A DNA stretch of 64,000 nt. Origin: Synechococcus sp. PCC 7336. GTDB taxonomy: Bacteria > Cyanobacteriota > Cyanobacteriia > Thermostichales > PCC-7336. Below are positions 1-64,000 of this stretch, one piece after another (the first letter of the stretch is position 1; every line of letters starts with the position of its first letter). Under the pieces are notes generated by a model. The model ran no database searches and was not told the DNA's origin. It worked only from the letters and a program-made list of their open reading frames with translations. Location: the NCBI RefSeq assembly GCF_000332275.1, contig NZ_CM001776.1, forward strand, positions 682,001 to 746,000. Direction: 5' to 3'. The position numbers and the translations under genes were made by a program.

Positions 1-1
1 A

Positions 2-1453
2 TTGGCCACCCTCAGCATCATTGCTATTGCTGTCATCGAAAAAATTCGGCTTCTCGTACAACAGGGTATTGAGGAAGATGCCAATCGAGATCGCCAAGAA
101 ATTCTCAAACGAACTTACTTAGGAGATAAAGACCCTCGCTCTTTACGTTACTCTAGCAAACTACTCTTGAATGAAAACAACAATGATTTTTATCAAAGCA
201 ACTTAATCAACCTTAGAGAACCATTGAATATTCGCTCTCTTTCAAAATCCAATCAACTACTTTGGAAGACATTTCAATATTCCACTCGTCAACTAGATGA
301 GCTTACTGAGATCTTAAAAGAAGGAGTTCTATTGGCTGAATTTCTGACAGATACTATCGCACAAAGACTCTTATTTATACAAATCAATGTTGAGGATGAA
401 CTCAATGCATACACTGTATTTGAGACCTTGAATGCTCGCGGAATCGAGCTCAGTTCTACAGATCTATTAAAAAACTATCTCTTTTCTCTTTTTCGCGGGC
501 CAGACGATCTACACGAAGCCCAAAGGCAATGGAGACGAATTGCCAATACGGTTCAGATGGAGAAGTTTCCAGAGTTTTTGAGATATTATCTCAGCCTCAA
601 ACATACCAGGGTAAGGCGAGGGCGTTTGTTTAAGATGGTTCGGCGATCGGTGACAGATGCACGTTCGGCATTTGAATTGCTCGACCAGCTTGAGAACTAC
701 AGCAGTCTCTTCATCGCTCTGGGGAACCCTAATGATGAATTCTGGATCGATAGGCCAGAAAGCAGGCAATATGTGCGCGAGCTGGCTCTTTTTCGCGTCA
801 AGCAAGCATATCCAGCTCTATTCGCGGCATATCAAAAATTTTCCGCCGAAGATTACATCCGCCTTCTAAAACTTACTTCTATAATTTCGTTTCGATATAG
901 TGTTGTCAGTGGATTAAATCCCAACGAATTAGAGTCTTTATATAATAGCGTCGCCATTAAGATCGCGTCTGAAGAAATTACTCGTCCCAGACAGGTTTTT
1001 GAGATTTTACGCCCAGCTTATGTAGCCGACGAGAAGTTCCAGCAAGACTTCAGCTTTCTTGCCATCTCTACAAAAGGCAAAAAGAAAAAACTGGTTAGAT
1101 ATATTCTCACCAAGCTGGAGGCAGATCGATCGAGCAGAGTTGATAATGAAGACAGCTTTTCAATTGAGCATATTCTACCCGAATCTCCTTCCAACGAATG
1201 GAGACTCAATTTTACCGATGATGAAATCGAGGATATGGTATATCGACTTGGCAATCTCACCCCCTTAGAGCCAAACTTTAATCGTAGAGTCGGGAATGAC
1301 GCATATCAAGCCAAACAGGATGTATACGCCAAAAGTGCATATAACTTGACTCAAGAGATTGCGGCTGAAGAGTGGACGCCAGACAGTATTCTCAATCGTC
1401 AGCAAGATATGGCCAAAAGAGCGATCGAGATCTGGAGATCTGATTTTTTGTAG
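2..1453 (+). CDS. DUF262/DUF1524 (GmrSD-like) protein, 5'-truncated by window edge
   Basis: The open frame enters from the left edge, so the true start and most of the N-terminal DUF262 (ParB/Srx-fold nucleotide-binding) domain are missing. The C-terminus carries a DUF1524 HNH-type nuclease signature: IEHILP (His about residue 390 of the visible part) followed by a LGNLTPL segment (Asn about 418) and a Lys/Tyr-rich tail. Proteins of this architecture include GmrSD type IV restriction enzymes and other DUF262 defence proteins. The codons are AT-richer than in the housekeeping genes of the window, and the gene lies about 1.3 kb from the CRISPR-Cas locus, which fits a defence island. The substrate cannot be inferred. 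Confidence 0.75.
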   Translation: MATLSIIAIAVIEKIRLLVQQGIEEDANRDRQEILKRTYLGDKDPRSLRYSSKLLLNENNNDFYQSNLINLREPLNIRSLSKSNQLLWKTFQYSTRQLDELTEILKEGVLLAEFLTDTIAQRLLFIQINVEDELNAYTVFETLNARGIELSSTDLLKNYLFSLFRGPDDLHEAQRQWRRIANTVQMEKFPEFLRYYLSLKHTRVRRGRLFKMVRRSVTDARSAFELLDQLENYSSLFIALGNPNDEFWIDRPESRQYVRELALFRVKQAYPALFAAYQKFSAEDYIRLLKLTSIISFRYSVVSGLNPNELESLYNSVAIKIASEEITRPRQVFEILRPAYVADEKFQQDFSFLAISTKGKKKKLVRYILTKLEADRSSRVDNEDSFSIEHILPESPSNEWRLNFTDDEIEDMVYRLGNLTPLEPNFNRRVGNDAYQAKQDVYAKSAYNLTQEIAAEEWTPDSILNRQQDMAKRAIEIWRSDFL

Positions 1454-1531
1454 TCTTCAAAAATATCTTGTTTTCAATTCAAGTATTGAAAAGTTTTGAA
1501 TTCGAGATGCTCAACATGTTATATCTGCCGA

Positions 1532-2425
1532 TCAGCGAGACCAAGCAGACAAATCCCTTCCCAAAAAACAAGAAAGCTCTTGATTTGAACCAGAAAAAAG
1601 GTTCAGAAGATGTTGGCGAGTCTCTGGGAGCATGGGAAAGGGAATGAATCTCTGTTTTTCAATTAGATTTCCATAGAAGCTATTTTTTACAAACTCATAA
1701 ATGCGATCTTTTACTTCTTTAGGAAAGAAATTGAGAATTTGCCTGTATCCAGGCATCGATCTTAAAGGTTGAAGAGCTTTAGACCGAGTTACACTTTCGT
1801 TTAGGATGGTTTTTGAATAGTGTTTTTCCACGGCCATGTCAAGCTGTTTCGGATATTTATCTATTCCCAGAAAATCATAAATAGCAACCAATTCTTCATC
1901 TATATTTCCAATAAAATCATCAGTCAAAGCAAAATGAAACGAGCTTCTAGAGAATACAGACAGATAACGATTGATTTGTTTGATATAATGACTGAAGTCC
2001 AGTATTTCTTTGTGCTCTTCAATGGCGTCTTCAAAAGTGATACCTTGTCCCGATTTAATTTTTCCCTGCAATTCGAGCGCTCTCATCTTGTGAAGGTAAT
2101 GAGAATAAGCTCGGTCAACTGGATGCCGCATCAAATAAAGTAACTTGATATTGGGTATGGCTGAATACATTCTTTCTACGGTATTGGTTCGATCTAAGTT
2201 GCCGGAATATTCGGTTGATGCTTCTCCACAGACTTGTTCGGGCTTAGCCTCTTTAAAAAAGTTTGAGTACCAGTCTAATCCGCGTTCATACAGATAATCG
2301 CGAGAGAAGTAGCCAATTTCCTTTGGCGTAGAGATGAAAATCTGGGGATGTTTGCGCAAGCAAGAAACAAGAGTCGTAGTCGCAGACTTTGGAGCACCAA
2401 TGATGATGAAATCTGGCAGGCGCAT
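1532..2425 (-). CDS. PAPS-dependent sulfotransferase
   Basis: A sulfotransferase-fold protein of about 297 residues. The 5'-phosphosulfate loop GAPKSATTTL is at residues 10-19 and the 3'-phosphate motif LMRHPVDRAYSHY is near residue 107. It would transfer sulfate from PAPS to a hydroxyl or amine acceptor; such genes often modify exopolysaccharide or lipids in cyanobacteria, but the acceptor is unknown here. I chose ATG at 2425 because AAGGAA lies 7 nt upstream; an in-frame TTG at 2446 would add seven residues. Base composition is AT-rich like the DUF262 gene, so both may have been acquired. Confidence 0.85.
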   Translation of the reverse strand: MRLPDFIIIGAPKSATTTLVSCLRKHPQIFISTPKEIGYFSRDYLYERGLDWYSNFFKEAKPEQVCGEASTEYSGNLDRTNTVERMYSAIPNIKLLYLMRHPVDRAYSHYLHKMRALELQGKIKSGQGITFEDAIEEHKEILDFSHYIKQINRYLSVFSRSSFHFALTDDFIGNIDEELVAIYDFLGIDKYPKQLDMAVEKHYSKTILNESVTRSKALQPLRSMPGYRQILNFFPKEVKDRIYEFVKNSFYGNLIEKQRFIPFPMLPETRQHLLNLFSGSNQELSCFLGRDLSAWSR

Positions 2426-2520
2426 GGCAATTTCCTTAATTCTCAACGTTGATTGGTAAGTATAGGCTCTACCGGACTTAGTATGCTAGGCCAACTCCGA
2501 TAGCGGCTCAAAGCCCTGTT

Positions 2521-2732
2521 GGCAGTTGGGTTGACGGCAAAACACTCTTCTTTAATGGACGAGATCTCATAGAAGCCTCGCTGGATAAGGGTTTTGGACT
2601 TTTCTGGGCGGCGGACAACATAACCGGAACGGTAGAGCTAAAATTTTTAACTCGATTGCTGGTTCTGGGAGTTTTAGAGGCATTGTCCCAATTTTTGAAG
2701 GCGGAAGTGATTTTGCCGGGTTGCTCGACTAA
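2521..2732 (+). pseudogene. C-terminal fragment of an unidentified gene, frameshifted
   Basis: Two overlapping forward frames read as one protein tail if a shift is allowed at the T-run near 2644-2648. The first frame gives SWVDGKTLFFNGRDLIEA and GFGLFWAADN; the second continues with FNSIAGSGSFRGIVPIFEGG and ends at TAA 2730-2732. Smooth coding character across the junction suggests the 3' end of a broken gene. I do not recognise the family. It overlaps the region just upstream of the WYL regulator and may be a relic left when the CRISPR-Cas locus was inserted. Confidence 0.35.
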
Positions 2733-2734
2733 CA

Positions 2735-3745
2735 TTGCGATCGGTCAGACGGTACCCAATTGTGATTCAGCCTCGCTATTTGGAGCGGCTCTTGCACCTC
2801 GATGCCTTGCTGAGAAGCGCCAACAGACACACCACAAAGACACTAGCAGCAGAGCTCGAGGTCAGCGATCGCACCATTCGCAGCGATTTGGCCTTTCTAC
2901 GCGATCGCTTTGGCGCACCGTTGGAATACTCGCGCAGTCGGGGGCATCACTACACAGAGACAAGTTGGCAACTGTCGTCAGTGCCCATCACAGATGGAGA
3001 GTTGTTTGCCCTAACATTGGGGGCTCGCATGTTGAAAGCTTATTCGGGGTCGGTCTACCAAAGGCAATTAGAATCGGCGATCGCGCGCTTGGCGACTCGA
3101 CTTCCCGAGCAGGAATGGGTGGATTTACAGCAGATGGCAGACGAGCAGATTCTGTTTCGGTCGGGGGCTGAGATTGACCTCGATCCGGCGATTTGGCACG
3201 GCCTAGAAACAGCCTGCTTGCAATCTCGCTCTGTGTGGATGACGTACTACACAGCAGGCCGGAATGTCTATAACGAGCGCAAGGTGGACCCCTACTTACT
3301 GCATATCTATCGCGGTACGAATCCGTACTTGATTGGATATTGTCATCGGCGGAAGGAAATCCGCTGGTTCCGGGTGGATCGAATTCAGCAATTACAGGTG
3401 TTGGAGGAACTGTTTCAGCGCGATCCGACGTTTGATGCCCGCGACCATTTGGCGATGATCTTTCAGCACGAGGTGGGCGGTGTTGCGCAGGTGGTCAGGA
3501 TTTGGTTCGATGCTGCGACTGCGCCGTTTATTCGGGAGCGGCGCTGGCATCCTTCGCAAGCGCTAGAAGAGCATTCGGATGGCTCGCTGACGTTGCAGAT
3601 GGAGGTGGGGGGCATGAATGACTTGAAGCGTTGGGTGTTGGGGTATGGCAGGGGGGCGAGAGTCCTCCAACCGCCGGAGTTGGTGGAGATGGTGAGGGGG
3701 GAAGTCGAGCAAATGTGCAAACTCTATTGTCCGGTTGCAGATTGA
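2735..3745 (+). CDS. WYL-domain transcriptional regulator next to the cas operon
   Basis: About 336 residues. An N-terminal DeoR-type winged helix-turn-helix is visible (TTKTLAAELEVSDRTIRSDL, residues about 33-52). The middle and C-terminus form a WYL ligand-sensing domain: the segment DPYLLHIYRGTNPYLIGYC followed by KEIRWFRVDRI is the equivalent of the WxL/YxxGYC part of WYL proteins. WYL regulators often sit beside CRISPR-Cas loci and respond to nucleic acid ligands. The gene is 12 bp upstream of cas6 in the same direction, so it probably controls, or is co-transcribed with, the locus. Start uncertain: TTG 2735 or GTG 2762; neither has a clear ribosome binding site. Confidence 0.85.
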   Translation: MRSVRRYPIVIQPRYLERLLHLDALLRSANRHTTKTLAAELEVSDRTIRSDLAFLRDRFGAPLEYSRSRGHHYTETSWQLSSVPITDGELFALTLGARMLKAYSGSVYQRQLESAIARLATRLPEQEWVDLQQMADEQILFRSGAEIDLDPAIWHGLETACLQSRSVWMTYYTAGRNVYNERKVDPYLLHIYRGTNPYLIGYCHRRKEIRWFRVDRIQQLQVLEELFQRDPTFDARDHLAMIFQHEVGGVAQVVRIWFDAATAPFIRERRWHPSQALEEHSDGSLTLQMEVGGMNDLKRWVLGYGRGARVLQPPELVEMVRGEVEQMCKLYCPVAD

Positions 3746-3757
3746 TGGGAGGTCAAT

Positions 3758-4387
3758 GTGAATTTTCTCGAAATTCGATTTTCTTTAAGAGGCAAAACAT
3801 TGCTTGCCGATCATGGCTATGCACTCTATTCTGCATTGAAAAAGACGGTGCTAGAAGGGAAGGACTTTCCTGCAGATGTGTTGCTGTATAGCGTGCCTGG
3901 AATACCCGATCGCCACGGCATGGTGTATCTCGATCGGCGCTCGAAGCTGCGCTTGAGATGTCCGGCAGAACAAGTTCAAGAGTGGTATCGCAAGCTCCAA
4001 AATTCTGTCTTAGATATTCAGGGTCATTTGATTCGGTTGGTACGTCCCCAGATTGCTCTGTTGGAGCCATCTCAGGTACTGAAAGCTCGTTTGGTCACCA
4101 TTAAGTTAGAGGCGATCGACCATTCTGAAATGCCGTTTCATTTTTTGGAGTCATGTCAGAAAGCTCTGGCGCGGTTGGAAATTGAGGCCAGTGTGGCGAT
4201 TGATAGCAATGGAGATGGAGACTTGGCTCGCCGTGCCTTGAAGGTGAAAGACAAACAGGTGGTGGGCTTTGGAGTGGTTGTCGAGAACTTAAAGGCAGAG
4301 GATTCGATCGCGCTTCAGCGTTGCGGGTTGGGGGGAAGGAAGCATTTTGGCTGTGGTTGGTTTTATCCCGTCAAGGAGGGAGTGTGA
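3758..4387 (+). CDS. cas6: Cas6 pre-crRNA endonuclease, MYXAN-type
   Basis: About 209 residues, within the size range of small Cas6 proteins. The C-terminal glycine-rich loop typical of Cas6 RAMP folds is present (GLGGRKHFGCGWF, near residues 191-203), and a candidate catalytic His lies in LADHGYALYSALKK near residue 19. Cas6 would cut each repeat of the array at 13.1-18.3 kb at the base of its hairpin to give crRNAs. The start is GTG 3758, preceded by GGGAGG with good spacing. It is followed by a 160-bp gap holding a palindromic element before cas3. Confidence 0.85.
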   Translation: MNFLEIRFSLRGKTLLADHGYALYSALKKTVLEGKDFPADVLLYSVPGIPDRHGMVYLDRRSKLRLRCPAEQVQEWYRKLQNSVLDIQGHLIRLVRPQIALLEPSQVLKARLVTIKLEAIDHSEMPFHFLESCQKALARLEIEASVAIDSNGDGDLARRALKVKDKQVVGFGVVVENLKAEDSIALQRCGLGGRKHFGCGWFYPVKEGV

Positions 4388-4398
4388 AAGCTCTGAAT

Positions 4399-4440
4399 GG
4401 CCCTCACCCCCGGCCCCTCTCCCAAAATTGGGAGAGGGGA
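4399..4440. repeat. GC-rich palindromic interspersed element, copy 1
   Basis: Starts GGCCCTCACCCCCGGCCCC and ends in a hairpin CCCCTCTCCCAA/TTGGGAGAGGGG. It is followed by the linker-like AACAGCCTCAAATC seen in other copies of the window. It occupies the cas6-cas3 gap (4388-4549), which otherwise shows only the cas3 ribosome-binding region. Confidence 0.85.
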
Positions 4441-4549
4441 GGAAAAGAACAGCCTCAAATCTCGATCCTTTGCCAAGTTTTTCTTGAGGGAAGGGAAGGG
4501 AGTAGACAGTTGGTTGTTGAACTGGTTTGCCGTCTAGAAGGATGTAGGA

Positions 4550-6835
4550 ATGTCAGCTAAATTGAAGCCCGATCGCTTGTTGGCAAAATCTGTGGAAGGC
4601 CGCTGGAGAGGATCGTATAGCTTGGCCGGTCATACGGCAGATGTGGTGCGAGCGGTGACGCTCTTGGTGGAAACACTGGGCGATCGCCTTGTCGAACAGT
4701 TCGATCTTGGCTGCGATCTCGACTATCTTCGAAAAACAGCGCGGCTGGCAGCATATTTGCACGACTGGGGGAAGACGAGCGACCATTTTCAGGGTGTAGT
4801 TCGGTATTGGATGCCTGATGCTAGTCCGAAACGGCACGCGCTCGATCGGCCGCAACTTTTGCGTCACGAAGCTCTATCTATCTTTCTGGCTTGGGAATTT
4901 CGAGACTGGCTCCAGCAAGCAGATGGTGACTTCACGACTGCTTTAGCGGCTGCAGGCGGACACCACCTAAAAATGGGGCGCACAGATGCTTTTGGCAATC
5001 ATGAAGAGTTGGGCAAAATGCGTTCGTGCGGCGACGATCGTGTGACTTGCCACCTCAATCATCCTGATTTCAAGCGGGTGTTGCGATTTGGAATGAAACA
5101 GCTTGGTTGTCCCTCAAGCATCAAATTAAAAGTGCATCCGATTTCTGAATGGTCGGAAGATGTGGTGCCGCAGCGGAGATCGCAGATTGAAGAGTTCTTT
5201 CTCGAATGGGACTGCAATGCTGTCCTGACTGCTGTTGTCAAAGCTTTGCTGGTAGCGGGGGATTCCATTGGTTCGGCAATCGGAGACAGCAATCTCCAGC
5301 TCGATCGCTGGATTCGCGAGGACTCGATTACCCACACTCTGACACTGGAAGAGATCTCAGGAATCAGCAGTGCGCGCTTGGGAGACAACGAGCCGCGTGA
5401 GTTTCAAAAGAAGCTTGGTGCGATCGTAACTCGGGTGGGATTGGCTCGGGCAGGATGCGGTACGGGCAAAACTGTGGGCGCATACTTCTGGGCAAAGCAG
5501 CACGCGGTAGGACGCAAGCTGTTTTTCTGTTACCCAACCACAGGGACGAGTACGGAAGGCTTTATCGACTACGTACAGGATGAAGTGGCCTCAGTGTTGC
5601 TGCACTCGCGAGCCTCAGTGGATCTGGAGCTAGCGAAGCTGAATCTAGAACTGACGACCACAGGAGAGGAGCAGGAAGCTGGCGATGGCACGGAGAACGA
5701 AGCGAGCATCAAGCTGAATTCGTTTGAGGCTTGGGAAAAAAAGGTGACTGTTTGCACGGTGGATGCGGTGCTGGGGTTGATGCAATGTCATCGCCGCCCG
5801 ATGTACTGTTTCCCGGCACTGGCGAATGCTGCGTTCGTTTTTGACGAGGTGCATTGCTATGATAAGTCCCTATTTGGAGCGCTGCTGCGGTTTCTGGAAA
5901 CGGTGAAAGCACCCGTTTTGCTGATGTCTGCTTCATTTTTGCCACCGCAGTTGGACGCGATTAAACAGGCATTGGGCGAACCGCTCTCGATTGTGTCGGG
6001 GCCAGCAGAAGTAGAGGCAAAACCCCGATATCAGTTTCACGATGCGGAAAAGCCTAACTGGCAGAGAGTCGAAGCAGAACTGAAGTCGAACGGGAAAGTG
6101 CTGTGGGTTTGCAATCAGGTCAGTACGGCTGTGGCGGTGTATGAGGAGGCACAGCGGCGAGGCTTAAATGCAAAGCTCTATCACAGTCGCTATCGCTATG
6201 AAGATCGGGTCAGGCATCACCGGGAGGTAGTGGATGCATTTAAGCAGGAACAGAAGAAACCCGTGTTAGCGATCGCGACTCAAGTGGCAGAGATGTCGCT
6301 CGATTTATCGGCCACGCTGCTGATTTCTCAGATTGCTCCCCCTGCGGCTCTGATTCAGCGTTTGGGAAGGTTGAATCGACGGTATTGCGATCGCGCTCTG
6401 GATGCCTATTTCTATGCCGATCTTAAAAAGCACCCTTACAGTCCTGACGAGCGAACTCGCGGATTAGCTATGGTGCAGGAGTTTTCTGGGGATGTCAGTC
6501 AGGCAGATTTAGCACAATGGCTGGAACAAGAAGACTTCACGCTGAAGCCAGAGCGACATTCAGTACTGCTAGAGGGGGAATGGCGAACTTATCCTGGCCC
6601 GCTACGTCAGAGTGGCGCGACGATTACCTGTTTACTCGAACGCGATCGCCCTCTATTCGGCAAGCAAGGGCGCAGCCAACTCAGTCGCTACGCCGTGCCG
6701 CTGATTGCAAATCCCAAGCAGGTGGGCCAATGGCCGCGCCATCAAGGGTTTCCAGTCGCGCCCTCGGACGCATGGGACTACTGCACGGAAAAGGGGGCGA
6801 TCCCTATCAAATCAGCAAAAGGAAGTAATATCTGA
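4550..6835 (+). CDS. cas3: Cas3 nuclease-helicase (HD domain + DExH helicase)
   Basis: 761 residues. The N-terminal HD nuclease has GHTADVV (His 28) and LHDWGKTSDHF (His71-Asp72), followed further on by GGHH near residue 142. The superfamily 2 helicase follows: Walker A GCGTGKT at about 302-308, DEVH box at 432-435, motif III as MSAS, and motif VI IQRLGRLNRR. It is recruited by the Cascade complex to unwind and degrade the non-target strand of invading DNA. It overlaps cas8 by one base in TGATG, indicating translational coupling. All motifs needed for activity are intact. Confidence 0.95.
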   Translation: MSAKLKPDRLLAKSVEGRWRGSYSLAGHTADVVRAVTLLVETLGDRLVEQFDLGCDLDYLRKTARLAAYLHDWGKTSDHFQGVVRYWMPDASPKRHALDRPQLLRHEALSIFLAWEFRDWLQQADGDFTTALAAAGGHHLKMGRTDAFGNHEELGKMRSCGDDRVTCHLNHPDFKRVLRFGMKQLGCPSSIKLKVHPISEWSEDVVPQRRSQIEEFFLEWDCNAVLTAVVKALLVAGDSIGSAIGDSNLQLDRWIREDSITHTLTLEEISGISSARLGDNEPREFQKKLGAIVTRVGLARAGCGTGKTVGAYFWAKQHAVGRKLFFCYPTTGTSTEGFIDYVQDEVASVLLHSRASVDLELAKLNLELTTTGEEQEAGDGTENEASIKLNSFEAWEKKVTVCTVDAVLGLMQCHRRPMYCFPALANAAFVFDEVHCYDKSLFGALLRFLETVKAPVLLMSASFLPPQLDAIKQALGEPLSIVSGPAEVEAKPRYQFHDAEKPNWQRVEAELKSNGKVLWVCNQVSTAVAVYEEAQRRGLNAKLYHSRYRYEDRVRHHREVVDAFKQEQKKPVLAIATQVAEMSLDLSATLLISQIAPPAALIQRLGRLNRRYCDRALDAYFYADLKKHPYSPDERTRGLAMVQEFSGDVSQADLAQWLEQEDFTLKPERHSVLLEGEWRTYPGPLRQSGATITCLLERDRPLFGKQGRSQLSRYAVPLIANPKQVGQWPRHQGFPVAPSDAWDYCTEKGAIPIKSAKGSNI

Positions 6836-8265
6836 TGACTGAAATGACGCTTTCACTATTCGATCCCAATACCTTGCTACCTCATCGGGCAGGCATTGCA
6901 GGGTTGGCGCTAGCGCTCGATTCGCTTTCGCCAGAGAAGGCGCCGTTGGAGTGGGAGGTGACAGAGGATGAGGTTCGGTTGGCATGGTCGGGGAGCGATC
7001 GCGAGGCGGTTGAATGGATCGTTAAGCGTACCTATGCGGTTGAAGATGGCTATCTGGATGTTCCCGCACTCAAGCTCGATCCACAGGCAAGATATACCTT
7101 TACGCAGGGTGTGATGTCTACTCTGCTGCAACACAACCAGCAGCGCAAGTTGGACAGCCTGCAGTCGTTGAGTTTTTCAGTCGATCCGGCGCAGCCAGAG
7201 CTGATCGTCAGCTATAAACCTCTCATCGACTGTTATTACACTCGCGATTTCAAAGATGCATTCACTAACAAAGGAACATTCAAGTCTGAAATCACGCTGA
7301 AGGGACATCACTTGCCAGGGTTGCTGGAATGCTTTGTTAACGGCGCGTACAAAGAGGCTCCACCGGGCTTCCTAGCGCTGCTATTTCTTCCCTTAGCCTG
7401 TGGGTATTACAAACTGCCTAACTTGCGATCGGCTTTGGTCATTCCAGAAGTGACCAACCTCAAACAGTCGATCAAGCGCCGTCAGAAGCAATCCGGTCGC
7501 ACGTATGCGAATTTTTGCGCGAGTGGAGCAGGAGAGTCTGGACTGAGGTTTTTACTGCAAGGAAAAACAGTTGAGAATGCGGAAAAACTCAAGTTTCAGT
7601 ACTGCGAGGTTTATCAACTAGGCGGACAAGCCTGGAACAAGAACCAAGCGTATCTGAAACAGGCCGTCCATCGCGTGCGCGTTACAGATGAAACGTTGAA
7701 TCTCTACAAAACTGCACGACTACTCTTCCCCGCGAAAGTCAAAGTTAACAACAAAGGGGATACTTGGTTTGCCGTATCGACTGTCTTGCCCTGGATTGCA
7801 GACAACCTTATTACAGACAAGCCCTGGTATGTAGGTTTTTACGAGTTTCGCAAAGCAAATCAACTCTACGAACGAGAAGGATTAGTGAAAATGACTCAAA
7901 ATCTCGGTAATGAAGAACGTGTTGTATTCGAGGCGGTACAGGGGGCATTTAGTGCCTTTCTGCGCGGACAGATTTTGCAAGCACAAAAGCAGGGGCGCAA
8001 ACTGGATTACGGACAGGTCACAGATAAGGCAATCTATCGATTGCAGCGTCCGAGCACAAAACAAGAATTTGCGTCAGCTCTGGTGAACTTTATCAGCCAA
8101 CACCGTAGCAGCGCAGCACGGGGCAAGGGAATACAGATCGCAAGCTGGATTCATAGCGATGAAAACTGGCGCAAAGCTCGGGATTTAGCCTTGTTGGCGA
8201 TCGCCACCTATGAAAGCAAGGGCAAAGCAGACCCCGATATTTCCGACGCCGACCTCAATGATTAA
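6835..8265 (+). CDS. cas8: Cas8-type large subunit (Cmx8, MYXAN subtype)
   Basis: 476 residues between cas3 and the cas7/cas5 genes, where the Cascade large subunit is expected. Segments such as LPLACGYYKLPNLRSALVIP and the mixed alpha/beta C-terminus match what I know of the Cmx8 family; no catalytic motif is expected. The large subunit recognises the PAM and recruits Cas3. Its start codon overlaps the cas3 stop by one base. The assignment rests on position, length and association with DevR/DevS-type Cas7/Cas5 rather than on a short diagnostic motif. Confidence 0.8.
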   Translation: MTEMTLSLFDPNTLLPHRAGIAGLALALDSLSPEKAPLEWEVTEDEVRLAWSGSDREAVEWIVKRTYAVEDGYLDVPALKLDPQARYTFTQGVMSTLLQHNQQRKLDSLQSLSFSVDPAQPELIVSYKPLIDCYYTRDFKDAFTNKGTFKSEITLKGHHLPGLLECFVNGAYKEAPPGFLALLFLPLACGYYKLPNLRSALVIPEVTNLKQSIKRRQKQSGRTYANFCASGAGESGLRFLLQGKTVENAEKLKFQYCEVYQLGGQAWNKNQAYLKQAVHRVRVTDETLNLYKTARLLFPAKVKVNNKGDTWFAVSTVLPWIADNLITDKPWYVGFYEFRKANQLYEREGLVKMTQNLGNEERVVFEAVQGAFSAFLRGQILQAQKQGRKLDYGQVTDKAIYRLQRPSTKQEFASALVNFISQHRSSAARGKGIQIASWIHSDENWRKARDLALLAIATYESKGKADPDISDADLND

Positions 8266-8328
8266 ACAGAAGCTGAAGGCTTTGAGATGGATGTGGCCTA
8301 ACTCAACAGACTTTGTATCGGGGTAGTC

Positions 8329-8724
8329 ATGATGAAAGAGACTTCCAATCGTATTCGCGGCACTACGCCAGAACTCGACCGTGCGGCCAAGCAGCTTAGG
8401 AAAAAGCTAACACCTGCGGAAGCCTGTTTATGGCAAGCATTGCGGAACCGACAGCTTCGTGGATTGCGCTTTCGGCGTCAGCATCCCATAGACAGGTTTA
8501 TTGCGGACTTTTACTGTCCGGCATGCAAGCTCGCGATCGAAGTGGATGGTGCAGTTCACGACGATCGCACAGAGGTAGATGCAGCCAGAACGCAAGCTAT
8601 GGAAGCCTATGGCTGTCGGGTAATTCGGTTCGCGAACCAACAGGTTTTGAACGATCTCGATGCAGTTCTGGATGCGATCTATCGCGCAGCAACATCGCGA
8701 TCGCCCCCAGGGACTGGGGCTTAG
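8329..8724 (+). CDS. DUF559 (Vsr-like PD-(D/E)XK) endonuclease-domain protein inside the cas operon
   Basis: 131 residues. The pattern KLTPAEACLWQALRNRQLRG, then FRRQHPIDRFIADFYCP and LAIEVDGAVHD, is the DUF559 signature: a Vsr-related restriction-like fold whose putative metal ligands are the Asp in IADFYCP and the Glu/Asp of EVDG. DUF559 proteins are common, often free-standing or attached to restriction and methylase genes. The gene sits 63 bp after cas8 and is followed, past two palindromic elements, by cas7, all on one strand. Whether it takes part in interference or is an insertion is not known. It could be co-transcribed because no terminator is seen on either side. Confidence 0.85.
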   Translation: MMKETSNRIRGTTPELDRAAKQLRKKLTPAEACLWQALRNRQLRGLRFRRQHPIDRFIADFYCPACKLAIEVDGAVHDDRTEVDAARTQAMEAYGCRVIRFANQQVLNDLDAVLDAIYRAATSRSPPGTGA

Positions 8725-8758
8725 GGGTACTGCTGTCAAGGTTGGCAGACCTTGCACT

Positions 8759-8867
8759 GGCCCTCATCCCCTAGCCCCTTCTCCCAATTTTGGGAGAAGG
8801 GGAACAAGCCAAGACAACTTCTATCTCCCCTCTCCCAAACTTGGGAGAGGGGCCGGGGGTGAGGGCC
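8759..8867. repeat. Palindromic element, bipartite copy (two hairpins)
   Basis: Two hairpin modules, 8759-8803 (CCCTTCTCCCAATTTTGGGAGAAGGGG core) and 8826-8867 (CTCTCCCAAACTTGGGAGAG core, then GGCCGGGGGTGAGGGCC), are joined by a linker of about 22 bp. The same two-module layout is found at 10.6-10.7 kb and inside hypF. It fills the gap between the DUF559 gene and cas7. Confidence 0.85.
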
Positions 8868-8916
8868 AGACCCATCACACCATCGCAATCTCGCCAGCAC
8901 GTTCTAGGAGACTCTC

Positions 8917-9780
8917 ATGTCAACCCATCTATTCGCCACCATCGTTACTCCCACTGCCGTTGCCGCCAACAATCGCGGAGAAGGCGATGGCAGCACTCTA
9001 GCCACACTACAAACCATCACGCGCGGCAACGACCAGTACACCACGGTCAGCGCCGAAGCGATCCGCTGGGCAATGCGGGAATATTTCCAGCATCACTACC
9101 CCGGCGAAATCAACCGTACCTTCGATCCCGATACCGACAAATATGAATTCAAAGACGAACGATGCAGCGCCGAGAAATTTATCGACGACGATCTGTTCGG
9201 ATATATGGACGCCAAGAAGGACAAGAACAACAAAAATGCAACCGTGAAGCGGCGTGGCGCGCTAGAAGTCTGTCGTGCGATGAGTCTCGACCCCTATTGG
9301 GGCGATGTGGCCTTTGGCTCCAAGGGTGGCGCAAAGGATAATAAATCAATCCACAGTACCCAGATGCACTGTACGGCCTACCAGTACACGATCGCCCTAA
9401 CGCCCGAACATTTGAAGCAGTCCGCACGCGCTGGAGCATTACTCGAAGCCCTAGTGGGCATCCGTCATGTAGGTGGCAATCACTCGCGATTTCTGTATGA
9501 ATTTCGTCCCGAGTCAATCGTGTTGCGGGTCACGGACGACCCGAGCCCCTGGATTATGGGGTGTTTCAAGCGCATCGGTGAGGAAGTCGGCTGTACCGAG
9601 CTAGAGCGGGTCATTCAAGCTGGCGATGTTGATGCAGGAGAGGTTGTCGTGGGTGGAAAAGTCGCAAAAACCCCCTACGGTCAGAAGTTGCGCAATCTTA
9701 ATGTCAAAGTCTTCGACGGGGTAAAAGCAGCCAAAGATGCAGCAAAGGCGCGGCTGACGAAAGTGGGGGTACTAGCTTAA
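8917..9780 (+). CDS. cas7: Cas7 (DevR/Cst2-family Cascade backbone)
   Basis: 287 residues. The N-terminus STHLFATIVTPTAVAANNRGEG and the SAEAIRWAMREYF segment are typical of the DevR/Cst2/Csa2 Cas7 group; TAYQYTIAL and GGNHSRFLYEF belong to the RAMP core. Multiple copies would polymerise along the crRNA spacer. ATG 8917 is preceded by AGGAGA at 5-nt spacing. The stop overlaps the cas5 start (TAATG), so the two are translationally coupled. Confidence 0.92.
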   Translation: MSTHLFATIVTPTAVAANNRGEGDGSTLATLQTITRGNDQYTTVSAEAIRWAMREYFQHHYPGEINRTFDPDTDKYEFKDERCSAEKFIDDDLFGYMDAKKDKNNKNATVKRRGALEVCRAMSLDPYWGDVAFGSKGGAKDNKSIHSTQMHCTAYQYTIALTPEHLKQSARAGALLEALVGIRHVGGNHSRFLYEFRPESIVLRVTDDPSPWIMGCFKRIGEEVGCTELERVIQAGDVDAGEVVVGGKVAKTPYGQKLRNLNVKVFDGVKAAKDAAKARLTKVGVLA

Positions 9781-10454
9781 TGGAAGATTGGCTGTATCTC
9801 GACTGTCCCTGTACGAGTTTCCCCCGCAGTTTTGCGCGGGACTACAAAGAAACCTATCGCTATCCGCCTCCATCAACTGTTTATGGATGTCTTCTATCGC
9901 TGGTGGGTGAGGAAGATTTAACAGCACATTTGGGCGTGAAGGTGGCGATCGGCATCATTGGCGATGATGTCCCAATTTCGCGCATTGTTCGTAAACAGCG
10001 GCATCACAAATTCAGTAAAAAGCACCAAGGGGTTTACTCCAGCGCTCAATTCTCAAAGCCTAATTTTCAAGAATTGCTGACGGGGTTGCGACTGGTTCTG
10101 CGGCTGAACTCGACAGAGGAAACTGCTGATGTGACGCTAGCCGATCGCGTGGCGATCGCCCTCACAACCCCCGGTCGCATTTCGCGGTTTGGCGGTCTGA
10201 GCCTAGGCGAGTCCTGGGCAATGGTCAATGGCATACGAAGCTATCGCGAGTCCGATGGCTCGGTTCGATGGTTGGTCAAAGACCCGCGAGGGCTCATCGG
10301 CTTGCCCGTTTGGATCGATCGATCTACAACGCGAGGCACATTCCAGCGCTTCACGCTATCTGACACATTTGAAGATTGCTGTTGGGTTAGCATCCAGGAG
10401 CCATATCCTGCAGACGGGTTAGAGGCCAAGCTTGAAAAGCGCACTAGAGCTTAA
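9780..10454 (+). CDS. cas5: Cas5 (DevS-type)
   Basis: 224 residues. The N-terminal WLYLDCPCTSFPRSFARDY and PPPSTVYGCLLSLVGEED region is the Cas5 RAMP signature in which the PSTVYG turn precedes the first helix. Cas5 caps the 5' handle of the crRNA in the Cascade complex. It starts on the last base of the cas7 stop codon. With cas7 it is equivalent to the Myxococcus devR-devS pair. The end is followed by about 490 bp of repeats before the adaptation genes. Confidence 0.88.
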   Translation: MEDWLYLDCPCTSFPRSFARDYKETYRYPPPSTVYGCLLSLVGEEDLTAHLGVKVAIGIIGDDVPISRIVRKQRHHKFSKKHQGVYSSAQFSKPNFQELLTGLRLVLRLNSTEETADVTLADRVAIALTTPGRISRFGGLSLGESWAMVNGIRSYRESDGSVRWLVKDPRGLIGLPVWIDRSTTRGTFQRFTLSDTFEDCCWVSIQEPYPADGLEAKLEKRTRA

Positions 10455-10518
10455 CTCCTAAGCGATATCTCTTTCAGCCCGAAAAGAGACACTTGACACA
10501 AATAGAGATTCCCGGCTG

Positions 10519-10800
10519 TGACTCCCCTCTCCCAAAATTGATGCTGCTGGCGAAATTCATATTCCGAAACATTGGCCATTTGTCTAGATGCCTGTGGCCC
10601 CCTTCCCCTAACCCCTACCCCAACTTTGGGGGCAGGGGAACAAGGCCCCGTAAGGATTTTCGGCTGTTTCTCCCCTCTCCCAAGTTTGGGAGAGGGGCCG
10701 GGGGTGAGGGCCATGCAGAGGACTTGCACCATGCCAATATTTCTAAATGTTAAATTGGCCAGCAGTATCAAAATTGGGAGAGGGGCTGGGGGTGAGGGCC
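10519..10800. repeat. Cluster of palindromic elements between interference and adaptation genes
   Basis: At least four modules: a half copy near 10524-10540, a variant at 10598-10637 (CCCCTACCCCAACTTTGGGGGCAGGGG), a full one at 10670-10711 and a half one at 10769-10800. The modules at 10.60-10.71 kb are linked as a two-hairpin unit like that at 8.8 kb; the reverse complement of the linker (AACAGCCGAAAATCC) matches the linker in hypF. The whole gap 10455-10943 contains nothing else recognisable except the cas4-cas1 ribosome binding site. Confidence 0.8.
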
Positions 10801-10943
10801 ATTCGGCGTCATCGAACTCATGTCGATCGGATCGGCAGCTTACACCCGATCGCGCAGAATGATTTGAGAATTACCGGGAATGTTAAAAACGGGACTTCTT
10901 TCGACTACTCAAACGCCAATAAGTATCAGGTTTTGAGGTAGTA

Positions 10944-12605
10944 ATGCAAACTTTATCTCGAATATCTGCCGATCGGGAAACCATCCGAGTCTCGGCACTA
11001 CACGCGCTGGCCTACTGCCAGCGACTGTTTTACCTCGAAGAAGTGGAGGAACTGTACACGCAAGATGCAGCGGTATTTGCCGGACGGCGGCTGCATGTAG
11101 AGCTGGAGAAACAAGAGGGGGAGGATTGGGAAGATTGGTTTCTCGAAAGCGAAGAGCTGGGCTTGCGCGGACGAGTGGATGCAATGCGCACTCGGGACGG
11201 TATGGTGATTCCCTACGAGCACAAGCGGGGGCGATGCTGCCGTGGAGAAAATAAACAACCCCAGGCTTGGGAGAGCGATCGCCTACAAATTCTTGCCTAT
11301 GCCTATTTGATTGAGATGGCGAAGGGAATTGAGATTCGCGAAGGGCGGATTCGCTATCACGCCGACAATGTCATGGTACGGGTGCCGTTGGACGATCGCG
11401 GTCGGGCGGAGGTGAGAGAAGCGATCGCGCGGGCGCGGCTGTTGCGCAATTCTCCTGCTCGACCGCCGGTAACGGAGAACGAGCGCTTGTGTACGCGCTG
11501 TTCGTTGGCTCCAGTGTGTTTGCCAGAGGAGGCGCGGTTGGCCCACGAGCGCGAGTGGCAGCCAATCCGATTATTTCCTGCCGATGACCCGCGACAGATT
11601 ATCCATGTTTTGGAACCAGGGACGCGGGTGGGGCGAAAAGGGGACGAACTGAAAATTCAGCGGCGAGACTGCCCGATGGAAACGTTACCGGTGCGGCAGG
11701 TGGCTCAGATAGTGTTACATAGTTTTTCGCAGATCTCGACTCAGGCGCTGCATTTTTGTGCGGCTAACGATGTCGGGGTGCATTGGGTGTCGGGAGGGGG
11801 CCGCTATATCGGCAGTTTCGACGATCGCCAGGGGAGTATTCAGCGGCGAATTCGGCAGTACGAGGCGCTAACGGATGGGGAGACCTGTTTGCGACTGGCC
11901 CGACAGTTGGCCCGGTGTCGGGGGAGGGGGCAACGCCAGTTTTTGATGCGAGCTAAGCGCAGGTTGAAGACTGTGCCAGATTCGTTGGTTGGGGCGATCG
12001 CTCAGATTAAGGTGCTGCTCAAGCGGATAGAGCGAGCAGATTCGATCGCTTCGCTGTTGGGATTAGAGGGAAATGTGGCGGCGCTGTATTTTGGGGCGCT
12101 GCCTGCGGTGCTGCCAGACGGAGTGCCAGAGGAGTTGCGGTTTGAGGGACGCAATCGCAGGCCACCTCGCGATCGCTTTAATGCCTTGCTGGGGTTTGGG
12201 TATGCCTTGCTGCTCAAGGATGTCATGAATGCGATTTTAGCGGTGGGATTAGAGCCTGCCTTGGGGTTTTATCACCAACCGCGATCGCAGGCGGCTCCAC
12301 TGGGACTCGATTTGATGGAAATTTTTCGGGTGCCGTTGGTGGATATGCCGATTGTGGGATCGATTAATCGAGGGCAATGGGATGTAAAGGGTGATTTTGA
12401 GGTGAGGGGCGAGCAGGTTTGGCTGAGCGATGCGGGCTGTAAGAAGTTTATTGGGCTGTACGAGCGACGCAAGGCTGAGTCTTGGAAGCACCCGATGACG
12501 GGCTATTCGCTGACCTATCGGCGTTTGTTGGAGTTGGAGGTGCGGTTATTGGAGAAGGAGTGGATGGGGGAAGGTGGGTTGTTTGCGCAGTTAGTGGTGC
12601 GTTAG
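10944..12605 (+). CDS. cas4-cas1: Cas4-Cas1 fusion, spacer-acquisition nuclease/integrase
   Basis: 553 residues, clearly two domains. Residues 1-205 form Cas4 (RecB-like): first cluster Cys25, Asp79 in GRVDA, Glu92/Lys94 in YEHKRG, and the C-terminal iron-sulfur ligands Cys183, Cys186 and Cys192 ([10 protein letters not shown]). Residues 206-553 form Cas1, with metal ligands Glu375 ([11 protein letters not shown]), His444 (GFYHQ) and Glu459 (DLMEIFR). Cas1 with Cas2 integrates spacers; Cas4 trims prespacers and selects PAM and orientation, so the fusion ties both steps together. ATG 10944 is preceded by GAGG. All catalytic residues are present and cas2 follows after 10 bp. Confidence 0.95.
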
Positions 12606-12615
12606 GGGGGAGATT

Positions 12616-12909
12616 ATGGCGGAACCGAGACATTGGTATTTGGTCTGTTACGACATTCGCGATCCAAAGCGATGGCGCAAGGTGTTTAAGTTGTTGAAGG
12701 GGTATGGGGAGAGTTTACAGTTATCGATTTTTCGCTGTCGCTTGAATTTGCGAGAGCGGGAACGGTTGAGATGGGAGTTGGAGGAGATTATGGCAGCGGA
12801 GGATAGTTTGTTGGTGGTGGGGTTGTGCAATCGTTGTGTGGAGAGGATTCAGGTGTGTAATTGTCCTGAGGCTTGGCCTGTGGAGGAGCAGGGGTTCCAG
12901 ATTTTTTGA
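12616..12909 (+). CDS. cas2: Cas2
   Basis: 97 residues. [16 protein letters not shown] at residues 8-23 is the Cas2 ferredoxin-fold beta-1/alpha-1 motif with the conserved Asp of YDI. Cas2 dimers bridge two Cas1 dimers in the spacer-integration complex. The gene lies directly between the Cas4-Cas1 gene and the leader/array, closing the adaptation cassette. Confidence 0.93.
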
Positions 12910-13154
12910 TGCATGGATCTGCGCGCGTTCGTTTTTTGGGGGGAGGAATTGCTCCGATCGTTTGACGGGCTAGGGGATTGAGGGGGCGAGCGGGGGTTGA
13001 GGTGCTTGTAAGGGCTAAAAACGTTGCTCTGTCTGAGGTTCAATTGCTGATGAACGGTTGTCTGTCAGCATTTTTTGATAGTTTTGCTAAACTATCTGAG
13101 GTGCTTGCCAAAGTCACTCAGAGGCTTTGTCTGGTCTGGGCTTTGGCGATCGCC
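12910..13154 (+). promoter_or_regulatory. CRISPR leader with an internal dyad
   Basis: Non-coding stretch of 245 bp between the cas2 stop and the first repeat. It contains T-runs (12929-12936, 13071-13076) and a perfect 8-bp inverted repeat GATAGTTT/AAACTATC with a 4-nt loop at 13077-13096. It is placed as leader because the opposite end of the array carries the degenerate repeat and a terminator. Promoter elements cannot be fixed by eye. Confidence 0.65.
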
Positions 13155-16100
13155 GTGCCCCAACCATTGATGCCGTAAGGCGTTGAGCACACGATAAACA
13201 CTGCACGGGCTTCTGCAGGCCAATCAGGTGCCCCAACCATTGATGCCGTAAGGCGTTGAGCACATCCAAAAAGTTGGCTAGTTTTTCAGCCAAACCCAGT
13301 GCCCCAACCATTGATGCCGTAAGGCGTTGAGCACTACTAGAGTATTACCCTAGCCAAAGTAAACTATCTAGTGCCCCAACCATTGATGCCGTAAGGCGTT
13401 GAGCACATCGACGACGATCGTGCTCAACTTGCCCTAATCGGTGCCCCAACCATTGATGCCGTAAGGCGTTGAGCACATAACCCCAAAACTCCCTCCTGCC
13501 AAGTTTTCCCACTGTGTGCCCCAACCATTGATGCCGTAAGGCGTTGAGCACGAATTCAGGCGATTTGACGGTGGAGTATCTATCCGGTGCCCCAACCATT
13601 GATGCCGTAAGGCGTTGAGCACTCTTCATCCAGTCGTCCTGGTAACTAGGCAGTACTTGTGCCCCAACCATTGATGCCGTAAGGCGTTGAGCACGCTATA
13701 GATCGATCGACCGACGCTAAGTGAAAATGTGCCCCAACCATTGATGCCGTAAGGCGTTGAGCACATGGAAGAAAATTTCAAGCAAAAAACATATAATGAC
13801 GTGCCCCAACCATTGATGCCGTAAGGCGTTGAGCACACACTCTTTGGGGCCGAGAGTACAAGTACGCCAAGTGCCCCAACCATTGATGCCGTAAGGCGTT
13901 GAGCACATGGCTCCTGCAACTGCTGCCTTCAGTGTCTGCTTCGTGCCCCAACCATTGATGCCGTAAGGCGTTGAGCACCTGGGCAAGAATCAGAAGCAGA
14001 ATCTACAGGGAATAGGTGCCCCAACCATTGATGCCGTAAGGCGTTGAGCACAGCACTTACGGGGAAGATGCCGGCTCCAGGCGAATGTGCCCCAACCATT
14101 GATGCCGTAAGGCGTTGAGCACTTCCCAACGGTATCGTGGATGTTGGTCTTAACCATATGTGCCCCAACCATTGATGCCGTAAGGCGTTGAGCACCCTTG
14201 CCGCTGTATCGGCAGGAGACAATCTTACAACGTGCCCCAACCATTGATGCCGTAAGGCGTTGAGCACCGTCCGGTCAGACCCAGGATCCGGGCGCTGTGC
14301 GTGGTGCCCCAACCATTGATGCCGTAAGGCGTTGAGCACGAAGATCCTACTGAGAGAGAGGGGTTTACTCTCTTAGTGCCCCAACCATTGATGCCGTAAG
14401 GCGTTGAGCACCTCAATGCAAATTTAGCTAATGGCTGTTGTAGACCTGTGCCCCAACCATTGATGCCGTAAGGCGTTGAGCACCATAATAATCCGCATAC
14501 TGTACAACGTTTGGAACGTGTGCCCCAACCATTGATGCCGTAAGGCGTTGAGCACAAAATATAAATAATCCAGATACACACTTTTACGATAGTGCCCCAA
14601 CCATTGATGCCGTAAGGCGTTGAGCACGAGCTCGGGGTTTTCGTCACGAGTCTAATCTAGGAGAGTGCCCCAACCATTGATGCCGTAAGGCGTTGAGCAC
14701 TAAGCAAAGAGAGACAAACAAATGACCACCACCTTCGTGCCCCAACCATTGATGCCGTAAGGCGTTGAGCACACAATTCGGATCTTGCGTCGTTACCTAG
14801 TTGAGCGTGCCCCAACCATTGATGCCGTAAGGCGTTGAGCACGAGTACCCGGAACTCCGACAGACCGTCAAGCTTGGTGCCCCAACCATTGATGCCGTAA
14901 GGCGTTGAGCACAGGGAGCATACCCACTGGGATCTGCTTGTGGGCAATGTGCCCCAACCATTGATGCCGTAAGGCGTTGAGCACACAAGCCCTTTAGAGA
15001 GAACCACGAAGTCCTGCCAGTGCCCCAACCATTGATGCCGTAAGGCGTTGAGCACGTGTGTCGGTCAGACTGGGAGCATCTTTAGTCGGGTGCCCCAACC
15101 ATTGATGCCGTAAGGCGTTGAGCACCGTCGACAGTGTCCTGAGTATTCGAGAAGAAAGTAGGTGCCCCAACCATTGATGCCGTAAGGCGTTGAGCACTTC
15201 TCAGCGTCATCGCAAATCGGGACTTCGGAGATCGTGCCCCAACCATTGATGCCGTAAGGCGTTGAGCACTCGCTGACAGCCAAGGTCGATTCTCTCGTTT
15301 CTTTACCGTGCCCCAACCATTGATGCCGTAAGGCGTTGAGCACTCCGGGTATCAATCCTTTAGTTACAGAAAGATTGACGTGCCCCAACCATTGATGCCG
15401 TAAGGCGTTGAGCACGCGGAATCAGCTTAAGGATAACAGGGCAGGAAGTTCGTGCCCCAACCATTGATGCCGTAAGGCGTTGAGCACTTAATATTTCTAC
15501 TTGTTTAACTGACGATTTGAAAGAAGTGCCCCAACCATTGATGCCGTAAGGCGTTGAGCACTGTTCCGCACATCCAGAGATTTTTGCTGGTTGGAGTGTG
15601 CCCCAACCATTGATGCCGTAAGGCGTTGAGCACCCAGCTACCACAGCTACAAGATAATTGTGGTAGCGTGCCCCAACCATTGATGCCGTAAGGCGTTGAG
15701 CACGCGGCGATCTGCGACACAAATAGCACGCTCCCTTTTGGGTGCCCCAACCATTGATGCCGTAAGGCGTTGAGCACGCCGTCCCCGAGGACTACCACGC
15801 CTTGTTGCTCCCACGTGCCCCAACCATTGATGCCGTAAGGCGTTGAGCACGGGACTTGGATAAGCTGATCCTGACCATCGTCGACTGTGCCCCAACCATT
15901 GATGCCGTAAGGCGTTGAGCACTCGAACAGTTAAAGACACAGCTAGGGGTTAGTAAGTGCCCCAACCATTGATGCCGTAAGGCGTTGAGCACGGGTAGAC
16001 AGTGTCTTCTTCTCTTTCACTGCCAATCGTGCCCCAACCATTGATGCCGTAAGGCGTTGAGCACCTAATTTTAAGGTTCGAGCCGCCAGCGTTATCGCGT

Positions 16101-18271
16101 GCCCCAACCATTGATGCCGTAAGGCGTTGAGCACGATGCTATCTGGCTTGTTTTCCATAGAAACTATTGTGCCCCAACCATTGATGCCGTAAGGCGTTGA
16201 GCACTCGAAAACAAAGGAAAAAAGTCATGACCGCTCTAGTGCCCCAACCATTGATGCCGTAAGGCGTTGAGCACGATCAATATTGAGTGCCCGTGGGCCG
16301 AGGAGCACGTGCCCCAACCATTGATGCCGTAAGGCGTTGAGCACGAGATAGTGCAGATAATTGAAAATTTTTGAGAGGTGCCCCAACCATTGATGCCGTA
16401 AGGCGTTGAGCACATCAGTCTATTGCCCCGATCTTGCAGGGGGAAGAAGAGTGCCCCAACCATTGATGCCGTAAGGCGTTGAGCACGCGATCGCCTAACA
16501 ACCGATTGCGGAGGCGGTACGGTGCCCCAACCATTGATGCCGTAAGGCGTTGAGCACAGGCACAGGGGCTAACGGCTTTTCAAAGCTAAATCGTGCCCCA
16601 ACCATTGATGCCGTAAGGCGTTGAGCACCTTTGAACCCCTAAATGCTTTGTCCATGCTTTTGGTGCCCCAACCATTGATGCCGTAAGGCGTTGAGCACAC
16701 AGATCTCTCTCATAAGGAAGAAAGCAGAGAGAGGTGCCCCAACCATTGATGCCGTAAGGCGTTGAGCACTCGTCGATTGTGGCGGTGGGGACGACACACT
16801 GTAGCCGTGCCCCAACCATTGATGCCGTAAGGCGTTGAGCACTCTTCCTTCAGCCCCGCATCGGTATGCCCAAGCCTCCCAGTGCCCCAACCATTGATGC
16901 CGTAAGGCGTTGAGCACCATGCCAGAGTTAGTGAGGCCCTTGACGTAGACTGTGCCCCAACCATTGATGCCGTAAGGCGTTGAGCACCAGGTACCAAGCT
17001 GCAAGAGCAGTTGGGGGCTACGTGCCCCAACCATTGATGCCGTAAGGCGTTGAGCCCAGAAAGAAAAAGCAGCTTGGAAGGAAATAATGGCGTGCCCCAA
17101 CCATTGATGCCGTAAGGCGTTGAGCACTACCCTCGCACTCACTGAGCCTGTCATGCACCTCCCGTGCCCCAACCATTGATGCCGTAAGGCGTTGAGCACT
17201 CTCTCCTCCTGTAGTATCAATATTAAATATTTAAAGGTGCCCCAACCATTGATGCCGTAAGGCGTTGAGCACGGGTGGTAGAAGAGCCGAAGAATTTAAG
17301 CCCAGAGGTGCCCCAACCATTGATGCCGTAAGGCGTTGAGCACTTTGAAATATACAAGATCGGCACTTGAATCTTCCAGTGCCCCAACCATTGATGCCGT
17401 AAGGCGTTGAGCACTCCAATAATCTTTCGGGGTTTGGCGAATCCGTTCGTGCCCCAACCATTGATGCCGTAAGGCGTTGAGCACCTAGGATAAGCGGAGT
17501 GGATGAGGGCTAGGATTGTCTGTGCCCCAACCATTGATGCCGTAAGGCGTTGAGCACAGACCTGCAGTGCGATCTCCACCACCCAGCAAGCCAAGTGCCC
17601 CAACCATTGATGCCGTAAGGCGTTGAGCACAAACGAAGACGCAACCAGTGACCAAACAAATGGTTTGGGTGCCCCAACCATTGATGCCGTAAGGCGTTGA
17701 GCACGAATCGAGCGAGAAGGATCTCAGGTCAACCAGCCGTGCCCCAACCATTGATGCCATAAGGCGTTGAGCACCACCACACCCCAGTGGAAGGATGCGC
17801 GGCATAATGTGCCCCAACCATTGATGCCGTAAGGCGTTGAGCACATATCTGAAAGTAATGTTGCTGGCACGACTCACCGTGCCCCAACCATTGATGCCGT
17901 AAGGCGTTGAGCACCCTACAAGCGATCGCAGTCCGCGTGGCTGACTTGTTGTGCCCCAACCATTGATGCCGTAAGGCGTTGAGCACACTGAGAAAACTGC
18001 AGAATAATTTTACCTTTCTTAGTGTGCCCCAACCATTGATGCCGTAAGGCGTTGAGCACTCATCGGCACGGATGGTGGGCTCGGGCCACTCCAAGTGCCC
18101 CAACCATTGATGCCGTAAGGCGTTGAGCACGAGAACTAGGTCAAAGAGTCGTTATTAGGCAATTTGTGCCCCAACCATTGATGCCGTAAGGCGTTGAGCA
18201 CATTGATTTATAAGCGGCAGAGTTAGCAATGACTGGTGCCCCAACCATTGATGTCGTTCACGAGGATTGAG
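13155..18271 (+). CRISPR. CRISPR array, 72 repeats of 36 bp, 71 spacers
   Basis: I counted 72 repeat starts from 13155 to 18236. The 36-bp repeat begins GTGCCCCAACCATTGATGCC and ends GGCGTTGAGCAC. Unit spacing is 69-75 bp, so spacers are 33-39 bp. Transcribed rightward, each repeat can form an ATGCC/GGCGT stem closed by a GUAA (GNRA) loop; Cas6 cutting at its 3' base would leave the 8-nt handle TTGAGCAC. Repeats are near identical; exceptions are 17022 (ends GAGCCC), 17739 (one G to A) and the last, 18236-18271, degenerate after its first half. That places the leader on the left. Spacers at 16487-16521 and 17915-17950 contain HIP1. No identical spacers were noticed. Confidence 0.98.
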
Positions 18272-18321
18272 CTTGGGAGCGAGCAGGGTTTGATAGATAG
18301 AATGGTTCCATGATTATTTGG

Positions 18322-18358
18322 AAAGCTAGGTGTAATTCATGACGTCCTAGCTTTTTTT
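18322..18358 (+). terminator. Rho-independent terminator behind the CRISPR array
   Basis: Inverted repeat AAAGCTAGG ... CCTAGCTTT with a 15-nt loop, followed by a run of seven T. It lies 50 bp beyond the terminal degenerate repeat and would end the rightward pre-crRNA transcript. Confidence 0.85.
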
Positions 18359-18591
18359 CTGCCTCTTGGCAATCCCCTAACCCTTGCTAGACCTGCCTCC
18401 TGAGCTGTAGTGTCACCCCGCCAGGTGTGGCACTCATTTGCAAGCGATCGCCATTTGACTTTTGCCGCAGTAGGGCAAATTCAAACACATCGGTCTCAAT
18501 GCTGGTGTCTGAGGCTTGGGAATGGTATCCCGATTTCGCAATCGTGGGTTAGAACCTCTCGACCCGGGCCTGGAAAGAGGCAAGGGAAATT
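18359..18591. other. Intergenic, no gene recognised
   Basis: Between the array terminator and the 3' end of dnaJ. Contains HIP1 sites and several GATCGC runs; no coding frame or RNA gene that I can support. Confidence 0.5.
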
Positions 18592-19551
18592 TCACACCGC
18601 GATCGCCGATCGCGGATCGTAGGACTGCACCTGCTTGAGTTGCTCGTACAACTCTCGCTCCCGTTCTGTGATGTTGCTGGGAACGTTCACCTGAATCACC
18701 ACAAACTGATCGCCGCGATCGCCCTTCCCCTTCGGAAACCCCTTACCGCCCAAGCGCAGCCTCTGCCCCGACTGAACCCCAGCAGGCAGATTGAGCTTCA
18801 CTTCTCCATCCAGGGTCGGCACATCCACTGCCCCCCCCAGAGCAGCTTCGCTTGGCGATATCGGCAAATCGCAATAGACATCAGAGCCCTCTAGGCGGAA
18901 GAACGGATGGGGCTTAATTTTAACCTTGAGGTAGAGATCTCCTGCGCCGCCGCTGGGATTGGGATGGCCCTGCCCCCGCAGGCGAATCTTCTTGCCATCC
19001 GTAACTCCAGGGGGAATGTTGACGGTCAACGTACGAGAGCTATCCACTCGCAACCGTTGCTGCCCGCCCTTGTAGGCATCGATAATACCCAGTTGAATCA
19101 GCGATTCGGCATTGTAGCTTTGGGCGGTACGTCCCCTGGCACCGGTCTGAAAACCCGAGCTCGGGCCGTAACTGCGTCCGCCGCCCCCCATGCGGCCCAA
19201 TAACTGATCGATAAAATCTTGGAAATCGTCAAACTGGCTGAAATCAACTGTTTGACCCACCGCCGGATCGAAATCCCCAAACGGGCTGCTGTAGGCAGTC
19301 CTCCCGCCCGTGCGAAATCCCCCTTGGTTGAAATATTGACCGAACTGGTCGTATTTGCGGCGCTTGCCACTGTCGGAGAGGATTTCGTAGGCTTCGCTGA
19401 CGTCTTTGAACTTCTCCTCAGCCGACTTGTCGCCGGGGTTGACATCGGGATGGTATTTGCGGGCGAGCTTGCGATAAGCCTTCTTAATGTCGTCTGTGCT
19501 GGCGCTGCGGCCCACTCCGAGAATTTTGTAATAGTCCTTAAAATTTTGCAT
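18592..19551 (-). CDS. dnaJ: DnaJ/CbpA-type J-domain co-chaperone
   Basis: About 319 residues. The J-domain is at the N-terminus ([20 protein letters not shown], then YHPDVNPGD with the essential HPD). A Gly/Phe-Gly linker follows (residues about 85-140), then the two C-terminal substrate-binding beta domains ([19 protein letters not shown]). There is no CxxCxGxG zinc finger, so this is a type II (CbpA-like) J-protein. ATG 19551 is chosen because GAGGAA lies 7 nt upstream; an in-frame ATG 51 bp earlier lacks this and adds residues outside the J-domain. It stimulates DnaK ATPase; dnaK is directly upstream on the same strand. Confidence 0.93.
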
Positions 19552-19805
19552 TTCGCTTTCCTCAACTGCCCGATCTCGCCCCAACTCGGCCTCTCCGATC
19601 AAACTGTGGCGGAGAATTTGCGATCGCGCAGCGTAACACTTTCAGTATTCCCTAGTGTCGCCCCATCGGAAATCGCTATCCGCTAGGATATTGCGGCTCT
19701 AAGCTTTACGAACGAAGGGGTGCGCCGCCAAGATCGAACAGCACACCCAGTCGCGTCGCACGTTACTGCGCTTTGGTTTCAGTCAGCCAACGATCTAGCA
19801 CGCGC

Positions 19806-21725
19806 TTATTTGGATTCAGTGAATTCGGCATCAATGACATCCTCATCGCTGCCGCCACTGGCCGCTTCGCCAGCGGTTTCTCCAGCACCAGCGCCAGGTC
19901 CGGCAGCACCATCAGCTGCGCCTGCCTGCTGGTAGAGATCGCTGTTGACGGCATACAGTGCTTCTTGTAGAGCCGACTCCTTCGCCTGGATGGCCTCGTC
20001 ATCATCCTGCTCGATCGCCTCGCGCACCTCTTTAATCAAGCTTTCCAGATTAGCTTTCTTATCGGCGGGAATCTTATCGCCGAGCTCGCCAATCTGCTTC
20101 TCTGCTTGATAGGCCAAGCTGTCGGCCCGGTTGCGACGCTCGATCTTCTCGCGACGCTCTTTGTCCTCTTGAGCGTGCTGCTCGGCATCTTTCACCATCC
20201 GATCGACTTCACCGCCTTCCAGGGTAGATGCCCCCGTGATCGAGATGCTTTGTTCCTTGCCGGTGCCCTTATCTTTCGCAGATACGTTTAACAGACCGTT
20301 GGCATCGATATCGAACGTCACTTCAATTTGAGGAACGCCCCGTTGGGCGGGAGGAATGCCATCCAACTTGAACCGACCCAGAGACTTGTTGTCGCGGGCC
20401 ATTTCGCGCTCGCCTTGAATGACGTGGATCTCGACCGAAGATTGGCCGTCCTCCGCAGTCGAGAAAGTCTCGGACTTGCGGGTGGGCACAGTGGTGTTGC
20501 GCGGAATCAGCTTGGTGGACACGCCACCCAAGGTTTCTACCCCCAGAGATAGGGGAGTAACGTCTAGCAAGAGAACGTCTTTGACTTCGCCCGCCAGCAC
20601 GCCCGCCTGAATCGCGGCACCCACGGCCACCACTTCGTCCGGGTTGACCGACTCGTTGGGCTCCTTGCCAATGATGTCTTTCACCAATTGCTTGACGGCA
20701 GGGATGCGGGTGGAACCGCCCACCAGTACGACTTCATCAATGTCGGACTTGCTCAGCTTGGCATCTTGGATAGCTTGCTCGACCGGATGGCGAATGCGAT
20801 CGAATAGCGAGGAGGTGATTTTCTCGAACTGGGCTCGGGAGAGTTTGAGATCGAGGTGTTTGGGGCCTTCGGCGGTAGCCGTGATGAAAGGCAGGTTGAT
20901 GCTAGTTTCTGCGACGCTAGATAGCTCGATCTTGGCCTTCTCGGCGGCCTCTGTCAGACGCTGCAGGGCTTGGCGATCGCTGCGCAGATCTACCCCTTCC
21001 ATTTTCTTAAACTCTGCAGCCAGCCAATCCACAATCTTCTTATCGAAGTCGTCGCCACCCAACTGAGTGTCGCCGCTGGTGGATTTCACCTCGAACACGC
21101 CGTCCCCCACTTCTAAAATGGAGACGTCAAAGGTACCGCCGCCCAAGTCGAACACGAGAATCATCTCGTTGCTCTTGTTGTCGAGACCGTAGGCCAGAGA
21201 AGCTGCAGTGGGCTCGTTGATAATGCGCTTGACTTCTAAACCAGCGATGCGACCGGCATCTTTCGTCGCTTGTCGCTGCGAGTCGTTAAAGTAAGCGGGA
21301 ACGGTGATGACCGCTTCGGTCACAGTCTGGCCCAGATACTTGCTAGCTTCGTCCACCAACTTGCGCAGCACCATCGCCGAAATCTCTTCGGCGGCAAATT
21401 CTTTGTTCTGACGGGGGCAATTGATTTTGACATTGCCCTTTTCGTCTTTGAGGACTTTGTAGGGAACCTCCAAAGTCGCGGGATTGAGTTCGTCGTACTT
21501 GCGTCCGATGAAGCGCTTGACAGAGTAGAAGGTATTTTCGGGGTTGAGCACCGATTGGCGGCGAGCCATTTGACCGACGAGGCGATCGCCATCTTTGCTG
21601 AATCCCACTACAGACGGCGTGGTGCGGGTGCCTTCTGCGTTGGCAATAACAGTGGGTTGTCCCCCTTCCATGACTGCGACCACTGAGTTAGTGGTTCCCA
21701 GGTCGATTCCGACTACTTTACCCAT
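19806..21725 (-). CDS. dnaK: Hsp70 chaperone DnaK
   Basis: 639 residues, full length. The ATPase domain begins [20 protein letters not shown] and includes [17 protein letters not shown] and [13 protein letters not shown]. The substrate-binding domain and helical lid follow, and the C-terminus is rich in Gly/Ala and ends in an acidic [10 protein letters not shown] motif close to the EEVD-like ends of bacterial DnaK. The ATG has AAGGAGG 9 nt upstream. It precedes dnaJ with a gap of about 250 bp, so co-transcription is likely. I see no CIRCE operator. Confidence 0.97.
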
Positions 21726-22080
21726 GAACGACTGGCCTCCTTGTGCTGCAATTCGGGCGTTGGCTTAGCGACTTGCATGCTAGTGATGTGCGTGCAAGGA
21801 ACGAGCGATCGTTATATATCGCCATTTCTGGTCGCTATTTCTGGAGGTGCGATCGCCGATTGCAACTGGAAATCTGATTTACGATTGCATAGCCTCCCTA
21901 CTGTGCGACTCGTAAGAGCGTTGACAGTAGTATTTGCATGATAGAAAGCCAGTCTGAGGAAGGCTGTAGAGAAAACCCCACCTCCCGAGTGGTAATTCCC
22001 TTGAAGGTGCCTCCAGCGGAGGCTGCCGCTAGAGTGGTTAGCGAGTCAATTGAGTTGTGCGATCGCGGTTGGAAGCAGTT
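21726..22080. promoter_or_regulatory. Divergent upstream region of dnaK and pgl
   Basis: Non-coding 355 bp. Holds the dnaK ribosome binding site and an inverted repeat CTTGCA ... TGCAAG (21772-21798) that could be an operator. A CIRCE element was looked for and not found. Promoters for both genes must lie here but cannot be pinned. Confidence 0.4.
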
Positions 22081-22803
22081 ATGGTGCAGTCTTGGCAGTT
22101 AGACATTCGTCCCGATGTGCCGTCTATGGTGCAGCGGGGGATCGAGTTGTGGCAACAGTGGGCGGCTGAGGCGATCGCCGAGCGCGGCTGCTTCTCCGTT
22201 GCACTCTCGGGAGGCAGTAGCCCCAAGGTGTTTTACGAGGGGTTGGCGTCTGCAGATTTGCCTTGGGACAAGCTGTATGTGTTTTGGGGGGACGAGCGTT
22301 ACGTTCCACAGGACCATCCCGATAGCAATTACCGCATGGCAAAACAGGCACTGCTCGATCGCGTGCCCATTCCTGCATCCCAGATTTTCCCGTTTCCAAC
22401 CGGTGCGGGCAATCCGCAGGTGGATGCGGCGACCTACGGCGATCGCCTGCGCGAGGTGTTCAAAGGGGACTGGCCCGAGATCGATTGCACGTTGTTGGGG
22501 GTGGGTGGGGATGGTCACACTGCGTCGTTATTCCCCGCAACGGAGGCGTTGAATTCTCAAGCGTGGGTAACTGTGGGAAATAAGTCGGGGGAACCGCGTT
22601 TAACGCTGACATTCCCAGCCCTCAATGCCAGTCGTCGGGTGGTGTTTTGGCTTGCGGGTGCCGGAAAGGCGGAGATTGTGAAAACGTTGCTGACGACGAA
22701 TGCGGGTTTGCCCGCCCAGTCCATTCAGCCGCATGGAGAATTGATTTGGCTGTGCGATCGGACAGCAGCAGCGGCGTTGCCGTTGGTGGGAGCGGGGCCG
22801 TAG
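22081..22803 (+). CDS. pgl: 6-phosphogluconolactonase
   Basis: About 240 residues. Family signatures are visible: FSVALSGGSSPKVFYEGLA (sugar-phosphate loop), VFWGDERYVPQDHPDSNYRM and LLGVGGDGHTASLFPAT. It hydrolyses 6-phosphogluconolactone in the oxidative pentose phosphate pathway, the main NADPH source in darkness. I place the start at ATG 22081 with GGAAG just upstream; an in-frame start at 22057 would add eight residues. Confidence 0.93.
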   Translation: MVQSWQLDIRPDVPSMVQRGIELWQQWAAEAIAERGCFSVALSGGSSPKVFYEGLASADLPWDKLYVFWGDERYVPQDHPDSNYRMAKQALLDRVPIPASQIFPFPTGAGNPQVDAATYGDRLREVFKGDWPEIDCTLLGVGGDGHTASLFPATEALNSQAWVTVGNKSGEPRLTLTFPALNASRRVVFWLAGAGKAEIVKTLLTTNAGLPAQSIQPHGELIWLCDRTAAAALPLVGAGP

Positions 22804-22815
22804 CGTCCGTAACTT

Positions 22816-23013
22816 CTAACGCAGTACCAACCAGTCTTCTGAGGCAAAGATAGACCTTGCGGGGACGGCTCGTGCTAGCTCGGCAGAATCTGCAGATTCG
22901 TCATTGGGGCGCTGGACTGAGGGCTCGGCGGGAGCTAGAGCAGACAAACCCAGGGCTGTGGCTACGGCTGTAGCGATCGCTAAATCCACCAGTAGCTGTA
23001 AAGTCTTTGCCAC
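22816..23013 (-). CDS. Small exported or membrane-linked protein, unknown
   Basis: 65 codons. The start is GTG 23013 with AGGAG 6 nt upstream, a strong translation signal. The N-terminus is KTLQLLVDLAIATAVATALG, a signal-peptide or single-helix profile with an Ala-rich region ending ALAPA, followed by a polar acidic tail. No family recognised. The good ribosome binding site is the reason for calling it despite its size. Confidence 0.5.
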   Translation of the reverse strand: MAKTLQLLVDLAIATAVATALGLSALAPAEPSVQRPNDESADSAELARAVPARSIFASEDWLVLR

Positions 23014-23270
23014 GATCTCCTTTCTCCAATGTCGCTGTCAGCCCTTCTGAGCCGGACGAGATCTCTCTCTATTCAGACATTGAACTGCCCTTACCTGAAC
23101 CCCATCTGCGATCCCCCCCCACTTTGCGGTTAGAGTCAGTCCAAAAGAGATTCATCCTTAACTCATCGTCTACTTAGATCTATGTCTTGGAACTTTATCA
23201 AATGCGCCCGCGAGTCCAACAGTTGGTAGCAAGCACAATTGAAGGCGGTTTTGCGTAGCGGCGCCTTCTG

Positions 23271-24308
23271 TCAGTCCTCCTCGATATGGAGGCGAATGGT
23301 GCGGGCGGCATCGCTGAGGCCCAGTTGAATTGCGAGGGTGCTGCTGGCGAGATTGTCGAGATTTTCTAGCAGCGATCGCAGGTGGGGCGTACTGGCGCCA
23401 CTTTGCCCGTCAAGCTTGTCTGCTAAATTTCCCAACCGCTTCCAGGTGGTGTAAACCTTTGCGATCGCCTGTTCGAGTTGTGCCGCTTGATTGACGAGAT
23501 CCGCAGTTTGATTCAAGCAACCAATCCGCAGAGATTCGTCTAAGGCCGTTTCGAGATTCACGTCTGCCCCAGTCAGCGCCTGTACGCGCGCGGCAGATTC
23601 GATGTATTTCGACAAATAGCGGGCCGAAGCAGTGGCCTCTTTGAGGGTTTCTAGATCGGGGTTGCGGGCGACCTCAGTGGAGATTGTGTGTTGGTGTTCT
23701 TCGGGCAGTTTCTCCATTTCGCGCACGAGCGGAGCCAAATAGCGGGTGGGAATGACATTTTCGGCTGCTTTAGCCCGGACTTCTGCGGGCAAGAGATCGG
23801 AGGTCATGGCGGTCCACTCGTCGGAGAGTTGACGCACTTCTCGGCGAGTAATGCGATCGCCCCGCTGAGCCGCCTCTGCCACCATTTGCTGCACCTCTGG
23901 CGCAGCCTGGGCGGTTTCCACAAAGGCCCGCTTGCTAAATCGCTCGATCGATTCTGGCTCTAATTGGCCGTCTGTCAATAACCGATCGGCACTATCGGCT
24001 AACTCGATCCAGCGATAAGCCTGACTTTTACCAATCTCCCGCTCCCGCAGCCAGTGGAGAAACCCCTGCCCGCGCCCGCCGCCATTCAGTTTTTCGCGAT
24101 CGCGAATTAGCCGCAAAATCCGCCCCCGCCAAATATCCGATTGCAGGTCGAAGCGATCGCACACCAACCAGGCTGCATCCACCCGTTGGATAAATTCCGC
24201 TTCCGAGAGGCGATCGTCTTCGGGATCGGGCAAGGACAGATCGAGCGTTGCCACTCCATCCAAGACTTCGGGGGTGAGGGTGGCCGTCAATTCGGAAGTA
24301 GGACTCAT
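23271..24308 (-). CDS. Conserved-looking hypothetical helical protein
   Basis: 345 residues, almost entirely helical and charged, with no signal peptide or membrane segment. The segment GQGFLHWLREREIGKSQAYRWIELADSADRLL (written here as its outline, residues about 80-110) looks like a helix-turn-helix-like region: GKSQAYRWIELA resembles the recognition helix of small DNA-binding proteins. Later heptad-like stretches (LVNQAAQLEQAIAKVYTTW) suggest coiled coil. I cannot name a family; a ParB-like or phage-type DNA-binding role is only a guess. It stands alone between a small exported protein and an Uma2 relic. Confidence 0.6.
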   Translation of the reverse strand: MSPTSELTATLTPEVLDGVATLDLSLPDPEDDRLSEAEFIQRVDAAWLVCDRFDLQSDIWRGRILRLIRDREKLNGGGRGQGFLHWLREREIGKSQAYRWIELADSADRLLTDGQLEPESIERFSKRAFVETAQAAPEVQQMVAEAAQRGDRITRREVRQLSDEWTAMTSDLLPAEVRAKAAENVIPTRYLAPLVREMEKLPEEHQHTISTEVARNPDLETLKEATASARYLSKYIESAARVQALTGADVNLETALDESLRIGCLNQTADLVNQAAQLEQAIAKVYTTWKRLGNLADKLDGQSGASTPHLRSLLENLDNLASSTLAIQLGLSDAARTIRLHIEED

Positions 24309-24395
24309 CCAGGGGCAAGCAAAGAAACTGCCGCATCATTATGGCACGCACCTCTCGGGTGGCTCTCCATTTTTTTCGGTCAGGTTTCGATCGCG

Positions 24396-24690
24396 TTAAA
24401 CCTCCGGTTCGATACCCGCCGCCCGCAGTTGAGCGGCCAACTGCTCGGCCCGCTGAGCTTCAGCATCGGCCCCGACGCTCCCGATCGCCGAGCTCGGTTC
24501 CCCACAGCAGCAATTCCCCAGTTTCATTCCACCAGCGCAGCCAAAAGCCCTGCCGGTTCTCCCTCGTCCCCTGCCAACCCCCTAAAAATAATTGCATTTC
24601 CGGCAGCCAACAGCGCCCGTCCCCATCGAACGATCGCAGCTTGTAACGATCTTCGCCATCCAAACGATCAATAAATTTCGGGTACAAAAG
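24396..24690 (-). pseudogene. Remnant of an Uma2-family (DUF820) endonuclease C-terminus
   Basis: The fragment reads RYKLRSFDGDGRCWLPEMQL, then WLRWWNETGELLLWGTELGDRERR, the usual tail of cyanobacterial Uma2 proteins. The frame is lost by one extra G in CGGGG near 24470 and resumes in the next frame as DAEAQRAEQLAAQLRAAGIE ending EPEV-stop. The catalytic N-terminal two thirds are missing. It overlaps the last bases of ppk2. A dead fragment. Confidence 0.7.
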
Positions 24691-25639
24691 TTTGTAGCGA
24701 TATTGGCGGTCGCAGGTACTCGCTATCCTGCTGTCGAGGAGGCAAGACCAGTGGCTCTGGGGCGAGATTTTTGTAGGGAATCATGCTCAATAGGTGGGCA
24801 ATACAGTTGAGTCGAGCTTTACGTTTGTTGTCGCTATCCACGACATACCAAGGCGATCGCTTAATATCTGTGGCATCAAACATGGCATCTTTTGCTTTTG
24901 AGTAATCTACCCAACGCGCTCGGGCCTCTAAATCCATCGGACTCAACTTCCATTGTTTGCTAGGGTTTTGAATTCGCTCTTGGAAGCGTTTTTCTTGCTC
25001 TTCATCACTGACTGAAAACCAATATTTGATCAGAACGATTCCGGCCCGCTTGAGCATACACTCGAACTCGGGGCAAGAGCGGAGAAATTCGTAGTATTCC
25101 TCTTCAGTACAAAACCCCATCACCCTTTCGACACCAGCTCGATTGTACCAACTGCGATCGAACAATACTATTTCGCCTGCCGCAGGAAGGTTCGCCACAT
25201 AACGTTGAAAATACCATTGTGTTCTTTCGCGATCGCTAGGCTTACCTAGTGCCGTGACTCGACAGAAACGAGGGTTCAAACAATCCATAACTCGTTTGAT
25301 AGTGCCACCTTTTCCAGCCGCATCGCGCCCTTCAAAAATCACAACAACCTTCAAGCCTTTCTCGATAATCCACTCCTGCAGTTTAACGAGTTCTAGCTGC
25401 AATCGTTTCAGCTCTTTTTCATAGGTCTTTTTTGTTAACTTCTTCGCTGCAGATTCGATCTTCAGACCACCGTTATGAATAAACCTGGCCTGTTGAATCT
25501 TATGTTTAGATTTTTTCCTCTCTTTTTTATATTTCAATTTTGATAAGCGATCTAGTTCTTGTTTCCTTAAGGAAGGATCGCTAGCTTTCTCATTTTGATG
25601 AGAGCTCTTTTTGGTTTTGTTTTTTTTAGGCATATCCAT
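24668..25639 (-). CDS. ppk2: Polyphosphate kinase 2
   Basis: 323 residues. Walker A is VVIFEGRDAAGKGGTIKRV, the lid and Walker B region contain NPRFCRVTALGKPSDRERTQ and EIVLFDRSWYNRAGVERVMG, and the C-terminus includes SPMDLEARARWVDYSKAKD. These are the complete PPK2 class I signatures. The enzyme transfers phosphate between polyphosphate and nucleoside diphosphates. The N-terminal 70 residues are Lys-rich (KKNKTKKSSHQNEKA), as in many PPK2 proteins. Upstream 25640-25908 is AT-rich and should hold the promoter. Confidence 0.93.
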   Translation of the reverse strand: MDMPKKNKTKKSSHQNEKASDPSLRKQELDRLSKLKYKKERKKSKHKIQQARFIHNGGLKIESAAKKLTKKTYEKELKRLQLELVKLQEWIIEKGLKVVVIFEGRDAAGKGGTIKRVMDCLNPRFCRVTALGKPSDRERTQWYFQRYVANLPAAGEIVLFDRSWYNRAGVERVMGFCTEEEYYEFLRSCPEFECMLKRAGIVLIKYWFSVSDEEQEKRFQERIQNPSKQWKLSPMDLEARARWVDYSKAKDAMFDATDIKRSPWYVVDSDNKRKARLNCIAHLLSMIPYKNLAPEPLVLPPRQQDSEYLRPPISLQTFVPEIY

Positions 25640-25908
25640 ATCTCCCAGTGAAATTATGTCTAGAAGGCCACTCGTCCAGTTATCAATGAAGTGAGTATGC
25701 TATCTTCCTCCTAGCGGGATAAGCATCCCATCCTGAATATAACAAACGAAAATATTGATAAAAAATCTAGCCTCCCTTAAATTTACGTAAACTTTTGATA
25801 ACTATTTTTGATGGGGACTTTGTAGAGTTTGGTTTTGTTTTAGCATAATCTTATTTTGGGCTGCAACCTGTAACATTCGAGAACGCCTATAGTATTACGC
25901 TCTGTTCC
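25640..25908. promoter_or_regulatory. AT-rich divergent promoter region
   Basis: Gap between the divergent ppk2 and the lysozyme/peptidase gene. Strongly AT-rich with T-tracts near 25750-25850; no coding frame. Probably holds both promoters. Confidence 0.4.
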
Positions 25909-28194
25909 TTGCATAGATCGTTGAAATTCCTGCCTCGAAATCTTGTTAGATTTAAATTCACAACAAACAACTACGAGCGATGTAGAAATATGGAATTTAG
26001 ACACCCGAATACATCTCAAGATGGGGATAGTGATACCCAGTCTGTTTCTGTCTCTGTTAATAAGTATATAAGAATTATAATCATCCTCTCGATCGGATTT
26101 GCAATTGTTGCATTGTTTTCTCTACCCTTTGAAGTCTTTTTAGGGGCCTTGTTCTTCTTGCTCGCAATTTGGTCGCTGACACCTTTAGGAGCGCGCTGGA
26201 CAGTTTTTATTATTTCGTTCGCGATTGGAGTGGTTTTAACAATCGTATTGGCTTGGTTGGCCAGCGGTGCTTCTAATGAAATTATAGCGGGAGATCCTAT
26301 CGCTGAGATTATTATTCGAGAATTAAATGGTATTGATAATAACTGGCTCCTTCTAGCATTGTTCGGGTGGTTTGGGGGGCTGATTTATTCCATCCTGAAT
26401 GATGGCAAACTCGAGATCCCCACTGCTAAAGGGGATGAAAATAGCATTAAGCCTGGTTTTGTGGGGGACGTGTTAGTCGGTGTTGCCGGGGCATTCGTCG
26501 CATTTACCTTGATTGTCAGTTCAACTAGCAGCGGGCAAAGTGTGGAGGATGCCGCCGCCTCAACGCTGATCGCGATTGGTATTGTGGGTGGGTACGGCGG
26601 CAAAGCGATCTTGAAAGCTGCTCTGAAAAGGTTTGTCGATCGCATTGACGAGGCCGAGCTCGATCGCCTTGCCAGTCAGGTGCAGGATAGAACGTCTCAA
26701 AAACAACTACCCTCTCAAACAGAAGGCGATTCCTCAACACCCCCTGCCCTCGAAGAACCTGACGCGCAATCCTTTACACCACAACCCGCGCAATCCGTAC
26801 CCCCTACAGCTGAAACAGCTCAAATTCGATCTAACCCTTGGGATGAAGCACTGGCGACAGCGCCCACAACGGGAGCATCGGCCATCACGGCGAGCCAAGA
26901 TGGACTTGCGGGTGGCATTGCTGCATCTAGAAAAATGGCCGAAACCGATTTGCCACAAATCTTGCCGATTGAGGACCGCTTCGAAAAAGTGGGAGCTCAA
27001 TTCGATCTGCCACCAGCTCTGCTCGCGGCGATCGCCAGTCGCGAATCCCGAGCGGGAAAAGCACTGCAAGGGGGACTGGGCGATCGCGGCAATGCCTTTG
27101 GTTTATTGCAAGTCGATCGCCGCTTCCACACTCAAGCAGGGTTAGGAGGCGATCCGGCCAGCGAGGCACATCTCGAACAGGGGGCAGGAATTTTGGCAGA
27201 CTATCGCCAACAGGTCCGGCAAAAGCAGCCCACCTGGGAGGATGTATATGTTTTAAAAGGGGCGTGCGTTGCCTATAACGCAGGGGTTGGTAACGTTCAA
27301 TCTAAAGAGGGGTTGGATCGGGGTACCACAGGTGAAGACTATAGTTCGGATGTCATCGCCCGCGCCCAATTTTATACTGCTTATCTTAAAAGCTTAGCTG
27401 AGGCCAAATCTCTGACTCCAAGTTCAGCCGCGTCAGATGTGATGCCCGTTAGCAGCATTGCGGCTGTTTTAGAGCGGGTGGAAGAGCCCATTAGCATTGC
27501 CGATTGGGATAGCGAGCTGACCGCTTCAGTTGAAGCAGCCCTCATTCATCTCGGCTTTCTGAGCGAGAGCGACGATGTCAATAAACTGCGTTCCGCTTGG
27601 AAGAGATTCAAAGGCAGCGCCAGCCAAGCAAATCCCGACCTGATTGGTCCCGGTAGCGCTCGATTGTTAATGGATGCTCTCGGAGTTCCCCACTCGGCTG
27701 CTGCCGAACAGTCTCCTACTGGCAATGAGATGACTAACGAAAATGCAGGCAGGCAAGCGGGGATCTCTAAAACACTGCCGACTGGAGGGCGAGTTTTCGA
27801 ACATGAATTTATTGTGCTGGGGGTGCCCTTAACGTGGGGTGAAGCCACTAAAGGCATGCAGCGCTGGCCCACTCAACCAGCTGAAGTCGAGAATGCCAAA
27901 CGTCTGGCGGAGGTCTTTGGCGAAGTTCGTCGCGCTTACGGAAAGCCCTTGATTATCACCTCTGGATTTAGGCCAGAACCGATCAATTCTCAAGTGGGGG
28001 GCAGTTCGGGCAGCATGCACATTCCCTTTAAAGCACTGGACATCCATCCCACTGATGGCAACTACAACCGTTTACTCGACATCCTGAGACAAAACCCTAA
28101 GGTAGGAGGAATTGGCTTGGGTCAGGCTAAGGGCTTTTTACATCTGGATATTCGAGAACGCATCAATGGAAAGCCCGTGGAATGGCCCTATTGA
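25909..28194 (+). CDS. Membrane-anchored peptidoglycan hydrolase (goose-lysozyme-like + M15 peptidase)
   Basis: Up to 761 residues; ATG 25990 (residue 28) is an equally good start. Residues about 50-115 and 150-235 contain several hydrophobic helices (YIRIIIILSIGFAIVALF and VFIISFAIGVVLTIVLAW). A Pro/Gln/Thr-rich linker leads to a lysozyme-like domain at about 350-490 (FDLPPALLAAIASRESRAG, FGLLQVDRRFH, CVAYNAGVGNV). A spacer region of about 60 residues follows, then a C-terminal M15/DUF882-like carboxypeptidase (IITSGFRPEPINSQVGGSSG, SMHIPFKALDIHP, GFLHLDIRE) with the His-x6-Asp and His zinc ligands. It should cut both glycan and peptide bonds of murein. Confidence 0.8.
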   Translation: MHRSLKFLPRNLVRFKFTTNNYERCRNMEFRHPNTSQDGDSDTQSVSVSVNKYIRIIIILSIGFAIVALFSLPFEVFLGALFFLLAIWSLTPLGARWTVFIISFAIGVVLTIVLAWLASGASNEIIAGDPIAEIIIRELNGIDNNWLLLALFGWFGGLIYSILNDGKLEIPTAKGDENSIKPGFVGDVLVGVAGAFVAFTLIVSSTSSGQSVEDAAASTLIAIGIVGGYGGKAILKAALKRFVDRIDEAELDRLASQVQDRTSQKQLPSQTEGDSSTPPALEEPDAQSFTPQPAQSVPPTAETAQIRSNPWDEALATAPTTGASAITASQDGLAGGIAASRKMAETDLPQILPIEDRFEKVGAQFDLPPALLAAIASRESRAGKALQGGLGDRGNAFGLLQVDRRFHTQAGLGGDPASEAHLEQGAGILADYRQQVRQKQPTWEDVYVLKGACVAYNAGVGNVQSKEGLDRGTTGEDYSSDVIARAQFYTAYLKSLAEAKSLTPSSAASDVMPVSSIAAVLERVEEPISIADWDSELTASVEAALIHLGFLSESDDVNKLRSAWKRFKGSASQANPDLIGPGSARLLMDALGVPHSAAAEQSPTGNEMTNENAGRQAGISKTLPTGGRVFEHEFIVLGVPLTWGEATKGMQRWPTQPAEVENAKRLAEVFGEVRRAYGKPLIITSGFRPEPINSQVGGSSGSMHIPFKALDIHPTDGNYNRLLDILRQNPKVGGIGLGQAKGFLHLDIRERINGKPVEWPY

Positions 28195-28266
28195 GCCGTT
28201 GGGTCGTTGCCCCTCTCCAATGTAAATTGGATCGGATATCTCTGTTTGGAATGGGTCTTACGAGCC

Positions 28267-29484
28267 ATGCTGCCCACTGACCTATTGAGTTTTCGCCGCA
28301 ATGGCGAATCTGTTGTGCCGCTGCGGCTGCAGTTAAACGAGCGCAATCTGGCGATCGCCGCCGATCTAATTTCTACCTTTGCCGCCAGCCAAGGGGAAAC
28401 TCAAGGCACGCTCGATCGCCAACTGCAAGACCTAGAAGGAGACAGCCCCGACTATCGCCTCCGTCGCGGTCTGGCCCATATCCTCAAAAGCAGCTTCTGC
28501 TCCTTTGACATCGTCAGCCCTCTCGATCCGCCCATGCTGCGCCAGCGAGTCTTCGGTCTCGCCGCCCAAACCACCTCAATCCCAACCAATACTGCAGGCA
28601 CGCTCGCTACTCTCGCCACCCAGCTCAGCCAGGAACTCGAGCGCGAAATTCATCCCCAGCAAATCCAAACCGGCCTCTATGCCGACCTGCAAGAGAACCG
28701 CATCCTCAGCGAATTCGACGCCCCCACACCCGAGGCGCTGCTGCACCGCTTCAACCTTTCCCAAGTGCAAGGCATCTTCTACAAAGCCACCCACATCACC
28801 CTCAACGCCCACCGCAACGATCCGGGCGAATACAAGCTGTTATTTCGCTATCTCAAACTGTTTCAATTAATGGCCTATATCGAAGGGGATGCCGATCGCG
28901 GCTTCACCATTACGGTGGACGGCCCCACTAGCTTGTTTAAGCCCAGCACCCGCTACGGGCTGGCGATCGCCAAACTGCTGCCAGCCTTGCTCCACGTCAC
29001 GAAATGGAGTCTGGCCGCTACCCTCAAGATCCGCGACTTCTACACGAAAGAATACCGCCAGTACCGCTACACCCTCGACTCCGACTGCGGTCTGGTCACC
29101 CACTACCCCCCCGGCAAACCCTACGACAGCATGCTGGAAGAATCGTTTGCCTCCCGTTGGGACAAGCTCGGCACCGACTGGAAACTAGAGCGAGAGGTGG
29201 ATCTGATCCCCATCCCCGGTAGTGTCATGATTCCCGATTTTCGCTTGGTGCATGCCGATGGGCGATCGCGATTGCTGGAAATTGTCGGGTATTGGCGGCC
29301 GGAATATTTGCGCAAGAAGTTTTCTCAAGTGCACCAATCGCAGCGGGAGGATCTGATCTTGGCGGTGTCCGAACGACTCAATCTGGAGAAGGCTGGCGTG
29401 AAGCTCCAACAGGTTTCAGTACCGATTGTCTGGTTTAAGCACAAATTATCGCCCAAGGCTGTCTTAGAGGTTTTGGACGAATAA
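28267..29484 (+). CDS. DUF790 (Bax1-like) nuclease-family protein
   Basis: About 405 residues from ATG 28267, where similar proteins begin (MLPTDLLSFRR). The region DYRLRRGLAHILKSSFCSFD and the C-terminal nuclease-like block EESFASRWDKLGTDWKLERE, IPDFRLVHADGR and LLEIVGYWRPEYLRKK match DUF790, the family of archaeal Bax1, a nuclease that partners the XPB helicase. The DF...EIVG pattern looks like a PD-(D/E)XK metal site. No XPB-like helicase gene is present nearby in this window. Convergent with the ATPase operon end. Confidence 0.75.
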   Translation: MLPTDLLSFRRNGESVVPLRLQLNERNLAIAADLISTFAASQGETQGTLDRQLQDLEGDSPDYRLRRGLAHILKSSFCSFDIVSPLDPPMLRQRVFGLAAQTTSIPTNTAGTLATLATQLSQELEREIHPQQIQTGLYADLQENRILSEFDAPTPEALLHRFNLSQVQGIFYKATHITLNAHRNDPGEYKLLFRYLKLFQLMAYIEGDADRGFTITVDGPTSLFKPSTRYGLAIAKLLPALLHVTKWSLAATLKIRDFYTKEYRQYRYTLDSDCGLVTHYPPGKPYDSMLEESFASRWDKLGTDWKLEREVDLIPIPGSVMIPDFRLVHADGRSRLLEIVGYWRPEYLRKKFSQVHQSQREDLILAVSERLNLEKAGVKLQQVSVPIVWFKHKLSPKAVLEVLDE

Positions 29485-29528
29485 GCTGGCTCCCCTTCAA
29501 GAATTAGAATGTCTTTTTAAGGTGACTC

Positions 29529-30425
29529 TTACGTTAAAGCTTCAAAACCAGCCACAATGTCGAGCAGCTCGGCGGTAATCGCGCTTTGGCGTTGGCGATG
29601 ATATCGGGCTTTGAGCTCCGCTAGACGCTCTTCAATATTCTTCTCGGCAGACTGCATGGCGGAAAGGCGACTGGCGTTTTCGCTGGCCAGAGAGGCAGCA
29701 AAGGCTCGATAAAGACTGACGAAGAAATACTCGCGAATGAACTCAGAGAATAGCTGTCTGGCGTCGATTGTAAACATGGGTAGGGCCTGGGAGGGCCACT
29801 CCCGATCCTGCAAGCGATGCAGCCAGCTCGCATCGACTGGGCATAACTGCAGAGAGTACGAGCGATAAGAGGCAGCGGTCAGCGGACGGTTGTAGAACAA
29901 TAGAATTCGCTCGATCTGCTGCTGCGATCGCCACTCCTCGATCGCAAACAATAGATTCTGCACCGCAGGCATAATTTCTGTGGCCGAGTTCGGTACCGCA
30001 ACTGTTTCCGCAACGGGATAGCCCCGATGGCCCATCGGCGTCTCAATCCGCGCGCCTATAGCTGCGATCGAGATGTTCGCCGGTTCTATCTTCAGCCCCT
30101 TCAAACGCTCTGCTGTATAAGCTGCGATCCGTTCGTCAAATTGGCCGCACAAGCCCCGATCCGATCCCCAAACAAGCGCTCCTACCCGTCCCGCAGCGGT
30201 GCTTTTCGGCAACAAGTCTGGGCCGTATCGATCGGAAAAACGCTGCTGCTGGAGCATCACTTGCAAGCCCATTTCAACGGTTCGGCTGTAATCTTCGAGC
30301 GATTCCATCGCCTTGCGATACTGCTGAATGCTGACAGAGGCGAGGGCCTTCATCGTTTTTACAATCGCTTGCAAGTCTTCCACACTCTCGATCTTGGCTT
30401 GCAGTGCTTCTGGCGTCAGTCCCAT
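29529..30425 (-). CDS. atpG: N-type ATPase gamma subunit
   Basis: 298 residues. The long N- and C-terminal helices of the central stalk are visible ([20 protein letters not shown] and the end [20 protein letters not shown] then [12 protein letters not shown]). It is the last gene of the nine-gene operon and overlaps the alpha-subunit gene by about 10 bp. Couples rotation between Fo and F1. It differs in sequence from the standard cyanobacterial AtpC/G and belongs with its operon neighbours. Confidence 0.9.
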
Positions 30426-31972
30426 CTCTGGCCTGCCTTGTCAGATTCAAAGTTTGCAATCGCTTTGCGGGCTCGTTCCAAGAGGGCTTGACGATCGCCA
30501 TCGTCGAGGGGATCGCCCGCGTTAATGCGATCGCAAAGGTGGGGTAACTGTTCTGTCACGGCTGTGCGGATGGCGCGAGCGGCGGCGTCAACGTCAGGGA
30601 TGGGAATGCGATCGAAAATCCCGCCACTGACCGCCAGCAATACCGCAATTTGCTCCTCTGCCGACAGGGGTTGGGATTGGGGTTGTTTGAGCATTTCGCG
30701 CACCCGCCGTCCCCGCTCTAGCATGCGGTGGGTCTCCTCATCCAGTTGGGTGCCAAAGCGGGCGAACACTTCCAACTCTTGAAACTGAGCGTAGGACAGC
30801 CGCAGGTCGCCCGCAACCGCCCGATAGGCCGACAGTTGGGTTTTGCCGCCCACTCGCGAGACGGACTGGCCCACGTCGATTGCCGGTAAGATGCCCTGCT
30901 GAAACAGATCGGGAGACAAATAGATTTGTCCGTCGGCGATCGAGATGAGATTAGTGGGAATGTAAGCCGCAATATTCTGGGCTTGCGTCTCTGCAATGGG
31001 TAAAGCCGTCAGCGAACCGCCCCCCAACTCCGGCTTGAGATGGGTGGCCCGTTCCAGCAGTCGGGAGTGAAGGTAGAAAATATCCCCCGGATAGGCTTCT
31101 CGACCGGGGGGACGGCGCAACAATAGCGACAGTTCTCGATAAATCCAAGCATGTCGTGTCAAATCGTCGTAAACGATCAGAACGTCGCGGCCTGACTCCA
31201 TAAAATACTCGGCCATTGTGGTGGCAGCGTAAGGGGTGATGTACTGCAACCCCGGCGGGTCTTCGCCGGTTGCGACTACCACGATGCTGTAATCCATCGC
31301 ACCGCGATCGCGCAAATCGCCAATGACCTCGGCCACACTCGACGACCGCTGGCCGATGGCGCAATACACGCAGATAACCCCTTTATCCCGTTGGTTGATA
31401 ATGGTATCCACGGCAACCGCTGTCTTGCCCGTTTGGCGATCGCCCACAATCAGCTCTCGCTGGCCGCGACCGATGGGAATAAGAGCATCCACCACCTTCA
31501 GCCCCGTTTGCAGGGGGACTTCTACGGGAGCCCGGTCCATAAATGGCGGGGCTTGTCGCTCGACAGGGCGGCGGCCCTCTGCTTGCACCGATCCCGAGGT
31601 ATCCAGCGGACGACCGAGGGCATCCACCACCCGACCCAAGAGCGCTTCGCCCACGGGAACGTCTAAGATACGACCGGTCCGCTGCACCTTGTCCCCCACT
31701 GCGAGGGCTTCGCTCGGCCCCAGCAAGATCGTGCCCAGACTGTCTGGATCGAAGTTATATGCGATGCCGTAGACGTTACCGGCAAAGCGTACCAGTTCAT
31801 CCGCTCTGACGTTGGGCAGCCCTGCAACGGTCGCGATCCCCTCGCCGACCGATCGAACGCTGCCAACCTCGCGAGACTCCAGGACGGGGCGATAGCTCTC
31901 TAGCGATCGCCCCATCAGTTCGAAAGTCTCTTCCAGCGTTGCTTGCAACGGTTTTTGACAGTCTCCATTCAT
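30416..31972 (-). CDS. atpA: N-type ATPase alpha subunit
   Basis: 518 residues. Nucleotide-binding domain with Walker A GDRQTGKT, preceded by [37 protein letters not shown] carries the alpha-specific Walker B region. Non-catalytic subunit of the F1 hexamer. It overlaps atpF by 4 bp (31969-31972). The shortened, divergent N-terminus ([20 protein letters not shown]) differs from photosynthetic F-ATPase alpha. Confidence 0.93.
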
Positions 31973-32751
31973 CCCATTTCCACTCCTCCTCGATGGTTTG
32001 ATAAGACTGTAGAAAAGCGTTCTTCTAAATTTTCTAGGTAAGAGTCCAAACTCCAGGCGATGGCGCGATCGCCTGCCTGCAGCTCAATCCCCGCAATTAA
32101 CTCCGGCGAGGTGGAAAACTGCACTCCATCTCCGCCGAGCAACTGCTGCTCTCGCAGGCCGTCAAGCAAATTCTGGCGCATCTGGGGGGAAAGGTCGAAA
32201 CCACTGCGAACGGCAAGATCCCGACCGGACTCCCGCCAAGATTCCAGCAGTTGCGCTCGCTCCCGCTCCTCCAAAGCTTTGAGGCGTTCGAGCAAGACGG
32301 CTACGGCCCGCTGTTCGATCTCGACATTGGCCACATCTTGTAAGGCGCGACGGGCGATCGCCCAAGCCTCGCGAGCGATCCGCTGCTTTAAAGTGGCGAG
32401 GAATTCATCCCGTTCTCGTCCCACTGCCCCTTGCCAGCCCGCCTGGAAGCGATCGACATCCATGCGGGCCTGTCTGATGAAATCCTGGCGCACTCCCTCC
32501 GCTGCGGCCTTTGCCTCGGACATCAGTTCTTCCTGCTCTCGTTCTAACTCCTGCTGCTGCTGGCGATAGCGCTCGGCCTGCCGTTGTGCCTCCGCCTGTT
32601 GCCGCTCGGCTTCCTGCCAGCGATCGTCAATCCGCTGCTGGCGATCGCGCATTGTTTGAGTGATGGGACCGTACAAAAAACGCTGCAGCAGTAATACCAA
32701 GATAATAAAATTGACAATTTGAGCAAAAAAGGTGAACCAATTAATCGACAC
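31969..32751 (-). CDS. atpF: N-type ATPase b subunit with delta-like C-terminus
   Basis: 260 residues, much longer than a usual b subunit (about 160). One N-terminal membrane helix ([20 protein letters not shown]), then a long Gln/Glu/Arg-rich coiled coil (residues 35-110), then a C-terminal part whose end [20 protein letters not shown] resembles the last strand of the delta subunit. No separate atpH (delta) gene exists in the operon, so this subunit probably provides the complete peripheral stalk. This arrangement is known from N-ATPase operons. Confidence 0.85.
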
Positions 32752-32755
32752 TGCA

Positions 32756-33034
32756 TTACCCCCCCGACCTTTCTAAAAAGTGGTTCCAAAAAGGATTGGC
32801 AAATAGCAGAATCATGGAAACCACAAAGCAGTAAATCGCGGTGGATTCAACCAGTGCCAAACCGACAAATAAGGTGCGCGTAATCGTATTGGCGCGATCG
32901 GGTTGTTGGGCCAAAGCACCCAAAGCGCGAGCCAGCGCTAATCCTTCTCCAATCGCGGGTGCAATCGAGCCGATCGCGATGGTCGCACCCGAAACAATAA
33001 TCGAGACAACTCCAATCAAACCGAGATTATCCAT
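32756..33034 (-). CDS. atpE: N-type ATPase c subunit (rotor ring)
   Basis: 92 residues, two membrane helices joined by a polar loop (QQPDRANTITR). Helix 1 has the glycine-rich region and an extra carboxylate in IAPAIGEG; helix 2 has VGLALVESTAIYCF with the ion-binding Glu followed by Ser-Thr. The Glu plus ST set matches Na+-binding c subunits such as that of Ilyobacter, so Na+ is the likely coupling ion. Lies 4 bp upstream of atpF. Confidence 0.92.
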   Translation of the reverse strand: MDNLGLIGVVSIIVSGATIAIGSIAPAIGEGLALARALGALAQQPDRANTITRTLFVGLALVESTAIYCFVVSMILLFANPFWNHFLERSGG

Positions 33035-33072
33035 TATCTATTTCTCTCTTGAAGCCTGCTGAATGTGTTATC

Positions 33073-33750
33073 TCAGTCGAGCGTCTGTTGAGTGCGCATT
33101 CCAGACGTAATATAGACCATTGCCAGGATGGAAAAGACATATGCCTGAATCACCCCGATCAATAGTCCAAATGCTTGCATAACAGGAGGAATGAATAATG
33201 GCACGAGCGATACAAGAATCGCCACCAGCAGATTGCCACTCATAATGTTTCCAAACAGGCGAATTGCGAGCGATGCCGTCCGCGAAATCTCGCCGATGAG
33301 TGTGAAGGGTAACATCAAGGGCGTCGGTTGAATATAGTTTTCGAGATAACTCAGTAAACCGACTTTTCGAATGCCAAACAGAGGCACTGCGACAAAAACG
33401 CAGAGCGCCAACGCGGATGTGGTCGAGAGAGAGGCGGCGGGCGATATGTAAAACGGCACGATTGCCAGCAGATTGGCAATCGCAATGAATAGAAAGAGAG
33501 TCCCGATGAACGGCAAATACGGCTCCGGTTCTTGCTCGCTGGCATCGCGAATTTGGCCGGAGATAGATTCCACAATAATTTCAAGTACATTTTGCCAATT
33601 CGAGATCTGTGAGTCTACTGACAGATTGCGCGTGACGAGCCAGGAGCCGACAACTAAAACTGCCATAACCAACCAGGTGAAGAGAATCGTGGCATTCAGA
33701 CCAATATCGCCTAAGTGCAAAAGGATAATATTGTCAGGATTAATTTCCAT
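33073..33750 (-). CDS. atpB: N-type ATPase a subunit
   Basis: 225 residues with five to six hydrophobic helices (ATILFTWLVMAVLVVGSWLV first). The essential arginine helix is visible as LIGEISRTASLAIRLFGNIM followed by SGNLL; the Arg of SLAIRLFGN faces the rotor carboxylate. Forms the ion half-channels. Overlaps the R gene by 11 bp. Confidence 0.92.
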   Translation of the reverse strand: MEINPDNIILLHLGDIGLNATILFTWLVMAVLVVGSWLVTRNLSVDSQISNWQNVLEIIVESISGQIRDASEQEPEPYLPFIGTLFLFIAIANLLAIVPFYISPAASLSTTSALALCVFVAVPLFGIRKVGLLSYLENYIQPTPLMLPFTLIGEISRTASLAIRLFGNIMSGNLLVAILVSLVPLFIPPVMQAFGLLIGVIQAYVFSILAMVYITSGMRTQQTLD

Positions 33751-34054
33751 GCTGCGACTCCTCTACGTGTGATTTCCATTGGAGTTGCTTGAGTTGTAAG
33801 CGATGTATTAGCAGACTGCGAGCCAACAGGAACCCTCCCAGACAGGCCAGTGCCCGTTCCCACTGTCCATTCGTTACCAGATAAATACCAATGAGAGCAA
33901 CCGTCAATCGACCCAGGAAGCTGCCGACAAATAATCGGATTGGCCATTGCGTGCTCGGCAATTGTCGTACTGTCAGCCAGAGCATCCCAAAGTAAAAGTA
34001 TCCGAGCCCAAAGCCCAATGGCAAGGCAGTGAATAGATGCCAATTTAGGTTCAT
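33740..34054 (-). CDS. atpR: N-type ATPase accessory membrane subunit R
   Basis: About 104 residues, three hydrophobic helices (LFTALPLGFGLGYFYFGML, IRLFVGSFLGRLTVALIGIY, ALACLGGFLLARSLLI) with buried Arg residues, as described for AtpR of N-ATPases, which is thought to interact with the c-ring carboxylates or help assembly. ATG 34054 preceded by AGAGAG is taken over a TTG 21 bp earlier. Position between Q and a-subunit genes supports the call. Confidence 0.82.
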   Translation of the reverse strand: MNLNWHLFTALPLGFGLGYFYFGMLWLTVRQLPSTQWPIRLFVGSFLGRLTVALIGIYLVTNGQWERALACLGGFLLARSLLIHRLQLKQLQWKSHVEESQHGN

Positions 34055-34165
34055 AATAATCTCTCTTAGCAGCATTTTCGATCGGAATGAGACGTTTTGG
34101 GACGATCGTTCAAATCAGTGTTGCATTGATTCGTCGAGAAAAATATGGTTAGAAACTGCTTACCC

Positions 34166-34472
34166 TCAATCATCCTGGCTTTCCTCTCGAATCCAAAACC
34201 AAGCATTCCAGCAGCCCAGCACTACGCCAGCAAACAATAGCATCAGTGTCCAGGAATAGCGGCTCGGCCATTGCCGATCGATCCAAGCCCCGATCGCAAT
34301 TCCAATGAGCGTGGGAACAGTGACGCTCCACCCCACGAGGCCAAAGGTTCCCATCCAAAATAAGACTCCACCTTCCCCTTCTTGCCTTGCCTGCTGTTTT
34401 CGAGTCGATTTATCCCGAATGCTCTGGCGAAAGGTATTCCGAAAGTGACGCCGTTTTCGAGTCGTTAAATCG

Positions 34473-34486
<14 letters not shown>
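34166..34486 (-). CDS. atpQ: N-type ATPase accessory membrane subunit Q (AtpI/AtpZ-like)
   Basis: 106 residues: an Arg/Lys-rich cytoplasmic N-terminus (residues 1-38) and two membrane helices (LFWMGTFGLVGWSVTVPTL and WTLMLLFAGVVLGCWNAWFW), the AtpI/AtpZ hairpin layout. Typical of the Q position in N-ATPase operons; probably aids c-ring assembly or Mg2+/ion supply. Overlaps the epsilon gene by 14 bp and is followed by a gap of about 110 bp. Confidence 0.82.
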
Positions 34487-36307
<1,821 letters not shown>

Positions 36308-36548
36308 CTAATGTGGCTTCTAGAAAGAGCACAGAGCCAAGTGCCAGAGTGCTGGCATTTCCTCACAACAATTCACAAAGGCCCAGTTTGCGATGCTGTC
36401 CGATTGCCATCTTGCGGTCGGGAGATTTCCCGTTCAAAAGTTACCGGCCAATTGAGGTTCGTCAATGCAGTCTACAGTTACGGCTGGCAGGCTGCGAGGA
36501 CCTAGCGGCAGCCTCGGCCTTGCCCTAGCGGTACTCTAGAGTCAGACT

Positions 36549-37577
36549 TTGTGGTTCGCCCGAGATATGCCCGCACCCCGAGCAGACTTCGATACTCCCT
36601 GGAAAGAGGTGCTGGAGATTTACTTCGAGCCCTGTCTCCAGTTCTTCTTCCCTGCCGCCCACGCCCAAATTGACTGGTCGCGTCCCTACGAGTTTCTCGA
36701 CAAAGAGTTACAGCAAGTTGTTCGCGATGCCGAGCTGGGCCGTCGCTATGCAGATAAACTGGTCCGGGTCTGGCTACTCGACGGACTGGACATGTGGATT
36801 CTCATCCATGTGGAAGTGCAGGGCAACAAAGATGACTCCTTCCCGGAACGCATGTACATCTACAACACCCGCATTGCCGAGCGCTACGGTCGCCCCGTGG
36901 CGAGTTTAGCCATCCTCTGCGACACTAGTCCCAATTGGCATCCCAGCGAATTTGTCCGCGAGGTCTTGGGCTGTCGTCTGGAGTTCCGCTTTCTCACCGC
37001 AAAATTGCTAGGCTACAAGCAAAGATGGGCCGAATTGGAGGCCAGCAGCAATCCGTTTGCGACCATTGCGATGGCTCACCTGCAGGCACAAGCCACCCGT
37101 CGAGACCAGCGCGATCGCCTGCAGTGGAAGCTGCGGTTGATTCGACGGCTGTACGGGCGGGGTTTCGAGCGCGAGGATGTCATCCAGCTATTCCACTTCA
37201 TCGATTGGGTGATGGCATTGCCGGAGGAATTGGAGCGAGAGGTCTGGGAAGAGATTCAAGCTTACGAGCGGGAGCAGAGGATGCCTTACATCAGCAGCGT
37301 GGAAAGAATTGGTCTGGCCAAAGGGCTCGAACAAGGGCTCGAACAGGGGCTCGAACAAGGGCGCGAACAAGGACTCGAACAGGGGCGACAACAAGAAGCG
37401 CTACGCATGCTGCTGCGTTTATTGGCAAGTCGATTTAGCTCTATTCCAACTTCACTTCAGACTCAACTTCGGGAGCTTACGGTAGTGCAGCTAGAAGGAT
37501 TACTCGATACAGTCTTAGCCGCTGACTCACTCGAACAACTTTCCGAATACTTGGCCCAAAGGTCATCTGACTCGTAA
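36549..37577 (+). CDS. Rpn-family (PD-(D/E)XK) putative nuclease with DUF4351-like tail
   Basis: 342 residues; ATG at residue 9 (36573, MPAPRADFDTPWK) may be the true start. The region YEFLDKELQQVV ... KLVRVWLLDGLDMWILIHVEVQGNKDDSFPERM (outline) carries the Rpn/transposase_31-like nuclease core with D...ExQ (HVEVQ). A tandem run of GLEQGLEQGLEQGREQG near residues 258-281, coded by a 12-bp DNA repeat at about 37321-37390, links to a DUF4351-like C-terminus. Such proteins are multicopy and fast evolving in cyanobacteria; the activity of this copy is unproven. Confidence 0.75.
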   Translation: MWFARDMPAPRADFDTPWKEVLEIYFEPCLQFFFPAAHAQIDWSRPYEFLDKELQQVVRDAELGRRYADKLVRVWLLDGLDMWILIHVEVQGNKDDSFPERMYIYNTRIAERYGRPVASLAILCDTSPNWHPSEFVREVLGCRLEFRFLTAKLLGYKQRWAELEASSNPFATIAMAHLQAQATRRDQRDRLQWKLRLIRRLYGRGFEREDVIQLFHFIDWVMALPEELEREVWEEIQAYEREQRMPYISSVERIGLAKGLEQGLEQGLEQGREQGLEQGRQQEALRMLLRLLASRFSSIPTSLQTQLRELTVVQLEGLLDTVLAADSLEQLSEYLAQRSSDS

Positions 37578-37713
37578 TCTTCAGACTCAGGGGGCTGACT
37601 CTTCCGCCAAGATGCCACGAGCTCCAGGGAAATTTCCAGCGCGGCAATGACCAACCAATGGGTGTCCACCCGAAGGGGGAAGGTCTACTAAGGTAACGAT
37701 TAGAGGGAAGTCG

Positions 37714-38241
37714 ATGGGACTTCAGACCCACACTGCATCGGATCGGCGATCGCCCTCTCGCACTAGTGGGGACAAACGGTTTCGCCTGCTGGACGCCACC
37801 ATGAAACAGCACCAATATCAGCAGGACGCGCTGATTGAGGTGTTGCATCGGGCGCAAGAATTGTTTGGCTATCTGGAAGAAGATTTACTCCTCTATATCG
37901 CCCACAGCCTGAAGCTGCCCCCCAGTCAGGTGTACGGAGTTGCAACCTTCTACCACTTTTTCTCCCTCAAGCGCAAAGGGGCACATACTTGCGTGGTGTG
38001 CATGGGAACAGCTTGCTACGTCAAAGGGGCTCCCACCGTATTGGGGGCAATCGAGCGATATGCGGGGATAGCGGCGGGGGAAACCACCGCCGACGGGGAA
38101 TTGTCTCTCGTCACTGCTCGATGTTTGGGAGCCTGCGGTGTCGCACCAGCTGTGGTGCTGGATGGGGAAACGGAGGGGCACCAAACCCCCGCACTGGCGA
38201 TCGCCCGCTTGGAGGAGTGCTTGCAGCGTGGATCTGAGTGA
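37714..38241 (+). CDS. hoxE: Bidirectional [NiFe]-hydrogenase diaphorase subunit HoxE
   Basis: 175 residues, NuoE-like. Iron-sulfur ligands are visible in [14 protein letters not shown] and [15 protein letters not shown]. The N-terminal extension up to [20 protein letters not shown] matches cyanobacterial HoxE, supporting ATG 37714 over ATG 37801. Passes electrons in the HoxEFU diaphorase between NAD(P)H/ferredoxin and the hydrogenase HoxYH. It overlaps hoxF by 14 bp. Confidence 0.93.
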
Positions 38242-39862
38242 ATTACAAGAGATTGCCGCCACGCGGCAGCGGCGTTTGGAGAAGCAGCGGATTTGTTGCT
38301 GCACGGTGGGGAGTTGTCTGTCTGCGGGAGGGGCGGCCCTGAAGGAGGCGCTGGAGGAAGCCGTCACCGAGGGGGGATTGGGGGGACAAGTCCAGGTGAG
38401 TGGGGTGGGTTGCATGGGGCTGTGTAGTAGAGGCCCTCTAGTCCGCATCGACCCGGACGAGCACTTATACGAAACTGTGCTGCCCGAGCGAGCCGAGGAG
38501 GTGGTTCGGGCTCTGGGGGGAGAAGCCGTCGAGCTGCGTCAAGGGGATCTCCAGCACCCGTTCTATACTCTGCAGCAGCGGATTGTCTTAGAAAACAGCG
38601 GCAAGATCGACCCCGAGGCGATCGAGGACTACATTGCAGCCCAAGGCTATCTAGCCCTGCATCGGGTGTTGCGGGAGATGGCAGCGGAGGCGGTGGTGGA
38701 AGAAATTGCCCGCAGCGGTTTGCGGGGACGCGGCGGGGCTGGCTATCCGACGGGGTTGAAATGGGCCACTGTGGCTAAAATGCCCCCCGGGCCGAAATAT
38801 GTCGTGTGTAATGCCGACGAAGGGGACCCCGGAGCCTTTATGGATCGCAGTGTGTTGGAAAGCGATCCCCATCGCGTCTTGGAGGGTATGGCGATCGCCG
38901 CCTATGCCGTGGGAGCCAGCCAAGGGTTTATTTACGTGCGGGGGGAATATCCGCTGGCGATCGGCCACCTGCAAACCGCGATTCGTCAAGCCCGCCGCTA
39001 CGGCTTGCTCGGCAGCCAAATTTTTGAATCGCCGTTCGATTTCCGCATTGACTTGCGCATTGGAGCTGGGGCATTTGTATGTGGCGAAGAGACCGCCCTG
39101 ATGGCCTCGATTGAAGGCAAGCGCGGCCTGCCCCGACCCCGACCTCCCTACCCGGCAGAGTCGGGCCTGTGGGGATGTCCCACCCTCATCAACAACGTCG
39201 AAACCTTTGCCAATATTCCCGCCATCATTCGCAGGGGAGCCGATTGGTTTGCCAGTATTGGCACCGATCGCAGCAAAGGCACTAAGGTGTTTTCCTTAGC
39301 GGGCAAGGTGCGCAATACTGGCTTAATCGAAGTGCCGATGGGAACTCCGCTGCGACAGATTGTGGAGGCAATGGGGGGTGGCGTTCCCGAGGGGGGAGCG
39401 GTGAAGGCCGTGCAGACGGGGGGGCCGTCGGGTGGGTGCATTCCGGCAGAGGCACTCGATACGCCTGTGGACTACGAGGCCCTGACCGAGCTGGGCTCCA
39501 TCATGGGATCGGGCGGCATGGTGGTGATGGATAGTGCCACCAACATGGTGGATGTGGCCAAGTTCTTTATGCAGTTTTGCATGGAAGAATCCTGCGGCAA
39601 GTGCATTCCCTGCCGCGCTGGCACCGTTCAGCTCTATCAACTGCTGGACAAAATCCGCTCGGGTCGGGGCTGTTTGGCGGATCTGGAGTTGCTCGAAGAT
39701 CTGTCCGATATGGTGAAATACACCAGTTTATGTGGATTGGGGCAGTCTGCCCCCAATCCGGTTTTCAGTACGCTGCGCCATTTCCGCGACGAGTATGTCG
39801 CGGCGATCGCCGCTCGCCATTCCCCATCCTCAGGAGGATCTTCAGATGCTCGATCGACCTAG
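38228..39862 (+). CDS. hoxF: Bidirectional hydrogenase diaphorase subunit HoxF
   Basis: About 544 residues. GTG 38228 ([17 protein letters not shown]) is preferred to an upstream ATG that runs inside hoxE; GGAGG lies 12 nt before it. A thioredoxin-like [2Fe-2S] domain ([13 protein letters not shown]) comes first, then the NuoF core: [16 protein letters not shown] for FMN, NADH site [16 protein letters not shown], and the [4Fe-4S] ligands [12 protein letters not shown]. Binds FMN and NAD(P)H. Confidence 0.95.
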
Positions 39863-40031
39863 GCTTCTCTTCTTTCTGTTCGGTGTTTTGGCCCTGGTCT
39901 TGGCCCTGTCATTCCTAGTGCTGTACCGACCGATTAGCTGCACCCCCGAACTGTCTCGGGAATGTACGACGCTCCTACCGTTCGACCTATCGGTGGGGTT
40001 GCCGGGAATGGGGGGGGAATATGGCCGTTAA
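39846..40031 (+). CDS. Small single-span membrane protein between hoxF and hoxU
   Basis: 61 residues. ATG 39846 has a strong AGGAGGAT sequence 7 nt upstream. It overlaps hoxF by 17 bp and hoxU by 11 bp, so it is embedded in the operon by translational coupling. The protein is one hydrophobic helix ([20 protein letters not shown], residues 8-27) followed by a short Cys-containing tail ([20 protein letters not shown]) that would face the outside if the N-terminus is cytoplasmic. No family known to me. Could tether the Hox complex to membrane. Confidence 0.6.
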
Positions 40032-40737
40032 AACCCTCACGATCGATGGCCAACTCATCACGGCTCGCGAGGGGGAAACCCTGTTGCAGGCTGCTCGCGA
40101 GGCGGGCATTGAGATTCCGACGCTGTGCTATTTAGACGGAGTTTCGGAGGTGGGAGCCTGTCGGCTGTGTCTGTGCGAAGTGGAGGGCCAATCCAAGCTC
40201 TTGCCCGCCTGCGTCACCCAAGTGGCGGAGGGGATGGAAGTCCGCACCGACAGCGAGCGGCTGCAACGGTATCGCCGCATGACTGTGGAGTTGCTGTTTG
40301 CGGAGGGCAACCATGTTTGTGCCGTTTGCGTGTCGAACGGCAACTGCGAATTGCAGGATTTGGCGATCGCCGTCGGGATGGATAGCGTGCGGTTTGCCTA
40401 CCAACATCCCCAACGATCGGTCGATATCTCTCACGAACGCTTCGGTCTCGATTTCAACCGCTGCATCCTCTGTACCCGCTGCATTCGGGTGTGTGACGAG
40501 CTCGAAGGGGCACACACTTGGGATATGGCCGGTCGCGGTCGCACCTCCCGCGTGATTGCGGACATGAATCAGCCTTGGGGAGAGGCCCAAAGCTGCACCT
40601 CCTGCGGCAAATGCGTCAGTGCCTGTCCGACGGGGGCGCTATTCAATCGCGGCTCCACCGTAGGGGAGATGGTCCACGACAAAGATCGCCTAGAGTTCAT
40701 TGCCAAGGCCCGTCAGAACAAAGAGTGGTTGATGTAG
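40021..40737 (+). CDS. hoxU: Bidirectional hydrogenase diaphorase subunit HoxU
   Basis: 238 residues. N-terminal [2Fe-2S] ferredoxin domain ([20 protein letters not shown], then [12 protein letters not shown]), His-Cys ligated cluster region ([15 protein letters not shown]), and two [4Fe-4S] sites ([13 protein letters not shown] and [16 protein letters not shown]). Links HoxF flavin to HoxY. Ends 8 bp before hoxY. Confidence 0.95.
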
Positions 40738-40745
40738 GAGATAGC

Positions 40746-41291
40746 ATGTCTAAGCTCAAACTAGCAACGGTGTGGTTGGCAGGATGCTCCGGCTGCCACA
40801 TGTCGTTGCTCGATTTAGATGAATGGCTATTCGAGTTAGCCAAACAGGTGGATCTGGTGTTTAGCCCTTTTATGGATACCAAAGACTATCCATCGGGGGT
40901 GGATGTGGTGTTGGTGGAAGGAGCGGTTGCCAATCGGGACAACTTAGAGATGATTTGGCAAGTGCGCGATCGCAGCCAATTTCTGATCTCGTTTGGCGAT
41001 TGTGCCGTCACGGGCAATGTCACGGCACTGCGCAATCCCTTGGGGGATGCTCAGCCCGTTTTAGAAAGAGCCTATGTGGAGATGGACAATCTCAATTCCG
41101 GCCTGCCCGACACGGGTGACATTCTGCCGCCCCTGCTCGATCGCGTCGAGCCCGTTCATGCGGTGGTGCCGGTGGATTTGTATCTGCCGGGATGTCCCCC
41201 TCCAGCCAGTCGAATTCGGGCGGCGATCGCGCCTCTGTTGGAGGGTAATGTCCCTCATTTAGCGGGACGAGAATTTATCAAATTTGGGTGA
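40746..41291 (+). CDS. hoxY: Bidirectional hydrogenase small subunit HoxY
   Basis: 181 residues. ATG 40746 preceded by GGAG; an upstream in-frame extension overlaps hoxU and is not used. GCSGCHMSLLD gives the first two ligands of the proximal [4Fe-4S] cluster; GDCAVTGN and YLPGCPPPASRI give the others. The short, single-cluster small subunit is typical of the bidirectional enzyme. Confidence 0.95.
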   Translation: MSKLKLATVWLAGCSGCHMSLLDLDEWLFELAKQVDLVFSPFMDTKDYPSGVDVVLVEGAVANRDNLEMIWQVRDRSQFLISFGDCAVTGNVTALRNPLGDAQPVLERAYVEMDNLNSGLPDTGDILPPLLDRVEPVHAVVPVDLYLPGCPPPASRIRAAIAPLLEGNVPHLAGREFIKFG

Positions 41292-41373
41292 GGTGGTTTG
41301 ACTTGAGCATCGTTTGACTTGAGCATCGCTCGATTTGCGATCGCAGTTTATAGACCCTACGGGGAGGCTAACA

Positions 41374-42012
41374 ATGCCAACAGCAGCAGAGATCATGACT
41401 CCAAATGCGATCGCCATTCGCGGTGCGGAAACCGTAGCTCGGGCGGTCGAACTGATGAAAGAGCATATGGTGAGCAGTCTATTAGTAGAGCGCCGCCATC
41501 CCCAAGATGCCTACGGCATTGTCACGGTCACCGATGTGATTTGTAAGGTGGTGGCTTACGGCAAAGATCCCAAGCAGGTCAAGGTTTACGAGATTATGTC
41601 GAAGCCCTGTATTGTCGTCAATCCCGATTTGGCCGTGGAATACGTGGCCCGCCTGTTTGCCGAAGTGGGCATTCGCAGCGCGCCGGTCATTCAAGGGGAT
41701 AGCGTCGGAATTGTTTCCGTCACTGACATTCTGCTCAAAACTGATGTTGTCAATCGCCCCCCTGCCGCTGACTTGGAAGAGCAACTGCAGGCTTCGGTCA
41801 ATCGAGCTGGGATGGTGGGGTCAGAAAAAGGATTGCTGGCTCCAGAGTCTAAACAAGCGTGGCGAGCGGTTGCAGACATCCAAGCAGAACTGGCTCACCA
41901 GCGGGCAGAGACTCCTGAGCAATCGGCGTTTGAAGAATATCTCGCAGCACATCCAGAGATGGCAGACACAGACGATTACGAGATGTTGTTAGAAGGATAT
42001 ATGGGGTTTTAA
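41374..42012 (+). CDS. CBS-domain pair protein in the hox operon
   Basis: 212 residues; ATG 41374 has GGGGAGG upstream. Two CBS motifs (TAAEIMTPNAIAIRG ... GIVTVTDVICKVVAYG and VYEIMSKPCIVVNPD ... GIVSVTDILLKTD) form one Bateman module that usually binds adenine nucleotides. The C-terminal 70 residues are helical (SKQAWRAVADIQAELAHQRA) without a named domain. Located between hoxY and hoxH in the same direction, it may sense energy charge for the hydrogenase. Confidence 0.85.
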   Translation: MPTAAEIMTPNAIAIRGAETVARAVELMKEHMVSSLLVERRHPQDAYGIVTVTDVICKVVAYGKDPKQVKVYEIMSKPCIVVNPDLAVEYVARLFAEVGIRSAPVIQGDSVGIVSVTDILLKTDVVNRPPAADLEEQLQASVNRAGMVGSEKGLLAPESKQAWRAVADIQAELAHQRAETPEQSAFEEYLAAHPEMADTDDYEMLLEGYMGF

Positions 42013-42105
42013 GGCTGGCAAAATTCTCCATCCCGAGGGATTTGAAACTCCCCTCACCTAGCCTTTAAACCTTATCCATATTAAGACCTGGAGTTTTCAG
42101 GCATT

Positions 42106-42272
42106 GCACTCGGCCCCCTAAATCCCCCACCAGTGGGGGACTTGTGAGAGTCTGTTGGCTTCGTTCTAGACCTTATAATGACCGCGATTCTCCAGTTCGT
42201 CTTCCTTGTCTCCAAACCCCAGCTAGCACTGTCGTCAAGTCCCCCAGAATGGGGGATTTAGGGGGCGAATGC
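42106..42272. mobile_element. MITE-like element with 38-bp terminal inverted repeats
   Basis: Left end 42106-42144 and right end 42236-42272 are inverted copies (core CCCCCTAAATCCCCCA, ending GGGGGACTTG), and each arm is itself palindromic. The 91-bp centre has no ORF. The CCCCCTAAATCCCCC/GGGGGATTTAGGGGG ends are widespread in cyanobacterial genomes. It lies in the 356-bp gap between the CBS gene and hoxH and could split the operon or add a regulatory hairpin. Confidence 0.75.
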
Positions 42273-42368
42273 AGCGATCGACAGCGTTAGTGAGGGGGAC
42301 TAAAAGGTGTCTCATTAAAACTACAGATTTCTGACTAGACTGGGTTTAGGCAAGAGGTTTATCCGTAT

Positions 42369-43817
42369 ATGTCTCGCACCGTCATTATCGACCCCGTCAC
42401 CCGCATTGAAGGTCATGCCAAAATCTCGATTTATCTCGACGATGCGGAAGAGGTATCGGGGGCAAAATTTCACGTGACGGAATTTCGCGGCTTTGAGAAA
42501 TTTTGCGAGGGCAGACCCTTTTGGGAGATGCCCGGTATTACGCCGCGAGTCTGCGGCATTTGTCCGGTCAGTCACCTGCTGGCATCCGCCAAAGCGGGCG
42601 ATCGCATTTTGTCCGTCGAGATTCCCGCCGCCGCCACAAAGCTGCGCAGATTGATTAATCTCGGCCAAATCGTCCAGTCCCACGCCCTCAGTTTTTTCCA
42701 TCTCAGTTCCCCCGACTTGCTCCTGGGCTTCGATAGCGATCCCGCTCGGCGGAATATCTTTGGCTTGATGGCGGCAGAACCGGAGCTATCCAGACAGGGG
42801 ATACGGTTGCGCCAATTTGGCCAGTCAGTCATTGAGGAGGTGGGGGGTCAAAAAATTCATCCCTCTTGGGCGGTGCCGGGAGGGGTGCGGCAAGCGCTGA
42901 CGGTGGCTGGACGCGATCGCCTGCGCGCCTGGATTCCCGAGGTACGGGAGACGACTTTGGCCGCACTGGAACGGCTGAAAGGCTTGCTCGATCGCTATGC
43001 CGAAGAAGCCAACATCTTCGGTAATTTTCCCTCTCTGTTTATGGGGTTAGTCAGCAGCAATGGCACTTGGGAGCATTACGGCGGCCAGCTCAGGTTTGTG
43101 GATAGTGGCGGTAATATCATTGCCGATCGCCTCGATCCCACTCGCTTTGAGGATTATATCGGCGAGGCAGTCGAGCCCACTTCCTACCTCAAGTCTCCCT
43201 ACTATCGCCCCCTCGGCTACCCCGATCGAGACGAGCACTGCCGGCTGGAAAGTGGCATGTATCGGGTGGGGCCTTTGGCACGCCTCAATGTTTGCGATCG
43301 CATGGGCACCCCACTCGCCGATCGCGAACTGGCAGAGTATCGAGAGCGAGGGGGCAGTACGGTCAATTCGTCGTTCTTCTATCACTACGCTCGGCTCATC
43401 GAAATCTTGGCAGCGATCGAGCGGATTGAAGGGTGGCTGGAGGAGGAGGATTTATTGAGCGATCGCCTGCGGGCGCGGGCGGATGTGAATCAGTTGGAAG
43501 GGGTTGGGGCGAGCGAAGCTCCTCGCGGCACGCTCTTTCATCACTACCGAGTGGACGATCGCGGCCTGCTGCGCAGCGTCAATCTGGTAATTGCGACGGG
43601 GCAAAATAGTTTGGCTATGAATCGGACGGTGACTCAAATTGCCCGCCATTACATTCACGGGCCGACCATTCCCGAAGGCATGTTGAATCGAGTCGAAGCG
43701 GGCATTCGTGCCTTCGATCCCTGTCTCAGTTGCTCCACCCATGCTGCCGGTATGCCCCTGCATATTCAGTTATTCCAGCCCGATGGTAGGTTGGCCGATG
43801 AAGCTTGGAGAGATTGA
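42369..43817 (+). CDS. hoxH: Bidirectional [NiFe]-hydrogenase large subunit HoxH
   Basis: 482 residues. Nickel-iron ligands are [10 protein letters not shown] (Cys62, Cys65) and [10 protein letters not shown] (Cys452, Cys455). The 24 residues after His458 are the C-terminal peptide removed by the HoxW protease once Ni is inserted; hoxW is in the window at 53.7 kb. Catalytic subunit for H2 oxidation/evolution. The 550 bp before it hold the MITE-like element and probably its own promoter. Confidence 0.97.
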
Positions 43818-43829
43818 GAGCAGGACCAG

Positions 43830-43922
43830 TGCCCAACTTGCAATAGTTAGACCAATTAAGGCGATCGCAGTCTAGCACCTCCCAATTTCACCAGAAGAAC
43901 TTAAGGACAGCAGAAACCTAAC
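43830..43922. repeat. Direct repeat DR1, probable truncated copy of an ORF-less cassette
   Basis: About 93 bp matching 46093-46187 at roughly four of five positions or better; the shared end CTTAAGGACAGCAGAAACCT is identical. Its right end coincides with the expected integrase cut in the neighbouring attC-like site (bottom-strand G/TTAGGT). Lies directly after hoxH. Confidence 0.75.
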
Positions 43923-44002
43923 GGTGACCATCACCCGCCGCCAACAAAACAAAATTTCAATAGCTCATCTCTCGACGGTCGGGTGCATGAGCGTGGTTAG
44001 GC
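43916..44002 (-). other. attC-like site 1 (59-base element)
   Basis: 87-bp imperfect palindrome with outer boxes ACCTAAC (43916-43922) and GTTAGGC (43996-44002), fitting RYYYAAC and GTTRRRY. Inner arms pair through CAT-CACCCG ... CGGGTG-ATG with one extrahelical base in the right arm, which sets the orientation to the minus strand. It lies 2 bp past the DUF4276 stop, where a cassette recombination site is expected. Confidence 0.65.
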
Positions 44003-44004
44003 AA

Positions 44005-44703
44005 TCAACTGCTAATTGATTGCTCATCCAAAGATTCGAGCTTTGTTAACCATTCATGAAAATGTAAGCATTTATTCCGAATTGATTGTAAACCGATTCT
44101 CTCAGCTAACTGCGGTCCAAAGGTAGACTTTGACTGTCCATAATCAGGAAATTGAGCAATAATTCGCTTGCTTGGTGCTGTTTGCGGCCCATCATTGATT
44201 AACTCTGGAGTCTCATATTGGCTAGCAATATCCTGGAGTGTCTTGATTTCTCGTATTTTCCCAGCACTAAGGTATTCAAAACAAGCTGGTTCAGAAAAAA
44301 GGTATGCCTCATACTCATGCAACTGAATATAAGGGATAAATCGCCGGTCGCCAATATCTTCTGCAAATTTTTGTTCTAAGAATTCAACCCTTTCAAGTGG
44401 ATTTTGCGTTATACGTTTAGCTTCAGCCAAACCTGGAAAATCAGGATGAATTGCGTACAAGTCAATCATGGTTGTAAAAAACGCATTTTCAGCTCGATCC
44501 TGTTTAAGAAGCCGTATTATGTCATTTCTCATAGGTGTATATTTGCGACCACCACCACGATGTATTCGCCCCTTCTTCTTTGCATGAGCAATAAGCACCG
44601 GTTTGTTCATGAAGACGTTATGCTGCGCTAAATATGGCCTTATTAAATCATCCGCAAATGTTTGCTCAGTTTGTCCTTCAGCGAATAAGTAAAGGCGCGC
44701 CAT
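44005..44703 (-). CDS. DUF4276 (TOPRIM-like) protein paired with an AAA ATPase
   Basis: About 232 residues. The N-terminus MARLYLFAEGQTEQTFADDL is the DUF4276 signature, with the conserved Glu in the FAEGQTE motif, a TOPRIM-like first acidic motif; TTMIDLYAIHPDFPG carries the next acidic residue, and IQLHEYEAYLFSEP the third. Its ATG overlaps the ATPase stop (TAATG), so the two are translated together. AAA ATPase plus TOPRIM-like partner is the plan of PARIS- and OLD-type defence systems; by analogy this would be the effector. Confidence 0.8.
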   Translation of the reverse strand: MARLYLFAEGQTEQTFADDLIRPYLAQHNVFMNKPVLIAHAKKKGRIHRGGGRKYTPMRNDIIRLLKQDRAENAFFTTMIDLYAIHPDFPGLAEAKRITQNPLERVEFLEQKFAEDIGDRRFIPYIQLHEYEAYLFSEPACFEYLSAGKIREIKTLQDIASQYETPELINDGPQTAPSKRIIAQFPDYGQSKSTFGPQLAERIGLQSIRNKCLHFHEWLTKLESLDEQSISS

Positions 44704-45806
44704 TAATGTGGTCCTCCGCCTATTACATTTTTCTCCCAAACTTCTCCTAAGCTGTATTCATCAAGCCAAATTTCCAACTCTTCGGGATATAGCCTCTTGA
44801 ATTTCGACTCTTTACCTTCTCGGTTTACAATAATCACATCTTCAGGATGAAAATTGTCTAAAAAAGAACTAGACTGGGTGCTAATGAGGATTTGGGTATG
44901 CAAAGATGCTTTACTAAAAAGATCGGCGATAACATTTAGGGCGTAGGGATGAAGTCCCAGCTCAGGCTCATCTACAACTATAAGTTTCGGGAATTCATCT
45001 TCGGGTTGCAAGAGTAGCGTGGCAAGGCAAATAGCACGCAAAGTTCCATCTGAAAACTGATGCGGTCCAAATACTCGGTCTGAATCTTTTTCTCTCCAAT
45101 TGAGAATGACATGATGAGACGCATCTGGCTCGAGAATAAAGTCTTTAAAAAAAGGCGCAATAAGCCGAATAGTTCCAACAATCCGCTGGTAAGCTGTATT
45201 CCCATCTCCTTCGCGAAATCTGAGAAGGAGAGCAGCTAAATTGGCAGCATCAGGCATGAGCCACCGGTTGTTACCAACATAACAGGATTGACGGATGCCT
45301 GCGGTAGCCGACGTATCATGAAAATGATAAACACGGCAACGATCGAGCAGATATTTGAGGACTTTTGCCGTTTGTTTTTCTTCCTTTACTGCTTCGTTGA
45401 TTTTAGTTTCCTGATGTCCTGCACCTAAATCATCTAATCTTGGAGAATCTCGACCGGTTTCTAAAAAACTCAAGGACTCTTCAGCGAAAATTAATGTATC
45501 GGCAGCAGCATGAAACAACCTTATAAGATAAATGTCTGAACCATTTTTAACTTCAAATTCTAGTCTTGCTTCTATCTGAGGCGTGATCTTGGAACCAAAA
45601 TATAGAAGAGATTGAGCACGTCCTGATGTACCAATATAGTGTTGAAAGCGTTCAGCCATCATCTCATTCAGCATTTTGAAAAACGAAATGAGATTGCTCT
45701 TGCCTGCACCATTTGCTCCAATCAAAATATTTAAAGGGTTCAGTTCAAGATCCATTGCCTTGATAGACTTAAATCCCTTGAGAGTCAGCCTTCGTAATCT
45801 ATCCAA
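44703..45806 (-). CDS. RecF/OLD-like AAA ATPase of a two-gene defence candidate
   Basis: About 367 residues. Walker A is LIGANGAGKSNLISFFKML (residues about 28-46 after the TTG start). ABC-type signature and Walker B are in HQFSDGTLRAICLATLLLQP and LIVVDEPELGLHPYALNVIA, with the switch His/Gln in LISTQSSSF: the complete AAA_21 set. I choose TTG 45806 because GGAGG lies 7 nt upstream. No nuclease domain is fused; the DUF4276 gene follows. Low GC content compared with hoxH next door. Confidence 0.85.
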   Translation of the reverse strand: MDRLRRLTLKGFKSIKAMDLELNPLNILIGANGAGKSNLISFFKMLNEMMAERFQHYIGTSGRAQSLLYFGSKITPQIEARLEFEVKNGSDIYLIRLFHAAADTLIFAEESLSFLETGRDSPRLDDLGAGHQETKINEAVKEEKQTAKVLKYLLDRCRVYHFHDTSATAGIRQSCYVGNNRWLMPDAANLAALLLRFREGDGNTAYQRIVGTIRLIAPFFKDFILEPDASHHVILNWREKDSDRVFGPHQFSDGTLRAICLATLLLQPEDEFPKLIVVDEPELGLHPYALNVIADLFSKASLHTQILISTQSSSFLDNFHPEDVIIVNREGKESKFKRLYPEELEIWLDEYSLGEVWEKNVIGGGPH

Positions 45807-45998
45807 AAAATAACCTCCCAAGGGTAATCCATGTATCTACTCTTTTGCAAAGCACCAGACTTAATTGTCTACTAATATTACTCAATTGGCATCTCTAATC
45901 AAAAAGATCGGATAAGTCTGTAGTCAAGAGCATGTCCATTATTTCAGTTCTGGAGCAAAGGTTGACAAGGAAACACGAGGTCGCAGTCGATCTGTGCT

Positions 45999-46088
45999 GC
46001 CTAACGGCCTTGAGCTCAGCGGTGCTAGGAAAACTCTCAATTAAGATCGACAGTTTTGCCAAGCATCCACTGCGGCGAATTGTTAGGT
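45999..46088 (-). other. attC-like site 2
   Basis: 90-bp imperfect palindrome with boxes GCCTAAC (45999-46005) and GTTAGGT (46082-46088). Inner arms CAGCGG-TGCTAGG and its partner with the extra base (reverse complement CAGTGGATGCTTGG) pair over more than 15 positions and continue through AAAACT/AGTTTT. The extra base is again in the right arm, as in site 1, so both face the minus strand. Confidence 0.65.
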
Positions 46089-46187
46089 TTGATGGCCGAC
46101 TCGCAATAGCCAAGCCAATTATTATAGCGATCGCAGGCTAGCACCCCCCAATTTTACCAACAAAACTTAAGGACAGCAGAAACCTAA
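46005..46187 (-). other. Probable ORF-less integron cassette (attC site 2 + DR2)
   Basis: Read on the minus strand it begins after G/TTAGGT at 46187, contains the repeat DR2 (46093-46187) and ends in attC-like site 2. No convincing ORF. DR1 at 43830 is a second, cut-off copy of its first half, placed behind site 1. The stretch 45807-45998 between this and the ATPase gene is AT-rich and probably holds the ATPase promoter. Confidence 0.45.
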
Positions 46188-46220
46188 CTTGATATTGACA
46201 GGTCAGTAATGATTCAGCAG

Positions 46221-46238
46221 ACTAGTTATATAACTAGT
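46221..46238. promoter_or_regulatory. 18-bp perfect palindrome, probable toxin-antitoxin operator
   Basis: ACTAGTTATATAACTAGT is its own reverse complement. It ends 15 bp before the ATG (46254) of the decayed phd-like antitoxin, the usual place of an autoregulatory operator. AT-rich centre could also be part of the -10 region. Confidence 0.6.
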
Positions 46239-46253
46239 TTTAGCGAGTGAACC

Positions 46254-46525
46254 ATGCATAGCATACGTGGCCAGTTCAAGATGCGAAGGCAAGGTTCAGC
46301 AAGTTCTTGGACTCGTGCTTGTCAGAAGGGCCGCAGATAGTGACGAAGCGTGGGAAGGAAGCTGCAGTGCTGGTGTCTGTGGAAGAGTGGCGGCGCTTGC
46401 AGGCTGCTGCCCGCCCATCCCTCAAGCAGCTCCTGCTGTCGGACTCGGCGCGCACAGAACTCGTGATACCTGCGCGTGGCCGAGCTAAACGTCGTTTCGG
46501 AGTTGCGAAAGCCTCGCCCGCATAG
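46254..46525 (+). pseudogene. Phd/YefM-family antitoxin, frameshifted
   Basis: From ATG 46254 the code reads MHSIR, then one base is missing at 46266-46268; the next frame continues WPVQDAKARFSKFLDSCLSE, then TKRGKEAAVLVSVEEWRRL, a standard Phd/YefM antitoxin. The remaining open part could start only at TTG 46307, without the DNA-binding N-terminus. The C-terminus (IPARGRAKRR) runs out of its normal end into toxin DNA. Overlaps the toxin fragment in another frame. Confidence 0.7.
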
Positions 46526-46883
46526 GTTAGTGGTGGAATGGTTGCAGTTTGTTGACGATGCCAAGCTATTTTTGTCAGCGGTGACACTGGGTGAGATTCA
46601 GGCGGGTATTGAGGTGACGCGCGAGCAAGATCGGGCCAAGGCTGCGGAGATAAAAACCTGGCTTGAACTCGTTGCTGTGACTTACAACGTATTATCCATG
46701 GATGCAGCGACGTTTAGAAGCTGGGCTCGACTGATGCACCGCAAGTCAGACACCCTTTATGAGGATGCGATGATTGCTGCCACAGCAGGTGTGCATAATT
46801 TGATTGTTGTGACGCGAAATGTAGCCGATTTCAAGGTTCTCGATGTTGAAATACTAAATCCTTTTGAGCCAGTAGGGCATTGA
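46476..46883 (+). pseudogene. PIN-domain (VapC/FitB-like) toxin lacking its N-terminus
   Basis: About 135 residues. VVSELRKPRPHRLVVEW, TLGEIQAGIEVTREQDR, YEDAMIAATAGVHNLIVVTR and NVADFKVLDVEILNP are FitB/VapC-type. The usual start ...LLDTNVVSELRK with the first catalytic Asp is replaced by AELNVVSELRK, where codons come from the antitoxin end. The sequence AAACGTCGTTT is readable as both antitoxin (KRR) and toxin (NVV), so a deletion at a short shared sequence probably fused the two genes. The other acidic residues remain; activity is unlikely. Confidence 0.7.
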
Positions 46884-46899
46884 TAGATTTTAAATCAGC

Positions 46900-47166
46900 C
46901 TAACGGTAAAGTTGTGCGATAGTTTTTAGAGTTGTCGATGGCTTTGGTACATAAACTTTATGGTCAGATAGAGGAGAGTAGGAGAAGTATTCCTTTGTTG
47001 TTTGCTCCACTAAATCTTCGAGATTATCTTGGAGATTATATGCAAATATCTCCATTCCCAATTTTTCATGGAGCATCCGGCTGGTCACATTTACAGTTCT
47101 CTGCCAAGCCAAGAGACAATTTTCATAATTTGCGAAATCACTCCAAAGTTCGCTATCTAACACCAT
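46900..47166 (-). pseudogene. N-terminal fragment, possibly of a reverse transcriptase
   Basis: 88 codons: DFANYENCLLAWQRTVNVTS, then GMEIFAYNLQDNLEDLV and HKVYVPKPSTTLKTIAQ, then stop. The order ENxLLAWxR ... VPKPSTTLRT resembles the N-terminus and first finger motif of some RNA-directed DNA polymerases, but I cannot confirm it. The frame breaks off at a GTTAGGC (minus strand, 46898-46904), which is also the core box of an attC site. AT-rich. Confidence 0.35.
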
Positions 47167-47553
47167 CTACCCCTGAAAACCCTTCAAGTCATTCGCAATC
47201 ATAGCCTCTCTCGGTTGAAATTGCACATATACTGGCGATGTAAATATCTAACATAGAACGTTCAGCCAAATAACATTTGGGAGAGCGCTGCAATGACTGA
47301 TATATGTGATGAGCTTTCCAGATTTCTTGCCCATAAATTGATGAATAATTTTCAGGAAATTTGGTATGAAAACTAGGTCTGATTTTTTGTATATCGCAGT
47401 ATGAGTAATCCTTCTGTAATGAATCTCATATCTGATTTACTCCTCCTTCATAACGTTCAGCTCCAATCTCACACTGACAATCTCCTGATTGAGCGCATCT
47501 AGGGCTCGCAAAGTAAATAGCATCCGGAAAATCTCCATAGCACTGCAAGCACC
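47167..47553. other. Accessory intergenic stretch, only weak coding traces
   Basis: AT-rich. On the minus strand 47437-47580 reads REKWYLWDEQGACSAMEIFR ... LELNVMKEE-stop, possibly the tail of a broken gene I do not recognise. Nothing else can be supported. Confidence 0.3.
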
Positions 47554-47589
47554 TTGTTCGTCCCACAAATACCACTTCTCCCTAACAGG

Positions 47590-47976
47590 AGAAGACGCCA
47601 CCGCAGACTGCTCAGCCGCAAAGGTCCCGCCCGAGCTTGGCTGCGCGATCGCGGCATCCCCGACGAGGCCATTGCCCACTTCCAGCTAGGAATCGAGTCC
47701 AAGCGAATCGGCGATCGCAAGCTCTGGGCAATAGCTATCCCCATTCCAGCTAGCAAAGGGCAGTACCACCGCAAATTACGCATTGCCCCGTGGGTACCCG
47801 CCGACCAATTGCCCGCCGACTATCAACCCTGGAGCCAGTATGGAGTCCTAGCGACAGTCTTCTTCACTCACAAACCCAAAGCAGCCCAGCAAACCTATTT
47901 ATGCGAAGGCGAGTGGGATGCCATGAGCTTGGGCTGGCAATCGACTTCGATGCCCGCCCAATCAGCCAATTTCTGA
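47590..47976 (+). pseudogene. Fragment of a TOPRIM primase/helicase-type plasmid or phage protein
   Basis: Reads KGPARAWLRDRGIPDEAIAH, FQLGIESKRIGDRKLWAIAI, then HRKLRIAPW and QTYLCEGEWDAMSLGWQ. The first part looks like the DnaG/TOPRIM-primase fold after the zinc finger, and EGEWDAMS is the TOPRIM acidic motif. Both ends are missing; the right end runs head-on into integrase sequence near 47940, a deletion junction. Has HIP1 sites, so it may have come from another cyanobacterium. Confidence 0.5.
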
Positions 47977-48461
47977 AGTTTCTGGCAACATAGCTTGCGG
48001 GACCGACTGTTAGCCGGTGTTTGCAGAACAACTTTCAGGATCTCGCCCTCAGATAATTCCTTGTTTGGTTGAAGTTGATTAAAGATCCTTTGCCAATGTC
48101 GCTGCCAGGTTTTTTCCGTTAGAGTATTTCGACTCATATACCAGTCTTTGAATGCCTCGATGCGATCGCAGGTCTTGAGGCTGCTGGATTTCTCCTCGCC
48201 GGGCATCAACCATTCGTCCCAACTGAACGTTCCCCGCATCAGATCGGCATTGAGCTTGTAAGCCTGTGCCTCCGCCCATTCAAAGCCTTCGGGTGTAGCT
48301 GGCCCTACGGGCAGACGTCGTTGCTTTGGAGCAGCCTACCCTGGCTTTGGCGGTAACGTCGCTCTCAAATATAGAGATTGTTTTACTTGATTGATTCGAA
48401 CGCGGCTGCCTTTGAGCCGTTTGTTAACAGCTTCCAGCGACCACCGATCTTGCCTGCTCAT
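47965..48461 (-). pseudogene. Tyrosine-type integrase, N-terminal remnant with frameshift
   Basis: ATG 48461 starts MSRQDRWSLEAVNKRLKGSR ... QSLYLRATLPPKPG, then a TAG. In another frame it goes on KQRRLPVGPATPEGFEWAEA, QAYKLNADLMRGTFSWDEWL and further SAM-like core-binding helices (TEKTWQRHWQRIFNQL), stopping before the catalytic R-H-R-Y domain. Such integrases occur in cyanobacterial integrative elements. It lies 140 bp from the 3' end of tRNA-Arg, the normal place of an island integrase. Confidence 0.7.
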
Positions 48462-48599
48462 GGCTGCCTAGCGTTGCCTAGATGTTGCCTAAAATGTTGC
48501 CCGATAAAGGCCAATAAGAGCCATTGGCTGCTAATTGCATTGGACAAGAGCAACAGCCAGAAGTCAAGTATTATAGGGTTTTCGACTTGATTATTGAAG

Positions 48600-48673
48600 C
48601 GGGGCTGGCGGGATTCGAACCCACGACCTAGCGCTTAGGAGGCGCTCGCGCTATCCAACTGTGCCACAGCCCC
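48600..48673 (-). tRNA. tRNA-Arg (anticodon CCU)
   Basis: Acceptor stem GGGGCTG/CAGCCCC, D-arm with AGTTGGATAGC, anticodon stem AGCGC/GCGCT around loop CTCCTAA (anticodon CCT, reading AGG), T-arm GTGGGTTCGAATCCC. Discriminator G at 48600; CCA is not encoded. No intron. Confidence 0.97.
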
Positions 48674-48801
48674 AAAACCTTACTTCACAGACCTTTGAGT
48701 AAGCTTCTACAGCCATTTTAGACAATGCAGATGAGCTTGAATTAGACTCGAAAGGCGTAGAATAACCCATTTTTTCGAGCCATTTTTGAGCCATCTGCGA
48801 T

Positions 48802-48945
48802 ATGCCCAGGAAGCAATGGACGGTAGACGCTGTCAACAAGCGGTTGCAAGGTCATCGAGTATCAGTCTATCAGCGTGGAGCTTCTCTGTACCTGGTAGCT
48901 ACACTGCCGCCCAAGCCACTTGCAAACTTCCGTTATCTCCGGTAA
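48802..48945 (+). pseudogene. Second integrase N-terminal remnant, opposite orientation
   Basis: 47 codons from ATG 48802: MPRKQWTVDAVNKRLQGHRV, then SLYLVATLPPKPLANFRYLR and stop. It parallels the start of the integrase relic across the tRNA (WSLEAVNKRLKG ... SLYLRATLPPKP). Thus two related integrase starts flank tRNA-Arg, pointing away from it. Confidence 0.65.
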
Positions 48946-49038
48946 CCTCCGACTATCTACAGTGTTAAAGAACCGGGCATCGTGCGCCAAGTGAGGCGTT
49001 TTGGGTTGGCGTGCCCTCCAAGTTTAGAGAAAAACCGT

Positions 49039-50016
49039 ATGAGCGCGGATCCACACCAACAAGCTTTGATAAAAGCTGCTCGGCGACTTGGCATAGAAAC
49101 GATTTATGATGGCGACCCGTCTCAAAGTCCCTGCGACCGCGTCATTTATCGCACTCGCGAGCGGAGCGTAACGATTGTTGAAGGCTGTATTTACCCCGGC
49201 CTAACCCCACAGGTGGATGCGCTCTGTGCCGACAAACACCGCACAAAGTCAGTTTTTCGCCAATGTGGTATCCCTTCCCCACGCAGCATTCAGCTCGATC
49301 GCAACGCTGCAGACCTTCAACAACAATTAGAGACTTTCTGGGCCGATGCTCCCAGCGGCAGCCAAGTCGTCTGCAAACCTACGCTGGGTACAAACGGCGA
49401 AGGGGTGACTATGGGGCTGAGAGATATCGAGAGCCTCTACACGGCAATTCAACGGGCTGCGTCCGATACGCTCGTCATCGAAGAGCAGGCTGACGGATAC
49501 GATCTGCGCCTACAGGTTATCGGCGATCGCGTTGTGGCTGCTTGCATTCGGGAACCCGCCTATGTAACCGGAGATGGCCATTCTTCTATCGGGCAACTCA
49601 TGGCCGATCGCGATCGCTCGATCCAAACGCAAAATCCGCAAAATCGGCTGCTCGTCAATGATGAAACGCTACAGTTGCTAGAAAAGGCTGGCATGACAGT
49701 GGATGACTGCCCTGCCGCTGGGGAAAAGGTGACCGTCAAACAAGTTGCGAATATCGGGCAGGGGGGAATGGCGATCGATGTCACGGACACTTTACACGAA
49801 CGCTATCAAGCCTGGGTCGATTGTCTCGCCCACAGTCTACCTCTGGATATTTTTGGCTTAGATTTAATTTCTCCCAATCCTCAAGCCGATCCGAAGGAAA
49901 ATCATACTGTAGCTCTAGAAGTCAACGCACAACCCCAATGGCTGCATCATACTTTTTCAGAAAGAAAACAGCACGATATTCCTAAACTTATACTCGAATA
50001 TCTTTTACAATTGTGA
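49039..50016 (+). CDS. ATP-grasp ligase A (cyanophycin synthetase/GshB-like domain)
   Basis: About 325 residues from ATG 49039. ADKHRTKSVFRQCGIPSPRS is the start of an ATP-grasp fold; VVCKPTLGTNGEGVTMGLRD is the ATP-binding lysine and glycine loop; LVIEEQADGYDLRLQVIGDR and ALEVNAQPQWLHH give the Mg2+-binding Glu/Asn. The substrate is unknown, but such enzymes form amide bonds through acyl phosphates. The preceding 18 in-frame codons lack a start signal. It overlaps ligase B by 4 bp. Confidence 0.85.
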   Translation: MSADPHQQALIKAARRLGIETIYDGDPSQSPCDRVIYRTRERSVTIVEGCIYPGLTPQVDALCADKHRTKSVFRQCGIPSPRSIQLDRNAADLQQQLETFWADAPSGSQVVCKPTLGTNGEGVTMGLRDIESLYTAIQRAASDTLVIEEQADGYDLRLQVIGDRVVAACIREPAYVTGDGHSSIGQLMADRDRSIQTQNPQNRLLVNDETLQLLEKAGMTVDDCPAAGEKVTVKQVANIGQGGMAIDVTDTLHERYQAWVDCLAHSLPLDIFGLDLISPNPQADPKENHTVALEVNAQPQWLHHTFSERKQHDIPKLILEYLLQL

Positions 50017-51014
50017 AACCACTACAGGTTGGAATCTGCATCCCGCCACGCCCGCAAGTGGGCGAGCCAAACTACAACAATCCCAACTGTTGGGGATGTT
50101 TGCGACAGCCGATACAGACAAACTTAATCGCCTATTTAAACGAGTTTCCAGACTGCGTCTTGCATACCGATCTGGACTTTCGCGATGCTGTCATTCATCA
50201 AGGCCGCGTCTGGACCCAAAATGTCTGTCTCAACGAGCTAAATGGATACTTTTGGTATTGTGAGATAGACCGAGCTCCCAATGCCTACCACTTGCAAGTC
50301 CTGAAGACTTTAGCGAAGTCTATTCCTGTCTTGCCAGATCCCTGGAGTTGGGAAATTGCCGTAGATAAATATACGGCTCATTTGGAATTGGCTCGGGCAG
50401 GTGTGCGGGTGCCGGAATTCGTCCTGTTTGATGTTCGCGGCCCCAGTTTTCCTGTCGAGGTAGAGCAGCTATTAGAACGCTGGGAACTCGCTCTACTCAA
50501 ACCTCGGCGAGGCGGTTGGGGCAAGGGAGTCACGCTGGTGGATAGTGCCGCACTCTTGCGCGATCTCGTTGGCTATATTCGTTCGACAACCATCTACTCT
50601 GTGGATGGCGGTTTTTTGCTAGAGCGCTACTACGAAAATGACCCCAAACGATGGACCAGTATCACGCTGTGTGGCGATCGCATCATGTATGGCTATCAGA
50701 AGAAAGCCAGCAAAATGGTGCCATTAGGAGAGAAAGGCTATAAGGTTTTTGATGCTAGCGAACGGGGTGGAGAAGTCAAACTACAACCTTTGCAAGAGGC
50801 TCACATCAGTCTGGTCGATCGCGCCAGCCGAGCACTGAATTGTCCTATCCTCGGCTTCGATACAATCTGGACAGAGGAAGGGCCGATGGCGATCGATGAG
50901 AACACTTCTCCAGGTAATTATCCCGAACTGTATGCAGCAAAAGGCCTGGACCCTGCGGTAGAAATTGGTGAAATGATTCGGAAATGGATTGTACAGTTAC
51001 GACGTACCGATTGA
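50013..51014 (+). CDS. ATP-grasp ligase B (RimK/GshB-like)
   Basis: 333 residues, GTG start overlapping the stop of ligase A (GTGA). WSWEIAVDKYTAHLELARAG, VRVPEFVLFD, ALLKPRRGGWGKGVTLVD, GGFLLERYYENDPKRWTSIT and MAIDENTSPGNYPELYAAKG supply the ATP-grasp lysine, glycine loop and the E-N-T metal motif. It is only distantly like ligase A. The strict coupling implies that both act on the same product, perhaps a small peptide or modified metabolite. No precursor peptide, transporter or other tailoring gene is next to it. Confidence 0.85.
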   Translation: MKPLQVGICIPPRPQVGEPNYNNPNCWGCLRQPIQTNLIAYLNEFPDCVLHTDLDFRDAVIHQGRVWTQNVCLNELNGYFWYCEIDRAPNAYHLQVLKTLAKSIPVLPDPWSWEIAVDKYTAHLELARAGVRVPEFVLFDVRGPSFPVEVEQLLERWELALLKPRRGGWGKGVTLVDSAALLRDLVGYIRSTTIYSVDGGFLLERYYENDPKRWTSITLCGDRIMYGYQKKASKMVPLGEKGYKVFDASERGGEVKLQPLQEAHISLVDRASRALNCPILGFDTIWTEEGPMAIDENTSPGNYPELYAAKGLDPAVEIGEMIRKWIVQLRRTD

Positions 51015-51167
51015 GGATTGGGAAAAGGGTACTTAACATCCCTTGAGCGCTACTATCTCAAAGGAGAGTCAAGCAATCGATTGATTCTTTGTACCATTTT
51101 TGGTACGCTCCGTATGACCAAAAAAAAGCGTCTTTCTATTGTTTTTTATCAACAACTTCGGACAGAA

Positions 51168-51340
51168 TCAGGCGGCTATAGCGCCGTAGGCAAGTAGGTT
51201 GCTGTTCTCGATCTCAGTATGACGTGGTATGGGAGATTTTTTCCTGTTGCTGGATTCAGGTAAATGTCATGTCTTGAGCCATGCCGATGCAAAACACAAG
51301 CAGATTTCTCTAGTTCACGAATAAACCCTTTACGCTTCAT
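51168..51340 (-). pseudogene. hicA: HicA-family mRNA interferase toxin, frameshifted in a poly-A run
   Basis: ATG 51340 overlaps the hicB stop (ATGA). It reads KRKGFIRELEKSACVLHRHG, then SRHDIYLNPATGK, a HicA double-stranded RNA-binding fold with its catalytic His in RHGSRHD. The frame is lost at a run of six A (51237-51242 as T on the plus strand); with seven A it would continue KSPIPRHTEIENSNLLAYG to TGA at 51168, about the normal HicA size. As given, a 54-residue altered protein would be made. Confidence 0.7.
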
Positions 51341-51540
51341 ACTTCAAGGATAAGTTCCTTGGTTTTTGCTTCTGCCGGTGCAGGCTCCGCTTCTATAGCC
51401 ATGAGTTGATAGGCATCGCGTATATTTTCCTCCAGATCTGCAAGAGTTTGCCCCTGACTAAAAACTCCAGGAACGCCTTTCAAGCGACCAACAAACCAAT
51501 CATCATCATTCCAATACTCCAAGATGAAAGACTGTGACAT
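51337..51540 (-). CDS. hicB: HicB-family antitoxin
   Basis: 67 residues: YWNDDDWFVGRLKGVPGVFS, then GQTLADLEENIRDAYQLM, the short HicB RNase H-like fold without an added DNA-binding domain. ATG 51540 preceded by GGGAGG. The order hicB-hicA (antitoxin first) is one of the two known orders. It would neutralise HicA, but hicA is frameshifted here. Confidence 0.85.
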   Translation of the reverse strand: MSQSFILEYWNDDDWFVGRLKGVPGVFSQGQTLADLEENIRDAYQLMAIEAEPAPAEAKTKELILEV

Positions 51541-51837
51541 GAGACCTCCCGGCTAGTTGAGCACCTATAAGATACCAAAAATCTATCACTATCCGTTAGA
51601 ACTAGAAAAATAGCAATAGTCAAGATGATTTTCCATCTATTGGACTGGTTTCTATGTTGCTGACAACCACAATCTTCGACAGCAGAAGGCCCCCTCTAGA
51701 TGTGTAATAGGTAACGTCATTTGTCAATATAAGACTAGTAAAGTAGCTCAGTAACTTTTAAAAACGTATTTCTATAGATGATTAAAGAAGATAGAGGAAA
51801 TATAATCATGAGGTCTTCACAATAGGACAAGCTCTCT
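51541..51837. promoter_or_regulatory. AT-rich intergenic region upstream of the tyrosinase gene
   Basis: 297 bp without a coding frame; contains AT-rich tracts around 51720-51810, likely the promoter of the tyrosinase-like gene. Confidence 0.4.
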
Positions 51838-53412
51838 ATGTCGTTTGAACCGAAAGTCCGGCACTCAGTCCGTTACCTTCAAGAGCAATACGATAACGGC
51901 AACAAAAAACCTCTTGAAGATCTCGTTCGGGCTTGGCAAGGAATCCAAGCCCTTCCCGCTACTGACAAACGCTCCTTCTTTGTTCTTGGCGGCTACCACG
52001 GCGAACCCTTCGCATACCGACAGGCCGTCGATAATCTATCTACCACCGACCAATACACCTACTGGGGCGGCTACTGCAACCACGGCAACGTGCTCTTTCC
52101 CACCTGGCACCGAGTCTACGTCTACAAAATAGAGCAAGCTTTGCAAAGCATCGTACCCGATGTCACCATGCCCTTCTGGGATGAAACCAGCGAAGAAACC
52201 CTGAAACATGGGATCCCTACCGTCCTTACCCAAGAACAATTCGAACTGGATGGCAAGCTAATCGACAACCCGCTGAGATCGTTTGTTTTGCCAGAAGCCC
52301 TTTCCGATCAATTGCCCGGTGACGACCAGGATTATGTTAAACCCGCAGGCTACGAGACCGTGCGATATCCTCTATCCGGCTTGGTGGGTACGCCGGAAGC
52401 CCGCGCAGCAACCGATGCCCACAACGCAAAATATCCCCACTCATCCGTCAACACCGAACTCCTTAATCAAAATGTCACTGCTTGGTTGCACGGTGCGGGA
52501 CCGCATACCTCTGGACCGAGCCCCAGTGACCCAAACCCCAAAAAGAACGGCATCTACTGGCAATTCAAACGTTGCCTCAAGACTCCCAACTACACCGTCT
52601 TCTCCAACACTACCTCCGCCGGTCAGTGGCATTTAGATCATCCCGATCGCATTCCGGTAACCCCTTTAGAAGCGCCGCACAATGACATTCACCTGTCTGT
52701 AGGCGGATTCGATCTGCCTGGTGCTGGAGAATCGGGACAGATTGCTGGTGCTAATGGCGATATGGGGGAAAACAACACCGCCGGACTCGATCCAATTTTC
52801 TTCTTCCACCATTGCAACGTCGATCGCATGTTCTGGCTGTGGCAGAAGCAAAATGGAAAGACCGACAAGATTGAGATTATTGATGGTTTTTACGGCACGA
52901 GTTCTAGCGATAGTCAGGGACCGACTCCTGGGATTTCCCCCGGCACCAAACTCACATTAGAGACCCCTCTCTACCCGTTCGCCAAAGATAACTTCGGGAC
53001 AATCTTCACATCCAATGACTGCGTCAACATCGAAAAGGATCTGGGCTTTACCTACGGCTCTGGCTCGTTGGAAAAACCCGCTGCCCCAGAGGAGGAGGTG
53101 GCGGGGTTTAGTACGCAGACATTGATGGTGCGGGGGATCGATCGCGCCCACTTCCAAGGCTCGTTCGTGTTGCTGGCCTATGCGACCGTGGCTAGTGGGA
53201 AGAAGTACTATCTCGGTCACTATTCCGTCCTCAGTCGCCGCAATGTGGTCAGATGTGCTAATTGCTTGACCCACCAAGAAGTGATTGCCCACTTCTCTTT
53301 GAGCAATGTGCCTGCCGATGAGGTGGAGGGGGCCACGTTCAGTTTTGATATTCAGCATCGCGGTCCAAACCTACGGGAAAACTTCATTCCCGATGTGGTC
53401 AAGCTAAAATAG
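51838..53412 (+). CDS. Tyrosinase-like type 3 copper protein
   Basis: 524 residues. The CuA site is GGYHGEP, then YCNHGNVLFPTWHRVYVYKI, giving His residues in the order H...H...H. The CuB site is APHNDIHLSVGG and, later, DPIFFFHHCNVDRMFWLWQ. All six copper-binding His seem present. The C-terminal 120 residues form a beta domain like those covering the active site in tyrosinases and hemocyanins. No signal peptide is seen, so it acts in the cytoplasm or is exported without one. It would oxidise phenols or catechols; the substrate is unknown. The gene stands alone. Confidence 0.85.
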   Translation: MSFEPKVRHSVRYLQEQYDNGNKKPLEDLVRAWQGIQALPATDKRSFFVLGGYHGEPFAYRQAVDNLSTTDQYTYWGGYCNHGNVLFPTWHRVYVYKIEQALQSIVPDVTMPFWDETSEETLKHGIPTVLTQEQFELDGKLIDNPLRSFVLPEALSDQLPGDDQDYVKPAGYETVRYPLSGLVGTPEARAATDAHNAKYPHSSVNTELLNQNVTAWLHGAGPHTSGPSPSDPNPKKNGIYWQFKRCLKTPNYTVFSNTTSAGQWHLDHPDRIPVTPLEAPHNDIHLSVGGFDLPGAGESGQIAGANGDMGENNTAGLDPIFFFHHCNVDRMFWLWQKQNGKTDKIEIIDGFYGTSSSDSQGPTPGISPGTKLTLETPLYPFAKDNFGTIFTSNDCVNIEKDLGFTYGSGSLEKPAAPEEEVAGFSTQTLMVRGIDRAHFQGSFVLLAYATVASGKKYYLGHYSVLSRRNVVRCANCLTHQEVIAHFSLSNVPADEVEGATFSFDIQHRGPNLRENFIPDVVKLK

Positions 53413-53664
53413 CAAACTTGCAGGACCGTCCCTCATTTGACGCTGTCGGTACTGCTACTGAAATTCAAGTCATTCTGGGCTGGTGGCGATCGCTGTTGGC
53501 ATCTACCACAAATTGACCTCTGTTGGTTCAATTTGGTCTGGTTCAGGAACTGGTTTTTTAGGTAACAGTTTGAGCGCAGGATCGGGGCAGAGCGATCGCC
53601 GGATCGCTCAAGGCTAAGGAACGAGGATCGAATAGGGTGTCAAACAAGGATTTGCGGTTGTTAC

Positions 53665-53702
53665 TCCCCTCCCCTCAGGGAGAGGGGCCGGGGGTGAGAG
53701 CC
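53665..53702. repeat. Palindromic element directly in front of hoxW
   Basis: CTCCCCTCCCCTCAGGGAGAGGGGCCGGGGGTGAG type copy. Its conserved right flank (GAGAGCCATGCAGAGCCA, cf. GAGGGCCATGCAGAGCCA at 63723) contains the probable hoxW start codon. The gap 53413-53636 before it holds nothing recognisable. Confidence 0.75.
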
Positions 53703-54221
53703 ATGCAGAGCCACCCAACGCAGGTTGGACAAGTTATTCAGTCCTCAATCCTGATCGTTGGGTTTGGCAGTAGCCTGCGCAGTGACGATTGGGTCGGGAG
53801 GCGCGTGGTGGAGGCGATCGCCCGCAATCCTCCACCTGGCGTCAGCACCCTCTGCGTCCATCAACTCACCCCCGAACTGGCTTGCTCCATTGCCAGTGTC
53901 AGCTTGGCGATCTTTGTCGATGCTTATCCTGCTGACCCTGCCGCATCCGTCCAGACGATCGCCTTGGAACCGCGATCGCCCCAACCCTACAACAGCCACA
54001 TCAGCGAGCCCCGATCGCTCTTATTTCTGGCCGAACAGCTCTACGGGCACTGTCCGCCTGCCTGGTGGATATTGGTGCCGGGAGTCAATTTTGCCTTGGG
54101 CGATCGCCTCTCCGAGACAGCTCAACAAGGTGTTGTCGAGGCGATCGACGTTGTTGCTAAAGCGATCGAAACTCACCAGCGGGAGAAGCAAAATCTAATT
54201 CGCGACAGGTCTAGTGGCTGA
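53703..54221 (+). CDS. hoxW: HoxH maturation endopeptidase HoxW
   Basis: About 172 residues from ATG 53703. The core SILIVGFGSSLRSDDWVGRR (Asp of SDD is a nickel-sensing ligand), LAIFVDAYPADPA and SHISEPRSLLFLAEQLYG are the HoxW/HyaD protease signature. It removes the C-terminal peptide of HoxH after nickel insertion. The first 10 or so codons, including the start, lie in a palindromic element; an in-frame GTG at 53637 would include the whole element. Convergent with the MATE gene, overlapping it by 11 bp. Confidence 0.88.
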   Translation: MQSHPTQVGQVIQSSILIVGFGSSLRSDDWVGRRVVEAIARNPPPGVSTLCVHQLTPELACSIASVSLAIFVDAYPADPAASVQTIALEPRSPQPYNSHISEPRSLLFLAEQLYGHCPPAWWILVPGVNFALGDRLSETAQQGVVEAIDVVAKAIETHQREKQNLIRDRSSG

Positions 54222-55578
54222 GCACTTCACGTTTAGCAAGTTCGACCGCAGGCTTCAAATTGCAAGTCCGCCGATTCCACCAATAAGCGCTCAGCCCCAC
54301 TACCAGATTGGACACCAGTGCTGCTGCAAAAATGCCCATGGGTCCAGCAACTCGACTGCCTACATAAGCCAGCGGTAAATAGAGGACAAACATGCGAGCA
54401 ATCGTCATCACAATCGACGGTATTGGTTTTCCCATAGCGTTGAATGCCGAGCTCGCCACCTGAATAATGCCTGCTGCACCATAGCTAATGGGAACCAGCC
54501 AGAGATAGAGTGTTGCCACGGCAACAACTTCTGGGTCTCGATTGAAGATTGTCGAGAGCGATCGCGCCCCCAGTCCCAGTCCACCTGCCATCAACAAGCC
54601 CCACCCCAGACAGAATAGAAAGCTCATGTGTAGCGCCAGCCGTACCCGTTCGAACTGCTGCGCCCCCCAATTTTGTCCCACAAACGGACCAATACTCGCG
54701 GACAGTGCCACCACCGCAATCAGGGCAAACGACTCCATCCGCGAAGCCACACCAAATCCTGCCACCGCTGCGGGTCCGTGTACCGCTAAAAAACTGACGA
54801 TCGCGCCAATAGAAATCGGCACGATCGCGCTCGATGCCGCTGCAGGCAAACCGACGCTCAAAATGTCCTTCCAGCACCAAAAAGTTTCCTTTAGATCTGG
54901 CAGGTGCATCGAAAGCATATTTTCTTTGAAGCGCAGCACGAGCAAGGCTGCCACCAGCGTCATCGCTCTTGCAATCACTGTTGCTAGGGCTGCCCCCTGC
55001 AGCTCTAGTCGAGGAAAGCCCAGCGCCCCATTAATGAGCAGCGGATCGAGGGCAATATTCAGTGCTGCTGCGAGGGTCATGATGATGCTGGGCGTCAGGG
55101 TATTTCCTGCAGCGCGGATGGCACTGTTGCCCACCATCGGCACCACCAGAAACACCATGCCGAAATACCAAATGCGCATGTATTCCCGTATAAAGGGCAT
55201 GACCTCCGGCCCAGCCCCGAGCAACTGAAAGAGCGGGTCAATGGTCGAGAATCCGAGTGCTGCGAACAGAATGACCACCGTCAGCGCCAGGGTCAGGCTA
55301 TTGGTCGTAAACCGTTGCACTCGACGCATATCGCCTTCGCCGATCGCCCGAGCAATCACTGATGACGCGCCGACACCCAACCCCATTGCCAAACTGCCCA
55401 GAGTCATGACTGCTGGAAACGTAAAGCTCATGGCCGCAAGTTGTGCTGTGCCCAGTTGACCGATAAAGTAGGTATCGACCAGGTTGAATGCAATGATGGC
55501 AAATACGCCCCACACCATCGGCAGCGTCAGCTTGAAGAGCTGGGAGCCCACAGGGCCTTCAGTCAGTGTGCGTTTCAT
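54211..55578 (-). CDS. MATE-family multidrug/Na+ efflux transporter
   Basis: 455 residues with twelve hydrophobic helices. The start LFKLTLPMVWGVFAIIAFNL, then VDTYFIGQLGTAQLAAMSFT is the MATE signature, repeated in the second half as SIGPFVGQNWGAQQFERVRL. The N- and C-terminal halves are pseudo-symmetric. Drives export of cationic drugs or metabolites by Na+ or H+ antiport; with an N-type Na+-ATPase in the genome Na+ coupling is plausible but unproven. Confidence 0.92.
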   Translation of the reverse strand: MKRTLTEGPVGSQLFKLTLPMVWGVFAIIAFNLVDTYFIGQLGTAQLAAMSFTFPAVMTLGSLAMGLGVGASSVIARAIGEGDMRRVQRFTTNSLTLALTVVILFAALGFSTIDPLFQLLGAGPEVMPFIREYMRIWYFGMVFLVVPMVGNSAIRAAGNTLTPSIIMTLAAALNIALDPLLINGALGFPRLELQGAALATVIARAMTLVAALLVLRFKENMLSMHLPDLKETFWCWKDILSVGLPAAASSAIVPISIGAIVSFLAVHGPAAVAGFGVASRMESFALIAVVALSASIGPFVGQNWGAQQFERVRLALHMSFLFCLGWGLLMAGGLGLGARSLSTIFNRDPEVVAVATLYLWLVPISYGAAGIIQVASSAFNAMGKPIPSIVMTIARMFVLYLPLAYVGSRVAGPMGIFAAALVSNLVVGLSAYWWNRRTCNLKPAVELAKREVLSH

Positions 55579-56022
55579 AGATCGTTGCCGATGGTTTCTC
55601 CCGTCAGTCTAAGACAGGAATCCCCGTGCAAGTCATCTATCCGAGGTCGCCATCGGTTCGAGGCGATCGCCCGAACTGCTGTCAAATTCACACCTCCCAA
55701 TCTGGAAGTTTTAGCCCGAAAGGCTGTCGAGTATTTTCCGCCTGAGACTTTCTTTGCCTAGCTACAGAGCCTCGGGGAACACTCGAGGTTTCAAAGCGTG
55801 GGGCGATCGCCTGGGCTGGCGCGGAGGGGATCGCTGGCGTCGCTGCGACGAACTCGATTATTCCTTAGATGCGCCAGCAGGCAGCCTACCTGCCCGTTGG
55901 TGGAACTCTCCTTACGGAGCGAAAATGACCAGTTTCTTTTTGGGGCGACTGCTCGCCTGCGAGTTGAATGGGGCTTCCTCCAGAGAAGCATAAAAGGCTC
56001 TAATGCCAGACAAGAGCGGATC
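55579..56022. other. Intergenic, no gene supported
   Basis: About 440 bp between the MATE gene start and the kinase 3' end. Open frames of up to about 80 codons exist but lack ribosome binding sites and coding character. Probably holds the MATE promoter. Confidence 0.4.
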
Positions 56023-57429
56023 TTAAAGGGGCAATAATACTGCAAAGCAGGTCCGTCCCGGCTCGGACTCGATCGCGAGGCTGCCGCCATGACGGTTTTC
56101 GACCACCCTCCGCACGACATCGAGCCCCAGACCGGAGCCCTTGCCCATGGGTTTGGTGGTGAAGAAGGGTTCGAGAATTCGGTTTTCGATCTCGACAGGA
56201 ATGCCAGGGCCGTTGTCTTCTACTTCAACGCGGAGGCAATTGCCCTGTTGGCAGGTGCGAATGGCGATCGTGGGCGTTGCAGCGTCGGGGTTTGCTTCGC
56301 TAAGGGCGTCGATGGCATTGTCAATCAGGTTAGTCCAAACCTGGTTGAGCTCGCTGCCAAAGGCCACGATCTCCGGTAGAGCTTGGCTGTAGTGTCGTTC
56401 GACTTTGATGCCGTGCTTGAGTTTGAAGGCAAACAGGCGCAGGGTGTCTTCGATGCCGTCGTGGATGTCGACCCGCTGCTGGGCAGCACGGTCCATATAG
56501 GAATAGGACTTCATCGATTGCACCAGCGTGGAGATGCGCTCGGCCCCATCCAGCCCGTTTTTAATCATGCCCATCACGTCAAAAGACAGGGCCAGCCAGC
56601 GCAGACCCATGTCTCGCAGCTCGGTGGGGTCGTCGCGCCAGCGGGCCACGAGCGAGTTTAAAGTTTCAGGCTCGACCTCTGCAGCGGCAAGGGGGTCGAC
56701 TAACTTCCAAGCATCTTCTACGCCGTAGTCTTCCAACCAGTCCGTCAGGGCATCCTCGCGATCGCCCTGAGCCAAGGGGTCATTTTTGGGATTGGCGATC
56801 GCCTCGAAACCGCGATCGCGCACCTCCACCCACTGCTGAGTATGGGCCTCATCCACCTGCCGTTGGCCGTACACCAGGTTCATGCGCTGTAGTTCGAGCA
56901 GGGCGGGTTTGACATCCTTGAGGACGCGAACGAGGGCAGCAGCGGGGTTATTGAGTTCGTGGGCCAATCCGGCGGAGAGAGTGCCCAGAGCAGCCATTTT
57001 TTCCCGGTTGCGGATGAAAGACTCCAAACCGCGCAGGCGACTGCTGACGGTGCGAAAGATGTCTTTTTCGAACTCGCGGCAACTGTGAAGCACCTCCAGA
57101 AAGTCATTGCAACTGAGTCGGTAGAGGTCTGTATCGGTGTCGGCAGTCAGGGTGACAGGCACGAGGTCTTCGGTAAGAGCCTGAACTTCGCCAAAGAAGG
57201 AAGGGCTTTCGTGACGGCCAATAGGCATATCGATGCCTTGGCTCAGACGGCTGACGGTGATTTGGCCGCTGAGCTGGATGAAGAATCCTTTGGTGGGTTC
57301 GCCTTCGCGCACGAGCACATCGCCCGGGGCCAGATGAATGTGCTCGACGCGATCGCAGATCCACTCCAGCCGCTCGGCAGGTAGGGCCTGGAAAGCTTCT
57401 AGTTGCAATAAGGATTCCGAACAGAGCAT
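56023..57429 (-). CDS. Histidine kinase with N-terminal cyclic-nucleotide-binding domain
   Basis: 468 residues. Residues about 10-125 form a CNMP/CRP-like domain (GDVLVREGEPTKGFFIQLSG). A helical linker and H-box follow (LSAGLAHELNNPAAALVRVL, with phospho-acceptor His). The ATPase domain has N-box NQVWTNLIDNAIDAL, G1 DNGPGIP and G2 GKGSGLGLDVV. No membrane segment, so the input is cytoplasmic. It lies 12 bp after the response-regulator flavoprotein gene and is clearly its operon partner. Confidence 0.92.
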   Translation of the reverse strand: MLCSESLLQLEAFQALPAERLEWICDRVEHIHLAPGDVLVREGEPTKGFFIQLSGQITVSRLSQGIDMPIGRHESPSFFGEVQALTEDLVPVTLTADTDTDLYRLSCNDFLEVLHSCREFEKDIFRTVSSRLRGLESFIRNREKMAALGTLSAGLAHELNNPAAALVRVLKDVKPALLELQRMNLVYGQRQVDEAHTQQWVEVRDRGFEAIANPKNDPLAQGDREDALTDWLEDYGVEDAWKLVDPLAAAEVEPETLNSLVARWRDDPTELRDMGLRWLALSFDVMGMIKNGLDGAERISTLVQSMKSYSYMDRAAQQRVDIHDGIEDTLRLFAFKLKHGIKVERHYSQALPEIVAFGSELNQVWTNLIDNAIDALSEANPDAATPTIAIRTCQQGNCLRVEVEDNGPGIPVEIENRILEPFFTTKPMGKGSGLGLDVVRRVVENRHGGSLAIESEPGRTCFAVLLPL

Positions 57430-57441
57430 GGGGGCAACCCG

Positions 57442-59094
57442 CTAAACATTTGCTAGGTGGCGATGCACGAACGAAACGCAAATCGACCCTTCGCCCACGC
57501 TGGAAGCTACCCGCTTGACCGAGCCGTGGCGCACGTCCCCGACCGCAAAGATGCCGGGGACGCTGGTTTCGAGCAAAAAGCGATCGCGCTTCAACGGCCA
57601 AGGGCTAGCGGCTGACACATCGGGTCCCGTGCAGATAAAGCTTCCCTCGTCCCGCTGCACCACGCCATCGAGCCATTCCGTCCCGGGGGTTGCGCCGATG
57701 AAGATGAATAGGGAGCTGGTGTCAAAGGTTTTGACCTCGCCAGTTTGAGAGTCTTTGACCGAGATCTGTTCGAGGCGATCGCCACCTTGCGCCTCAATGA
57801 CGCTGTGGCAGGGCAATACTTCGATGTTGTCGGTGCTTGCAATGCGATCGCTGAGGTACCGGGACATGCCCCTGGCGAGCGACTCGCCCCGCACCAGCAT
57901 GCGAACCTTACGGGCGTACTTGGAAAAATGCATCGCCGCCTGACCGGCGGAGTTTGCCCCACCCACCACATAAACGTCCTCATTTTTGCAGGCTGCTGCT
58001 TCGGTTTGGGCGGCACCGTAATACACCCCTGCTCCGGTAAACTGCTCGATGCCCGGAACAGTTAGCCTCCGCCAGGTTACTCCCATCGCCAGAATGACCG
58101 CGTGACAGCTAACCTCCCTGCCATCTGACAGAGTGATGATGCGGTAATTATCTTCCAGTCGAATCGCTTTAGCCTCCTGAGGGGTCAGGATCTCTACGCC
58201 AAAGCGCTTGGCCTGGGTCACCGCTCGTCGGGCCAGGTCGCCGCCGCTGAGACCTGCCGGAAAGCCTAAGTAGTTTTCGATGCGGGAGCTGCTACCCGCT
58301 TGTCCGCCAGGGGCCTGACGCTCGATCGTCACTGTGCGCAAGCCCTCCGAAGCGCCATAAACTGCGGCGGAGAGCCCCGCCGGACCGCCGCCGACGATAA
58401 CTAGATCGTAAAAGGGTCGATTGGCCTCGGTTTGCATGCCCACTTGCTGAGCCAACTGAGTGGTGCTGGGCTTGACTAATTTCTCGCCGTTAGGAAGCAG
58501 CACCATTGGCAAGCAGGGATTGTCTTTTTCCCCCGCGTAGGTCACCAATTGCTGAGCCTCGCGGTTATGCTCGATATCTAGCCAACGATAGGGAACTTGG
58601 TTGCGAGCTAAAAAATCCCTCAAGTCGTGAGATTCGGGGGACCAGCGATCGGCAATCACCTTGACCCCCTGAAACTCGGGCTTAAACCCGACCTGCCAGT
58701 CATTCATCAGATCGTCCAGCACTGGGTAAAGCTTTTCCTCCGGCGGGTCCCAGGGCTTGAGCAAGTAGTAATCCAGTTGGGCGGTGTTAATGGCATCGAT
58801 GGCTGCATTCGTGTCGGCATAAGCGGTCAGCAGTGCTCGCTTGGCCTGCGGAAAAACGTCTACTGCCTGGTTCAAAAACTCGACGCCGCTCATCTCTGGC
58901 ATGCGCTGATCGGCCAAGAACAGCGCGACAGTATCGCCTCGCAGCTTGAGCTGCTGTAACACCTCTAGGGCTGTCGTACCGGAGTCGGCCCGCACAACGC
59001 GAAAGCGATCGCCATACTGTTTGCGCAGATCTCGGGCGATCGCCTGGAGCACCGCAGGGTCGTCATCAATCGTCAAAATAACAGGCTTATCCAT
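57442..59094 (-). CDS. Response-regulator receiver fused to thioredoxin-reductase-like flavoprotein
   Basis: 550 residues. Receiver domain at 1-125 (ILTIDDDPAVLQAI; LFLADQRMPEMSG with the phospho-Asp; LLTAYAD; LLKPW with the Lys). Residues about 135-215 look thioredoxin-like (VIADRWSPESHDLRDFLARN). From about 225 comes a thioredoxin-reductase FAD/NAD(P)H fold (DLVIVGGGPAGLSAAVYGAS, GGQAGSSSRIENYLGFP, VYVVGGANSAGQAAMHFSKY, GIFAVGDVRHGSVKRVASSV). The redox CxxC of classical TrxR is absent, so it may sense or transfer electrons elsewhere. Output is thus enzymatic rather than DNA binding. Confidence 0.9.
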   Translation of the reverse strand: MDKPVILTIDDDPAVLQAIARDLRKQYGDRFRVVRADSGTTALEVLQQLKLRGDTVALFLADQRMPEMSGVEFLNQAVDVFPQAKRALLTAYADTNAAIDAINTAQLDYYLLKPWDPPEEKLYPVLDDLMNDWQVGFKPEFQGVKVIADRWSPESHDLRDFLARNQVPYRWLDIEHNREAQQLVTYAGEKDNPCLPMVLLPNGEKLVKPSTTQLAQQVGMQTEANRPFYDLVIVGGGPAGLSAAVYGASEGLRTVTIERQAPGGQAGSSSRIENYLGFPAGLSGGDLARRAVTQAKRFGVEILTPQEAKAIRLEDNYRIITLSDGREVSCHAVILAMGVTWRRLTVPGIEQFTGAGVYYGAAQTEAAACKNEDVYVVGGANSAGQAAMHFSKYARKVRMLVRGESLARGMSRYLSDRIASTDNIEVLPCHSVIEAQGGDRLEQISVKDSQTGEVKTFDTSSLFIFIGATPGTEWLDGVVQRDEGSFICTGPDVSAASPWPLKRDRFLLETSVPGIFAVGDVRHGSVKRVASSVGEGSICVSFVHRHLANV

Positions 59095-59147
59095 CGGGGG
59101 GTCCTACTTTCGATCTGAATCTGTTCTTGCAATCGAAGATCGAAGAT

Positions 59148-59555
59148 CTATACGATCGACACATCTGTCATTTGCTCTAATTCAATCAGGTTGCCATCTG
59201 GATCGCGAAAACAGGTGGAGATAAAGCCTCGATCTGGATAGCTGGTTGGTGGATTGAGTATTGCTATATCGCGAGCTCGGAGATAGGCGATCGCTTCTTC
59301 CATATTGCCGACTTGAAATGAGAGAACCACACGGGCACTGTGGGTGTCGTAGTTGAGAGAGTCATCCCTGGTAATAAAGCCAGCGAGTTTTTTGCGATTG
59401 AACAGAGTGATGCGAATAGAGCCTGCGTCGAATTCTACGTATTCGTCCATGTCATCTTCAAACTTAATGCTCAGTTTCAACACATCTCGATAGAAGGCTT
59501 TGCAGGTTTGAAAATTTTCGACATTCAGCCGAGTGTAAATGTATTGAAAATGCAT
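59148..59555 (-). CDS. VOC (glyoxalase/bleomycin resistance) family protein
   Basis: 135 residues with two beta-alpha-beta-beta-beta units: YTRLNVENFQTCKAFYRDVL in the first, GFISTCFRDPDGNLIELEQM in the second. Metal-binding positions (Glu in LIELEQ) are present. Substrate cannot be inferred; small-molecule lyase, dioxygenase or drug-binding roles are all known. Confidence 0.85.
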   Translation of the reverse strand: MHFQYIYTRLNVENFQTCKAFYRDVLKLSIKFEDDMDEYVEFDAGSIRITLFNRKKLAGFITRDDSLNYDTHSARVVLSFQVGNMEEAIAYLRARDIAILNPPTSYPDRGFISTCFRDPDGNLIELEQMTDVSIV

Positions 59556-59902
59556 GAATCGATCTCTCTCCCGGACAAAAGGCGATCGCCTTCAACAGTG
59601 AACTCGCGGATCGTCGAGCTCGAAAGCACTCTCGCTCGATGGATTGAACCGTTCAGATTGCTGTCTGGCAGCAGCGACTGTATCGTAAAGCAGATCTGCT
59701 CGGGGCGCGAAGTCACCTTTAAAGATGCCTCACATTGTCGAACATTGTCGAACCTGTCAGCTTCGGGATCGCTGAAAGCGGCGGAGCTGATAGGCTAGCC
59801 AGCCAGCGACAACTTCAAGCTGCGACAACTTCAAGCTGCGACAACTTCAAGCTGCGGCATCAGAGCAATTGATTCTGGCGATTCCGTGGAGTTCTGACTG
59901 AC
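59556..59902. other. Intergenic region with 16-bp tandem repeats, upstream of hypF
   Basis: 347 bp. Three exact copies of GCGACAACTTCAAGCT run from 59806 to 59853, 50 bp before the hypF start, and a shorter doubled ATTGTCGAAC occurs just before (about 59735-59755). No coding frame. The repeats may affect hypF expression or mark slippage. Confidence 0.6.
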
Positions 59903-62371
59903 GTGGATAGAACGCCCTCGCACTGTTCTCGACAAAGACTGCGCCTCACCCTCAGCGGCACCATTCAGGGGGTGGGGTTTCGTCCGTTCGTATACCGTCT
60001 CGCGATCGCTTTAGGGCTAGAGGGTTGGGTGCGCAATTCGGGCGAGGGCGTGCTGATCGAAGTTGAAGGGGAAAGTTCTCTACTGCACGAATTCGTTCGC
60101 CGACTCCAGTCGGACAAGCCGCCTGCGGCAGCGATCGCCCGCTGCCGAGAGGACTGGCTAGAACCCTTTGGCTATAGAAATTTCAGCATTCGCTCCAGCC
60201 ATTCGGGCCTCATAACAGCGGCCATCTCGCCAGATTTAGCCACCTGCCCCGAATGCCTGCAAGACATCCGCGATCCCGACAACCGTCGCTATCGATATCC
60301 GTTCGCCAACTGCACCCAGTGCGGTCCCCGTTTCAGCCTCCTGCAAGGGCTCCCCTACGATCGCGATCGCACCACCATGTCTGACTTTCACATGTGTGCT
60401 GCTTGCGAGACCGAATATCGCGATCCGGGCAATCGCCGCTTCCACGCCCAACCCAATGCCTGTCCTCGGTGTGGCCCCCATATAGAACTGTGGGATCGAC
60501 AGGGGAATGCTCTTGCCGACTGGGACGATGCCCTATTCGATGCAATCGGAGCGCTGCGCCAAGCCAAAATAGTCGCGGTGAAAGGCTTGGGGGGATTTCA
60601 CTTGATGGCGATCGCCGAGAGCGAATCTGCAGTCCGGCAATTGCGCTTGGCCAAGCAACGACCGGACAAGCCGTTTGCACTCATGTATCCCTCTCTCGAA
60701 GCGGTCCGTGTCCACTGTCATCTATCCGATGTAGAAGCTCGACTGTTGCGATCGCCTGCCGCGCCCATCGTCCTGCTGCAGCGCAGACAAGCCACCCCTG
60801 CCCCGAACCTAGCCCCCAATATTGCCCCCGAAACTCCATATTTGGGCGTCATGCTGCCCTACACCCCACTGCACCACCTCTTGATGCAGGAGTTGAGCTG
60901 TCCGGTGGTGGCCACGAGCGGCAACCTGGGGGGAGACCCCCTCTGCATTGATGAATCAGTAGCGCTGCGAACGTTGGCGGGAGTTGCCGATCTGTTTCTG
61001 GTTCACAACCGTCCGATTGCTCGAGCCGTGGACGATTCGGTCGTTTGCGGGGTGGCGGGGCGAGAGATGGTTTTGCGGCGAGCTCGCGGCTATGCTCCCT
61101 TGCCGATTTCTGCTGGGTTCGATGGCGCTGCATTGCCCTCTCCCCCGGCCCCTCTCCCCCAGGGAGAGGGGAGAAACAGTCTGAAATCCTCAATCTGCGG
61201 TTCGGTTCCCCTTCCCTCGGAATTACGGCTGACGCCACGCTTCGCGAGGGGGGAAGGGGCTAGGGGATGTCTGCTGGCTTTGGGGGGACATCTGAAGAAT
61301 ACTGTCGCGGTGGCGGTGGCAGGACAGGCGATCGCGAGCCAGCATCTGGGGGATTTGCAAACGGTGGCCGCCGTCGAGCATTACGAACGGGCGATCGCCG
61401 ATCTCGAAAGCTTCTACGACCTGCAGCCCGTGGCTGTGGCCTGCGATTTACATCCCGACTACCGCTCTACTCACATGGCCGAGGGGCTGGGCTTGCCGGT
61501 CATTCGGGTTCAGCACCATTACGCCCACGTCTTGGCCTGCATGGCTGACAATCAACTTCTGAATTCGATGGACTCTCCCATGCTCGGAGTTGCGTGGGAT
61601 GGTGCCGGCTACGGGAGCGATGGGACGATCTGGGGGGGCGAGTTTTTGCGCGTCGCGGAGGCGGGATTCGAACGGTTCGCTCGCCTGCGCCCATTTCGGC
61701 TGCCGGGGGGCGAACGGGCTATCAAAGAACCCAGGCGATCGGCGATCGGGTTGCTGTACGAGGTGTTTGGGGAGGCGCTGTTCGAGCAGCGGGATTGTAG
61801 GGGCCTTCAGGCATTTAGCGATCGCGATCTCCCAGTGTTGCGGGCGATGTTGCGGAATTCCTATCGCGCGCCGCTTGCCTCCAGTGTCGGTCGCCTATTT
61901 GATGCGATCGCCTCAATTCTGGGCTTAAAACACATTGCTACGTTTGAAGGTCAAGCGGCAATGGCTTTAGAGGCTCAGCTGGCGGGAGTTCGCACTTCGG
62001 CAAGCTACGAGATCCCTTTGATAGGACTGGATGCTCCAGAACCAGCAAGTTTGGATTGGACCGCACTCGTCACAGCCCTGTTGAGCGACGCTCGGGCAGG
62101 TTTGTCATTAGGACAGATTGTGGCGAAGTTTCATAATGGATTGGTGGAGGCGATCGTCTCTGTTGCTAAAGCGTCGCAATGCGATCGGGTGTTATTGACG
62201 GGTGGCTGCTTTCAAAATCGCTACCTGCTCCAGCGGGTGACTCAGCGCTTGCGAGAGGAATCGTTGCACCCCTACTGGCACCGCCAGATTCCGCCAAATG
62301 ATGGGGGAATTGCGATCGGACAGCTTGTGGCTGCGGCCAATGTTCTACAGCGCGGTCCAGACAGGGTGTAA
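59903..62371 (+). CDS. hypF: [NiFe]-hydrogenase maturation carbamoyltransferase HypF
   Basis: 822 residues, GTG start. N-terminal acylphosphatase (TLSGTIQGVGFRPFVYRLAI), zinc fingers (CPECLQDI; CTQCGP; CAACETEY; CPRCGP), YrdC-like domain (KIVAVKGLGGFHLMAIAESE, then CPVVATSGNLGGDPLCID) and Kae1/HypF-C domain (LACMADNQLL, DGTIWGGEFLRV, LLTGGCFQNRYLLQRV). It makes the carbamoyl-AMP used for cyanide ligands of the NiFe site. It is 40-50 residues longer than usual because a palindromic element is inserted in frame at about residues 411-456. Followed at 35 bp by hypC. Confidence 0.94.
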   Translation: MDRTPSHCSRQRLRLTLSGTIQGVGFRPFVYRLAIALGLEGWVRNSGEGVLIEVEGESSLLHEFVRRLQSDKPPAAAIARCREDWLEPFGYRNFSIRSSHSGLITAAISPDLATCPECLQDIRDPDNRRYRYPFANCTQCGPRFSLLQGLPYDRDRTTMSDFHMCAACETEYRDPGNRRFHAQPNACPRCGPHIELWDRQGNALADWDDALFDAIGALRQAKIVAVKGLGGFHLMAIAESESAVRQLRLAKQRPDKPFALMYPSLEAVRVHCHLSDVEARLLRSPAAPIVLLQRRQATPAPNLAPNIAPETPYLGVMLPYTPLHHLLMQELSCPVVATSGNLGGDPLCIDESVALRTLAGVADLFLVHNRPIARAVDDSVVCGVAGREMVLRRARGYAPLPISAGFDGAALPSPPAPLPQGEGRNSLKSSICGSVPLPSELRLTPRFARGEGARGCLLALGGHLKNTVAVAVAGQAIASQHLGDLQTVAAVEHYERAIADLESFYDLQPVAVACDLHPDYRSTHMAEGLGLPVIRVQHHYAHVLACMADNQLLNSMDSPMLGVAWDGAGYGSDGTIWGGEFLRVAEAGFERFARLRPFRLPGGERAIKEPRRSAIGLLYEVFGEALFEQRDCRGLQAFSDRDLPVLRAMLRNSYRAPLASSVGRLFDAIASILGLKHIATFEGQAAMALEAQLAGVRTSASYEIPLIGLDAPEPASLDWTALVTALLSDARAGLSLGQIVAKFHNGLVEAIVSVAKASQCDRVLLTGGCFQNRYLLQRVTQRLREESLHPYWHRQIPPNDGGIAIGQLVAAANVLQRGPDRV
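61133..61270. repeat. Bipartite palindromic element inserted in hypF
   Basis: First module CCCTCTCCCCCGGCCCCTCT to GGGAGAGGGG, linker GAAACAGTCTGAAATCC ... CGGTTCGG, second module TTCCCCTTCCCTCG to GAGGGGGGAAGGGGC. The DNA matches the family in both halves and the linker. It codes for ALPSPPAPLPQGEGRNSLKS and about 25 further residues of low complexity, without a stop or frameshift. Confidence 0.85.
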
Positions 62372-62406
62372 AGCCAGCAGCAGAGTTTCATTTCGGGAGA
62401 AACGCC

Positions 62407-62643
62407 GTGTGCTTAGCCGTTCCAGGCAAAATTCTCAGTATTCTCGAAGGAGACGATCCCCTGCTGCGCGCGGGCAAAGTGAGTTTCGGCGGAGCGGTCA
62501 AAACCATTAGCTTGGCCTATGTGCCCGAGGCCAATGTGGGCGATTATGCTCTGGTTCATGCGGGGTTTGCACTGGCGATCGTGGATGAGTGGGAGGCGGA
62601 GCAAACGTTGCGAGACGTGCAGCAAATGCAGGCCGGTCAATAG
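62407..62643 (+). CDS. hypC: Hydrogenase assembly chaperone HypC
   Basis: 78 residues, GTG start giving MCLAVPGKILSILEGDD; Cys2 is the essential ligand that binds the Fe(CN)2CO group and HoxH. VKTISLAYVPEANVGDYALV and HAGFALAIVDEWEAEQT complete the family. It carries the iron centre from HypD to the large subunit. Immediately downstream of hypF; a terminator lies at 62832. Confidence 0.95.
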   Translation: MCLAVPGKILSILEGDDPLLRAGKVSFGGAVKTISLAYVPEANVGDYALVHAGFALAIVDEWEAEQTLRDVQQMQAGQ

Positions 62644-62831
62644 TTGCCGGTATGGGCTTGCACTGGCGATTGAAACCGAGTGGGGCCATGTCTGCCCGGA
62701 GAATAGGATTCAAACCCGCGTCAAATTCAACCGAATTTAGTCTGAAAACTCCAAGTTTCAACACAAATGAAGTTTATAGTCTGCAATCGCCTCAATATCT
62801 TTAATCGCAGGCTGAGTTAGAAAAAACTGAG

Positions 62832-62864
62832 GCGTCATTCCCTTTCTGATGGATGACGCTTTTT
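62832..62864 (+). terminator. Rho-independent terminator for hypF-hypC
   Basis: GCGTCAT ... ATGACGC, 7-bp stem with 14-nt loop followed by TTTTT on the plus strand. It overlaps the 3' end of the opposing parD-like gene, so both functions share the sequence. Confidence 0.55.
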
Positions 62865-63104
62865 CAAGTTAGCCCGAATCTGAGCCATAGCAGTAGCACC
62901 CTCGACGAGTTCTCCTCGTTGAGCCGCATTCCAACCAATCTGGACTTCCTGTTGAAGTTCCTGCAGCCGCCCTCGATAGATGTCATCGTGCTGTTCGAGT
63001 AAATGCACACCTGCTGTGAGGACTTCAATCGCTGAATGGTATTTACCACTGGCAATTTGGCGTTGGACTAACTGCTCTAGCTCGGGTGCCAAGACGATTT
63101 GCAT
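62835..63104 (-). CDS. ParD-like/CopG-type antitoxin, no toxin partner seen
   Basis: 89 residues. APELEQLVQRQIASGKYHSA, then IEVLTAGVHLLEQHDD is a ribbon-helix-helix of the ParD group; the C-terminus is helical and charged (NAAQRGELVEGATAMAQIRA). A ParE-type toxin gene would be expected right after it (below 62835) but 62644-62834 shows no such frame. Orphan antitoxin or solitary regulator. Confidence 0.75.
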   Translation of the reverse strand: MQIVLAPELEQLVQRQIASGKYHSAIEVLTAGVHLLEQHDDIYRGRLQELQQEVQIGWNAAQRGELVEGATAMAQIRANLKKRHPSERE

Positions 63105-63272
63105 TGAGGAAATTGAATGAGCGATCGATAGCTTTGCTTACGATTTTAACCCCAGGGAACGTTACACGCATTCTTATGGGCAGTGGTCAAGGGCTTTCTA
63201 CCGCACAATCCCACTCATTCAAACTTGTGGGTGCGAGATTGCAATCGGCCCTGTCCAGCAAGGTTGAGTTAT

Positions 63273-63655
63273 CTATAAGGTGTCTAGATTTTGAACGACC
63301 CAGCGCCGCATCAATTCTACGGTGTAGATATAGGTTCCATCCGCCTGTCTGGCAATGACATCGTGGCTTTCTAAGGTGGCGATCGCCGCTTGACTTTCTG
63401 CTGCGGTTAAGCCCAATCTCTCGAAGAGTTCGGCGAGGGAGAGAGGGGTGTGGCTGAGGGCTTTGAGGATCTGGGTTTGCCCTTGAGGGGCGGTTGTTTC
63501 TGCTTGTCCCCAGACTCCTGCGAAGTAGGCGTTGCCGTCACGGTAGAAGTTGGGGGCATTGATGACGGCGTTGACATCTTCGAGGAAGAAGCGGCGATCG
63601 CGATCTCCCAGTGCTGCTAACCCTGTTGCGAAATTCCTACAATTCTGGGGGAAGG
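63273..63655 (-). pseudogene. C-terminal fragment of a STAND/AAA-type ATPase, fused to a palindromic element
   Basis: From about 63655 down the frame reads ALGDRDRRFFLEDVNAVINA, then PQGQTQILKALSHTPLSLAE, LFERLGLTAAESQAAIATLE and YTVELMRRWVVQN. The last part is a winged helix typical of the C-terminus of cyanobacterial ATPases. No P-loop domain precedes it: going upstream the frame runs into the palindromic element (63690-63735), so the ORF's first codons (ALHGPHPRPLSLEERGATAS) are element sequence. A dead fragment. Confidence 0.6.
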
Positions 63656-63689
63656 GGAACAGAACCGTAGATTGCAGGTTTGAGGCTGT

Positions 63690-63735
63690 TGCTCCCCTCT
63701 CCTCCAGGGAGAGGGGTCGGGGGTGAGGGCCATGC
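63690..63735. repeat. Palindromic element copy next to the ATPase fragment
   Basis: CCCTCTCCTCCAGGGAGAGG core followed by GGTCGGGGGTGAGGGCCATG. Left of it (63650-63690) is the family linker and the edge of a second module (GGGGGAAGGGGAACAGAACC), so it is a near-complete bipartite copy. Confidence 0.75.
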
Positions 63736-63803
63736 AGAGCCATCGAATTCAGGTCGTTAAGGGTGCGATCCTCCCTTCAGGGGGCTTAACCGTACTAATA
63801 GTG

Positions 63804-63818
63804 TTTCTCTAAGAGAAA
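63804..63818. promoter_or_regulatory. Short perfect dyad upstream of the last gene
   Basis: TTTCTC-TAA-GAGAAA inverted repeat about 90 bp before the GTG of the following gene; may be an operator or part of a promoter. Nothing else is recognisable in 63744-63907. Confidence 0.35.
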
Positions 63819-63907
63819 TTTCGGAAAATGACACTATATGAGAAGCCTTCACTCTAAAGAGCGGTCACAATAGGTTTGTCCTCGCCGAACTGAAAGGAGC
63901 TGCTGCT

Positions 63908-64000
63908 GTGATCTCCCACTCGATGTTTTCCGGTCTTGTGGCTGTGGCAATCGGATTGGCTCCTGCGATGCTGCTGCCGGTTGCCGCTCAAACCCAACTG
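63908..64000 (+). CDS. Exported protein, N-terminus only (window edge)
   Basis: GTG 63908 with AGGAG 8 nt upstream opens a frame that reads ISHSMFSGLVAVAIGLAPAM, then LLPVAAQTQL, a Sec signal peptide with a likely cut after VAA. It runs off the right edge after 31 codons, so the function cannot be told. ATG 63923 in frame is an alternative start. Confidence 0.6.
   Translation, partial: MISHSMFSGLVAVAIGLAPAMLLPVAAQTQL

Follow-up and report, generated by a model that had tools for sequence, protein, structure and literature searches.

A probable IS982-type MITE insertion, read in frame within the interdomain linker of HypF in Synechococcus sp. PCC 7336

The hypF gene (59903–62371, plus strand) encodes a carbamoyltransferase of 822 amino acids and is located in a window of 64 kb, which is the whole stretch of DNA analysed here. 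The protein matches TIGR00143 at 811 bits, and all five domain matches are present, namely acylphosphatase, two zinc fingers, YrdC-like, and Kae1-like. hypC (62407–62643, plus strand) is located directly 3′ of hypF. NiFe hydrogenases require HypF for maturation. HypF is not known as essential for life, and its description as an essential enzyme in an earlier note on this DNA is therefore too strong. The genes of a hox bidirectional NiFe hydrogenase (37714–43817, plus strand) are found in the same window, with hoxE starting at 37714, hoxF at 38138, hoxU at 40021, hoxY at 40518, and hoxH at 42369. The HoxH match of this operon is above the cutoff, and the hydrogenase encoded here is the likely client of HypF. 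A gene for a CBS-CP12 protein (41335–42012) sits between hoxY and hoxH. According to a 2016 survey, Synechococcus PCC 7336 lacks some of the hyp genes (PMC5186783). Given this survey, hydrogenase maturation in this organism may be unusual, and the missing genes call for caution in claiming that it proceeds normally.

Within hypF, a MITE-derived insertion of 153 nt occupies positions 61117–61269 (plus strand) and corresponds to about positions 7–162 of a 189-bp consensus, so that the hypF copy is about 6 nt short at the left end and 27 nt short at the right. The earlier note had placed an element at 61133–61270; an element is indeed found there, and its true span is slightly longer, with a 16-nt remnant of the left terminal repeat (GTTCGATGGCGCTGCA) preceding that position. 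The insertion is read in frame as HypF residues ~406–455, a Pro/Gly/Arg-rich stretch of about 50 residues that includes LPSPPAPLPQGEGRNSLKSSICGSVPLPSELRLTPRFARGEGARG. By their Pfam limits, the YrdC-like domain extends to residue 393 and the Kae1-like domain begins at residue 456, which places the insert between these two domains, as first proposed. The insertion contains two modules. Module 1 (61136–61170, minus strand) is a BoxC/TM-ECO-like hairpin with a third, G-rich strand. Module 2 (61208–61269, plus strand) is composed of the hairpin CCCCTTCCC...GGGAAGGGG with a conserved loop segment, TTACGGCTGACGCCACGCTTCGCG, followed by CTAGGGGATG; on inspection of the sequence, this is another hairpin, whose third strand is of the same kind as that of module 1. 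The folding energy of the hypF copy is ordinary compared with shuffled sequences (z −1.2 and −1.5, as DNA or RNA), so energy alone says little.

Apart from the insert, HypF is intact, in agreement with the earlier note. When aligned with its relatives, this protein deviates at only 5 of 214 highly conserved columns, compared with 0–11 in other members. An AlphaFold2 model built with 46 sequences has a mean pLDDT of 86 and a pTM of 0.88; its domains fold well, and pLDDT values below 50 are confined to residues 408–410, residues 414–452, and the termini. The inserted residues are thus predicted to form a disordered loop that leaves folding undisturbed. The insertion of a mobile element in hypF, together with the hyp genes reported missing in PMC5186783, could also mean that the gene is undergoing inactivation and that, as it decays, its frame is still open for a short time by coincidence. 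This explanation is very unlikely, since the reading frame runs through the insert without a stop or frameshift, all domains and the conserved positions are kept as in other HypF proteins, and the hox operon with its HoxH match is present in the same window.

The alignment with relatives that the earlier note had suggested was carried out with 98 HypF sequences, including this one, from other cyanobacteria and many other phyla. Residues 406–450 fall in columns that are absent from most relatives, and the insert sequence is absent from the HypF of all 97 relatives compared. No distant cyanobacterium among them has the same residues, and ancestral protein sequence is therefore rejected as the source of the insert. 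The linker between RGYAPLPI and LALGGHLKN is mostly 5–10 residues long in the relatives, and solved HypF structures align up to residue 403–407 and resume at 454–458 with nothing between. The order-mates searched have no HypF, and this genome is the sole representative of its family among those compared; therefore, the insertion is not closely datable.

An extended linker occurs in only about 5–6 of the 98 HypF proteins. The HypF of Candidatus Acetothermia (L153) carries another repeat in the same linker, with 66 matching places in that genome, and the HypF of Pseudanabaena SR411 (L187) carries yet another, with 62 matching places in its own genome. A short repeat of the same motif type, which likewise matches many places in its own genome, is found in the same linker of a Bipolaricaulota HypF (L155), and possibly another repeat in that of Cyanosarcina (L170). 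Inserts of similar length are also found at other HypF loops, such as those near positions 298 and 584, and the proteins of L155 and L170 have inserts at three loops each, which weakens the idea that the linker is a unique hot spot. Two related cyanobacterial genomes (L046 and L047) encode HypF with inserts of more than 100 residues in the region of the acylphosphatase domain, apparently of another kind. The picture is one of tolerant HypF loops that are hit by whichever repeat abounds in the genome.

The presence of unrelated dispersed repeats in one and the same linker (L153, L155, L187, and possibly L170) could also be read as adaptive, in that a flexible linker or strong mRNA hairpins might tune HypF activity or expression and selection might favour reuse of this linker. 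This is quite improbable. Extended linkers are few, inserts of similar length are found at other loops, and the linker sequences are unrelated with no common peptide kept, all of which fits loop tolerance. A broader proposal, in which translated mobile repeats have inserted again and again into the interdomain loops of HypF in different phyla and the added disordered linker has at times been co-opted for the function or regulation of hydrogenase maturation, is likewise improbable.

The element belongs to an interspersed family, as the earlier note had claimed. DNA, pattern, and encoded-peptide searches, after clustering, located copies at about 122 places in its own genome. The family is well beyond what chance would produce. 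A 138-nt query found 49 matching places, with E values down to 1e-46 excluding self. There were 47 hits for the core pattern and 73 and 41 for the terminal-repeat patterns, whereas the reversed-pattern controls gave 0 each. Full-length copies are ~165–190 bp long and extend from ACCTGAGTTCGAT to GTCGAACTGACGT. The terminal inverted repeat ACSTSAGTTCGAY occurs exactly 131 times, compared with 1 occurrence of its reversed control, and many full-length copies are flanked by direct repeats of 6–8 bp, such as agggta, tgtaaa, and tagcaac. The copies are therefore short and numerous, lack a transposase, and have terminal inverted repeats and target-site duplications, which are the features of a MITE. 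The term palindromic repeat, used in the earlier note, holds for the two hairpin modules, but the whole is a MITE.

A partial copy of the element (63649–63730, minus strand) lies at the 5′ end of an ORF on the minus strand (63273–63743), whose N-terminus it may lengthen in a different frame. An IS1182-family element (L237, 1048–2862) sits inside the hairpin loop of one MITE copy, and an IS4/Tn5-like element (L252, 278–1950) is similarly located inside the hairpin loop of another. Both were considered as the parent of the MITE and rejected because they are nested in the loop and not at the ends. Several half copies (L013, L018, L021, L024, L026, L028, and L029) stop at the same hairpin loop. 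It is as if the MITE hairpin were a preferred target of other insertion sequences.

In another cyanobacterium (L264), two ends of the same type as those of the element lie 1310 bp apart, are flanked by a 7-bp duplication (tgtcaag), and bound a complete insertion sequence that encodes an IS982-family transposase (NF033520, 165 bits; PF13612). The element can therefore be named an IS982-type MITE. It shares with IS982-family insertion sequences and MITEs the terminal repeats ACSTSAGTTCGAY and a duplication of 6–8 bp. In contrast to the element of L264, it is without a transposase and contains two hairpin/triplex modules that the L264 copy lacks. No IS982 transposase was found within the loci of this genome that were examined. 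Of 386 genomes of the phylum that were compared, no other showed the full element, while the terminal repeat ACGTGAGTTCGAY is present in 54. The 44-bp hairpin module occurs in 65 of the 386, with only partial matches elsewhere than in this genome, and without these terminal repeats it is frequent among cyanobacteria and also in some other phyla. The module may be older than the MITE, and the two may be layered.

Module 1 resembles the BoxC/PIT/TM-ECO intrastrand triplex (PMC4666352), as it fits CCCTCNCCC-loop-GGGNGAGGG-loop-GGGNGAGGG. The published BoxC/TM-ECO pattern, with a second loop of 3 nt, does not match module 1, in which this loop is 5 nt; the match was obtained only when a second loop of up to 5 nt was allowed, and 0 matches are expected in shuffled windows. 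The setting is also different, because the module here is part of a transposable element within a coding gene, whereas in E. coli MG1655 the sequences are always intergenic (PMC4666352).

Palindromic modules, one of which is common on its own in cyanobacteria and in some other phyla, could also point to a true REP of the GTAG/CGTC class, spread by RAYT and unrelated to IS982. REPs of this class have been described inside ORFs, and in the case of recB two species carry one at nearly the same position (PMC3733652). They resemble the element here in being interspersed palindromes inside genes of known function. In contrast, they are 20–40 bp long and RAYT-linked, whereas full-length copies of this element exceed a single REP palindrome several-fold in length and enclose the module in terminal inverted repeats with target duplications, and an IS982 insertion sequence has the same ends. 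Judged by its 189-bp consensus, terminal repeats, and duplications, the element falls outside the REP class, and a REP origin is highly unlikely.

The hypF copy departs from the full-length MITE in that both ends are trimmed and its flanking repeat is inconsistent with the frame. The 8-bp direct repeat TCTGCTGG is found at 61109–61116, abutting the insertion, and at 61270–61277 (both plus strand), and might be a target-site duplication; a direct repeat of at least 7 at these junctions has a chance probability of about 0.0013. The two copies are spaced 161 nt apart, which is 2 mod 3, so simple excision would leave hypF out of frame. A simple target-duplication history is therefore not favoured for hypF. 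Either the repeat is a coincidence that followed a right-end deletion, or a small indel came after insertion.

The element is also found inside at least three other proteins besides HypF, in the same reading frame. In the condensation domain of a PKS-NRPS (L092), a 165-bp element retains both ends and is flanked by a 6-bp target duplication with one mismatch (GGTCCA/GGCCCA). Element and duplication together amount to 171 nt, or 57 codons; when the flanks are joined as an empty site, a continuous condensation domain reads through, and a PDB homologue of the domain has a gap matching the insert. The element is also translated at an NRPS adenylation-methyltransferase junction (L093) and within a membrane protein that matches PMT weakly (L091). 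An AraC-type regulator (L099, 1740–2195) has its usual C-terminus replaced by element-derived residues, and a HicA-like protein (L102, 1170–1634) has lost its C-terminal part, with an element copy supplying the tail.

All survivors are in one frame because the other frames end the protein, and six-frame translation of the consensus showed only one fully open frame. This needs no special design, since at least one open frame is present in 81% of shuffled elements, and a frame that evolved to be open was rejected on this ground. In addition, 9 of 18 copies not known to lie in genes are also open, which makes the open frame a weak sign of selection.

Earlier papers describe RPE inserted in frame in Rickettsia, MITE fusions, and REPs located inside ORFs (PMC10969869, PMC3733652, PMC5896051). 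Neither this element nor repeats inside HypF were mentioned in the literature searched. The earlier note had proposed a cyanobacterial counterpart of RPE. Like RPE (PMC10969869, PMC3733652), which are palindromic, about 100–150 bp long, and in frame in unrelated protein genes, the element adds tens of residues that are apparently tolerated by protein structure, and it is in frame in HypF, a PKS-NRPS, an NRPS, and a PMT-like protein. In contrast, the element here would be an IS982-type MITE, and few in-frame gene copies are known among its about 122 places; in the first report on RPE the share was nearly half. That other bacteria carry unrelated repeats in this HypF linker also indicates that the parallel holds as an analogy in working and not as kinship.

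Together, these data make it very probable that an IS982-type MITE moved into hypF, is translated in a tolerant linker, and was kept as neutral baggage. A non-autonomous MITE with IS982-type terminal repeats and two hairpin/triplex modules would have transposed into hypF, presumably mobilised by an IS982-type transposase, and would have happened to possess one stop-free reading frame. The copy would then have lost parts of both ends, in an order that we infer, while the downstream hypF frame was kept. The ~50 added residues would form a disordered loop in the short linker that joins the YrdC-like domain to the Kae1-like domain, and a loop that does not disturb folding would be tolerated and retained. 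The insert is presumably translated and the protein presumably stable. No evidence of function was found for the insert, and the insertion is most likely neutral.

The HypF insertion is a clear and well-supported new case of a kind already known from Rickettsia and other bacteria. It indicates that palindromic mobile elements are translated outside intracellular Rickettsia as well, since one MITE family has given rise to inserts in at least four proteins of a cyanobacterium that is free-living and has a genome of 5 Mb. The PKS-NRPS copy retains both ends and the duplication, which makes the mechanism directly visible. A widespread triplex-type hairpin module is now linked to a transposable element with IS982 ends. 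Because unrelated repeats are found in the same HypF linker across phyla, HypF is a handy test protein for the tolerance of translated repeats.
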